Assembly: GCA_008933995.1 (NCBI GenBank)
Contig: WARS01000012.1
Location: 2,418,001-2,482,000, forward strand
Direction: 5' to 3'
Source: Datnioides undecimradiatus
Taxonomy: Eukaryota; Chordata; Actinopteri; Lobotiformes; Datnioididae
DNA: 64,000 bases
Shown: piece after piece, positions 1-64,000 of the stretch
Numbering within the stretch: the stretch's first letter is position 1
Layout: each line of letters starts with the position of its first letter
Translations under genes and position numbers: made by a program
Notes under the pieces: generated by a model
What the model saw: only the letters and a program-made list of their open reading frames with translations
What the model was told of the DNA's origin: nothing
The model's database searches: none

Positions 1-109
1 CAAATCTCACAGCAGCAAATAATAATAAAAATCTGACAAAATAATACTTTTTTGATGAGGTTGCAGTACATTTAGTTATTAAGGGCTTTTTTCAGGATGG
101 GACACTGAG

Positions 110-300
110 GTTTTGTTTCAACCTGCTTCCAGTCTTAATGCTAATCTAAGCTAACTGTCTCCTGGCTGTAGCTTCACATATGCTGTACACAAATAAGAAT
201 GGTGATGATTCGTTCATCTATTCTTGCAAGAAAGCAACTAAGATTGCAAAAAGTTTGCAAACACCTTTTAAACAGTGAGTAAATGCACAGAAGGCTTTAG
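110..300. repeat. Partial copy of the same dispersed teleost repeat
   Basis: CTAAGCTAACTGTCTCCTGG and CTGTAGCTTCACAT, followed by ATTCTTGCAAGAAAGCAACT, are the diagnostic pieces, as in the copies at 56505, 33750 and 9150. Confidence 0.45.
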
Positions 301-3028
301 TTTACTGGTTGTTTTTTTCCTGTAATAAGCCTTCTTGCAGGTTTCAGTTATAAAAAACATTGTAGCCTGAAGGATAAACAGTCTGGCAGCTTTTTGCTTA
401 GAGGACACAATGTACCTAATGCCCGCTCCCCCTGTCACATCGCCCCTACACCCACCACCCATTTTCTAAATTCCCCAGCTGATGTATTTGAAGAGACAGA
501 GAGACTCTGTGCCCAGAGAAACCACATTCAGTGGAACTGACAGTGCTCTGTCTATGGGAAGACGCGCTGCCAGGGAACACCGCGTTTCCTGTCAGAGGCA
601 AAGACAGCCAATTTTTCTGTCTTATCTTCTAATTGTAACATGCTTGTCCTTTCTGATGGTGAGGTTTCTGGGGCTAATTAATGAGACAATAGTGGAGAGC
701 TGCAGGGGTATCATTATGTCACTTCAGGGTTGTTTTTTTTAACCCAGACTGAGAGAATGACAGAGCAGGAAGCACACCACAAGGAAAACACAAGTCCACA
801 GAGAGGGATAGCTCATCCTCCAAAACAAAACTGCTGTCAGGGAAAAACATTTCTCAGCTTTTTGGTCTGAGACTGTAAACGACACAAGATTCACCATGAG
901 TCAGAATTCCCACGCTTCCGGTTTCAGGTTTGAAGCAGAGCATAAAGAAGCAAAGAGAGGCCTTGCAGGGGCCTGTTTGTGTTCTCTTGTTGCCTGGCTG
1001 TGTAATGCGGCGTGATGACATCTGTGCATGTCCACATTTTTGTTTACGTGCTGTGAAATATGTAGGTATTCTGAGGTGGCAGGTTGTAATCAGTGGAGAC
1101 AGAGCTGTGAGTCACACAATGCATACCAGATGCAGAAGGTCTCTGTAATCACATAACAGTGGCTGAGGTGTTGTCATATACAGTGTGGAGGCAGCAGCTG
1201 AGCTAAAGTTAATGTTACAATAATCTTCAAGCATCTTTAAGTGTTGTGTGAAAGTCTGCCTTCTGGCTCGTGCTCCGTTATCAAATTGTTATTGATACAG
1301 TTTAATCAAACCATTTGATTGGCTGCATGAAAAGACGTTCTCCAAGCAGACGCAGAACTAATGAGACAATGCATGAAACAAGAAAATACAAAATATGAAT
1401 TTCTCACCTTTGTGTGCTACAGCAAGCCTTCAAACATCTTAAACTAAATGCTAAATGCTATGCAATAAATATATATAGTTTGGAATATACAAAAAAAAAT
1501 TCAAATTTTTGTAAAAAGATAACACGACACTTTTCATCTTGTGTCATCTCTATTTCTAATTAAGGTTTAAAAAAGGAGGGTTTGCTTCATGGCCTGTATG
1601 GAGAGGAGGCACGAATGATGTTCTCAGCCTTCAACGTCTTAAATTGATGTTTGAGCTGCAGCTCCTGTCAGTGTAGCTCAGGGCCTCCCATTCTCCACCC
1701 CGGGATGACACTGACCCACCGTGACACAGAGCGAACTATATGCCTGGGTAACTCGGGACACACATACCACTGAAATAACTGCCTGTCTAGCTGGTCAGGA
1801 CAATACCCTTTCCCCAAGGCTACTTGCAAATGTCTCCTATCGGAAAATAAGGACGCCTTAGAGCTTCCCCCGAGCTGACATCTCCCATGACCTATTTTCA
1901 TTATGGCCGATGGTTGGTGACTGGCTGCAGAGTGCTAAATGGAGTTAGGACAACATTCATATAAGAGCGCGCACAATGTGATGATAGCTGTTTGCCCAGA
2001 GTCTGACCTGAGTTAAATGATGACTAATGCTAACAGTTTAATTTGAAACTTGTGGTGTGGGCCGGTTTGTGCTGAGTGAGGAGAAATAAGAGATAAGATA
2101 CCCAGAGGAATAGAAAGCAGTGTTATTTATAGTTATAGAGGGACATTTCCCCACAAAGACAGAGGAAAGGAAGTTGGTGATCTCCTCAGAGATGCTGGAG
2201 AGGTCAGGCTAGAGACCACTGCAGTGACAAGATGGGAAAAGATGGGGAGTGGGGGGGGGTATGTGGTCCCCAAGGAGCAGCTGAACCACACAGGGCTTGG
2301 AGGCTAAATGTGACAGCGTGACATCTCCAGAGGTGATGAAGAGGGAGCCAGGAACAAGAGGATGCTCACAAGAAGCAGCAACACTTAACCACAAGACACA
2401 GCCTTAGGGCTAGCTATGAGCACTCTGCTGGGTGTCCCCTGTTGAGACATTGTACACACAAACAAACAGACACAGCATACATAAAATTCAATACAGCTTG
2501 TGTAGTGGAAAGTCCTGAACAGTGCCAGGAGTGAACTTCCACACCACAAAACCTCAAGTCTTATACACAGAGTCCCACCCTCAGGACTCACAAACACACT
2601 ATACCAACTCAGCTCAATATCCTCCCCTTCATTCAAGCTTGTGACATTTGCAAAGAGAGCCCTAAAGAGTGGGGATAGATAGGGAGGAGAGCTGGGGGAG
2701 AAGGGGGCAGCACACACCTCCCCTGCTCTCTTCTCTCATTTGAATTCTCTCATCAGTCTTCCCCATGGAGCCGGGGTGGGGGGGTGGAGGGGTGCATGTC
2801 AGGGTTTATTAATCGCTCCAGGAAATATTATTGACCTGGACCTTCTGCTCCCTCTCTCCCTGCTGCAGTCAGTGTCTCTGCTCTGCTGCCTCCACATTCC
2901 TCCGGTGTCCTGCCTGGACACATTACAGGACACTGCGGCACAGCGTGGAGGCTTCCAACACACAGTGTCTTCATTGACTATGCACTTGGCCTGGGCTTTC
3001 TTTTCACCGCAGCTGCAAAGCGACACGC

Positions 3029-3048
3029 ACACACACACACACACACAC
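3029..3048. repeat. (AC)n microsatellite
   Basis: Ten AC units in the flank upstream of ptpre. Confidence 0.9.
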
Positions 3049-4281
3049 CTGCAGTCGGGGGTGGGAGACAAAGCACACACTGCTCTTCTTCATTATGGGG
3101 TTTATAGCAGCTCTGTGCTACCACCCTTTGCTTAAGTTCTAACTTTTACAGTGCCTTTGTGAAAATAAGAAAACAACCTCCAACACCTCAGCGCTTATTG
3201 GTTTTCAAATCTGACCAACAGCTTTCAAAAGAAAGGAGGTGCATAAATCAATGGGATGTTAAACCCTTTCTGAATGCTCAAACACAAGAATCAATCAGAT
3301 ACTCCTCTGTCCTCCCTCATCTTCATTCCTTCACGGGGAAAAAATGAGGGAAATGTTAGAGACTCCTCCATGCCACTGAGTGTAGAGGAGTCCGGACCAA
3401 GATCATGGTGCTGTGGGTGTTGGCGTGCATGTGTTAGTCTTTGTGTACTTGTGTTTGGGTGATGTTATCAAAGGGGAAAGGGGGAGGTGGCAAAGAGCAG
3501 CACATGAAGATGTAGGTGATAAGCCTCTTGCTGCTTGACTCTAGATTTTGCTCCACATGATTTGATACATCCAGTTTAGCCTGGCTTAGCTGATGTCAGC
3601 TGACATCCAGGCCCTTTGCTGGCATGCATGTTGCATCTGTTAGTGTTGTGATTTCTAACATATAGCACACTAAGAGCCTACACATGCTATATCCTGGCAT
3701 TGCCGTGGAAACAGCTGAAGGAAAACAGATATCAGTTCAGAGTGGCATGTACTACTGCTCAGTGTGATAATGCACCAATTAAAGAATAAGCATATTCCTT
3801 ATTAGAGTAGTAAGGAGAATTGCGTTGAGTTGGGATGGTTGCAATAATGCTATTTATGGACACACGTGACCTTTTTGGAATACGTGTAAAAATGTATTTT
3901 TCTCTTGTTTGGATATTGTGTTTTTCTCAATGGGTTGGGGAGGGAATATGTTATCATGACCAGCCTTGTTGTCATGCATTGGTTTATTGTGCCTCCATGT
4001 GGACAAGTTAGGTATTACACCATGAGCTTTCAGACAGCTCTAATGAATGGCCAGGATATGAGTGTGTTGTTCCATTGTGTCTCCATGAACTTTGCACCGA
4101 TGAGCACATTCCTGAAAGCAACAGTCACCAATAAAGAAATATGCCTCAGATCTGTCAATAGCTTTTGTATGTCGTAAATGGTGATATTATCCAGCAGCCA
4201 TGCTCTCATGAATCTTGACTTCGCAGACATGTCTGGCACTAAATTTAATATCCGTCTCCATCTTGTTTTTCTGCAGTCACA

Positions 4282-7200
4282 ATGGTCCCACTTCTGTTTT
4301 TGATGGCAACCACGACAGCATCCAATTCCACCGGCAATGGCAACGATACACAAAGTAAGAACAATAACAAGAGCAACGCTCCTCGACATGTGAGATCGGA
4401 CAACACTGAACAATTTGAGCTTGAACTAAATCTTATTGCTATCCACTGCAGTCATCACTTTCCCCTAAGATATGATTATTATGCATCTTCCACAGCGCAT
4501 GCATCTGCTTGATAATAGGCTTTTCAGAACCTTGTTATTACCGGATCACAATGAACTTCAGCAGCCCTGGACGGTAATTTATGGCTTATTGTGCGTCTTT
4601 ATAAACTCAGCTAATAGTTGGCTGTGCTGCTGTGACTCTTGGCCGAGTCTCCATTCTTAAAGCCTCTGATTTTCTGTTAGACGTAACGACAGGGTGAAAT
4701 GAGCTGATGCTTATCTCTGTAGACAAAATACTGCTGAAGCCAGCTATTAAATCAGAAGAGAACATGGACGGTTGTGCTGCTTTGCCAAGTTTTGATATTT
4801 GTCTTTATCAGTTCATACAATACATACCACTCAACCACACAAAGCATTTCTGCACACACAAGCATATGCACATATATCGCTGGCCTTGCCCCCTTCTTCC
4901 TGCTTCTTTGTGGACGTTGCTGACCTGACCCCCCGGCTCTGCCTCTCCTTTTTCCTCAGAAGACGTTGCATCCACTAGCCACCACATCCTCCCCACTGTG
5001 CTGGTCTTGTCCCTGCTGCTGCTCATCATTGCGCTGCTAGCCTGGTACTTCCTCAGGTAAACTCTCCCACCCTGCAGGGACTCACCCAACTCACCTCACT
5101 CCCTCTCCGGGCCTCGTTGACTGGCTGTGAGCCAGGCCCAGGGGCAGAGCTCAGGGTGACAAACACTTCCTCCTGTAGTCACTGAGGCGGAGCCCAGTCA
5201 GGAAGTGCTGCTAACTGACTCCCTCTCATGCTTAGTGAGAAGAGAGCAGGCAGGCAGGCTGTGACAGTGGACCTAGACAGGCAACAGAGGAGAACGAAGA
5301 GCAAGTTCTGTACCATATTCGGACTAAAGTGCTGTCTTTCCAAGACATCAGCTAATGAGAAAGAATAGCTTCTCAAGTTTCAGATGGTAGGATTTATTTG
5401 TGGTTACCTAGGTTCTTTGGAAGATAATGAGTTTTGTTTGGCTGTGAAATTAATATAAAGTTTATTTTACCTCTGAATCACTGCATCTTATTTGTTGTAC
5501 CATTGTTTTGTGTTTATTTTACTTTTGTTGTAGGTTAAAAAACCAGAGAAAAGCAGTCGTCACCACAGTCGACAAGAAGATACCAAATGGCATCCTGGAA
5601 GAACAAGGTAACATTGTCATAAATTGGACATAGTGAGAAACAGCAGCACAGATTGTACATTGTGAGAGTGACGGGCTGTCTGTTTAAAGACGTACGGTGA
5701 AAAAGTAATGGAGACGTACAGAAACGTGAGGCAAAGAAAAAGAAAGATGTCGAGTACCAGTTTTGTACCAGTTTTGGGGGATATGAAGGAGGCATCAGTT
5801 TTTTGTTTGTGACTGTATCTGCAGATTGTCCCACCACTGCATTGTGGTTGTGTTAAACTTCCTGTGGTTAATATGAAGAACAAAACTATGTGTTATCATA
5901 ACCTTTTTATAGCTTTTTAACTCTGTAACTGCACCTATACTGCTGCAAACATCGAGCAGTTGCCACTTAACTTCACACTGCAAAGTTTTAAACAAAAGCT
6001 GATTCATATATGCTAAGCATGCTAACAGCTATTGGACTTTACAGGAAACAACACGTCTTGAGGACCTGTTAGCGTTCTTTAGGAAGTGTTTTCTTATCTG
6101 ACATACAATAAGGCATGTACAGAGCAGGTTGTATTCTCACAGACAGGAAAGTAACTAGGATATAAGGCTGCAAAACACACCCAAAAGTAGCAATAACAAA
6201 CACAGAGTAAATATCAAGATATTAGCTAGGCTGCTTATTACTGTGATAGCAGACGTGACACATAGTCCACTTTTCTGTGTAAGCGTGATGTGTTGTTTAT
6301 TTTTACTTAATTGTTCACTGTACTGGAAAAGCATGAAAGCCATCTACAGTTAAATCGATTCAGGAAGTGGATATTCTGCATAAAAAGTGGTTCTTATATG
6401 TCAAGAAATTATTATACCAACCTTGGTAACTGTTTTTATTGAAATTTGGCATTTTGTTACCCTTTTAATTGGTGAAACAGCAGAAGTGTTACGTGAGCAT
6501 GGTAGATTTTTGTTTTGTGAACACGATGTCAAAATGAATCAAATGCTGCTTTTAATGACACTGTTGTTTTGCCTTTATGACTCTGTGTGTGTACTGTATG
6601 TGATTTGATATGTTGTGTTTTAGAGTTTGGATACAGTACTGAGTCGTTATACACCATTGTACCACCAGGTCAAGTATATAGGGTGGCGGTATGGCGGTAT
6701 AAGGAACCTCGTGTTACTAACACTCTCTCAGAACTTTTTCAACCTACATTTTCCAAATTTTGTGAGTGCTAACCAAATGCAGAGTTGGGAAGAGAGGTTT
6801 ACATGCAATAGCTGCCTGTGGGGTGCAGTAAGAGGCTTCTCCCTGGGGTTCTTTCATTCTCTAACACCTGTTGATATGTGCTGATCTTTGAATACTTACT
6901 CTTCTTTTTTCTTTTTTTTTTAATTATCAAGGTTTTGGCAAAGACATGCCAACATGTGATAGAATTTTAAAATTAATTTGACAATAATTTTGGTCTTTTG
7001 TGAGCTGTTTTCCTTATGTAGTAGTTTCTCAAAGTCAGTGATTCCCAACCAGGGGTAATTGTACACCAGGGGATACTTTTGTTGTTGCCAGAAATTACTG
7101 TATGTGGAAACTGAAAAAGTAGAAATGATTCCTTTTTAAAATATATTGCATATATTAAGTCAAAAAACGAATGGCTAAGTGGTTTAAATAGGTATCTATA

Positions 7201-10200
7201 AGTAATGGCTAAATGGCTGATATTATTGATAACTAGAAAATAGACAGTTAAAACATTGGCTAGAGGTAGGGGTTGAAATGGTTAAAACAAATGGCTTAAA
7301 GTAATATAATGATATGAGAGCTTAAGATAAGGGTTAAACTGTTATTGTAACTATTGAATAAATGGTTAGAACATTCAGTGATTGTAGAAAAAAATGCATA
7401 TAATATTAACCGTTGTTGGTAACATCATTGTGACAATATGTACTTGTTAATATATTGTTAAAGAGTATCCAGTTTGAAGGTCAGGTGTGAAGGGGTATTT
7501 GTGGGTATGTTTTTACAAAACTGTTGGGAACCACTGGTCTAATTAAACCCAATCCTGAGATGTAATTCATTTCCACAGAGCCATTTATTAATAATAGTTG
7601 GCTAATTTGCAATTAGAGATCGTTTTTTTCTTCAAAACAAATGAATCACCACCATCACATTATCAGTCTAGCATGGGTGATAAACTCACTGACTGTTCTC
7701 CCCACAGAGCAACAGACGGTGGTCCTTCTGCCCAGATCCCCTTCAGCCTCTAAGACCTACTTCCCAATCCCAGTAGACCACCTCGAGGAGGAGTACAGGC
7801 TCCGCTCAGCTGATGATGGCAAGCTCTTCAGGGAAGAGTACAATGTAAGCATCCCCTCCTCTCCACCTGGAGATTAGAGTAACAGGTGGTCATAAGGCAG
7901 AGTATTTTGTATTGTGTACAAATGCTAGAAGTGGTGTTTATATCAGGAACCTGTGGTTAAAGTAAAAAGTCGCTGTGGTCCAAAATTCCACGGGGGAAAC
8001 ACAACCTATGACATATCTAATGTTGTAATTGAAAGGTGTTTGCAAAATAACCGTGACAAGCAGTTTGTTAATGTAAAGCCTAAATAATAATACTTGAATT
8101 CATTTATTGAGAAAAAACTACTGGAGATCTACAGTATGTGTCACATTGCCCATGACTCATACTTTACAAATACACACCTACATATGTGTGAAAAATACCC
8201 CAATGCCTATTTGTGACTATGAGTGAGGATCTGAGTCAAAATAAAGCTTCTGACTCATGGTCCATGTAACACAGAAATATGATTTCTATCAGACAATTTG
8301 TCAGCACAGACAGAGGAAGTTGAAGTGCTTTTAATGGAGGACTGTTCACTGGTAGCAGAGGTAGTAGAGGAAGTGCCACACAAAGCCTGACATACAGTAG
8401 AACACAGTGCACATGTTGAGAGTCAGACCTGACTGACTGCTTTTCAGCATGTGTGGTGTAAAATCTAACTGTGATTTGGGTTTTTTTTAAGTCCTTGCCA
8501 GGGGGTAATGCCCATGGGACCTACGAGGAGGCCAATAAGGACGACAACAAGGAGAAGAACAGATACCCCAACATCCTTCCCTGTGAGTGTACTTTCGGTT
8601 CTGTAAGAGCTAGGTTTCTTTTGACTCACACCCAGAGCTACGTTTCCTGCCTGTGTGATCACGTGTGTTTGTGTCAGATAGGGTTATTCACCTCCTGCAC
8701 TCATTCACAGTGCAACACCTCTGCCTTCAGAGTTCCTCACTCCTCTTCCTCTTTACAGTCACACTTCTCATTAATAAGTTATGAGGTCATCCTTCTCTGT
8801 GCATTCTGATACTTAAAGGAATTACATGAAAATACAGATGACGCCCTTACGCCTGTGCATGTTACTGGTGCTGGCAGCATCATGTCTTAGCTTAGCATAT
8901 AATAAACTGTGCTGCAAAACTGAGTTAGTGGCTTTGGTTGACTCTGTCCAAATGTAACGAAATACATCTACCAAAATCTTTAAAGCTCACTGATTAACTC
9001 CTTGTATCTTCTTTTTTTTTTTATCTGCACAGAAAAGTACAATTTGCTGTTTAATAGGAGGCTATGCTCAGCACTATTCCTTTGTCAATAGCAGTTGCTT
9101 GGCAACTGCTAAAGACCCCAGGAAGTTACTGCCCCTAGATTTTGTTATCTTAAATCACTTCCCCCTTTGTTTCCAGTCTGTATGCAAAGCTAAGCCAACC
9201 GGCTGCTTGATGTAGCTTCATATTAACCACGCTGGCATGAAAGTAGGATTGATCTATAGTCAAATGCTCAGTGAAAAAATCAAATAAGCGTATTCAAAGC
9301 ATTCCTTGAAAGCTCTTTATGCTATTTGTGTTTGATCAGAGTACGGTGACAGACTGTGTATTGTTTTTCCACTGTAACCCTCTAAACTTTCCAGTGGTCT
9401 TTTCACCACCAGATGATCATTCCAGAGTGGTGTTGACTCAGCTGGATGGAAATCCCTGTTCGGACTATGTGAATGCTTCTTACATTGATGTGAGTTAATG
9501 GTTTTTGGTTTCCTCAACAATCTGTTGCACATGGTTGACACTGTCTGTACCAAAATAACAATTATTGTCTTACTTTCTTATGAATATTCTGCTGCTACCA
9601 GTCTTCACTGGATTAGTGAATGACATTTCCATTACATCAACCGTATTGGATGGTATTAGGTGGTAACAGTGTCACTGCAATGTCCATTAACTGCTATTCT
9701 GGAGCTTTTAATTGTACCATGCAATTGTACCATTTCAATATTAAGGTTGAAAGTCTTTTCATTTTTGAACTACAAAGTAGCTTTTCTAGAGGTTTTTAAT
9801 AATATTCTTAATTAACTTAATGTATTTTCTAACAGGGTTTCACAGAAAAGAACAAATTCATAGCAGCACAAGGTAAGATACAGTGCCCTTAAAAATAGAA
9901 TTATGTGGAAACTTTTATAAACTCATTTCAAACCCCAATAAATCACACGTTACAGTAATAACCACTGAAATGTCTCACAGGTCCAAAAGAAGACACTGCC
10001 ACAGATTTCTGGAGGATGATATGGGAGCAGAAAGTGGCTACTGTTGTCATGCTTACAAATCTAAAAGAAAGGAAAGAAGTAAGTGAGTTTGATTATTAAT
10101 TTTGTCTCAGGAATGCCATTTTATAAATGGAGCTCAAGTTTCCATGATCAAACTGACAAATTCCTGCAAGCTGCGGGGTTTCTTCTCCTGCCAAGTCTCT

Positions 10201-13200
10201 GCTCTGACACTCTGTGAGGATTAATGGAGCATAACAAAAAGATTTGAGAAGAAATATGCTTCAAATGGATTACATTGGCTATGGTCAAAGGTGAAACCAT
10301 GGAGTTTAATTTAAACTATTCATTTCACACCTCTAATCTCCCCTCTGACATCTCTTTTCTCTAGTATAATTGAACAGCCTTTATTGTGGGGTGTGGATGA
10401 GCCACCAGAGCTCAATCGCTGAACCAGGAGAGGGAAGAAAAGCTAAAAAGATCAATGAGTAGAGAATTGGCGAAAGATTTAAATCAGCACGTGGACAGGT
10501 TGAAATCAATGGCTACATAATGTTTTAGTAAGTCCTCGAAATCAGTATCATAATCACCCAGCAACGTCTTATATTGAGTGGTCTCACCTTTCTTACTTAC
10601 CCTAACCTGGACTGACTGACTGTGAAATTGAAGCATTTTGATTAAACAATGGCTGTCATTATCTCCCCTCAGGACAAGTGTTACCAATACTGGCCAGATC
10701 AGGGCTGCTGGACCTATGGGAATGTGAGGGTGGCAGTAGAAGACTTCACTGTCCTCGTGGACTACACCATACGCAAGTTCTGTATACAATATGTAAGTTT
10801 GTAAGAAGTATTCATGTGGAAATTGTGTTCCACAGAAACTGAAGCAATATTTACAAAAGCATGGGAGGTATTTGTGACACGTTACTTCATGCTGCACCAC
10901 GTGTTGTTCAGTTCCTTCTTGATAATAAACCAACTAGACCATAGATTTACATTTCTGACTAACTTCTGGAAAAATTCTTACTCTAGGGTATGGAACTGTA
11001 TCCAGATGACTGCTGAATGTGGCTCCTACTTTACAACTTATTGGTTCCCATTGAAACTGAGATTTATCAAAAATCGCCCTGGGGCTGGCTCATTCTCTGC
11101 CCTTGCTACGTTATATGTGGTGTTGCTAACATTCTTAACTGTGTTTCCACCTGTATTTGTGTCCCTCTGTCCCTCTGTCCCTCAGCAAGCCAGCGATGCA
11201 ACCAAGACTCCCAGGCTGGTCACCCAGCTCCACTTCACCAGCTGGCCTGACTTTGGAGTTCCTTTCTCCCCCATTGGCATGCTTAAATTCCTCAAAAAGG
11301 TCAAGGTGGTCAATCCACCCTTCTCTGGGCCTATTGTGGTCCACTGCAGGTACCACAATGCTGAGCTAACGGGCCATTGTTTAGTATTTTGTTGTTTACT
11401 AGGATCTACATGCTTTTGACTGATCATTACTTTAAATGCTTATAATTATCCAATTTGTTTCTATGGCGATAAATATGTTTACGGTTAAATATCCGCTTTG
11501 TGTGTCCGCTAAAAAACAAACTGTGTCAGCTGGAGCTGGGAACATTTTGAGTGACTATGGCAATACGTGTGTTTACAAGCACAGATGTTCCTTTGTTGTG
11601 CTGCTGTTTCCTATTGACATGCGGGCGTCAGCTGAGGATTGTGGTTCATTCAATCTGTGGTTTGTTTTGTGTCCCCACAGTGCTGGTGTTGGGAGGACAG
11701 GAACCTTCATCGTAATAGATGCCATGATCGACATGATGCACGCGGAGCAGAAAGTTGATGTGTTTGGGTTTGTCTCTAAGATACGAGAGCAGCGCTCACA
11801 GCTCATTCAAACAGATGTGAGTTGTAGATATGACAGGTTCCCACTTGTCTATAATGTCAGCCACATGAAACACTGAGACTTGAGTTAATGAGTGAATTAT
11901 TAGTGTGAATTATCCCACCCTCCATCATCTGTGAATATTCAAATGTGCCCATGCATCGCCTGTGTGTTCATCTGTTTGTGTGTATTCTCACCCCAGATGC
12001 AGTACTCATTCATCTACCAGGCCCTGCTTGAATACTACCTCTATGGAGACACGGAGCTGGACGTGTCATCTCTGGAAGGACATCTGCACAAACTGCACAA
12101 TACATTTGTAGACGGTGACCGGGTCGGCCTAGAGGAAGAGTTTAAGGTTAGATGTTCTGTTTCACGTCCTGCAGAGCCATTTTAGTTCCAACTGGAGACA
12201 AAAAGCTTTTTAGTGGTGAATGGTGCTATACATATAACCTTGCCTTGCCTATATCTATCACAGAACATTTCATTTAAACTTTTTTTGTTTAATTTCTGCC
12301 CAGAAACTGACCAACATGCGAATAATGAAGGAGAACATGAGAACAGGCAACCTTCCTGCCAACATGAAGAAGAACAGAGTTCTGCAAATTATTCCATGTA
12401 AGGAAAAAAGTAAACTATAGATTAAAATGTGTAGGATGTCTGATCCATATATACAGAAATATAGAAACTGTTTATCAGTATCACTACTTACAACCTAAAC
12501 ATGTATACAAACTGCTCCATTCTCATTTTAGATGACTTCAACAGAGTCATCCTGTCCATGAGACGAGGCCAGGAGTTCACAGACTACATCAATGCATCTT
12601 TTATAGATGTAAGCACATTTTTTCACCTGATGCCTTCTGTCATCTCAGTTATTTCATTGGTGTTGCTATAAATACACGCCGCTGGACTGTAAGCTGAGGA
12701 TCTGCATGTTTTGTTGTGACTCAGGGCTACAGACAGAAGGACTACTTCATTGCCACCCAGGGCCCTCTTCAGCACACAGTGGAGGATTTCTGGAGGATGG
12801 TGTGGGAATGGAAATGCCACTCCATTGTCATGCTCACTGAGCTCCAGGAGAGGGAGCAGGTGAGCCATGATTGAGGACTTTAATAACCAGTACAGCAAAG
12901 CTACATAAACCTCTTCTGGTTTTTATATCTGCCATGAAATACTAATTTTATGCTAGTCCATATTTATGCAGCATGTCATAGCTTGAGTCAAAACTGCTTT
13001 AGAATATGTAAATTTCATATGTAAAGCTGAAGTTTCTGCTTGACACAAACACTCACTTGTTTTTGTTTGTTTTTCCAGGACAAATGTTGCCAATACTGGC
13101 CCACAGAGGACTTGGTCACCTACGGAGATTACACAGTAGAGCTGAAGGGAGACACTTTGTGTGACACCTTCAGTCTACGAGATTTGGTACTCACCTTTGT

Positions 13201-14617
13201 CCCGGTAAGCAAATGAACTTTGCTCTGTCACACAGCTGTCAATGTGGCCTTGATGCCACATTACATTTCCTTTTATTTGCTCTCTGCATTCAAGGTCTTA
13301 ATGAAATGAAAGCAAAAGGAAAAGTAATTGTTCTGTAGAAAAATACGCCATCATATATTTATAGTATGTGATTGTCATTATTAGCATTTTACTGCTGTTT
13401 GCCACAGCAGGGCTTACGTACTTGGAGATCATTAATGAGGCAGACAAAAAAAAACACTTTACTGTAATCTTTGCATTTTTGTGATTGACTGATCACTTTA
13501 CCTAATGAGGCTCAAGCGCTTATATAAATGAAACCATGTGCCAACCTTTGACCGTGAAGAAATGTGGCATGGAGATCATTACAACCGAATATATGAAAAG
13601 TAAACTTAACTCCTAGACATAGTGACATACCATTAATTACATTTTATTAATTTTAAATGCATTTTTGTGCCAGACTTTGTAAAGCTACACGAGATCAAAC
13701 ATAATTGTCTTACAGAGAACAAGAACCCAAGTGAGTACATAAACCCTTTTGGCTGTCAGAGGAAATGCAGTGGGCAGGATGTGTTTAGGATTATCAAGTC
13801 GGGGCCTCCCATCTCATATATTTCATTACATTCGACCCGCATCACCTCTCAGGGGCTCAGGAGTACATTTCTCCCTCCCTCGGTCCACCATTCATCTACT
13901 GCTCACTTAACCTCCACTGACATTGCACCTGCCATTATACACTTTCATATACTGCTAATAAATCATATTTGAAAGGTATTATGATCTCTCGTCTGCCTGC
14001 GCATTTCCTCTCAAAGGAGAAGCAGACGAGGGTGATCAGGCACTTCCACTTCCACGGCTGGCCGGAGGTCGGCATACCGGCCGAGGGGAAAGGCATGATC
14101 GACATCATCGCCTCAGTGCAGAGACAGCAGCAGCAGTCTGGGAACCATCCCATAGTCGTACACTGCAGGTATTTACGCGCCTCTTCGTGTCATCTACTGC
14201 AGCATTTGCATGTGACATCCAAAAACAGTTTGCACTTGCAAGCGACTGTTCATGCTTTTTTTGTGTTTGTGTGCTGCAGTGCTGGTGCAGGGCGAACAGG
14301 TACGTTCATCGCACTGAGCAATATCTTGGAGCGCGTCAAGGCAGAGGGCCTGCTGGACGTGTTCCAAACTGTGAAGAGTTTACGCATGCAGAGGCCCCAT
14401 ATGGTCCAAACTGTGGTAAGTGTCACCAGATGTGGAACCTGAAGTGCTAAAAAAATAAAACTTGTTTCCTGCTTTACCTTGACTGAAACATATTTTACAG
14501 GCAAACACCTAATTGATCTTTCTGTTTTTCTTCATTCCACAGGAACAATATGACTTCTGCTACAGGGTGGTACAAGACTTTGTCGACATTTTCTCAGACT
14601 ATGCCAATTTCAAATGA
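4282..14617 (+). CDS. ptpre: Receptor-type protein tyrosine phosphatase epsilon (transmembrane isoform)
   Basis: Removes phosphate from tyrosines on signalling proteins at the plasma membrane. Nineteen coding exons join in phase to 682 aa (human about 700): 4282-4354, 4960-5056, 5534-5607, 7708-7844, 8492-8582, 9413-9489, 9836-9872, 9981-10078, 10673-10792, 11186-11349, 11681-11816, 11997-12146, 12304-12397, 12532-12608, 12725-12859, 13079-13204, 14017-14168, 14280-14415, 14543-14617. A short signal peptide and tiny Ser/Thr/Asn-rich ectodomain precede a membrane helix (about 35-56). D1 has [12 protein letters not shown] (288-290) and [10 protein letters not shown] (Cys322). D2 has WPE (577-579) and [10 protein letters not shown] (Cys612), the family's weak second domain. 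The C-terminal SDYANFK keeps the tyrosine known as a Grb2 site in PTPRA/PTPRE. The ectodomain is short like PTPRE, not PTPRA. The 14017 exon start is least sure: the join is about 6 residues shorter than human. No 5' non-coding exon was located. Confidence 0.95.
5355..5386 (+). CDS. ptpre: Alternative first coding exon of cytosolic PTP epsilon isoform
   Basis: A short ATG exon lies in the intron after the transmembrane exon. It encodes [10 protein letters not shown] plus two bases (TG) and is followed by a GTAGGA donor. Spliced in phase 2 to the exon at 5534 it gives [20 protein letters not shown]. Mammalian cytosolic PTP epsilon starts, from memory, with a similar basic/Ser-rich peptide ending in Trp just before the same RKQRKAVV segment. 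Transcription of that isoform from an internal promoter is established for mammals. The product would lack the signal peptide and membrane helix. The stretch 5057-5354 would hold its promoter and 5' UTR; no clear TATA box was seen, and the bases before the ATG are not an ideal Kozak context. Confidence 0.65.
7036..7536. mobile_element. hAT-like MITE with terminal inverted repeats, ptpre intron
   Basis: The left end CAGTGATTCCCAAC and right end GTTGGGAACCACTG are inverted repeats with one mismatch. CAGTGGTTCCCAAC is a typical hAT (Charlie-like) terminus. The 500-bp interior is AT-rich and non-coding, with short internal near-repeats such as AATGGCTAA. Flanking 8-mers agree at only 5 of 8 positions, so the target duplication is decayed or the ends are slightly off. 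Confidence 0.6.
9150..9270. repeat. Partial copy of the dispersed teleost repeat in ptpre intron
   Basis: GCAAAGCTAAGCCAACCGGC, TGTAGCTTCATATTAACCAC and GGCATGAAAGTAGGATTGAT recall the same family. Non-coding. Confidence 0.4.
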
Positions 14618-17600
14618 TGAGATTTGCCTTAAACATGGTTTTTAATGTTGTTTTCTAAAGCTGGTTTGTCAGTTTTACTTGTTTCTTTAACTTGGTCAAA
14701 TGATCTATTTTGCTATGCACTTGTCCTACCATTAACTGAAACTCCATCCTCGCTGTAATATACTGTTTGTCAGTGGATGAAAATTGTAAATGAAAAAAAG
14801 TTAGATTAATAATGTATATTTCACATCATGTATGATAATTATTTTGCCATGAAGTGTTGTTTCAAACATGGTCTTTATTTCAGTTTTGTTGTATAATACT
14901 GTACTTTAAATGTTTATCTAAGTGTTATTTTGGATTGACCACGTAATATTTTTAAAAGTTGTAGTTATTGTAAATGTATTTATGTATTGATGATGACATT
15001 CCTTTCCTGAGTTTAGAGAACATGATAGGAGTGTTTAGATTTTTTTTTTTTAATGTAAGCATACAGTACATTCTTTTGTTTGTCGATAACTTCTATCTGA
15101 GATTAGAGGCGATATTTTAAGTATTTTTCATTGTCCTCAAGCTACATGCTCATCACGAATGTGATACTCTTTCCAATGGAAATACTGTCAGAAAAAGGAT
15201 CGGTTCAGCCATAATGCAGAGAACATAATGTTATGTAAGAGAGTCCGAGGTGATGACGCGGTGGTTAATTTCCAATATGAATTCGGGCAGCAGTTTCATA
15301 GTTAGATGTATCAGAGTCACAAGAGTCATGAAAGACCATTAAACTGGTTTTGTACCTCATAAAAGTGGTATGCAACTGCATTTAACATGGATGTAACATT
15401 TCTACAGTCTGCCTTTTGTCTGTAGACAGCAAAAAGTATTTTGCTAAAATGACTGCACATTAAAAAGCACATATAACTAAGCCTTTTGCCAAGAACCTGC
15501 AATATTCAAGATGTTTATTGCTTTATTTATATTATAGATGAGAGATTTTTCACAAATCGGTGCCATATCTACATTTTAAAGACATGGAAAAGGAGACCAA
15601 AGCTCAGTTGAAGGAGGAACATTGAACTGTGATGCCGAGAAAAGGTGGGTGCGGTCGCTAAGTGCAGTAGAGCTAGTGTGATTTCCACAACCTGTGTCAG
15701 GTGCACAGTTAACACACAGCAAAGTGATGAAAAGGAGTCCTGTTATGGCAAAAACCACAATACATTAACGTGGTGCTTCAGTGCCTGCTTAATGCCAGAG
15801 CAACAACAAAAAGACCATATGAGCAATGTTCTATTTGCTTTATTTGTTTTTTTTCCCCACACAGGTCAAAATGAGGAAGCAGAATGTTTAGAGAAGTAGG
15901 TAATGGTAGCTTCATTCATAGGAAAGCATCTGAATGTGAAACAGATTGTGTAAAACCCCATCCATCTGGTACTCTGACATTAAACCTTTGGAAACATTTG
16001 GAATGATCTGACCCAGCTCTGCTTTAATCCCCAGTGAGATGTGTAATTTCGTTGATGCTGTATGTAAATACTACATGACACAGTGCTAACATTGTGAAAG
16101 TGGCTGAGCAGCAAGGAACTGTTAAGTGATTGGTCATATTGTGTGTGCTATCTGTGGGAGATGTGAAGTGCAGCAGAAGAAAAGACAAAAACAACCATGA
16201 GTCCATTTACCTATGGCTTCTCTTCAGTCTACGCCATCCTTTGGTGAATATTAAGGAGGTTCTGTTTAGACTACAGCTCTTTGCCTTTGCTCTCTCTCTA
16301 TGGGTGGTGCGTCCCTTTTTGGATTCTCAATGTCTTTGAAATGCAAGTTGCAATATTAAATTCATTTGAAAAAGCTTTTGGGGTCAGTGAAAGTTTTCTT
16401 AATTTCTTCATGCCAATTTCAACAACAAGATACATGCTTCATTCATTATATGTAACCCAACTTCACATTTAGTGACATCCTGATCTGAACAGAGCATAAA
16501 GAAAGCTGTCTATGAGCTGTAAGTATTTACTGCTACTAACATTTTTTCCCTTAATCAAAAAAACATCAACCTCACTGCTAGTTCTCTAGACTCTGGTCCT
16601 TTAATGGATAGATTCACAACTTTCTAGAGTCTGTCGCCCATGCAAACATCTAAAACAGCTCTTGCTGGGTGTAATCATTTTTATTTCTAATTTACCTTTA
16701 AGGGATATGAACAAAATGTATCTTAATATAACATATCTGCTTAATTTGTTGAAGACAGATAGCAAACTATATCTGTCCCCAGTGACGTGCATTTAAGGCA
16801 TATTTAAGAGAGATCTGTATCTGTGGTCAGCATGAACAGCAAGATAAATCTGTTCCAAAATTCAACGTGACAGACTTCTTCCCTTTAAATTCAGCTTCAA
16901 ACTTTGTAATTTTGTTTTAGACTCAAAACGCAGGTTTTCCTCCCTCATTGTGTGTGTTTATCAATGCTAACGATAGCCATGGTGAGTAAGTAGCCGATGG
17001 GGAATATGCGTGGGTTTAAACTCTAGCAGAACAGTAAAATACAATAAGGTGAATAATAAACATTAAAACCTCAAACTAATTCAAAGCATGCACAGTCATA
17101 AAGAGGTTCATTCTTTCCAGTTTGTCCATTTGGTAAGTGGAAAACAAATAGCAGCATGTCACTACAGAGGAAACCTGGTTTTATTGTGTATTTAACTGTA
17201 ATTTGAGAAAATGTATTGACCTGTGTAAGTACTAGTTTTAGCCAACAGGGGGTAGTACACATCAATCTATATGCAGGTGAGAACTTCCATGATGTGTCCA
17301 ATGTCAGCTTCTGTAATACCACTCTACTCAGTCATAATATGGTCATTTCAGTTTATCCTAATTTTGACCACCACAGAGGAAGGGACTATGATGTATTACA
17401 GAGACAAACATTGCACTATCAGTGCTGAATAATACAGCAACTCCCACACGTCAGCATTATTACACTGTGATTCATATTACAAATATTGCACCACAATAAA
17501 ACCTTGTAGACAATAAAAGTCAATAAAACTTCTCAGACCTTAATAAACTGTCTCACTAAATATGCCTCACGGTTCTTACTAAGAGGACTCCCTGTGTAGT

Positions 17601-18689
17601 ACGATTCTCAACCAGATTGTGAAAGAAAATTGTTGTTTTTGTCTGAAAAAAATAAAGAAATGTTTTACATCCATGTAGATCCAAATGACTTCCTCTGTGT
17701 AAGAAACTGCTTTCTAATAGGGACTTCCTCACAGAAACTGATTCAGCTATAAAAATGCACCAAAATGGACACTTCTTTGTTACAAGCCAGACAAGAAAAC
17801 TTCCTCTTTCTGGGTGTTGCAAAGTACATACGCAGAATCAAAAAACCAAGAAAAATGTACTACATCCAAATATAAATGTGTGGTTTCATGAGGAGTTAAT
17901 CCAAGTCATTGCCACCGGTCAATAACAGCGGTGAGTAAATTTGAACTATTTTTGCCAAACAATCATGTTTTTTATCTTGCAGGAAAAACACAAGTCACAA
18001 AAAGCCTCTTTGTTGACAATTTCCATTTCCTCTGAGATCCAGTGCCATGGTAACGCTTCTCAGCGGGAGGGGCTGTGGCCCAAAAAAAGGTCAGCATGAG
18101 TGAAGAGGTCATATGAATTATGTATTAACCCTAACTGGCTCTTTTATTTTGGTTGACCCCTCACTAATTATATTTGGTCTTTCACAAGGCTTTCCTTTAT
18201 CTTTCTGATATAATATGGAACATGAGCCATTTATTGGCAGGGTGGCCTCTGCTGTGACCCCTCTGCTGAAAGGCTTTCATGTGTGGCCATGGAAACTAAT
18301 TTCTGATTACACTAGCAAGTCTTTTTCCTGTAACTTTTTCCCAAACATGCTCACATTCCTTTCACTGTGTGCTGAATATATGTATTCAACAGCACAAATG
18401 TGTCCGAATGAAGTATTTGGGACTACACACATGTTGTATTATCATATAGAATAATCAATCTTTTACAATTGTACAATTGTGAAATCCTGAGAAATTCTTT
18501 AAAATATATTTGAAGAAAGCTGTTTAGATCAAAACACTGTTTTGCTCAAGAGTTTGCAAAAGAGTTTTTATCTAGTTGGGAAACAGACTGACTGAGTTAT
18601 CACTTCAAAGTGGTTATCAAGCGGGTTATTTGCGATACAACAGCACAAAAGTTTACAGCAATGCTTGCAGCTTTGTGAGGCTGCATTCA

Positions 18690-18830
18690 GACACATTTGT
18701 TCTATAACTTAATGCAAACATCAGAATGCTAATGCTAATATGCTCACACTGACTATGCTGACATGCCAGCGTTAAATAGACACTGTATAGCGTTTACTAA
18801 GTCCACCATCTTCGTTTTGTGCGGTGGCAA
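18690..18830. repeat. Fragment of 'GCTAATATGCTCACA' teleost repeat
   Basis: A run of GCTAATGCTAATATGCTCAC and ATGCTGACATGCCAGCGTT is typical of a fish repeat made of GCTAAC/ATGCTAA motifs. A similar, inverted fragment is at 42005-42150. Confidence 0.4.
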
Positions 18831-20039
18831 GCCAACTTACGCTGACCATCCCTAACTCAAAGCAAAGCGGAGGTAGACGGGAATGTCGTCAGTTTTGCAG
18901 ATATTTGATGAAAAGTGTGGTGAAAAGTTACATTTTGCCCTGCAAGAAACATGAATGTCCAATGTACCCAATTCCAGAGCAATCCAACAGCTATTAAGAC
19001 ATTTCACTCAAAACCTACAATGTTTGTATGCAACAAAAATGTGGTTTCTTAGATCTAAGCCTGACCCTGTAAGCACAGTCTTTTCTATTGCCCCAGTATG
19101 GTTGTGGCTGATGAAAAGAGACAGGCACAGGGTAGAACATGGAGACTGTACCATTAATATCCTATGAATGAACCAGAGATCCTGTCTGTATCTGTCTGTC
19201 TGTCTGTCGGCTACTTCACATCTCTGAGTCAGTGGCTTGATAATGACTTGTTCTCTCACCTCCTCTTCCTCTCTCTGTCTCTCTTTCACAGTGCAGCGTC
19301 TTGCTACACTATGAACATTCTCAACAGCCGCTTTAAGTCTTAGCATAATTCAATCAGGCAGCTCTTACTGGGGCGTTAATGTGACACAATGCCCCCAAAA
19401 GTGCATTACAAGTGTTGTTCTATTCCTCCCTTGTTCCATCAGGCTAATATGGTTTTCAAGCTTCTTTTTTTTTGCAGGAAATACACTGGAAGCTCACTGC
19501 TCGCTTTGTATACAAAATGAATATTAACTAAATGTAGATGGAGAAGGAGCAATTAAAAGCCAATTCAATCAAATCAGAGATGCTTACTTGTAATATTCTA
19601 TAGTTCTATTACTGTCAACAAATCTAATGAAAAGACCAAAACCAACCATTCATTAGTTATTCTTTCAATGGTTTTCAATGTCCCTATTCTACTGTAGCAC
19701 TAAGCCACAAGCCCACTGATTTGAAATGAAGATCAACAGCTGTAATTTATCCAACAATGCACCAACAGGAAAAGTTGTATTTTTTTATAGTGCACTATTT
19801 TCAGCTGTGGATTTGGTGTAGCTCTGTGAGTATTTGCACTGGCAGGAAGGAATATCTGGGATCTATACAGCAGCAACAGAAAAGCTGTGCCTGTGTGTCT
19901 GTAATGAAGGAACATGTAATCCACTGGTGTGTCTAACTGATAAATGTGTATTTGGGTAGTGGGGGCGCAGAAAAACGCACTATACCAGGCTTTAGCCAAA
20001 CAGGCAATAAGCTTCATGAGCTCTGCTGACAATAGTGAA

Positions 20040-20330
20040 AAATCTAAAGTATCAGCTTTAACTTCTAAGGAACCACCAATACCTTAATAGGATTTTGTGC
20101 AAATCTGTTTTTTGTTGAGATATTTAACTTAATACATTGAAAATTCAACCTCCTGGCGACCATTGATAAAAAAGTCAGGGATTCACAGAATTAATTGTGA
20201 TTTACCCTGTAGACCACAAGGATATTTGTACCAAATTTCAAGAAAATCCATCAAATAGCATCTCAAAGCAGTGACAGACCAACCAACCATTAGAGTAACA
20301 TTGCTATTCCCCGAATGCCAAATCGTAGAC
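20040..20330. mobile_element. Dispersed teleost repeat fragment
   Basis: The run AAAAAAGTCAGGGATTCAC, then GTACCAAATTTCAAGAAAATCC and ATCAAATAGC, then GACAGACCAACCAACCATT, matches a repeat I know from many fish genomes. No coding sequence is present. Family not named. Confidence 0.5.
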
Positions 20331-23300
20331 CATGGTTATCTTGTTTGGTGTCAAAGGTATAAATACAATATGAGCAAAATGAGCAATATGCCACAGTATG
20401 AGTTGAGTTGGATGTTGTGATGTTATACTTTGTACCACACAAGGAAGTAGACAAGTTTAATTGTCAGGCGAGCCCTAAAATTGATCCCTGTGGGACACCA
20501 CACTCATTATTACACTCTCAATCTGTCAAATGACAGATAATCCCATTGTCAACAGTTAAAATATTATCATCTGTGTCTAATCAAATAAACCACAAGAGAA
20601 ACAATACTGACATCTGCTATACTTTCCAAGGAAACCTGCATGGAAACTGGAAAACATCCAATCACAACAGCTGAATAGTTGCTTCAGGACAGTGCTTTAC
20701 CAAGAAAAGGGGAAGGTGGTTAAAGGTTTATAATTGCTAATTACAGAGTCTGTTTCAATATTTCACCGCCTTGTTTGGAGACAACAGATTTAATATAATT
20801 ATAAACGTCTGAGATGATGGAATCAAAACACATAATAAACAGTGGGACTCAAACTACAAAATATTTCTTACATGTCAGTGAGAAACAGCTGCATTACAAC
20901 ATATAGTGCAGCTGATCTTAGTGTGGTTAGATCCCACCCAGTGGGTGGAAATTTAGATTTAGGATTAAAACAGTTGGCTTGTTGATGTTAAATTTACTGC
21001 CAATCCACTTTGTTTTAGTATGAATGTAACTATTTGCAATTTCATGAACTGTCTTTGTTAGATTCTGTCATCCGAATCGAATCCTTCTGTTATTCTTCCT
21101 TTTTATTTATCAAGGACCACAATGGAAATGCAGCTCGAAGCTCTATCGCACTTGCTTTTCATTGTCAGAAAACCTCAATCAAAATGAAGTAAACCACTGT
21201 GTGTATATACTACCACAGGGGTACCTCCAGTGGTAATACATGATGAGAGTGCTTACAGTCAGACCTAGGGAGTGCCTTGTGCATCTGGGTTAAAAAGCAC
21301 CGCAGGATGGGAGGTCTCTGGCCTGATTGGGGGGGTGGGGGGGATAAAAATAACAAACAAACAAAAAAAACAAACCCATGTGTTTTATGCATGTGTGCAT
21401 GTCTCATAAATGTTGGGAAAAATGCTCAATCACAGCCAAAAATGTTAATGATTAAGTTAAACATTACTCATTAGACTGGTCTGTAGTCAACAGCAGGGGT
21501 CCATCACCCTTCTGTTTATAATTATCTACCAACGATTTGTTGTTGTTTCTTTAAAAATCGCTTGATGCTTTTTTGTGAATGTTCTATTTGCAAGAACTTA
21601 ATACTGTTTATTCAATTTAAAGTAAAAGTTAAACCTCAGACAATAAAAGAAAAACAGGATGGGGGATACTCCCTCAGTATGCAGCTAGTTGACATATGGT
21701 ATGAGAATGACAATATACATATATGAAGTGATTAATGTACAGTGTTCTTTTCTAATGAGGTCAGCACAGATGAACAAAAAGACACTCAACATGAAATACA
21801 GTTGTTTGTGTTGCATTTCATTAACCCACAGATTGCTCTTTAACTAAAAGCCTTCTAGGCGCCAGTCAGAGAGCGAAGCCATAGAATTAAAACTTTGATT
21901 TATTGATTTCAGTGATTGCTGATTGCATATGTGGTCTAACAAATGCCTGTATGGCGACCCTCTTAGCTCCTTTCTCTTGTTTTGCCTGCACATTTTCACT
22001 CTTATTGTTCAGAAGAACTGGCAGGTGTTGCATCAGTAAGCGATTTGTTAAATGAGGAAACAATGAGAATTGTGAAAGGCTTAAAAAAACAGAACAACCT
22101 GTCAAATGTCTTACACATTCTGCTTGTGACAGCTAGGGCAGCCCCACGTTGTTTCACTCTTCTTTCACTCTTCTGCTGCTATTCATGGTGCTGACATAGC
22201 AATGAACAGTTAATTCATTGAGTGGGCATATGTTGGACAGATATTAATTGCATATTAGTTAAATCATATTCAATGAATGACTGAATTTGTTTGTGTGTGG
22301 GATATTTTTTTTCGTAAAGGACAATAACAAAGTGCCAACACCTGCCAACAAGCAAAATGTTCTTAAGAAATTCAGAGACAGTTCCTCAGTGTCATGAAAA
22401 CAAATCCAAATGCAGAGGAGATCAGTTTGTGTTTAGTGCTATAGTATTAGCTGTATCAGAACTGGAGAGACTTACATTTTTGAAAAGAAGAGCAAGGCCC
22501 TCAAGGCTTTTCTCAATGGAAAAGATGTATTCGCTCTTCTGTGATAAGACAGTGATTTAGACGGCGTCTCCAGTCACCTGCCAAGTGTTTTCAGGCCCTT
22601 TTTCAAAATATTTCCGCTACTTCTCAGACGGTTCTGTGTGACAAATATAGACTTTCAAAGCACATGCAGGATTGGCAATTCTCCCATTTTTTTCCCTCAT
22701 CCCCACCTACTTGTGCACACCCAGGAAAAACAAACATGTCAAAGAAGACACCAGGTATCTTCTATTAAAAGGTTTCAGAGGCATAAGGTAAGGTAACAAA
22801 AGTCGTCATCAACAAGAGAGTGTGTGAAGCAGTTAAGCCCTGCTCTTGGTTAAATCGAGAGCAGAAGAGAGAAACTAGCTCAGACATAAATGACAGCAAA
22901 ATGCAGTACAGTGCAGCATTTATTAATGTTATAGATAAGCAGTTTGTATGGGCAGTTAAATCACATTGTTATCATTTAACTTATTTTAGCACTTTTAACT
23001 TCTTTTTAAGAAAGAATCTGAAGAAAGGAAAGGAAAGGAAATGGTCAGCACATAAAACCTACAATCTGCTGATGATTGTAAATCAAGAATTGGTGACTAA
23101 CAATTGCTTTATGCCTGTGTTGGAAAAAAATCCAAACTGGATCAAAAAGAGTCCTTAAAATCAAAAGTCAAATCAAATGAGGGTTTCGGAGAGAAGTGAG
23201 CAAGAAACCATGTGGCTTGAGCTTACCAGAGATTTTACTGACAAGATGATCACTGGGGTTTCACCACCCATAGGAAAATAATAGTTAAAATATGAGGATG

Positions 23301-24940
23301 TAGCCAGCATAAGGTTAGCTTAGCTTCGCGTAAGGTCTGTAAATATGGAAAAACAGCCAGTGTGGTGTTCTACCAGGGTGTACACCAACACCTCTGAAAC
23401 TCAGAAACTGTTCAGCATAATACAGCAAATTAGCCTAAAATGCAACTTGACACATTTAACCTTAGTGACCCTTCATTTGATGTTACCAGATGGGCATACA
23501 GGAGCTTTTCGAAAAAAATAAAGGACACCTTAACGTACTGAACTATGCAGAACAGCTGGATCAGAGGGGCATTTGAACCAAATAATGAGAGATGTAGTTG
23601 GACCAAGCAGAACACAAATACAGTCGATGGGTATAGTGGGTTACTTATACTTCGGCAGATTATAAGTAGCAGAGGCAGAAACCCCCAGTGCCCTCTTGCT
23701 GTGCACACCACTGGATAGATAGATATTTACCATTGCTAATGATGATTTATATATTATGTGACAGACTGATGGGGCATCTACAGATTGAAGCTGAATGATA
23801 GGGCACTGCTGCCATCTTGAAGGAAATATTCTGCATGTCATTCATAATATCAATTAAGCGAGGATTACTGTTGCCATATTAATTGTGTGTTTTTCTTCTA
23901 TCACTGCACAAAACACTGGGAGAGCTCAAGTAAAATAATACCTCCGTCTGTGGTCACACCAAAAAAAGAAAAATCGCAAACAAAAAAACCCCACAGCATT
24001 CCCCCGGCACTACTTGTTCTGATGGCGCTATACGCATTAGTATGCATACTGATCACACCCATATATCAACTGTTTTCTGCTGATGGTGGCAGATTTTACT
24101 CGCAAATACCACTGCTGAGGAGTGGTGGTTTATTGTCCTGGTTAAAGTGTAGCCTGGTGTGTGAATTTGAATTAAACCCTCCTTGTGGCCATGGCTCAGA
24201 AACAGACAAGGCTTTGTTATTCAGCCAGTGGTAAAGATTAAGGACGCACAGAGAAGCACACAACACACAGGTAGCAGTGTCCATGCTGTGGCCTCGGACT
24301 CAGGGTTTCTTTAGTGCCCTGAACTCACAGCTGTGTGGCACTCTGCGTAGAGATAGCTTACATAATGTCTCCTAACATAAACTTTGTAGGCTCTACAGAC
24401 TTCACTAGAGCTATTAAGAGACACTTTTTCCCCAGAGTTAAGATTATATGTATTGAAACAAGGGTGCAGAGTCAAGGATTTAAGCAGGAGAGGAGTTCAC
24501 CCGCTGCCTTTTCACTTATATCCCTGCAGCTTCAGCTCCCGCTCCCATCCAGATCTAATAGTGCTTTCATGTTTGACCCACTTTTACAAGACAGAGACAA
24601 TGGCAAAGGGAAAGAGAGGCAGAAGGAAAATGATGAAAAAGACACCAGTGGAAGAGAGCGGGAGAGTTAAGGCAGAGAGACAGATTAAGAGGGTGATGCA
24701 GAAAGTGGTGAGAAGCAGGAAGACTGAGTGAAAGACTGACAGAGGCAAAAAGAATGACAAAGGTGTAGAGAGGGAGAGGGAGGAGGAGAAAGGGGTAAAC
24801 AGAAAGCAAAGCTAAAGGCGCCTGAGAAGGAGGGGAGTGGGTTGAGCAGGAGGGAGGAGGGAAGCTGTGCTTCTCCTAATAAAGCGAGTGTATGTGAAAG
24901 GAGGTGCTGAAAAACGTTAGACTGAGCAGAGAGCTGTGTT

Positions 24941-24943
<3 letters not shown>

Positions 24944-24995
<52 letters not shown>
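24944..24995. repeat. (GA)n microsatellite in a purine-rich block
   Basis: About 26 GA dinucleotides lie within a purine-rich stretch (about 24580-25085) upstream of the candidate entpd1 first exon. The purine block makes long but meaningless ORFs on the opposite strand. Confidence 0.95.
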
Positions 24996-24997
<2 letters not shown>

Positions 24998-25087
24998 GGA
25001 CAGAAAGAGTGAGAGAGAGGGGGGAGACAGAGAGGAGAGAGGGGCAAAGAATAGAAAGAGCATTGTGTTGCTGCTGAGAGAGAACCC

Positions 25088-25103
25088 ATGTCTGCACAAA
25101 GAG
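25088..25103 (+). CDS. entpd1: Candidate upstream first coding exon of entpd1 (MSAQR)
   Basis: ATG TCT GCA CAA AGA G is followed by a GTAGGT donor and lies just after a GA-rich, possibly 5' UTR, region. Joined to the acceptor at 32104/32105 it reads in frame: G + AG makes Glu, giving [13 protein letters not shown]. Mammalian ENTPD1 also has alternative first coding exons. The Kozak context is poor (C at -3) and the intron would be 7.0 kb, so this is inference. A competing non-coding exon candidate is at 30914-30942. Confidence 0.3.
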
Positions 25104-28100
25104 GTAGGTGTACTGCTATGACTGGCACACAAACACAAACGCACGTACATACATGTGCACACACGTGAGTAGGAAATCCAGTATATCACGCAGTGTATCC
25201 AGCTTTAGGATTTACCATAAGTATGTACAGTCAATTTTAAGTGTCAGGTGAGTGTGTGTTTTGTTCCAACTGTGTGACTTGCTTTGCTCTTTGTAGCAGC
25301 TGTGTAGCAGTGTGAGACAGGTGTGTGATTTTCCTATAGCATGTGAGGAGTGCGCTTACGCGTGGCATAAGCAGGTGATTGTGTGTTTGCGGGCACCCGT
25401 GTGTGAGTGTTGGGATTCAGCAGGGGGTCCGTGTGATTGTGTTGGTCAGGATGAACACAGTGGCAGTCTTGCACGGAGGCACTCTTGAGGGCGTGTGATG
25501 TTTATGACTGTTTATCAGTCAAAGTACATGTGACTGAGAGTAATTGTGCAATGACATCTGATTAATTAAATGCACTGAATGGGGGTTGTTAAAGATTCAT
25601 TATCAATCTATCTGACATGTGATCCAGTATTTTTATTGATGTACAGATGGTACAACAGAGCAATTAGCTAAGTACTGTTTCAGCAATCGTGTCTCATGTT
25701 CAGAGCAAACCTTCTTCCGCTCAGCCAGTTTTATCTGTTTCTTCTCAGTTGCTTATGTTTAGTGACTGGTACCTGACCTTACCTCACCTTACCTTACCTA
25801 AGGTTTCACAAGAACACAGCTGGGGTTGTCAGTTCAGCAAAATGTAAAAAAAAAACAAAAAACATTCGCCATGCAGAAACGTATGACTTTACGTTTTGGG
25901 GTTATATAGATATATGGAGAGACATATGTATACAAAAGCCAAATTTGCTTTTGTTCTGTGACGGACACCTTATAGGGATCTATAGGCTCAAAATAAGAAC
26001 TGATTCTCAGTGCAGATTGAAATAAACACAAAATCAGCCCTGTGAGCATAACTAATAATGTTAGATTTGTAGATGTTATATTACTCCTACCACAGATGTT
26101 CAAAGGGATGCTTTAGAATTAAACAGCAATGGCTATTTTTTCCAGCTGAAGGTCAGGGTCGACCAGTCCAGCCTAGGCTTAGTGCCAAGCTGTCCTGTTG
26201 GCAAGTTCAGACCGGTCTGGACACCACTGAGGACAGACTACTTTCCTGCAGTGAGCAGTGATGCTTCCTCTCATTTTTCATCATATGATGCTAGCAGAGG
26301 TTCCCTTTTTACAGGAAGCTGCTGTTTCACAATAGCCCGTACAAGAGTATTTATAGAGCTGCTAAGTGAGTCTTGTTGCGTCTTTCAGCAATTAGGACAA
26401 ACAAAGTTTGCCTGATTAATTGGACAAGGTTGAAGCAAGAAGCTCGGTGACAACTCAAGGACACTGTTCATAGGCACAGCAGTGTAACAATGGATGTGTT
26501 TATCCATGAGGAGAATAGGCACTATGTTGATTTTTGTGGGTGTATATGCATGTGTGCTAAGTTAAGGAGGAAAATTCCCTGAAGGTCACACCAAAGTACA
26601 AGAATGTAATAAAATACAGTCTGCGTGTATTCATATCTTCACATCCATCTCTGCCAATCTTTTCTATTTAAATTATTGCTATGTCCTCATGCATTCATCC
26701 AAGTGTGAGCAACTGAGGGACACAAAGTACAGTTTTGACATACAGCTTTTCCCATTTCTTTGTTTCTCAAACTGAGCTAATAAGTTTTTTCCAGCTGATA
26801 CTTGTTTACATGTATTTACTATGAAAGCAATGCAGGACTTTGCCTTGTAATTGAGTATTTTTCCAACGTGGTACTGCTAATTCTACTTAAATACAGGACT
26901 GAAACGCTCGTTATGCCACTATCGTTGGGGCAAGTTGTGGCGACTACGCTTATGTAATACCGTACATGTATTACCTCTATAGAATTCATGTGCATGTGTC
27001 CACACACAGGCTTATGACTCGGTAGAGCCTAACCACCAGAGCAGCACAACAAATATAAGACCTGCCTTGCAGGGACGTTGTTGTCTCGTCTTCCCAGCAT
27101 TAAGAAACCACAGTTAATCCCCAACTGTGTCACCCTTTGACTCATTGCTGAGTGTAAAGTAACAACCCTGTCAGTATCTGCTGATTCAAAACACCATCCT
27201 CCTTCCTCTTTCTCTTCCTCTCTTGTGCTTACCCATAGTTTCAGACTGATGATCAGATTGGGTGGAGAGTTGTTATGTCATTGGTCATAAAATATCAAGC
27301 AAGATCCTGCCTGGGCTTCAATATATTGCCAATATAAACTCAATGGTGTCTTTATGTGAGGATTACAAGTTATACAAACCTATGAACTGAATATCTTGGC
27401 CTTTATGTAGTTGTGTGTGGGACTATCTTTGTTTGATGAGTACTTATAAACGCTGTACTTTTAAACTTGTAAAAACCAGTTTGAACTTTGGACTTCATTT
27501 TTGCATAATGAGGTAAATTTGCCTGGTCATATTTAGGAATTTTTAAAATCACAGAACCAATTTAAAATCACATTTAGGTTAAGGTGCCAGTAAACATTAC
27601 AGTCATTCAGGATTAAATTCAAATTTAGGGATTAAGGAATGAATGCAGTCAATGGTCATCTTGACACAAGAAGAATGTGTTCTGTGAGGAAGTAAAAATG
27701 ACTTTGTGCTATGAATGTTACTTTATATGTCACAGTGGTCTTAGTTGATGAATGATTTAATTTCTGCTGCTAGAAACAACACTCATTTCACATGCAAGCA
27801 AAGAAGTTGATGCTAAATCTCAAGGGTTTCTCTACAGCGTTTTTTTAAATCTCTTCTTCCTTATAAAGAAAAGTCGGTTCAGGCACGTATTTATTTTGTT
27901 TACATATCATGCCAAGAAAAAATCTCTTAAAATTCTTCACATATTGGCTTAAGCTCATATTAAAAAAACAAAACAAAAAACACTGAGATACACTGAGCAA
28001 TAACAGACGTTGTGTACTCCTTACTCCACCACTCCCTCTTTCATCATGTTGAAGTTTAAACCATCGTGGCCTCACCTTAACACTGCGTTTGTGTTTACAG

Positions 28101-29536
28101 AAGGGTCAGAAGTGGAACCATTTAAGCTTGAGTGTGATTGTGCAGTGTTCATGACGATGTCTGTGCGTTTGTGTTCGCGCGAACATGACATGACAGTTTT
28201 GGAAAGTGATGACATCTTGGTGGATCCTTACTTCTCTAAATGGCAGGCTGAAGGCTAAAACTGCAGGGTTAAGATTAGGTTTGGAATAGTGTTAGGTTTT
28301 TGGTCAGGCATGTCATCGTGATCAATAGGAATGCATGATGTCAATAAAGTTCCCTGCAAGTACAGATGTCAAACCTCAGTGTTTGTTTGGCCCAAGTGCC
28401 TGTGTTTCAGCCTGTGATGATGATAAAAGAGAAATCCCTCTATGATCTCATGCACTTAATTTGCAGCTCAGGTAAGCCCTGTTTTCTGTCTCGACATGTG
28501 TTGTTTGTGACTATGTGTGTGTATGACGCTGCCAACACCATCATCACTAAGTGGTTACCCATAGTCTAACAGTCTTTCCCTGCTTTCATCTGAAAGCAAA
28601 TTGACGGAAGACTTTGATTGCAAACCAAACGTTCCACCTCTTGCTAAACACATCTCCATCTTACAGTAACTGGAGGGTAGGAAGGGTGAGGCTCAGGTCT
28701 GTTCAGCGCACCCTAACAGCTCCACTCTAACCACGTTCCTCACTGACTTTGATTTGCACTGTTTAGCAAGAGTTTTGAAATTGGAGCCAGCTGGAATTAA
28801 TGGAGTCATCCAATAATTCCAGGGTTGATTGTTGACTTCACCAGCGGACATATCACAGACGTTCTTCATGCATTTTATATGCGCTAGACAAACGGCTTAT
28901 AGCGTTTGACAGTATAAATCACAGCGTGTGAAGATGCTGTAAAACAAGTAAACATATGTGGCAATCACATGTGGTTTCATTCTTGCTTCACTGTGGCTGC
29001 ACGCCTTCGAGGAAAGGCTGGATGAATGCAAATGGCAAAGCCTTGTGTGGTGCAGCTCAGACAGTAATGCCATCAGAGTTAGCGCAAAGTGCTTTTCAAT
29101 GAAAAAGACTATGGCAGCTAATAATGTTTTGATTAGACATTTCCTTTTTACAGGGACTTGAAAGTCCATGTTGCACCAATTGTGTTAAATACTATCATTT
29201 CAAAAGATTTAATTACACCTGCTTTGCTTTGCTGAGTTCACTCAATAATCAAAAAGATAAACTAAAGAAATAGTTTGTGCAGCCAACTCAGACCTATGCT
29301 TACAAGAGAGATTAAAAAGTTAAGTACATTCATTATACACACACACGCACACACGCACGTTCAGTCACAATGAAATTCTACGTACACAGTAACCAAAAAG
29401 CAACAAAAGCAGCAGCCACAGTGGATGTGTTTTAGCAGGACATTTAGACTTAACCAAGTAAGCCCTGGTACCTGTCTCGCTCTTGTTTTAAAAACAGTTT
29501 CCACCAAGGCTTTACCTGTTTTGCCCAGATTTGGTT

Positions 29537-29632
29537 TGATTATCTGGTAAAGTTGAACTGAAAACTCTTGATTATCTGGTAAAGTTGAACTGAAAACTCT
29601 TGATTATCTGGTAAAGTTGAACTGAAAACTCT
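29537..29632. repeat. Minisatellite, three near-identical 32-bp units
   Basis: Each unit starts TGATTATCTGGTAAAGTTGA and ends ACTGAAAACTCT. Three copies follow one another without visible differences, so the array is young or homogenised. It lies upstream of entpd1. Confidence 0.9.
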
Positions 29633-30676
29633 AATCCATAAAAGGCATTCAGAAACCTATGGGGCACAAGATTTTGTATTTTCTTCATCATCTACGGCTA
29701 TTGTCCAAGTGTGACAGGGTGAGTCAAGCAGAGGGTCACATTTGTGCTTAAAGCAATCAAACATGTCGCATGCATGTCTCAATCTTCTCCTTACTTCCAA
29801 TTTGGTGATGCTATGATCATTTTATTGTTGATTTCATTTTATTAAATCAGCACTGATATACACCTTTAACTGTAATTTCTACTTTCTGACTTTCTGACAA
29901 TAGATTATGAGTAAATCAGTAGGCAGACTGCTGCAGACCAGCCTCTTGGTCAAGAAGAAAAATAGTCATGCACTTTGGCTGTTTACTTAGAAATGACGTG
30001 GTCAAACAATTACAGGATACTTTACAGAGGCTGCAAGTGCGTGCGTTTCCTTAGTGTTAAGAAACTTTGACTCATACAGCCCTCTCCAACATTAGGGACA
30101 CTAAGTTGGCAGTTACATTCTTTTGCATGTTTAGATATGTGTGCACGTGTACCTGTGGGTTTTGTAGCAAGAGAATGAATCAACAAATCTGCAGGCAAGT
30201 CATGTCTTGGGTCTGTGGGGATGCACGCACACACACACACACACTCACACAGGGTCTCCAGCAACCCTTATTCTTTTAACATACATACATAAAGACACAC
30301 AAACTGCCTCAGAGAAAAGCAGGGAATTCCGATCCGTCACAGAGATGACATCACAGGCTGCGAGTAATAAAAAAAACAAAAAAAACAGCTAAACAAGGGA
30401 GTCCCCACTTCCCCTCCCTCCTACACATCCCACAGAATGAAGACAGAGAGGAGGGGGGAGAGAGAGAGAGAAGTGCCGGGATGAGTAACTCATTAGCTCA
30501 CAGGAGGAGGAATGGGGGAGGTAAAGTGAGAAAGAGAGAGAGTCCCTTTTAAGGGGTTCACATGCACACAAGAGCCTGCTGACATACGCACAAACACGTT
30601 TTGGCTGTGTCTCCATAGTGACCAGCTTTACTGCCCCAGCTTGGGGAGGAAATGCCAAACTCAGTGCTTCAGAGAG

Positions 30677-30678
<2 letters not shown>

Positions 30679-30711
<33 letters not shown>
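30679..30711. repeat. (AC)n microsatellite
   Basis: About 16 uninterrupted AC units upstream of entpd1. Confidence 0.95.
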
Positions 30712-30713
<2 letters not shown>

Positions 30714-30913
30714 GCCTCACTCACTCACTCTATTCTAATCCTCTGTCCGGCCACGACGGAAAAACCTCTCCTCATCTTATCACTCTGTTACCTCCCTCTG
30801 TCCATTCTCTCCCCTTCCTGTCCTCCCCATATTTTCCTATCCCGTTTACTTCCTCCCCCCCTTCTCTCTCTCCCTCTCACAAGCTCTCTCTGTCTCTCTC
30901 CCTTCCCTGTCAG

Positions 30914-30942
30914 TGGTAAGTTCATTGAAGTAGACACCAGAG
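30914..30942 (+). other. Candidate 5' UTR micro-exon upstream of entpd1
   Basis: A long pyrimidine tract ending in CAG (about 30860-30913) is followed by 29 bases and a consensus GTAAGT donor. If it were spliced after the 25088 exon it would bring an in-frame TAG, so it could only be non-coding. In that case translation starts at 32107. No transcript evidence is available. Confidence 0.25.
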
Positions 30943-31390
30943 GTAAGTACTCTCTTCCGCTGCCTGTTTGCCGTTGGCTCGCTGTTTTAGTGTGCTGTAA
31001 GTTGCAGGTTTTGTGTGTTTTACCACAACAGAAAAAGGTCAGGTTGTACTATGACCGCTGCAGGTCCTGTTGATGCAAACAAAGAAAAAGCTTTGTATGT
31101 GTATCTGTGCGTGTCTTTCTATGTTCCCTATGAAATGAGCACTGTACCCTCGGATCAGTTTCTACAATATTCCAGCTGTCATGTGCCGCTAGATAGTGTC
31201 TGCCAGTTTACTTAGCTTAATCAAACAAGCTAATGTGCACATGCGTGTACATGTGAGTGAATGTGTGCAAGTGTGTGTACTTAACAATTCTGGCTGCTAT
31301 CTTGTTCATCACTCTTTTCTGTCACAATAGTCCTGTGAATACAGACAGCCTTTTTTGTCTCTGTGTAAACTTGATATACATAAAACTCAT

Positions 31391-31450
31391 ATTAATTACA
31401 GTAGTATCTGTAATTAATAATCTGTGTACTCTGAGAGACAGAGTACACAG
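31391..31450. repeat. Two adjacent perfect inverted repeats
   Basis: ATTAATTACA (31391-31400) pairs with TGTAATTAAT (31409-31418) across an 8-base loop. CTGTGTACTCTG (31422-31433) pairs with CAGAGTACACAG (31439-31450) across AGAGA. Both stems are perfect. Function unknown. Confidence 0.7.
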
Positions 31451-32106
31451 TGGAAACTCAATGAGTACTTAGAAAGGAATATGGGAATCAAACAAAGCAG
31501 CATCAGATCATATATATTCAAGATTAAAGTAATACCTATAACAGGATGTTGAAATTATTAATTACTGTTGGCTAACAATGACTCATTGCTATACCTATAA
31601 ACATAACACTCCCATAATATACTAGTTATTTTCTTTGACTGAAGCCAAATGTGGTCCTGTTTTGTACAGAACACTAAAGCTATTTCCACAATAATTAGTG
31701 TGAAACTGGTTTCCGTTTAAAGCTTTTCCAGAGGGGAAATCGTGTTGATCATTCAGCATTAGCTAAGTGCTTTGGTGGAATACCCTTTCAAACGTCTGTG
31801 TCTGAGATAACAAACCCCCTAGAATCAATGAACAGTCTGGCACAAGTTCAGACGCACCACATTAGAAATCCATCTGTAGTCCTTGGTTACAAAACAACAC
31901 AATTAAACACTCACGGCAACCCCAGGGCATGCTCTTTCTCATACATACAAACACGCATTGCCGTGACATCACGCACATCTGGATGCAAGACTGGCTAACA
32001 CACTCCCCTTCCTCTTTTCAATGTGTCCCCATCTTCCCCTTTCTATCCCGGCAACCCTCTCGCTTCTCCTTCCTGTCTGTCTGTCTTTCCGCCCCCGCTC
32101 TCAGAG

Positions 32107-35100
32107 ATGAAAGAGAAGAACCCCTGGCACAAGCCTGTGACCATCATCATCACTGTGATTGGTGTCATAGCGATTGTTGCCTTGGTGACGGTAGCAGTTT
32201 TGCAGAACAGGCCCCTCCACCAAAAGTACAAGGTATGGTAGAGGAAAATACTAAAATGTATCAGTTTCCCCGTGTTGGGGCCCACTGCCTTACAGTGAGA
32301 TCTCTGTCCAGTCTGCAAGCCAAATATGGTCTCTTGTCAATATCACCTCAACCTGTGTTACTTGTTCTAGATATCCACTACCAAATAAGGCCAATGGATG
32401 TCAATGATATTAAATCAACACAACAAAGTATTGCTGAAGTAGTTCTGGGATATTTCTCTGTCGACTATATAATCATTGCGCTTAATGCTTAAATAGTACA
32501 TGTGAACTCACCCAGAGCACTGAACTGGAATTCCTCTCTTTCTACTCCAGTATGGGATCGTGCTGGACGCTGGATCCTCCCACACAGCTTTGTATATCTA
32601 TGAGTGGCCGGCCGAGAAGGATAACAACACTGGAAGAGTTGAACAGAAGCATTCCTGCAAAGTTAAAGGTATATGCTGAACAGTGTGTCTTACAAACACA
32701 CATTCACACAGCCCACACTTTCAGATGTACAGCCACTAATGCATCCTAGCAAAATCATTTAATGAAGCAAAACCATAAGGTATATGAACACCCTGTGTTC
32801 ACTTCACTTTGTGCATTAACTGCCCTATAAGAACTCTTCAGTAGTTTTATAAGACATAAACCATGGCAACATGTGAGTTCAAGTCATGTTCATCACTTTT
32901 TAGAAACCCTAAGGAACAGGTTTCATTATCATAAATGTTGCTTGCACTGCATTTCTGTATTTGGTTCTGGTTTTTATTTTTGTATGTAGTAGTTTGTCTA
33001 AATTCTGCCAATGTGTTGTCTAATGGGTTTTGTATTTCGTCTACAAGTTTTCTTAAGTTGCAGTACATTGAAATCTCTATGCCAATATAAATTAGAAATA
33101 ATATAAACATCTTTTGGGTTGCCACAAAAATCCCTTTTCTTAATATTTATCAGTCTCCAGCATGACTTACTTTATCTTCTTATCTAGAGCTGTCATTAAT
33201 TCGGACCATTCATTCACCTGAATATTTTCTGATGAACTCGACTGCTTTGTGCTTAAAAACTAGAAAATAACAAAAATGCACCTTGGAGTTTCATGAGGTG
33301 GCTGATGTCTTTAACCGGCCTCGTTTGGTCTGACCAACAGTCCAAACCAGAGATTTAACATTATTTCTTTAAAAACAGAATAAAGAAAAACATCCACATT
33401 GCGTAAGTGGGACCAAAAGAATGCTGTTTATCTCTGCCATCTCTAAACCATTTACTTTCATTACAGAGTTAGAGAACATCTGCAGCCAAAATGATTAACA
33501 TATTAACATTTACTTAACAAGGGTTTTATTATGGCTGTGGACATGATGGCTTATTATAAAATAAGAAATCCACAATACTCTGCTAATGAGTTAGTCACGA
33601 TGTGATGAGGTCATTCTGTGATTTGACAGGGAGGGATGACCCAAACCCTAGGCCAAATTAACACTCACCATATAGTAAAACTATGTATAGCATCACTTTG
33701 GTTTCATGTCTCCTCTACAAGGTTTTTTTTTTAAAATATTAAGCTGCAGTCGGCTGGCAGTTAGCCTTGAATAACTTTGCTTTAAGTGACAATCTTCCAT
33801 CGATGACATGATTCCAGGAAGCTACTCCATCAGGCCCAAAACTTGTTCCAGCGACTGTGAAAAGGAAGACCTTTTTAAGACTTACTTTTACTTGTCATTC
33901 TTGTATGGACATGTAATATGTTAATTTTTAAGCTTCAGGTCATGGTAGCCTTACCTTTTTTTTACCTCAGGCTAGAACGAGCCATTTTCCCCACTTACAG
34001 TCTGTATGCTAAGTCTAAGAGTGGTATTGATCTCCTCATCCAACTGTCTGCAAGAAAGTGTAACAGTGTACGTACATATTCCCATAACAATTTCTTATTA
34101 ATCATTAATGAACCCATTAGTAATAAAAATAGTGCATACAAAATAATTAAAAGAAAGTGGATGTGCATGTGTTTAGTACATGTATAAATGTTTGTATAAA
34201 TGTAATGCATTTTGTCCTGGAACTAGATGGATAGCCCAGTGTAGCTCAGCCTCAGTGCAGCCTTCTTATGCCAGTAATTGTTGGTCTGTTGCTTAAGAAT
34301 TGAGGCATTTTTAATACACCGCGTAACTGACTCAGATGGACTGGGTGACAGCTGGGAGCTCTTATCTGTCAAGCTGCCCTGTCTCTTGATGTCATTTACA
34401 GGAAAGACTAAGATTAAGAGTTTCTACATAAGCCCCACAAGGGGGAAATATGCAGTGTTAACAACAGCAATGTAGGAGAGGCATATTAAACAACAATAAA
34501 TAGAAAAGGAAGGACAGTATAAACAGAGGTAAACAATCAGCAGCCTATAAATCAGCATGTTTCTCTGAGTAAACTTTCTTAAAAGTACAGTGCTCTGCTG
34601 TTTTTTTCTGATTTCCGAGTTGTTTCTAATGGTATATGTCAGAAAGTATTCAAAGTATCAAAATGGTGCTATTTTGCTCTTCCCAGGGGAAAAACATTGA
34701 ATAATTTAAGAGGTACCCATTAACCCAGCTACATTTACTGGGAAGTGAACAGTTAAACTTTCTCTCAAGTAAGAAGGACACATTTGTGCTGGATATCTAA
34801 TGAGGGATAGTCTTGGATGTAATTTTGCCCACTGGGAAACTCAAATAGAGTCGTATACATGCTTAACATGAGGCTGTTTATAGGAACCAGAAATCTTAAA
34901 GTCTTCATCAGGCCTCCTGTCTCATGGAACATTTCCTAGTTCCCAGGTCATGAATTTGGTAAAGATGATCTTCAAATCCCAGGCAGAATAGCCTCTCTGA
35001 ACTCAAGGCTCTTATTATGTTTTATGGCCACTAAATATAGGCTGAATGACTTCACCCTTCTCTTGACATTTTGCTCAACTTGCAGGTCCAGGTATCTCCA

Positions 35101-35250
35101 GCTACGCATCTGCTCCATGGAAAGCGGGAGAGTCTCTGAAGGAGTGTATGCAGGAGGCAGAGCTTAGGGTCCCCGGGAAAAGACACCAGGAAACCCCTCT
35201 TTACCTGGGGGCAACTGCAGGAATGAGACTGCTGAAGTACGCATATGTGT

Positions 35251-35282
<32 letters not shown>

Positions 35283-38200
35283 CATCAAACATAAAACATG
35301 CATCCATAAAAGTGTAACACAGCATGTCTGTTCATGCTGACACTAGGGTGACCATATCTCAAGGCTTAACTCTGTAATTGTGTTCGTACTGGCAGCCGAA
35401 GTGCTGCTATCTGTAGTCTTTTCCATCCGCCTCTTTTGTGATTTATCTCCACTTGAACTTAACCGCCAGAGCACCGAATATGTTACTGTCAAATCCATTA
35501 TATATGACACCGTCTATTTATTATTTATGGGCTCCTGTATTGATTTGAATTATGGATGTGAGTCACTCTAATGAATTTGTGTTGCGTGTGTGTGCGTGCA
35601 GTATAGAGAACAGCGTGGTGTCAGACAAGGTCTTCCAGGCTGTGGAGGAGGCCCTGAAAAAGTTCCCCTTTTCCTATCAGGGAGCGAGAATACTCAGCGG
35701 CCAGGAGGAGGGCGCCTTCGGTTGGGTCACAGTCAACTACTTGGATGACCGCCTCAAACAGGTAAGTAAATGCACGCCTGCAGAAACATGTCCACGCATG
35801 TTTGTCCACCTTCAGCTGTGCTTTCTGTGCACTGTGTCTTCCGTGTTTGCACCAATTTCAATGCCTTTTTGTCTCTGCTGCAGGGCTTGGAAACCACAGG
35901 TGCCCTTGACCTTGGTGGGGCCTCCACTCAGATTAGCTTTGTATCTGATAGTTATAGTGGTTCAGAATCACCAAGCAACTCTGTGACCTTCCGACTCTAT
36001 GGAAATGATTACAACCTGTACACTCACAGCTTCCTGTGTTATGGAAAAGACCAAGCCCTACGAATGATGCTGGCACACCAGACTCAGGTAATTATTTGAT
36101 TTTTTTTTTTTTCCTGTTCAAGTCAAATCAAACCATACATATTTTGAGATTTATTCATCTTTAAAGAGAGACAGGATACGCTGAAATGAGTTTACTTAGC
36201 TTTCTTCTTTTTCTCTTACACCTCTGTATTTCGCTCTCTCTCCTAGTCAGGTCCAGGACAAATATTAGATCCTTGTTTCCACCCTGGATATGCTGCAACA
36301 AAGAATTACTCAGTCCTATATGACAGCCCCTGTGTGTCAAACCGGAAACCCCAGAAAGCTCCTGCGACCTTCAATCATACAGGGCAAGGAAACTTCTCAC
36401 AATGCCAGGAAGTCGTCAAAGGTGTTTTCAACTTTACCTACTGTAAATACAGCCGGTGCTCTTTCAATGGGGTCTTCCAGCCACTTCTTCAGGGCCCATT
36501 TGGGGTAATGTATCACAGTGTTTAATGTACATTTTAAGGGTTATGCAAACACACAGGGGTTACACAACATACAGATCTATCAGTTGTAATCTTTAACCGT
36601 CTCTGTTCACTGAGCAACTTCTGTTCTGAGCATGACTTTTAGTTTAGCGCTTTTAGTGCTACTGGTTAATTTTCCTGATCTGCAAAAACAAATGAAAAAT
36701 CTATTTTCCAACGCATCTTTAGAGAGACCCTCAGAGACCCTACAGGGGTACGAATAACCAGGTTTTTCCATCTGAATGCCATCTTCCAAATTTGATCAAA
36801 AACAGGATACTCACTGTCTCTACAGTATACCCACTGTCTCTAAGTTACTGTGAATAATACTAACAGATACTGTTCCTGGATGTTGCTGTTGAATTTAGCT
36901 TAGTAGGTAAGGCCAGTGGGAGTCTTATGCATCAATTTCTTTTTGTCTCTCTCTCTCTCTTACTGTAGGCTTTCTCCGCATACTACTTTGTGATGAATTT
37001 CCTAAATCTGACTGATACACCCATCCCTCTGGAAACTGTCAAGGAAAAGCTGACGCGCTACTGTGCTACCCCTTGGAATCAGGTCAGGGCATATTTATGC
37101 ATCCGTTACACACACACGAAGAAAATGCCCTTCCATATTTATCTACTTTCCTGTTTTATCTATGTCCTCCAGCCTTCCCATATTGTACACTGATGATATC
37201 ACTGCTTGAACAGATAAGGCAGCAGTACCCAGAAGTAAAATTGAAGTATCTGGCTGAGTACTGTTTCTCTGGCACATACATCCTCACCCTGCTGACAGAA
37301 GGATACAAGTTCACCTCAGAGAGCTACTCTGATATAAAATTCATCAAAAAGGTCAGTAGATCACAATCCATTCCTTTCCTGTCTCACACACCCCAGAGCC
37401 ATGACCTCTCTTGACTGAAGGCATAGTCTACAGTATCAGCCTTTACTCTTGGCATGTGTGCCTGTGTTGTGCTGTTGTACCTGAGAATATAAGGATAAGA
37501 CTTGGATGTTATGGGGTTTAGATTAGGTCAAGGTTAAGTTGTCCAAACAACCTCTTCTGTGGGTGACCACTTAGCACATCATATTCCACTTTTAAATGTT
37601 CATTTCAATAGCATTAACAGAAAAGGTTCAATTGGATTGCTCAGTTAGGAAGAACTAAATTGGGACTGGCTCAGAAACCTCATAGCAACCTTGCCAAACA
37701 AAGTCAAACAGTTCCATTCCCTCAATTCAATCAGTGTCAAGGCAGTGCATGACCCCCAGAAAACTAAATTGTCACATGAGTTTGAATCAATTTCCCTTGA
37801 AGGCAAAAAAACATTTTCAAGTAAACTAAAGTTTCTGACTAGCTGCCAATAAGCAAGATATTAACAGTATCAATATTCTACAATTGAATGTCTGCAAAGC
37901 CTTTTGGACTATACACCTCATCTCCTGAATGGAAGCAATGCCTCTCATCCAAGATGTAACTCAGTGCTGACAGAAATCTACTAAATGGACTCACTGACTT
38001 TCTTATTTTATGTGAGCCGAGAAGTGCTTTGTAATTTGGCCCTCATTCACACAGACATACAAACACCGTGCAAGATTCCTGTACAAATGAGAGTCGGGAA
38101 TTGAACCTCAAACCACGAAAGCAAGTGAGCTACTGCGCGTGTTACAGCGGCCTTTGATTGTTTCTTGATTTTCGTGAAATATATTATGATACAAGATCTG

Positions 38201-39461
38201 GTGCCCTGAATGCAACATGGTTTAACTAATTATATTAACAGTGAGTTTGATAAATCAGTTTTAGTGATAAAGAAAATACTACCTTAATCTTCAAGATAAA
38301 CGTTTTCAGCATATTGTTATCATATGGAGAGAGTTTATGATGGTAACTCTTACTAATACCGTGCACTAACCGTGCTGAGCCAAGAAAACATCATTAGCGA
38401 TGACTGGCAGCGCAGCGAGCTCATGAACAGACCTGTTCTTACCTTTGAACGAGGCTTGAACGAGTGTTAATCAGGTAAGCAACGTTATTCCCAGGAGTGT
38501 GTAGTTCAGTTGCGGCCTCTGCTTGACTCCACCGCCCTGAAATCTGAAACAACCGTTGTGATGGCAACCACCTGAACACGGAATAAACGTTAACAGCTGT
38601 TTACCAAGCAGCGTCAGGTTGTAATTTCCGCGCAGCACGCGCTAAGCGTCTGCAGGGACATGATTGGATGATGGTGGTCAGCTGGTTGCCGAGCAGCTGA
38701 GCACGAGCGTGTGATGGGGAATCCATGGAGGATCACAGCTGTCATGCGAATGGGTGTAGCGCCTACTATTGTCGACACTAAAACAGAACATAGACGCATA
38801 CATAGTTTTCATTAAACTATGCTATATATAAAATTAAACGGGAAAGTCAATAAATTGATTGGTCAATGGTCAAATTAAAACACATTTCTGAGAAGCAGCA
38901 TAAATTATCAATAAAGACCTTAGTTTAAACTTAAATGTTCCAAAAAAAACCCGAAAAAAATTCTCCATTTAAAATTTCACCTAAGAAGATTATCAATTTT
39001 TACAGTGTGTAAATAGAAGTTTCCTATATCAGTAAAAGTCAGTATTATTTATGCAAATGCATGACTGGATTAAAAGACAGTTCAACAGCTAAATGTAAAT
39101 GACAGTTGTGAAATGCTGTCACAATTGCTATATTGCTCCTTGAGATAGATCTTGTTGGTCTGTGTTTTAGTACAGGATCATACCGGCCTGTAGCACATCA
39201 GTGAAAGACAATTAGTGACAATGAGAGACTTCCTTTTTCCTGTGTTCTGTCCAGATAAAAGGCAGTGATGCAGGCTGGACATTGGGCTACATGCTGAATC
39301 TGACCAACATGATTCCAGCTGAGGCTCCTGACTCTCCCCCTTTGCCCCATGCTGGCTACGTCTCCATAGTCACTGTCATGGCAATGCTACTCTTCATCCT
39401 CTTCATCTTCAGCCTGCGCCCTCTCTGGCCTCGTTGCTCCAAACAGCCTCAGATCATATAA
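32107..39461 (+). CDS. entpd1: Ectonucleoside triphosphate diphosphohydrolase 1 (CD39)
   Basis: Cell-surface enzyme that hydrolyses extracellular ATP and ADP to AMP, ending purinergic signalling and feeding adenosine production. Nine exons give 491 aa (human 510): 32107-32232, 32551-32668, 35086-35236, 35602-35761, 35884-36087, 36247-36504, 36969-37082, 37214-37351, 39255-39461. A cytoplasmic KEKNPWHKP tail precedes TM1 (about 11-31); TM2 is near the C-terminus (about 458-478). All five apyrase conserved regions are visible: DAGSSHT (48-54), [15 protein letters not shown] (166-173, catalytic Glu), DLGGASTQ (194-201) and YCFSG (393-397). The C-terminal NLTNMIPAE and [14 protein letters not shown] favour ENTPD1 over ENTPD3. 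Between ACR3 and ACR4 the loop is about 15 residues shorter than in human CD39. The 32107 ATG follows a splice acceptor at 32104, so upstream exon(s) exist; translation may begin further upstream (see 25088). Confidence 0.93.
33750..34065. repeat. Partial copy of the dispersed teleost repeat in entpd1 intron
   Basis: GTCTGTATGCTAAGTCTAAG, AGTGGTATTGATCTCCTCAT and CCAACTGTCTGCAAGAAAGT match the GGTATCGATCTTCTCATC-type portion of the common fish repeat. Non-coding. Confidence 0.45.
35255..35282. repeat. (AC)n microsatellite
   Basis: About 14 AC units just after the entpd1 exon ending at 35236. Confidence 0.95.
37975..38160 (-). mobile_element. tRNA-derived SINE in last entpd1 intron
   Basis: On the minus strand the head (about 38156-38089) reads GTAGCTCACTTGC, like a tRNA A box, and GGTTCAATTCCC, like a B box. 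It is followed by TGTGTGAATGAGGGCCAAATTACAAAGCACTTC, split here by decay, and ends near a TCCATTTAG tail, the pattern of common fish SINEs. It lies in the intron 37352-39254. Confidence 0.65.
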
Positions 39462-39817
39462 ACACATTTATCTATGAGTGTTGTGAGGGAAGAGGGCAGG
39501 ATATGAGGGCTTTGGGAGCCATTGACGTGGGCTATTCTACCCCTATGTGAATAAGATTTACAATTTCCAGCCTTTACGAGGAGGTCAAAGGTCAACGTCT
39601 GCTGCACAGCAACAGTCAATAGCTCATGTGGACTCAAGAACATTTCAGAAGGACAAATACTCCCTCCTAATGGGGAGTAAGTTCTGCAATTCTGGATGAA
39701 GGACAGTTTCTGTGTTTGTATGTATGTTTGAGTTTGTATGTGTGAATTTGAACGTGTGCACCCACATCAGTCTGCATGTATGCGTCTTGAATTATGATGA
39801 GAATATATTACTGTATG

Positions 39818-39823
39818 AATAAA
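39818..39823 (+). terminator. AATAAA polyadenylation signal of entpd1
   Basis: A canonical AATAAA lies 357 bases after the entpd1 stop codon in an AT-rich stretch. It is the first one found in the 3' UTR and a reasonable transcript end. Confidence 0.5.
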
Positions 39824-41215
39824 ATAACCCAAATTTATATAACAATGATTGATTTAGTTGTCATTTGTACATTTGTAAAGGTAAAAGCGATTATTAAGCG
39901 ATGTTTTATTTAAATACACTTCATGCAGTTATTTTGTTTATTTTGATCAAAAAAACTACTACTACAATCCCATAAACCAGCAAAACAACAATGAAAATAG
40001 CAGCAAATGGAAGACAAGTTATAGGCTTTGATTCTACTGTAAACTGGGGTTTTGACAATATACATGGCTAATAAAATCTGTCACATACAAATTTCCTAAG
40101 CCTCAGCTATAACAGTTGCATAATATTGCAGCATGATTACATTTAAACGCCCAGTAACAAAGAACATGTGAATCTGTCTTCTGTATTTAAGATGTAGGTG
40201 CTGCCCTCTGTTGGTTGGATGGTGCATATTGCAGTATGATGACCCCAATGAAATACCTTTAAGTGCACTTAAGTTGTGTCAAGTAAGTCAGGTGTAGTCA
40301 TTAAGCAGGCTGCAGTTTGTGGTACTGGTGGATTGTACTGCATTGTACTGAAATGCCTCTAATTAATAAACAAGGGTTAAATTAACAGAAACAACTCAGT
40401 AAAGCTGCAAGAGGGTTCGATGACACCACAAACTGCAGCTTCCATAACGATCACACAGATGAATCAGCACATCATTTTAACCTCTGTAAAGAGTTAAAAT
40501 TACTGCTGGACTGTTGTATCAGACTGCATTAGTTTTAACTTAGCTACACCATAGCTGCACCATAAAAAAATGGCAGCTGGGTGTGTGTGAGCATGCCATG
40601 CCTGGAGCTGAAAGGAAATAATCATCTGGAAGAAAAAAATGCTCATCTGTTGCCATCTTCTTCTTGGAATCCTTGCACATACCATAGAACAGACCCACAG
40701 ACGGTACAGTATGTATGCCTGATTGTCCTCGTGCTGCTTTACTACTTCTAAGAAGGCAAATTTCCTATGCAAATACCACCATATATTATTTAATGAGCTA
40801 AGAGCAGGGGTGAAATCCTCTAGAGCAAACTGGGCGGCTTTGGAATTGCAGCATCAAGACAATTGGCAGGAAGTAGAACCTTGTGAAGTTTTTCCATTTG
40901 AGGGCACAGCCCTTCCTTTAGGTTGCAGATCTAGCTCTTATCTGCAGGGAACTGAGTTACAGCGGAGAACAAAAAACAATGCCATCCTGATAGTCTCTGG
41001 GCGGTTCCTGCCTTTAAGCCATAAATGTCTGGTGGTGTTGGCAGTGGCAGAGAGCAACAGCTTTTCAAGTGATTAAGTGCTTGACTGTAATGTAGATTCT
41101 CCTTTTATACTCATACACACATATTTAGGCATAATGCAATGCCAGTATGTTCAGAGCAGTCATGAGTGGAGCACATGTTTATAGACCAGTCCCTTTAAAC
41201 GTTCCAGACAATCGG
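39824..41215. other. Tail-to-tail spacer between entpd1 and kcnk1
   Basis: No gene seen. The right part includes the kcnk1 3' UTR, whose end was not located. CTGCCCTCTGTTGGTTGG at about 40202 looks like a repeat tail. Confidence 0.5.
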
Positions 41216-44200
41216 TCATCTCGGTTTTCCGTTAAGACTTGATCCGAAAGCCGGGGTGTAGGGCGTTGACTTGCTGTCCTGACGCAGGGACGCAGCCTGT
41301 TCTAACACAGAAGGGATGACTGGTGAGTGATGATCTGTCATGTTATCGGGGGGGTTGGTCATCTGGTCACTCAAGTGATCCTGGTCGATGATGTTGGTGG
41401 TCTCAGAGTCCAACTCCCGAACTTTTTCTTGGTAGAACCTCTGTCTGAAGTACCTCATCTGGGGAAGCTCACAACACGTCTCCAGCACTACCAGGACACA
41501 CACCAAACCCAGCAGCAGGTAGACTGCAAGAGCACACACAGAATGGCAGCATGAGGAAACAAAGAACAGTACAGTGTGACTAATAAAATCAAATGTGGGC
41601 TTGGTCTATAAATAAAGGATGTAGTGGATAACAGTCATGGCTTTGTTTACTTTGCCATTCAGAAAAGCTAAAATGGCAAATGGTTAAAAGCACAACAAAC
41701 CTGTAATGAACATAATCTCAATGTATCAGTGAAAACTCATATTCTAATCTTTGTGATTTTTATGTGTTAGTCTCAGTTTCAGAGCAACAGAGTCCTGTGT
41801 AGCAGCAGTTTAAAGTGATGGGGTCATCACAACAAGTATTCAAAGCTATATGTATGTTTTTTCTTAACTGTTCTCTAGCCATACCACGTTAAACACGGCT
41901 CTTCTAGACTTCTAGTGCCATTATTAGGTTAGTAGCTCTGGTCAAAAACCACAAACACCTGCAAAACTAGCAACACCTGTTTGGCCTCAGCTGTGGTTTG
42001 TGTTTTATGCTAATTAGTAAATGTTAGAAAGTTAGCATGATGGCATACATGAAAAGCCAAGCATGCCAGCAGGCTCATGTTAGCTTTTAGCTCAAAGCAG
42101 CTAGCATGGCTGTAGGCATTCTTGGTCTTGCAGCTTTTTTCTGTAAAATACCAGATAACTTTTGAGTACTGAGGTACTCTCAGCACCTCTAAACTTATTA
42201 AGTTGAAACATGACAAATAATTTGCCACTGGTTGAACTATGAACAAGTCATATTGCCATAAATTGTTAATTTTTGGGGATATTAAAGGCATCCACCTGAC
42301 AGTTTACAATGGTGGTGCATTCAGCCACCTACTCACTTGTAATAGCCAGCCTGTAGAGCTGTGGGTGTGGGTTGTCATCTTTACTTTGGGACTCTCCAGG
42401 GACATAATCTCCAAGGCCAATGGTTGTAAGAGAAATGAAACAGAAGTACAGAGACTCCAGAAAGCCCCAGTCCTTCTCCAGGCTGACAAATATCCATGCG
42501 GGAATGATGAGGAGGAGCAGGGTCATGATAATAGCCAGGCAGGTAGCATGTATGGCAGCTAGCCTCGCCTTAGACATGGCCCATCGACGGTGAAAGTAGG
42601 ACACTGGACGTCGAGACACCAAGACCATAATCCTCTGCACCACAACAGAGAGGAAGAAGAGGGTGACGGGGATGCCAAAGAGGGAGTAGAAGATACAGAA
42701 GGCCTTCCCTTCATCTGAGAGAGGAACAGTGTGGCCATAACCTGAAAACACAACCAAACATGCAACACAGCCTTAATTACAGGGGTATAATTAGAGGTGA
42801 GAGTCACCTTCAACAGCCACTTAGCCCCTGTGAAGCTCTACACAGATAATGGTAATTAAACATTAAGAAAAAGGCAATGAAGAAAGACAGAGGCTCATTC
42901 AACAGCAGCATGTCTTCTCATGAAAGACATGTTCAACCCAAGACTGATTTAATCTTAAATCTATAAGTAAACAATATGCTGAACAAATAAATGAATAATT
43001 GATATCTTTTCAGTCCAGCCTTTCACAACTCCATACTTTACACAGAGGGCCAAAGTTCTTCAGGTTTGGCCCTCAGTGTAAAAGAAGTTTTTAAGTTTGT
43101 TATGGAGCTTCGTGGGTGTTAGTTCTCAGTAAAACCCACAATAACAAAACTTCTCCAAAGCTGTTTCTGCTTAGTGAACAACAAGTGGTAAAACTTGTAA
43201 AGTCCTAAAGAGATGTTCTTTTAGAACATATTGTAGTTATGGTATGTACGGGAGACAAACCTGAATAAAAGCAGCTCGTTATTTATTTACTTAATTATTT
43301 TTGTTGGCTTCCTTCTTTGTTTGTGCTGCAAATGTTTGCGCTTGTTTTTGTGTATTAGTCATCATTGGTTGTTGTTTGCTGTGATTTTAACTTGTCGGCC
43401 CCGGGCTGTTTGCTGTTATTTGCTATCTTTATTTTTGTTTTCATTGATGTGGGGCACTTTGTGATTTTGTATCTGTGAAATGCTCAATAAACTTTACAAT
43501 CTAAACTTTTAAATACCTACGTTGGTAAAATAAATACTTTGATTTTTGATAGCTCTTTCACTAATCTTTCACTTCTTTATATGTGGGCAAAAATGACTTA
43601 TTAACACATATAATTCCAGACTTGATGGTTTACCAGACAGTATGGAACCCCCTGTATTAATGCAGGGATTACAAACATTTACAACTTCATTATTACCAAA
43701 TAGATGAGGATTAAACTCCAGCCATAAGACTGTTTCACAACTTGGCAAACCAAATGTGGTTGTGGATAACTGCTGTTTTGTTAACTGATTGATAAAAATA
43801 ATGTGATAAGAAATGTGTTTTATTTTTTGAGATCTTGTTTTCAATGGTTAAACTTTAAAATCGAAAGATATGTGCATTCACTGATTCTGGACAGGAAGTA
43901 GATGTAGTTTTAAGAATTTAGCTGAACTTTTTTTTTAATCATATTAGGCGCAAATTATTATTTAAAGCAGAGTATCTCCTTACAATTTGCAGTATAATGT
44001 GTTGCAATATATACTGTGACATGTCTGTAAGGGATAATTAAGCGTAAAGTCATTTGTTCTGGATGAAACTCTCGCTAGAACGTGCGACTACATGAAATTC
44101 ACGCCAGCAGTAATGACCACAGCTCAGTGCTCTGCTACTTTAAGGGAATGGTCGCTATTCATTTAGAGCAGCAACGCGATGGAGAGATACAGCTGTTGTG

Positions 44201-44581
44201 TTTACGGGCCTCACCTGTTGTGGTCAGCACGGTACTGGTGAAGAACAGGGAGGACACAAAGTCCCAGTTGTGGCTGGTGTCGTTACGCAGCACGGACACT
44301 CCATAGTTGCTGGCCTCCAGCGCGCGAGCCAGAAGCGCCTCCAGATGCGCGTCAGACACGCAGGTGTTGTTGTTCAGGAAGTCCCGCCGGGCCGCAACTA
44401 GCTCCTGCCGAAGCTCTTGCTCGTAAGGCAGCTCGATGGCAGAGAAAATCCCGGCGCCGATTATGAGGTAAAGGATGTAAGCAACAACCAGCAGAGCAAA
44501 ATTCAGCGCTGACCGGTGTCGCTCCAAAAACCGAGCGCACCAACCTCCGGTAGAGTCCCACACCATAGCTCCACTTTCCAC
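41216..44581 (-). CDS. kcnk1: Two-pore-domain potassium channel TWIK-1
   Basis: Forms dimeric background K+ channels in plasma and endosomal membranes. Three exons on the minus strand, 44581-44215, 42741-42337 and 41523-41216, give 359 aa (human 336). Order: M1 (about 25-48), extracellular cap with Cys74 in NNTCVSDAHL (the position of the TWIK-1 intersubunit cysteine), pore 1 TTGYG (121-125), M2, M3, pore 2 TIGLG (229-233), M4, and a cytoplasmic tail with a di-isoleucine (TNIIDQDHL). The first intron splits the Gly codon of GYG, the intron position shared by K2P genes. NYGVSVL, GYGHTVPLSD and YFCFISL match KCNK1 better than KCNK6. Which teleost copy (a or b) this is cannot be told here. The tail after the di-Ile is longer and less like human. 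Confidence 0.92.
42005..42200. repeat. Inverted fragment of 'GCTAACATGCTAA' teleost repeat
   Basis: TTAGCATGATGGCATACATG, CAAGCATGCCAGCAGGCTCA, then TTAGCTCAAAGCAGCTAGCATGG, written here in pieces, are diagnostic of the same dispersed fish repeat as 18690-18830. It lies in the kcnk1 intron between exons 2 and 3. Confidence 0.45.
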
Positions 44582-44770
44582 AAGTTAATCACCCTTGTTG
44601 ATAAATAACTTTCAACCCCCTTTCAATGTAGTTGACAGGAGCCCTGCTTGTTGTTTTTATTTCGGCAGCGACTCTTATTCTCTCATCTGAGACTCGTCTT
44701 CCTCGTTCTTCACATCTCAGTGGGAGTGGGTCAGTGGTGACGTCGCCAGGTAATGTGTGCACCTGAGTGT
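44582..44770 (-). promoter_or_regulatory. Probable kcnk1 promoter/5' UTR region
   Basis: GC-richer sequence just upstream of the kcnk1 ATG contains a CRE-like TGACGTCG (about 44737-44744) within GGTGACGTCGCCAGG. No TATA box was identified. Assigned by position mainly; the ORFs here show no conserved protein. Confidence 0.3.
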
Positions 44771-45794
44771 TTCGGTGCCACCCTGCTCTTCCCTCTCCAA
44801 ACCGGTTTAACGGGTTTACTGTTTTGAGCTCCAACAAAGGATTTATTTTCCCCTGAGACTTAAGGTTTCTTTGAAGACACAGATTAATTACAGGAAAAAA
44901 ACGTTGCAACACCGTAGAGCAACGCAGTTTCGATCCTCTGTGTGTGCTGTGAATGTGGCAGAATTAACAATAAAGCAGACTTTGTACGCGTATTTTGCTT
45001 TTTTTAGGCAGTTAGGAATGCAAGTGACATTTTTGTAAAAAGAGCTCTTCCCTAAAATATTTGATTACTATTAGGTCATTCCAGTATATTTAGTCATCAT
45101 CTGTTTAGTGGTTGAAACTAGCTACTGTAGTACAATTCTGACTTGCTTAGGCTTGAGTATTTCCATTTTCTGCTGCTTTATAACTTCAGCTCATTATACT
45201 TACTTTTAATATTTAAATTTATGTTTGTTCATATATTTTTCCTCGTTTTTAATGCATGTTTTTAATTGGAATGCATTATTTTTATAGTTTATTATTATTA
45301 TCTTTACTTGAATAACTAATCTGAATACTTCCTCCCACTGACTTTACCAACCTCAACTAACCCTGTAGTCAGACTTCCCTCCCACTCCTCATTTGTACTA
45401 CTTACGTTCACCACTAAGAGGCGCTACAGACCACGTTTCCATAATGGTTTGTGGCCTAGTGTCATCAGAGAAGAAGAGAAAAAAAACAGAAACGGTTGAA
45501 ATAGAAAATGTGTTTTACTGATAGCACAGACCATACTCCATCATTAAATTATCCACCCATCTCTCCCTTTCGTATCAGGCAACTGGCAATAAATAATTAT
45601 TTACAACCATTAGCGAAGAAGCAAATGAAAAGCTGCACGAGGCTACTGTCACTAGAAATGCTGTCTGAGTCTCACAGTAATATACAGCGAATGAAACAGC
45701 TCAGAAAATCAATACTGTTGCATAAAAAGCTGATAGATAGATGATCATCACTAATTGATAGTCTTGGCAGGATAAAGGCCTGGGTCTGGTGCAT

Positions 45795-45842
45795 CCTCTC
45801 TCTCTCTCTCTCTCATTTCTCTCTCTCTCATTTCTCTCTCTC
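45795..45842. repeat. (CT)n microsatellite
   Basis: CT runs broken by two CATTT spacers, in the thrombospondin 3' UTR just beyond the stop codon as read on the minus strand. Confidence 0.9.
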
Positions 45843-45894
45843 CCAGTTGGATTAAGATTGAATCTGAAACGAATCTGGATCTCTGGTGGTTTGT

Positions 45895-48800
45895 TCAGTT
45901 ATCTGAGGAGGGAAATAAAGACAAAAACAGGTCACAGATATGGTCATCAGAGACATCTTTTTATAAGAGGGAGGATTGATTTGCAAACGCTGGAGGACAG
46001 AGTCACAGCGATCACTAGCAGTGGTGGAAAGTACATTTTCTTAAGCACTGCGCTTCCAATGGAGTATTACCATTTTATACTCCTCTACTTGTGACCCCTT
46101 ACTGCTGGTTTTGAATTGCTGTTTGAGGCCCGAAGATCAAATCCAAGAATCCAATATTTCACAAAAAATGCAAGGATAAGAGAAAAATCCAATATAATGT
46201 TAATTTTGAATACGTTTTTTTTCCTCCTATTGTCAGCCATTAATCATTTCATGACCGTACTGATTTATTTTCTTGAGGCTGAGAACCAATTGTACGAGTA
46301 TTTACACATAAAGTATATAAAAGAAGCTCCATCGCTGTGAGCCACCGCAGTAATATGGTGCTCGTAAGCTGATGCATCACTATATACACATGGGATATTC
46401 TTCTGTGTACTCTTACTTTTGATATTTCAAGGACATTTATACTGCTGCGCTCCTACTTTGATCATAGGACCTTTACTCATAATGGACGATTATTACATCA
46501 CTGTATTGGTACTTTTACTTTACTAACAGGTCTGACTGAGTGTACCTTACCTCTGCACTCATATTTGAGGTCTGAGAAGAGGACGTGTTCCTGAGAGAAG
46601 ACGAACAGTCCCAGTCTGCCTCCAGCCAGGGTGTGGTCATACACCGCCCCCGAGTCGGATAAAATCTCCCTGCCCTCATACACCACCACCCTGCAACAGG
46701 AACACCACACAGCTAACATCATTATACACAGCATTTATTATGTGTTTCACCACAGATTAAGTCCTTGTATAACTGCGAGAGAAAACTCACATCCAAACTA
46801 AAGCTATACGTTTCTATGTTTATATTTGTGTTAAACTCAGTGCTGGAAAGCAACTAAATACATTCCCTCCAATACTTTACTTAAGTACAGTTATAGGCCA
46901 TCATTATTTTTACTCCACTACATTAATCTAAGATATAATTACATTGCAGCATAGGATTAAAAAAAAACAAACTACAAAGTGTAATATAATCTTACAAAAC
47001 TTGATGCATTGTTATACAGTAAATTAAACCACCCCAAATATGCAAAATAGCTGGAATCAGCTCCAAATGCTGCTTGCATGATAATATCAGTGATAATTAT
47101 CCAGTGGTATAATATATAATAATATACCTCCAGCAGAGGCCATTTTGCCTCCATATTAGGAAGCTTTACATTCACTTTTAAGTGTATTATGCTGTTACAT
47201 GCTTGTTATTACATAAGCAAAAATGTAATGCAGGACTTGGTGTAGTATATTTTACACTAGAGGCTAGTCAAGTTTGTATTTTTACTGTGTACTTTTCTTT
47301 TCATACCCCGTTTTATTAAAGAAACACGACGAACATGACGTCAACTGCAGCTATATTTAAAGCATTTACAGCAGTGCTTCATAGCAACTATCCAAAATGT
47401 CAATGTGTGTCTGTCCTTCACGATCAAAGAGCAGCAGCTTCTTTTCAGTCTCACATTCAGTGAGAGCACAATCCTCCTACAATCATGCAGTACCCAGAAT
47501 GCAACACAGCCGCCACTTGTATCTTCAAAGACGGTCATCTTATGAGGATTTTCATGATTTGAACGTCACTGTTTTGTTCCATTTACCCTCACTTGTTCTC
47601 CGCTTGAAAACCTCAGTGTGGTACCGATGTTTTTCCGTCCATCTGCACACAAACAGCACGAGCCACAGAGAGCTCATTGCCCGCGAGCTGTTTTTGAAAG
47701 TCCATTAGTGAGAAGTACAACTAAGTAGAAGTAGATGTGGCAGGTTGAGGAGAACCGGGTACAACAAAGAAAGTGAATTACACTGTTATAAAATAACTCC
47801 TGGAGATTGATGATATCCTCCAGTGTAAGAACATCTGAGGGTGAATTTCTTTATCAAAAAATGGCAGTGAATGCGATTATTTACAGATTTTAAGAAGTTA
47901 TCCAGCAGATTGTTTCTATTACAAACTGCATCTTGGATCATGGATCTGAACTGTGACTGATTGAGCCAGAAATGCATGATTTACAGGACAACACCAGTGG
48001 GGGTTTTTTGCTTGTTTTATCCCATTTATTACAAAGGTGTTGTATTTCTATATTCCACTTTGGTGCTTCAGAGATGTTCTTGTTTTCATACTTTGCAGAG
48101 CTGAAAAAAATGTGGTTCTCCAGTCAGCGTCATGTGTGTTTTTATTGTAAAAGCAGATTAATTTGATGAGCCTGCACTGAGTTTGTACAAATCAGCAATG
48201 CTAGTTTCACAAGATAAACACAGTCAGTCATAATGTTCATAAATCTAATGCAAGCAAAACGTAAATCTCTTATTATACTGGAGAAAAATGAAACCAGTGA
48301 CGGCTTGAAAACGAGGCTAAAAACACATTTACATCTTTAAAAACATGTCGGAAAATGATGTATATGTGATGTGTAGTAAATGGTCTAAAACGCTAATATG
48401 GCCCCTTAAAAACCAGCCAATTATAACAAATGTTTGTACTGGAAATGAAGATCTGTCACTGCTAATGTAGCCTCAAAGTATTTTCATTTATTCCTCTGAG
48501 GAAGTCCAAAAATCTTTATTTTTGTAATTTTAAAACTTGGGTGATTTCCATGATCATAATCCAGCTGTGCTTTTTTGACAGCTAGAACACGAAAATTTAA
48601 ATTCAGGCTCCAGAATGGGAAACCAGCCAAGCAACGAATACTTAATACATCGACAGGTTTATATATGAGTCGTTTGTGACTATTCTTGCCATAGAAACAG
48701 ACTAATGTTTTTGTCATATGATAACAAGAAAACACATGGTTTGAATGAAAAGAGGTGAAAAATAGGTCATGAGGTCAACATATTTCTGTTCTACTTACCT

Positions 48801-50031
48801 GTAATAGTCAATAATACAATATATAAGTTAAAAATATTATAATAGGAGACAACCCTAAAATGGACCACATCACAGTGTGGAGTAATACACTGGATGTCCA
48901 AAAGTTCTCTGCTGTTCCCAAAAGCATTAAGGCTGGGCAATGAGCATAAACCAGCTGCGAGCTGTGATTGTTGAGACTCTCTCTACAGTTATCTCACATA
49001 ATCACCAGCAGGTCGTGAATTACAGGCCTTTTTTTGACCACCTGCACCAAAGCATCTGCAGTGTGTATTTGTGCATTGTCACTGTGGACCTCAAACTTGA
49101 GCAGAGAACAAGAATCACGATCTTGGCCAAACCCAACCTTCACGTGGATGTTGTGACGTGCTGGTTGTTTTCTCTGGCATTTGTGGGGTTGTACACAGCG
49201 CATTCTCTGACACTGCTCTGAGGCAAAAGACTAATTGTACATGATGGTGCTTTGGTTCTCCGTCATGGCACTGCACATTGAAAACTCACAGGGTTTCTGG
49301 CTGCACCAACATAATGATGGCTTCCCACCTTCCCTAAACCTTGGAGTTGATGACGTTAACATCTCTGTCTTCTCCAAAATGAACAGTGGTGGAGGTCCAG
49401 AGGACATCCAGTGCACATCACAGACAGAACTTTACAAGGTTACGTAACTGAACTTCCAGGGAGCAATCCAAACATAGCAAGGCTTAATGACTTAAAGATG
49501 GCCAAATTAAAATCAGTTATGTTTTTTGCTTGTTATAGAAGTAGCCAGAGGACATTTTGATAACACATTCCAACTGTAAGAGTTTCTGAATTACATTGTG
49601 TCAAGGATCTGTGGATGAACTCTATTGTAAGTTAGTTTCTAGCTTGGTTTTTGTCCAGGGAGTTTCCGTTTCTTTTGCCTTAGGAACAGAAAAGATACTG
49701 CATCCCTTTACACCCGAAGGAAAAGTTGACTATTATTGTTATTGTATTGTATTTTGCAGGAACACAAGGGGAAAAGAGTGATTTCTTCACATGCGTAGGA
49801 TATTCTGAGATGAGTCTTCCTCAAGTTTCTCATTTAAATACCTGTAAAGTCTGTTAGAACATCCAGCGATAGAAATCAAGGCATGAAACTAGCACTTTCA
49901 AAGTAATAATGACACTTTTTGTACCTGATGAACCCAGTCTTGGGTCTGTGGATGAGGTGCATGCGGTAGGCAGTGTAGTCCTTCCAGCCAATTTTATTCG
50001 GGTCATGCCATAATGTTTTGACCTGAAACAG

Positions 50032-50067
<36 letters not shown>

Positions 50068-53000
50068 GTAAAGTTGGACAAGAAAATTGCTCTTGAGTAT
50101 CTAAGCTTTACAGTGCCTAATAAATGTCTAATAAAGTTTTGTTTGTCCAAGGTTGTTTTAAGGAAGGCTCATCTGTTCAAATAAGAAATTTAATTTGAAC
50201 TATGACAAGCAAAATACAAAGAGATGAAAAGACACACAAGTCCATGATTCATGCCTGATGTCTGGTGTTTCCGGTGTGCCACAGGGCATTGCGTAGATAT
50301 TCCCCTGGTCCCGTGGTGGAATTGACCAGCTTGATGGAGACTCCTGCTGTGCCAAAAGCTTTGGATGGCTTTTTCTCCCAGTAGGCCTGTGACACCTGTT
50401 CTCATAGAAAGAATGAATGAGGAGGTTTAAAGAGACTGAAGGTTAAGTTGATGTTTGCACACTCGAGGACTGTCGCACAGAGAATGAGAGTCAAGTCTTT
50501 TATGCACTTTTTCATTTTTTGCTATTCGCACTGTGTTCAATCACTCAAGAGAGATACAAAGGGAGTGAAAGAGATATTTGAAAATGTATGAAGAGGGATG
50601 TAACACACTCAAACCTCACATGAAAGGTTTCAAAGGGTTACAATAGGGAACATTATCATTGTTTGTTTGACAAATCTCACCTGTTTCCACATGACAACAT
50701 AAAACCGTTGACTGGACTGGTAGGCGAACACGATGCCTGCGTAGTCGTCATCTCGATTGGTATTGACGTAAAATGTCACACTGAAGTCTACAGAGCTGAA
50801 CTTGTCATATCCTGTTAAATAAGGTAATATTAGTTATGCTGGCTAATAATTTTGATTTGATTGATACTTTTTTCTGGGTGGTTCTTTTTTAATCAGACCT
50901 AAAGCGATGCCAGGGTCTGAGTTGGCCGTCTGCAGCAGCTCTGTGCCTTGGCTGCGGATCACCCACAGAGGGTCAGACTGCGTGGTGCCTTTAGGGTCCA
51001 GCAAAACAACCTGAAACTTCCTGAAGTCTGTAGACCCAATATCCTGGTTCATCGGACAGGGATCCAGCGCATCTGGAATACTGTCGTTGTCAAAGTCGTC
51101 AAAGCATGCGTCTCCACTACCATCACCTGCAAGAGAGAGGAATGAAGAGACAGAATGCAGGCATGTGACTTCCTGGATTCATTTTTGCCAAGATGAGATG
51201 AAAAAAGAAAGAAGACAATGTGTAAATGTTGTGAGAAAGACTTGTTTGATGGTGAATAGATTCAAGAATCTTTTACGTATGATTAATGACACTACGGGGA
51301 GCCATAAACTGTTTATGTTGATGTCCAACATTAACATGACCTGGATCACTGGAGACATGCTGGACAGATAGTCACAAGATTTTACTGCGCAGCTGCAAAA
51401 TGCATTAATCATAAATTGTTCGAAATATCTTTCCCGTGTGACAGCAAATTAATCAGCATTTGTTTGCATCTGTATTATGATATTAGATAAATTCCCAGCT
51501 CTATTGGCCACCTAAACTGACCATCAGAGTCCAGCTGGTCCCTGTTCGGCACTAGTCTGCAATTGTCCCGGTCGTCAGGGATACCGTCGTTGTCATCGTC
51601 ATGGTCGCAGGCGTCTCCCTTTCCATCCTTGTCATGGTCAGCCTGGTTGCTATTGGCGATGTAGGGGCAGTTGTCCAAAGAGTTTTGGTGGCCGTCCTCA
51701 TCGATGTCCTCGTTGTCATCACACATGTCCCCCACCAGGTCACTGTCAGAGTCCAGCTGCAAACAAACACACACACACACATAATACGTTTTATACATTA
51801 ACAGAGTATTAAATCACAAATCTCCATGCACAGTTTTACCTTAACCAGCACATCCACTCCCTGCATAGACTTCCAAGATTTTCTTTTCATGTATTAAAAT
51901 AAAAAACATCCATCTCTGATTGATTGCCACTAAAAGTTGCTACCCCATTCCAGATGTTCTGTGAGGCAACACCACCAACATGAAAGTGGTTTTAAATCCA
52001 CTATATCATGAGATACATGTGTGCTTTTAAGCATTAGTGTTCGGTGTTTTGCAGAGACCTGCAGTGGGTTGTGTAGAAGGGGACAATTGTCACACTGGTC
52101 TCCCACACCGTCCAGGTCTGTGTCCCTCTGGTCAGTGTTGTAGACTAAGGGACAGTTGTCGCGGTCATTCAGAACCTCTGGAGAGCGACACAAACAGAGA
52201 AAAATTCATTTCCTGTGGCCTTTACTCTTTTATTACACATACAAACAACACTTCATTGGGTATATATCAAGACTTTGTATGGGTAAATATAATTTGATCC
52301 ATATTTAAGGAGTAAGTTAACGCTAATCTACTTTTTTCACTACACCCTGGTCCCAGTTTGTTGTGTTCATTGCAGCAGAATTTGTTCTTTTCTCCTGTGA
52401 AAATGAAGTAAACGTTTCCTCTAGAATCCAGAGAAAAATCTGTTTAAAATCTGTCACATACACCTATTCATATTCCTTTTTCTGTCTCCCTCCACTGCTT
52501 CCACTGAGGCTAAGCTAATGCTAGTTTGCAGGTCATACAACTCTGGTAGTGAAAATGGAGACTCAGGGGAGGAACTGGAGTTAGTGTCACTGCTTTCAAT
52601 TTCAGCTAGTAGGAAAGCAGTATGACTCCTAAACCTGAAACATGAGCTACTATCGGTCTTAAAGAAATGAAGAATTAAAGAACTTCGGTCTCAGCAGGAT
52701 TTGGAAAAACTTATACAGGTCCTGATCAGACAGCTGCAGTTGATTCACAACACTGCTGCTCGAGTCCGCACTCAGACCAGGAAAGTGGATCAAATCGCTC
52801 AAGTTCTTTCTTCTTCTTGTCCACCAAAGGATTGTTGTTTTTTTAACAAAGCATTGAATGGTTGAAGGGCCAAAATACATTTTTGATCTGCGGTTGCGTT
52901 ATGATCCCCTCCGTCCCCTCTGGGATCGCTCAGGACAGTTCTGCTATCTGTCCCTGAGTTAAAACTAAATATGGAGAAGCAGCATTTAGTTTTTATGCAC

Positions 53001-56000
53001 CACATATGTGCAACAAACTCCCTGAAAGCTGAGGCTCTGCTGCAAATCTCAGTTCCTTCAAGTCAAGGCCAAAGACTTTCCCGTTTGCTGCTGCCTTTAT
53101 TAAATAAAAACTGAACTTTTGATTGCTTCCATACACTGCACTGCAACATTTTTATATTTCTTATTCCTTTTAAGCAAATTTGTATTTACTATTTAGCTCT
53201 TTAAGTTTTTTTAAATATATTTTTTTAAAAATCTTGATACCTTTGTAAGAGGTACTTGGCAAAAGCATTGTACAGCTACCTGTTTGGGGTTATTTGGCTG
53301 GAGTTGGGCTGGTTCAAATGCTTTTTCTAAAAATCTGATGGGTGTTAAACTGTTTTATCTCTGTGACAGAACATATTAAACGATGAATAATACATATTTG
53401 TAGAGATACTATCATAATTATTCACTCAATACAGGTGAAATAATGGGCTATGTAATGTTCCAGGTCAGAAGCTCCTACCGTCTCCATCAATGTCGATGCT
53501 GCAGGCATCTCCCTCTCCGTTGTCATCAGTGTCTGTCTGCAGTGGGTTGCTATCAAACGGGCAGTTATCGCAGCGGTCCCCGACCCCGTCTCTGTCGGAG
53601 TCAAACTGCCGAGGGTTGTACACCAGCGGGCAATTGTCCTATTCCAAACACACATATTTGCACACACACACACACACACACACAGAGCATGTGAATATTT
53701 GCCTGTCTTTTGACGTGAAATGCTTTAGTTGCTCCATCTCTGAGCCACAGATTCACCCTCTCATCAATGATGTCATCATTGTCGTCATCAGGATCACAGG
53801 CGTCTCCCTGTCCATCCATGTCGAGGTCTTCCTGTCCAGAGTTTGGCAGCATGGGGCAATTATCCTGCAGCCAATCACAACTCAGATTAGTGAAATTACA
53901 CCCACCCAGAACATTACTGGCATGTCAGATTACATGTTTTTAATTCTCTCACCTTTTGACAGTGATAGGTTGCATTCTGTTTGCAGGTTAATCTGTAGTT
54001 GGGCCAGCCATCCAGATCAGAGTCTTCACCACATAAGAAGCCATCGCCCGCAAACCCGACAGCACACACACACTTGAACAAAATCTCTGATGCCAGGCCC
54101 AGGTACACACACTCCGCATATTTGTGGCAGTTGTGTGTGTTGTCTTTGCAAGGATTGTATGGTTCACACATCTACAAACAGAGCAAGCACTTGAGAATCC
54201 AAACATGAATCATGATCACAGCTTAAAGCAAGTACAGGAATTCATACGATAATGTTCAAAGAGGAACACACATGCCTGCCTGTTTCTTTGGGCTTCCTGC
54301 AGTCCTAGGCCATATGGCTGAGTGCCTTTATAGCGAGGAGGACAGGGCAGACAGTAGTACCCAGGATCTGTGTTTACACACCCTGTGACACACACATCCT
54401 CCACTTCACACTGCAAAGTCAGACAATAAACGGTGGCATTAGATTAAAAGTCAAGTCATTCAGGTTCATCCTGTGGGGATCATTATTGTCTGTACAGAAG
54501 AAGAGATGAGAGAGATGACAATCATTGACAGTAAAACCTGTTTTTGCTTAAAGACAAAGCATTGCAGGTGCTACTGCAGATGCACAATAAGTTGACTTCA
54601 AAAATAAGCTGACTTCAAAAATGACATTATATGTGACAACATGTGTAACAATGAGCCATTACCTCATTCTCATCCTCACAGTGAGTGCCATTCCCATGTA
54701 AACCCAACGGACAGTGGCCACATTCCCACGATCCATCACTGTGTGATGTGCACTCCACCCCAGGAAAACAAGGATTTGACAGCAAACATACATCTAGAAA
54801 CACATACAAATATACACATTAGGGCAATTAGTTATTGAAAAATAATCCAAGATTGGGTTAACAGCACATGAAGAAGTTTTTATTTTAAGCATTTTATTTT
54901 TGTCTGCTCAGTTATGAGCTCCAATAAGCTCTTTTATCATCCTCAGCTGTTTGAGAATATGTTTTGCCCAATAAAAAAGGGAATATGATTTATCCATGGA
55001 TATGAGGCTTAACCTGCTTATAGAGTAATATCTGCTTACACAGTTTGGGATGAACCTATAGCCTAAGGGTTTTTGAACAGGATGATGGTTTTACCTATAG
55101 GACATGGTTGTTTGTTACATGCTTCATAGTCCACAGCGTCTCCAGCACAAGGCTTCCCACCGTTCTGAGGGGCAGGGTTCAAACACTCCCGCCGGCGAAT
55201 CATAAGACCTCCCCCGCACGACTCTGAGCACAGTGACCACCCGGACCAGCTTGTCCAGCCTCCGGCAACTAAACACAAGCACACTGTTTACCTGTACACC
55301 ATCTAAGTAACAGAGAACTGTCTGTTGTTGTGCACTTGTGCTTGTCTACTCACTGGGGCACAGGGTATTGTTGCAAGATTGTGTCTCCCTGGCGCTGCCC
55401 CTGCACCCTCTCCCCCCCTTCTGTGGTGGGGGGTTGTTGCAGAGACGAACCCGTGTGATATTGCCCTCCCCACATGTGGTTGTGCATGCAGACCATGGAG
55501 ACCAAAGGCCCCAGTTCCCGTCAGCGCGCACTAGACATAAAACAGACACATAAAGATTGTAAAAGGTTTTTGGTACAGTAGCCTGGAAAAGTCTCAGCAG
55601 TAGAATTTAACACAGACCACCACCATAGCTCCAAGCTGTGTATATATTTACACAACTACAGCATGTTTCCAATTAGGACTCCAATCTTTCAAATCCATTC
55701 GTCTGAAGTTCCATACTTTTGAGGAATGTTCAGTTCATTCCCTTGGACCAGCCATGCTCAATCAGTCACAGAAACAAAATTAATTCAAGACTTTTGACAG
55801 ATCAGATGAGTAGAGTGATGACCTACCCTTGCGGTCACACTTCATCACCATGCAGCTACGGGTTTGGACTGACGGGCCGGTACAGGATGGCATGATGCCA
55901 TTGCAGGATCGGCCCCTTTGATGCCCTCCACGTCCACATGTGACCGAACAGTCGGTCCACTCAGACCACGGGGACCAGCCATCTTCGTTATCTTGATACA

Positions 56001-59000
56001 CACATACACTGTTGGTATACTATTGTCAAATGTTGTCACTTAGCACATGTTTTCCACAATAAATCACAGTTTCAGCCTAATCAAACTCACTGAGACACAC
56101 GGGACAGCACTCTCCATCGTTAAAGGACGGATTTATGCAGGATACAGGAGGACAAGACGCCTGCTGACACACCACCTTTCCATCCTATAAAAGGTGTGGA
56201 GGATACAGACAAGTGTTCACACATGCAGAATTCAACACTATTAATAGCCAAGCCATGTTAGTTTGAGCCAGATGTTTTGCTAAGTGCCAGTCCATGCAGA
56301 GGAATGGTATGCTGTCATGACTCATAATAGGTCTGGCTACTCCCTCAATCCATCCTTGACAAAACTAATGATGCTTTATAAAGAGAAACAGACTCAGATG
56401 AAGCAAGCATGAAAATACAGGAGAATAACAAAAGCAGCTCTGGAAATAAATGAAACCACATTGGATACAAGTGAAGCTTAAGTATTTGTCCAACTGGTTA
56501 ATACATTTTTAAAGGGATAGCTTGACATTTTGGAAAATATGCTTATTTGTTTTCTTGCCAGGGGTTCAGTGAGAAGACAGATGCCATGCTACAGCCAAGG
56601 AGGCTATTAGCTCAGCATATATTACATATAATTCTCTGTGAGATCACTACCTGTCAGTTCTACATTTTAATTTTTGTACAATTAAACAAATCAAACATAA
56701 CGTGAGATTGAGAGTAGGGAGCTGATTTTTTAACCTTTCAGCAGAGCCAGTTTTGGCTAACTGTCTCCTGCCTGCAGCTTCTTAACAGCTACTATGTGCT
56801 CTCATGTTACTGTCTCATGAAAAAGTGTAATAAGTTTAGGCTGCACTAGATTCAGTTTTTGGACTCAGGACTTTTATCAGGACAAAACTTGAAACTTGAT
56901 ATTATGGCCTTTAAGTCCCAAGTCACATCAAGTCTAAAGTAATTTGTGTTCAAGTCCAAAGACATCATGTAGAAAATGAAAAGAAAATACCACAAAAAGA
57001 TTTGGATGTGAGTCAGACTGTAGTCACAATAAGGTCTTGAGACTTGACCTGAACTGCCCCTGAACGAGTAAAAAACTTTAAGCTCAGCTACATGCAAAAT
57101 AGAATAACAGATAAAGATGGAAGTGATTATAGAGTAAAAGGTTTAACCCAAATGATGCAGGTCTATCTGTCAGAGACCTTCCATGGCGCTCACCCAGGAA
57201 ACACTTCACTGTCACTGCTAATATTTTAGACTGTGGTTATATAAGATTTGTTAAACACTGACCTGGCAAGTGCAGGAGGTGCAGCTGTCGACCTCCCAGT
57301 TGTCCCCGTGCTCGTACACTCGTCCATCCTGTACACACCAGACCTCCCCGTCTCTGCCTCTGTCAGGATCGTCAAGATCCACGCCACCACCACGGCTGCC
57401 ACTATGGCCATCGCCACCACGGCTATTGAAATGGCCGTCAGTACGACCATGACCATAGCTGCCGCTACGGCCATTGCCACGGCCACCACCATGGTCAGCG
57501 TCATGGCCACCAGCATTGCCACTGCTGCCACCATGGCCATCTCCATTGCCACGGCTGCGACCGCGGCCATCTCCATCTCCCCAACCACGGCCATCTCCAT
57601 CGCCCCAACCACGGCCATCTCCATCACCCCAACCACGGTTGTCTCCAGTGCCCCAACCATGGCCATCTCCACCACCCCAACCACGGCCATCTCCATCGCC
57701 CCAACCACGGCCATCTCCAGTGTGCCAACCATGGCCATCTCCATTTCCATCTCCAGTACGCCAACCATGGCCATCTCCATTTCCATCTCCAGTGCGCCAA
57801 CTACGGCCATCTCCATTTCCATCTCCAGTGCGCCAACCATGGCCATCTCCAGTGCCCCAACCACGGCCATCTCCATCGCCCCAACCACGGCCATCTCCAT
57901 CGCCCCAACCACGGCCATCTCCAGTGCGCCAACCATGGCCATCTCCATTTCCATCTCCAGTGCCCCAACCACGGCCATTTTCAGCTCCCCAAACAAGGCC
58001 ATCTCCAGTCCTCCAACCATGACCTTCTCCGCCTCCCCAACCACGATTGTTGCCATGGCCATCACCATCTCCATCGCCATGGCTGTCACCATGGCTGCCA
58101 CCATGGCCACTGCTGTTGCTCAGCTCAACCAAAGATATTCGCATTTCTTCGTTTTCTTTTGACTGAGAACAGAAATAAATACATGTTAAATTTTAAAAAT
58201 ATATTTTTTAAAAAATGTCATGTTTATTGTGCATTAGTACACAGAGAACTGTTGAATTAGGCCAGAGTGGTGGTTAAGTTGATTAGTAGCCAACATTTTA
58301 ACACTGATGGTATTCTTTCTGCTTTTTTTTTTTTTTGGCCCAAATTACCAGGACATTTACCACAAACCACAGTGCTTCCTGCCAGAAAAAAGGATGTCAC
58401 TACTTGTTCCATTTGCACTGAAAGAAGAGCTGCTCTGTGCTGGTTTTGACACACAGATTTCCCACAATGCTCTACCCTGTCAAACAATATGCAAAGTGCA
58501 TTGCAGATTCTGGCGAAGACGTTCTCTGTAATTGTAATTGTTTATTATAATAAAAAAAATAGTGAGAATTAATATTCCAATGTTTCACACATGTTAAAAC
58601 ACCATAAACTGTGCTTGCTTTTTCAAATAAAATCAAAATTTATCAAATCAAATCAAAATAAAGGCAACAAAGAAACATGCAGAGGACACATGTGCATGTA
58701 TTTATGTGTCTTACTACTCTCTCCAGGTCTTCGAGCAGGTTGCTGGTGACAATACGCAGGCCTTGGATCTCAGTGAGCAAGCCCAGCAGCTCCTCGCACG
58801 GATGACGACACATCTCTGACGACACATTGTCCACCTTTGCACCACCCACACCTGTAGAGGAGGCACAGGTGTGTAAGCTCTGGTCTTGGTTTTGTATTTC
58901 AGCATTAAAGCTGGAGACAAGGTGATGGAGAAATTGCATTTGTGCATCTATGTTTGAATGCTGGCATAATGCACATGTGAGAGTGTGTGTGATACCTGCA

Positions 59001-59059
59001 CACACAGCTGCTGCATAGAGGAATATCAAAAGCAAGGGAAAACCTCTCAGTGGACTCAT
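45895..59059 (-). CDS. thbs2: Subgroup A thrombospondin lacking the N-terminal TSPN domain
   Basis: Secreted trimeric matrix glycoprotein. Twenty exons join in phase to about 1187 aa: 59059-58996, 58851-58715, 58162-57263, 56184-56091, 55991-55827, 55530-55354, 55268-55095, 54793-54663, 54410-54276, 54171-53953, 53864-53757, 53638-53479, 52177-52059, 51756-51522, 51126-50899, 50811-50681, 50395-50255, 50022-49925, 46690-46551, 45902-45895. Order: signal peptide (1-21), coiled coil with Cys36/Cys40 as CxxxC (about 36-85), Gly/Asp-rich repeats (about 85-330), VWC (about 335-398), three TSRs (399-570), three EGFs (571 to about 715), type 3 Ca2+ repeats, and L-lectin-like C-terminal domain with RFYVVMWKQ. 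Residues such as [14 protein letters not shown] and KDYTAYR favour THBS2; some type 3 repeats look THBS1-like, so the symbol is provisional. The laminin-G-like TSPN domain of THBS1/2 is absent. Introns after 54276 and 50255 have GC donors. Confidence 0.93.
46018..46528. mobile_element. Dispersed teleost repeat ('aagtac' type), in last thrombospondin intron
   Basis: It starts with AGCAGTGGTGGAAAGTACAT and ends with GTACTTTTACTTTAC, the ends I associate with a very common non-autonomous repeat of fish genomes. It carries no coding sequence. It lies in the last thrombospondin intron and ends about 20 bp from the splice donor at 46550. Family name from memory only. Confidence 0.5.
46840..47300. 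mobile_element. Second copy of the 'aagtac'-type teleost repeat
   Basis: CAGTGCTGGAAAGCAACTAA, then ACTTTACTTAAGTACAG and TTTTTACTCCACTACATT, match the first part of the element at 46018-46528 with decay. The right end is vague. It lies in the thrombospondin intron between the exons at 46690 and 49925. Confidence 0.45.
50043..50067. repeat. (AC)n microsatellite at a splice acceptor
   Basis: About 12 AC units (GT on the sense strand) start about 20 bp upstream of the thrombospondin exon that begins at 50022. Confidence 0.9.
52660..53180 (+). mobile_element. Degenerate non-LTR retrotransposon 3' end (L2-like)
   Basis: The plus strand keeps a broken reading of the C-terminal part of a LINE reverse transcriptase ORF, including [11 protein letters not shown] and, in another frame, the usual run about small shops of aromatic and basic residues before a short 3' tail. 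Stops and frame breaks occur throughout, so it is a dead copy. It lies antisense in the thrombospondin intron between the exons at 52177 and 53479. Confidence 0.65.
56505..56790. repeat. Dispersed teleost repeat ('gacattttggaaaatatgct' type)
   Basis: TTGACATTTTGGAAAATATG and GCTTATTTGTTTTCTTGCCA begin it, and GCTAACTGTCTCCTGCCTGC ends it. Partial or inverted relatives occur at about 110-300, 9150-9270 and 33750-34065 in this window. It is non-coding and lies in the thrombospondin intron before exon 4. Confidence 0.5.
57385..58115 (-). repeat. Coding minisatellite: Gly/Asp/Arg/His/Trp repeats inside thrombospondin exon 3
   Basis: Within the 900-nt exon 58162-57263 the sequence is a tandem array whose clearest core, about 57560-58020, has a 24-bp period. 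Each period encodes an 8-residue unit of the form GWGDGDGR or GWGTGDGH, with Trp every 8 residues; a 36-bp variant encodes [12 protein letters not shown]. Edges decay into Gly/Asn/His-rich sequence. The exon begins with [14 protein letters not shown], continuing the coiled coil, and ends with the first half of the VWC domain, so the array is held in frame on both sides. Because periods are multiples of 3, other frames and the opposite strand are also open; these are by-products. The segment resembles no thrombospondin domain I know. Confidence 0.9.
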
Positions 59060-59510
59060 TCCTGTTCACACATAAATCACATATGCAGTCACCATGAAAT
59101 ATAGGAACCACACTGCTACACCACCACACAATGCAAGCAGGACTGCTGCAGAGGAGATAAAAGACGAAGAAGAAGATGAAGAGGGAATAAACCTCTCATA
59201 CTTGCGTACTCCTCGCTGGTCTGCCTTTCCCCACGATAAGAAATCACGGCTAGTAGCCTCGTCCCTGCTGCAGCTCCACAGGGGCTGTGATGGAATGTCT
59301 GTCTTCTTTTGCTCTTCCTTATTTCCTTGTTTCCTCGTCCCCTTCTCACCTTGGCATCCGGACCAGTGCAGCCTCCTCACTAATTTGTTGTTGAGGCATC
59401 CAAAAGAAACAGCGCTGTGAAATCTGAAGGAACAACATGCAGACAGCTCTGTTAGTTCTGTAGTGAGCTCTAATGTGGTTATGTATTTGTTTGAGAGTGT
59501 GTGAGAGTCT

Positions 59511-59534
59511 GTGAGTGAGTGAGTGAGTGAGTGT

Positions 59535-59580
<46 letters not shown>
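59511..59580. repeat. (GTGA)n followed by (GT)n microsatellite
   Basis: A compound repeat about 450 bp upstream of the thrombospondin start codon. Confidence 0.95.
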
Positions 59581-59582
<2 letters not shown>

Positions 59583-60222
59583 CAGGAGCGGGGGCCATAT
59601 ATTACCCGTCTGTCTGGCGATGAACTGGGCTGCATATCTCCCAGCGAGAAACCCAGCTGGATGGAAGGAACTCTGTGTGTGTGTGTGTTTTGACGTCTCG
59701 ATGCAGGTTTCCCAGACACATCATTTACACTCTTCACTCTCCAAAGTGAGACACACAAGAAAACAAGCATTCACATTAAAACACACACACACACACACAC
59801 ACACATATTGGCTAACAGGAGTTTTCCAGTATTTTAGGAGCGAGAAAACTGGCATCACTAAAAATCCCTGGTGAAAATATCTTGATGTGTGTGCGTGTGT
59901 GTGTGTATGTGTTTGTGCATTTATTCTGATTTTTCATGATGTCTGCAGAAGATCGTGAGGTAAAGATGAGCAAGCTGGTGGAATACAAAACCATCTACGA
60001 CCACTGGGACCATCATCTCTCTTCCCTTTTCTCTCTCTTTTCCTCCATCACTTCTTTCCTCCATCCTCCCTCCCTCTCTCCAACTTTCTCTCTCCCTCTC
60101 TCTGTTTGGTCTTCTCCCTGCTGAGTCAAAGAGGCATCATCATCCTGAATCACATTTTCCATCTGTAGACTCCACTTGTGGAATAATGAATCTCACAGAT
60201 GTGTGAACACATGTATGCGCGC

Positions 60223-60262
60223 GCACACACACACACACACACACACGCACACACACACACAC
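60223..60262. repeat. (AC)n microsatellite
   Basis: About 20 AC units with one ACGC interruption, in the spacer between the thrombospondin and psme4 starts. A shorter (AC)n is at 59780-59805. Confidence 0.9.
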
Positions 60263-61059
60263 ATGCACACAAGTGCCTGTGCCCATACAAAAACACTCAC
60301 ACACGGACATCACAATTCCAAACAAACTCTGTGCTTCCAGATATCTGGAAGCATCACAACAGAAGAACAAACAGGCAAAGACACAGTGTTTCTTCCTGGG
60401 AGTGGTTCAATGGTGGAGACAGTGAAAGCAGGTGCTGTCACTGCTCCGAGAGGCAGAAAAAGCGCCAAAGTAATAAGATCTGAGGGGATATAAAAGGTAA
60501 AGACTTGGGTGAGATTACTTGGCAAAGTCCAGCGTGACACTCTTGGACTGATATGCTGTGGAAGGCACATTCTGTTCTGGGATCTCTCTCAAGGTTTGCG
60601 ACTCTGTCTGTCTTCTCATGCGATTTTACAGAGAAAATAGTTTTAAAGAGGGCACTCTGCTTGCTGTCTCAGAAAGGTGAAACTGACTGAAGGTTGCAGG
60701 GCTGTCATGAGCTGCAAAAGCAAGACGGCTGCTGAGGCTGAGGCAGGGTTGAGTATCAGGGTTCTTTATGCAGTCAGGCAGCTTAAGAAAGGAGCTGCAG
60801 CAATTTTCCCATTTCTCCATGCAGGGCCTTTGCATTCTGCTCTAAGCCCTCACAGGGAGCAGCAGCCTTACTGCTAGGCAGGTCAGACAGTATCCTGCAA
60901 TTGGCGACAGCGCTCTAAGCATGTAGTGGTCAGAGAATTACATGGGCTTAAAGTAAAAGGATTTACATGGAAGAGTGCTCAGTAACGCATGATTGGAAAA
61001 GGTCGGGGACGAAGGTGTCATAAGACATGATGCACATTTCAGTACACTGATGAATACAT

Positions 61060-61060
<1 letters not shown>

Positions 61061-61098
<38 letters not shown>
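61061..61098. repeat. (GATA)n microsatellite
   Basis: About nine GATA units in the thrombospondin/psme4 spacer. A shorter GATA run is near 61258. Confidence 0.95.
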
Positions 61099-61559
61099 TG
61101 TAGAATATATTTTAGGTATGTTCTTTAATAGCTTTTTAGTGACAATAATATATCATCTAAAGCAAAAAATTGTTTACATTGCAGCATAACAGGAAAATAT
61201 ACACCAATACCGATGTTACCGATATGTCCGCAACAGGCCAATATAACTGGCTGACCAATAGATAGATAGATGGATAGATGACGCTGGATGGATGCTGATT
61301 GACTCAATGCACCGGACAAACACCCCTTTGTTTATACCAACAGCGGCCACTGTGGGTCAGTAGAACAGGAGAGGGGCATTAATCCAGTTATCAGATGATC
61401 CTATTATTCTGCAGATTAGTTTGCAGATTGCGCCTCTGGGATTTGTAGTCCAAAACGATCCTGGTTTTCCCTCCCGCTCCATCCACCCAGTAGCTACTCA
61501 CACATTAAAGCCCTAGAATAAAGTCTTCCATTATTTCGGGACGGTGGTGCTGAAATCAA

Positions 61560-61948
61560 AGCCGGCCCATAGAGAAGCGCACCCTCTATATAGTAACCTG
61601 TCTTACTGTGCGTCGGGGCGAGTGCACGAACCCTGTCACACACGCGCTGCCCACTGTGCGCAGGCCGCTGGTGGATGTCTGTGAGGTGTGAAATGACGCA
61701 GCAGGTCAGAGCGGAAGCGGCCCTCCGCGCTCAGGGCTTTGCACAGCTCAATTAGCGTGACACACTTTCCCCCCTGTGATCGCCTGCCTTCCGCCCGGTC
61801 CCTGGACACAGCGGATTATGCCCACTAACATCAGCACACTCTTCAGGAGGCGCAACATTCATTAGTTAAAGAAGGACCGTTTTTTCCTTTCTTTACCTTT
61901 TTTACGCGCGCACTCAAGAGGAATAAAGGTGACCCAAGTATCAGTGAC
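61560..61948 (+). promoter_or_regulatory. Probable psme4 promoter and 5' UTR
   Basis: CpG-richer sequence than its surroundings (for example CGTCGGGGCG, CACGCGCTGC, GCGGAAGCGGCC) lies immediately upstream of the psme4 ATG. A TATA-like CTATATAG is at about 61588. The start site cannot be fixed. Confidence 0.4.
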
Positions 61949-64000
61949 ATGACTGTGGATGGGGACATGGCTGATTTTATTCCTCAGAAGGAGATCGTGT
62001 ATAACAAGCTGCTGCCTTACTCCGATCGGCTGGACCGGGAGGCCACGGAATTGTTGGCGGAGATCAAAGCCAACTTGTCCAGAGCTGTCCTCGTCAGAGA
62101 GCTGTGGCCCGGGGTCGCTTTCTGGTGCAGGAAACTCTTCTCGTAAGTGCTGAAGGAAGGCTGTCGACAACTTAAACTCGTGATTAGTCAATGAAGAAAC
62201 TGAGTCTGTTGGGTTGTTAATGGATTAACCGGGTATTTTTGTCCCACAATGCAATAAGTTCATCAAAATCTCCTCTCACAGCATCACAAGTGATCATAGA
62301 GAGATGGACTGATTGAGAGAGTGTCTTCACAGGTGGCTGCAGCTGTAATAAGTGTTAAATTTAAAACCAAACACTCAATGTTTGGTTTTAAATGTCATTA
62401 GTCCTTTGGGGATAACGTGAAATATATTATCTAAAGAGGAGACCATATAGTGTTACCGACCTTCTCAGAGCTGCTCTGTCTGCCTCCACAGAGCTTTGGG
62501 GCGTCATGTTCTGCCCTTTAACTTTAAATAAAGCCTGGACTTTTAATTCTCTTTGTCCTGTTGGCATCAGCTCAGATTCATTACGGTTAGTCAAGGTATC
62601 ATGTTGAGAAAGTGGGCCACTGAAGCTGTGTATTTACTGTGAGTGTGTGTGTGTGTTTGAGGATATGGGTCAGCTGCAGGAAGTGCTCAGTTGCTCACTG
62701 ATGGTCGCCTCTCACCCGCCACCCCCCACCCCCCACTCGACCTTCTTAACCTCCACCCCCAGGTTCCTGAAGCTGTACGGCCGGAGATTCAGCAAAGAAG
62801 ACCATATTCTCTTCATCAAGCTGCTCTATGAGTTGGTCACGCTGCCGAACCTGGAGCCTCACATGATGCAGAGCTACGCCAGGCTGCTCATTCAGCTCCT
62901 CAAGTGGGTGTGACACAAACACACAGTTGCACACGCAACATGCACGAAGAGTGTCTCCTCATCCAGAATGAGAAGCTCACACAGGTGGATTGAGCACGGA
63001 GAACCGCCGACAGTGGCGTGTCCAGATGTTCACACACACCCACACATCAGATTAGCATTAACTTACCACTTCTTACATCTGCTTCGATTACTTTCATCAC
63101 AGTATCTTCCAGTTTCGTGCATTCCTCTGTTTACATTAATTTGTAATTAAAAGATTGATAGTCTTTCCATCTGCAACACAACAGAGCGGCTTCTTACAGA
63201 CACAAAATAAAGCCTCCGTACTTCTATAGCTCTTTAAATTATTAAATATATTATAGTCCAGCCACTCACTGGGTGATCATGCATCAGAATAAAAGGGTGG
63301 CAGTCAGGCCACCAGCTGTACACACAGACCCCTGACCCTTTTTTCTTTTTATCAAATAAAGAAAGAAGCCAGCGGAGATGATTCTAGGATCTCTGTGGCA
63401 GACCCAGAACATGAGGGAATACATGGCCCATCTGGCCTGGGAATACTTCATCATCCCCCAGGAGGAGCTGGGGGATGTAGCTGGGGAGAAACATGTCTGG
63501 GTATCTTGCTGCTGGATAAATGGATGGAAAGACGGACTATATTCTGCGATACAGCACACTTAAATAGTTGTAAAACTAATAAAACATGACAGGATTGCTA
63601 GAAGTCTGGCAATATTTAGCAATGAAAGCTCTTGACCTCAGAATCTCCTAGCGTCAGCCTCTCTCTTGCCCTTTAGTATCCTTTAGTGTAATGAGATCAG
63701 AGGACAGCCTCAGTTGGTAAACATCACTGCGCTACAAGTGGTATACTGATGTCAAGACATATGACGTGTTAAAGTGGATTTTTCACTTATCTCTCTGCCA
63801 GTTGGAACGCTGCCATTTCAGAGCCTTAAACCACCCGCAGACTTGAGAAAGTCTCCATGGAGGCATCTGCTCTCTGAGTGCTCTCTTAAGCGCTTTCTAA
63901 AGAACTGTGCTGCCCTCAAGGCCGTGAAGGCTTCATGGCCGTGAAGGTGGCACAGCCCTTTAAATGTAGAACTTCAGCTTTCTGCAGACTAATAGCTAGT
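61949..64000 (+). CDS. psme4: Proteasome activator complex subunit 4 (PA200), N-terminal part
   Basis: PA200 is a large HEAT-repeat protein that caps the 20S proteasome in the nucleus and helps degrade acetylated histones. Only the first two exons are in the window: 61949-62142 and 62763-62903, both ending in phase 2, giving about 112 residues. [53 protein letters not shown] and [14 protein letters not shown] closely follow the human N-terminus. The ATG at 61949 was chosen because it opens the exon reading frame ahead of the conserved block; the residues before FIPQKE are shorter than in human. The rest of the gene (about 1,800 residues in the family) lies beyond 64000. The open frame at 63363-63545 is a LINE fragment, not exon 3. 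Which teleost copy (a or b) is unknown. Confidence 0.92.
62904..64000 (+). other. psme4 intron 2 (incomplete)
   Basis: Intronic sequence after the donor at 62904. It contains the LINE fragment at 63363-63545; no exon matching PA200 was found before the window ends. Confidence 0.6.
63363..63545 (+). mobile_element. LINE 3'-end fragment (L2/Rex-like) in psme4 intron 2
   Basis: The order 'arrives at agreeing tail' [13 protein letters not shown], then [15 protein letters not shown], followed by GGATAAATGGATGGAAAG, matches the 3' end that fish LINEs commonly leave. It continues open in frame after LLIQLLK-like residues KK, but it is not like psme4 exon 3, so it is not coding for PA200. Confidence 0.6.

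Follow-up and report, generated by a model that had tools for sequence, protein, structure and literature searches.

The window, a stretch of 64,000 nucleotides from the genome of Datnioides undecimradiatus, carries on its minus strand (59062-46551) a gene for a subgroup A thrombospondin that is intact apart from the amino-terminal, laminin-G-like TSPN domain. We placed 19 coding exons, whose phases agree and which read without a stop into 1185 residues comprising a signal peptide, a CxxxC coiled coil, a vWC domain, three thrombospondin type 1 repeats (TSRs), an EGF region, type 3 repeats and the C-terminal domain. The introns that follow exons 9 and 17 are of the GC-AG type (window positions 54276 and 50255), and the remaining donors are GT. 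An earlier note on this DNA had claimed that all phases agree over 20 exons; this held for the 19 exons placed, whereas the last was not located. A count of 20 is nevertheless plausible, because a final short coding exon is expected beyond the phase-1 donor at 46550. The note's statement that the rest of the protein is intact was borne out both by the open frame and by Pfam, whose VWC, TSP_1 (three), EGF, TSP_3 and TSP_C domains cover nearly the whole protein, with TSP_3 and TSP_C exceeding the Pfam cut-offs.

All features described below lie on the minus strand. Exon 1 (58996..59062, phase 0 to 1, GT donor) contains the ATG at 59059 and the signal peptide, its coding part (59059-58996) being 64 bases long; the MSPLRGFP-like start is common to many relatives of the protein. 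It is followed by an intron of 144 bp (58852..58995), the site of two TSPN exons in the thbs2a gene, in which we found no TSPN match, and by exon 2 (58715..58851, 137 bases, phase 1 to 0, AG acceptor, GT donor), which encodes the CxxxC motif and the coiled coil. This junction had been described in the earlier note and was confirmed together with its splice sites, as was the retention of the cysteines: CRHPC, at residues 36-40 (58796..58810), is the pair preceding the coil that is described as a subgroup A pattern (PMC1464143). Further upstream lies a probable 5′ untranslated exon (59202..59412, both ends approximate), which would be spliced to the signal-peptide exon from a putative GTATGA donor at 59201. 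Indeed, the N-terminal extensions of five predicted proteins from other fish match the region from about 59412 to 59202 with 61-78% identity and resume at 59062, so that in these predictions the upstream exon is joined directly to the signal-peptide exon; the longest match spans two stop codons in the window.

Exon 3 (57263..58162, 900 bp, phase 0 to 0) encodes the end of the coil, a low-complexity linker and the start of the vWC domain. The linker (57347..58120) is built mostly of 24-bp repeat units and has 258 residues, among them 108 Gly, 40 Asp, 26 Arg, 18 Trp and 17 His (42% glycine), with the units GDGRGW and GDGHGW recurring. Open frames that overlap this exon on both strands we regard as a side effect of the 24-bp repeat. 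The remainder of the vWC domain is found in exon 4 (56091..56184, Pfam), the three type 1 repeats in exons 5-7 (55095..55991) and the EGF-like region in exons 8-10 (53953..54793), these last two by Pfam and PDB matches, while Pfam places the type 3 calcium-binding repeats and the start of the C-terminal domain in exons 11-15 (50899..53864) and the L-lectin-like C-terminal domain in exons 16-19 (46551..50811, with the final exon at 46690-46551). Intron 12 (52178-53478) is long and has open frames of 60-90 residues, possibly remnants of a transposable element. The nearest solved structures are those of TSP-2, aligned over residues 572-1185, with COMP weaker. The protein thus has the vWC domain with three type 1 repeats, the cysteine pair before the coil, and the type 3 and C-terminal domains of subgroup A; two usual features are missing, TSPN (by Pfam, profile and genome search) and the RGD of type 3 repeat 7 (by alignment), the latter not being a defining feature of the subgroup.

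To look for the domain we used a TSPN profile made from six relatives on all stop-to-stop frames of at least 25 residues in the window, in a 20-kb flank on each side and in the genome's three remaining subgroup A loci. All three of these loci, which served as positive controls, were found with E values of 2e-71 or better, and the best value in the window and flanks was 7.6, which is chance; a recognisable TSPN exon overlooked there is thereby ruled out. A tblastn search of the window and flanks with five TSPN queries gave only matches of 18-24 residues, with E values of 3.1 or worse. The earlier note had also raised the matter of a gap, and the window sequence contains no N. Searching the 581-Mb genome with the TSPN exon of this fish's thbs2a gave three places at E ≤ 0.01, namely thbs2a on contig C337 and, on C307 and C466, two loci whose TSPN is thbs1-like; at this threshold there was no orphan exon elsewhere. 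This search reaches to about 35% identity and missed the TSPN exons of subgroup B in a genome that holds at least eight thrombospondin loci, counted by C-terminal domain, and therefore excludes only a recognisable subgroup A copy. As far as these searches reach, the absence of TSPN from an otherwise intact gene, which the earlier note had proposed, is supported.

The thbs2a gene of the same fish suggests how the exons could be dispensed with. Its signal-peptide exon (67 bp, phase 0 to 1) is followed by a TSPN exon (554 bp, phase 1 to 0), an exon that ends the domain (85 bp, phase 0 to 1) and the coil exon, entered at phase 1. The two middle exons form a symmetric block of 639 bp, phase 1 in and phase 1 out, and the signal-peptide exon therefore splices in frame to the coil exon when they are removed; thbs2a minus its two TSPN exons has the phases of the window gene. 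The coil exon is shorter in the window gene than in thbs2a, with less linker ahead of the CxxxC motif.

For the phylogeny, a pool of 163 database proteins (all relatives being predicted proteins) was drawn from the best 120 of 3036, of 1656 and of 2408 matches at 90% clustering, and with the window protein added, 84 of the 164 sequences were chosen by hand. The first tree had 79 rows, without the fused P0035, the unnamed P0071 and three rows that are fragmentary or odd (P0066, P0030 and P0028), and the second had 47 rows, with bootstraps. Teleost THBS2 falls into two clades, thbs2a and thbs2b, and osteoglossomorphs, elopomorphs, otocephalans and euteleosts are represented in both. In the 47-row tree the thbs2b clade has a bootstrap/SH-aLRT support of 100/100, as has euteleost thbs2b within it, on a stem of 0.32 changes per site compared with about 0.02-0.06 in deeper teleost stems nearby; the first split among the euteleosts is moderately supported (89/78). 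Both clades were recovered in the 79-row tree (SH-aLRT 100, stem 0.29). The window gene sits in the thbs2b clade and not in thbs2a, answering the phylogenetic check suggested in the earlier note, and lies among percomorph sequences, with Scatophagus the nearest by path among the matches listed. Eight placements were checked against the taxonomy (Osmerus, Oncorhynchus, Aplochiton, Gadus and Scatophagus as Euteleosteomorpha, Alosa and Hemibagrus as Otomorpha, Albula as Elopomorpha), and the other species we take to belong to the groups under which they are named here. There is a PSME4 match on C337 (11.89 Mb) at a distance of about 66 kb from thbs2a, and another on C465 (2.49 Mb), which lies some 12 kb upstream of the window gene; other contigs gave none. 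PSME4 beside each thbs2 copy, although a single neighbour family, is the pattern of whole-genome-duplication twins, and the window gene is thbs2b, the twin of thbs2a from the teleost duplication.

Among the matches listed, a TSPN domain scoring above 50 bits was present in none of the 35 euteleost thbs2b rows, in all 12 thbs2b rows of other teleosts and in 20 of 20 thbs2a rows. Relatives with the same architecture, for which the earlier note had suggested a search, are thus numerous, and a loss peculiar to D. undecimradiatus is ruled out. By eye, the hydrophobic start runs into the coil in 24 of 32 euteleost rows inspected; the other eight are fragments or late starts, in which, as in the three rows outside this set (P0031, P0066 and P0122), a missing TSPN says little. 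Of the 35 rows, seven (P0026, P0027, P0028, P0030, P0031, P0066 and P0122) were assigned by similarity and name rather than by the tree. Since the loss is common to the sampled euteleosts, whose predicted thbs2b proteins extend from salmonids to percomorphs, it is old. The simplest reading would be one loss on the long euteleost stem branch, where the whole protein appears to have changed fast. In a known family this is a genuine, clean loss of the domain, apparently throughout the clade. The short proteins are already in public databases, named "thrombospondin-2-like" or "Thrombospondin 2b", yet the pattern of loss seems unremarked; we found no report of it in the open-licence literature, which is weak evidence of novelty.

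A second loss, which like the gene's identity and the breadth of the TSPN loss goes beyond the earlier note, concerns the RGD of type 3 repeat 7, replaced by SGD in the window gene (51110..51118, by alignment). Outside euteleost thbs2b the motif is present in all 51 rows among the matches listed (12 other thbs2b, 20 thbs2a, 10 further THBS2 and 9 THBS1), and it is reported as conserved in chordate subgroup A (PMC6526912). The alignment omitted three of the 35 euteleost thbs2b rows; in the 32 listed, RGD is kept in five (Osmerus, Aplochiton, Oncorhynchus, Esox and Coregonus), and the other 27, all cod-like or percomorph, have SGD, SGE, CGD or GGE instead. In Osmerus and Oncorhynchus the start looks complete and TSPN is missing, yet RGD is there, so that RGD was lost after TSPN.

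The linker differs as well. The distance from CxxxC to the vWC domain, measured in 23 of 32 TSPN-bearing rows, is 39-57 residues (53-57 in 18 of them, most of the shorter spans having a seemingly mispredicted coil end), while for euteleost thbs2b, with 26 of 35 rows measured, the range is 61-318, except for P0007 (41, coil cut), with 306 in the window protein; the CxxxC pattern search behind these figures passed over some rows and once matched spuriously (in P0122). In other fish the linker is rich in Ser, Asn or Asp-Arg, and in some it is almost absent. All 35 euteleost thbs2b rows listed have the C-terminal motif RFYVVMWK. Compared by domain, the window protein is 85-93% identical to turbot (Scophthalmus) thbs2b, a sign of constraint, and 64-80% identical to that of the catfish Hemibagrus, against 79-94% for the thbs2a pair of turbot and Silurus. 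The median path to Latimeria is 0.90 for euteleost thbs2b, 0.39 for other thbs2b and 0.33 for thbs2a.

Among known systems, THBS2 and fish thbs2a share with the window gene the flanking exon phases, the CxxxC coil, the vWC domain, three TSRs, the EGF region and the type 3 and C-terminal domains, but fish thbs2a keeps TSPN and RGD. COMP (TSP-5, subgroup B) has likewise lost the exons of the N-terminal domain while retaining the coil, four exons being absent from the human and mouse genes (PMC1464143); unlike the window gene it has neither vWC domain nor TSRs and is pentameric (PMC1464143). Its loss hit a different gene and is therefore independent. TSP-1 proteolysed by ADAMTS1, elastase or cathepsin G leaves a C-terminal part without the N-terminal domain that resembles thbs2b in outline (PMC9185677); in that case cleavage releases an N-terminal fragment, whereas in euteleost thbs2b the fragment would never be made. 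The same source states that the N-terminal domain is cut by proteases including ADAMTS1 and that localisation in the matrix is set by the C-terminus (PMC9185677). Poriferan thrombospondins differ from the window gene in lacking the coiled coil and having more TSRs, and the paper describing them leaves their relation to subgroup A open.

A survey of three fish in 2006 ascribed the N-terminal domain to "many TSPs", checked subgroup B for it and found it missing from the TSP-4b at the COMP locus (PMC1464143); in the portion of the survey available, its absence from a subgroup A member is not reported. The survey gives one TSP-2 for each pufferfish and two for zebrafish, the zebrafish chromosome 12 copy having no EST and being dropped from further analysis (PMC1464143). 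Among the matches listed, pufferfish are represented by thbs2a only, which agrees with that single gene and may mean that they have lost thbs2b. For zebrafish, thbs2b has been described both in the matrix of the skeleton and in the pacemaker region (PMC3946537, PMC8487553).

We consider it very probable that thbs2b arose in the teleost genome duplication and that it lost its two TSPN exons in the euteleost stem, in keeping with the gene structure, the lack of a recognisable TSPN, the position in the tree, the psme4 synteny and the loss of RGD observed here; it would now act much as a clipped thrombospondin does. Stem euteleosts (the lineage leading to salmonids, smelts, cods and percomorphs) would have dropped the two TSPN-coding exons, the signal-peptide exon then splicing in frame to the coiled-coil exon. 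As the earlier note supposed, the product is probably still secreted as a disulphide-linked trimer. It would be a permanently clipped form, bound to the matrix through its C-terminus and retaining the TSR, EGF, type 3 and C-terminal contacts to matrix and cells, while N-terminal binding of heparan sulphate and calreticulin signalling would be lost and uptake through LRP1 reduced; we infer the loss of these contacts, and of the integrin contacts ascribed to TSPN in the earlier note, from the missing domain. In cods and percomorphs thbs2b would also lack RGD integrin attachment, and the low-complexity linker may let the arms extend farther from the trimer hub. The ancestral functions would be held by thbs2a, whose TSPN is retained in this genome.

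That a single event accounts for the absence is our inference from its distribution. Several independent losses are unlikely: the branch order of salmonids and smelts is moderately supported (89/78) and the salmonid side hangs on one complete-looking start (P0034), but TSPN is absent from every one of the euteleost rows listed, and the tree unites those it includes in a single clade (100/100). We think it quite unlikely that thbs2b is a pseudogene in the making, shedding domains while thbs2a covers for it. The long stem (0.29-0.32), the faster evolution seen in the paths to Latimeria and the lost RGD would fit such decay; however, all 19 located exons are open with usable splice sites, the gene is present from salmonids to percomorphs, and its type 3 and C-terminal regions are 93% identical to those of turbot.

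An artefact of assembly or annotation, with a TSPN exon collapsed or missed, might be suspected from an intron of just 144 bp in a gene structure read from genomic DNA. It is very unlikely given a window without N, a genome in which no orphan TSPN was found and a join that recurs in the predicted proteins of many species, five of which share the upstream exon. COMP and, as reported, the TSP-4b at the fish COMP locus (PMC1464143) normally lack the domain, which could make the window gene a fish COMP; this is scarcely conceivable for a protein whose vWC domain, three TSRs and cysteine pair before the coil are those of subgroup A, whose best solved match is TSP-2 and whose gene nests within THBS2, and the domains alone refute that identity.

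The reading of thbs2b as a TSPN-less duplicate that acts like a clipped thrombospondin can be carried further, to a subgroup A thrombospondin stripped stepwise of its cell-contact modules, TSPN in stem euteleosts and then RGD in acanthomorphs (cods and percomorphs), which has grown a fast-changing linker and become a neofunctionalised matrix component parallel to COMP. We regard the chances of this extension as evenly balanced. The long stem branch could instead reflect relaxed constraint and not a new role. If it is true, a stripped thbs2b has been kept in euteleost fish since the stem lineage, and zebrafish would be no model for it, provided that its thbs2b has TSPN, like the cyprinids sampled. 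Next to COMP, thbs2b is a second example of a thrombospondin that dropped TSPN and retained the coil. The thbs2b of cyprinid models such as zebrafish may differ in function from that of euteleost models, and a clade in which TSPN is present in one copy (thbs2a) and missing by descent from the other is a natural separation-of-function experiment.
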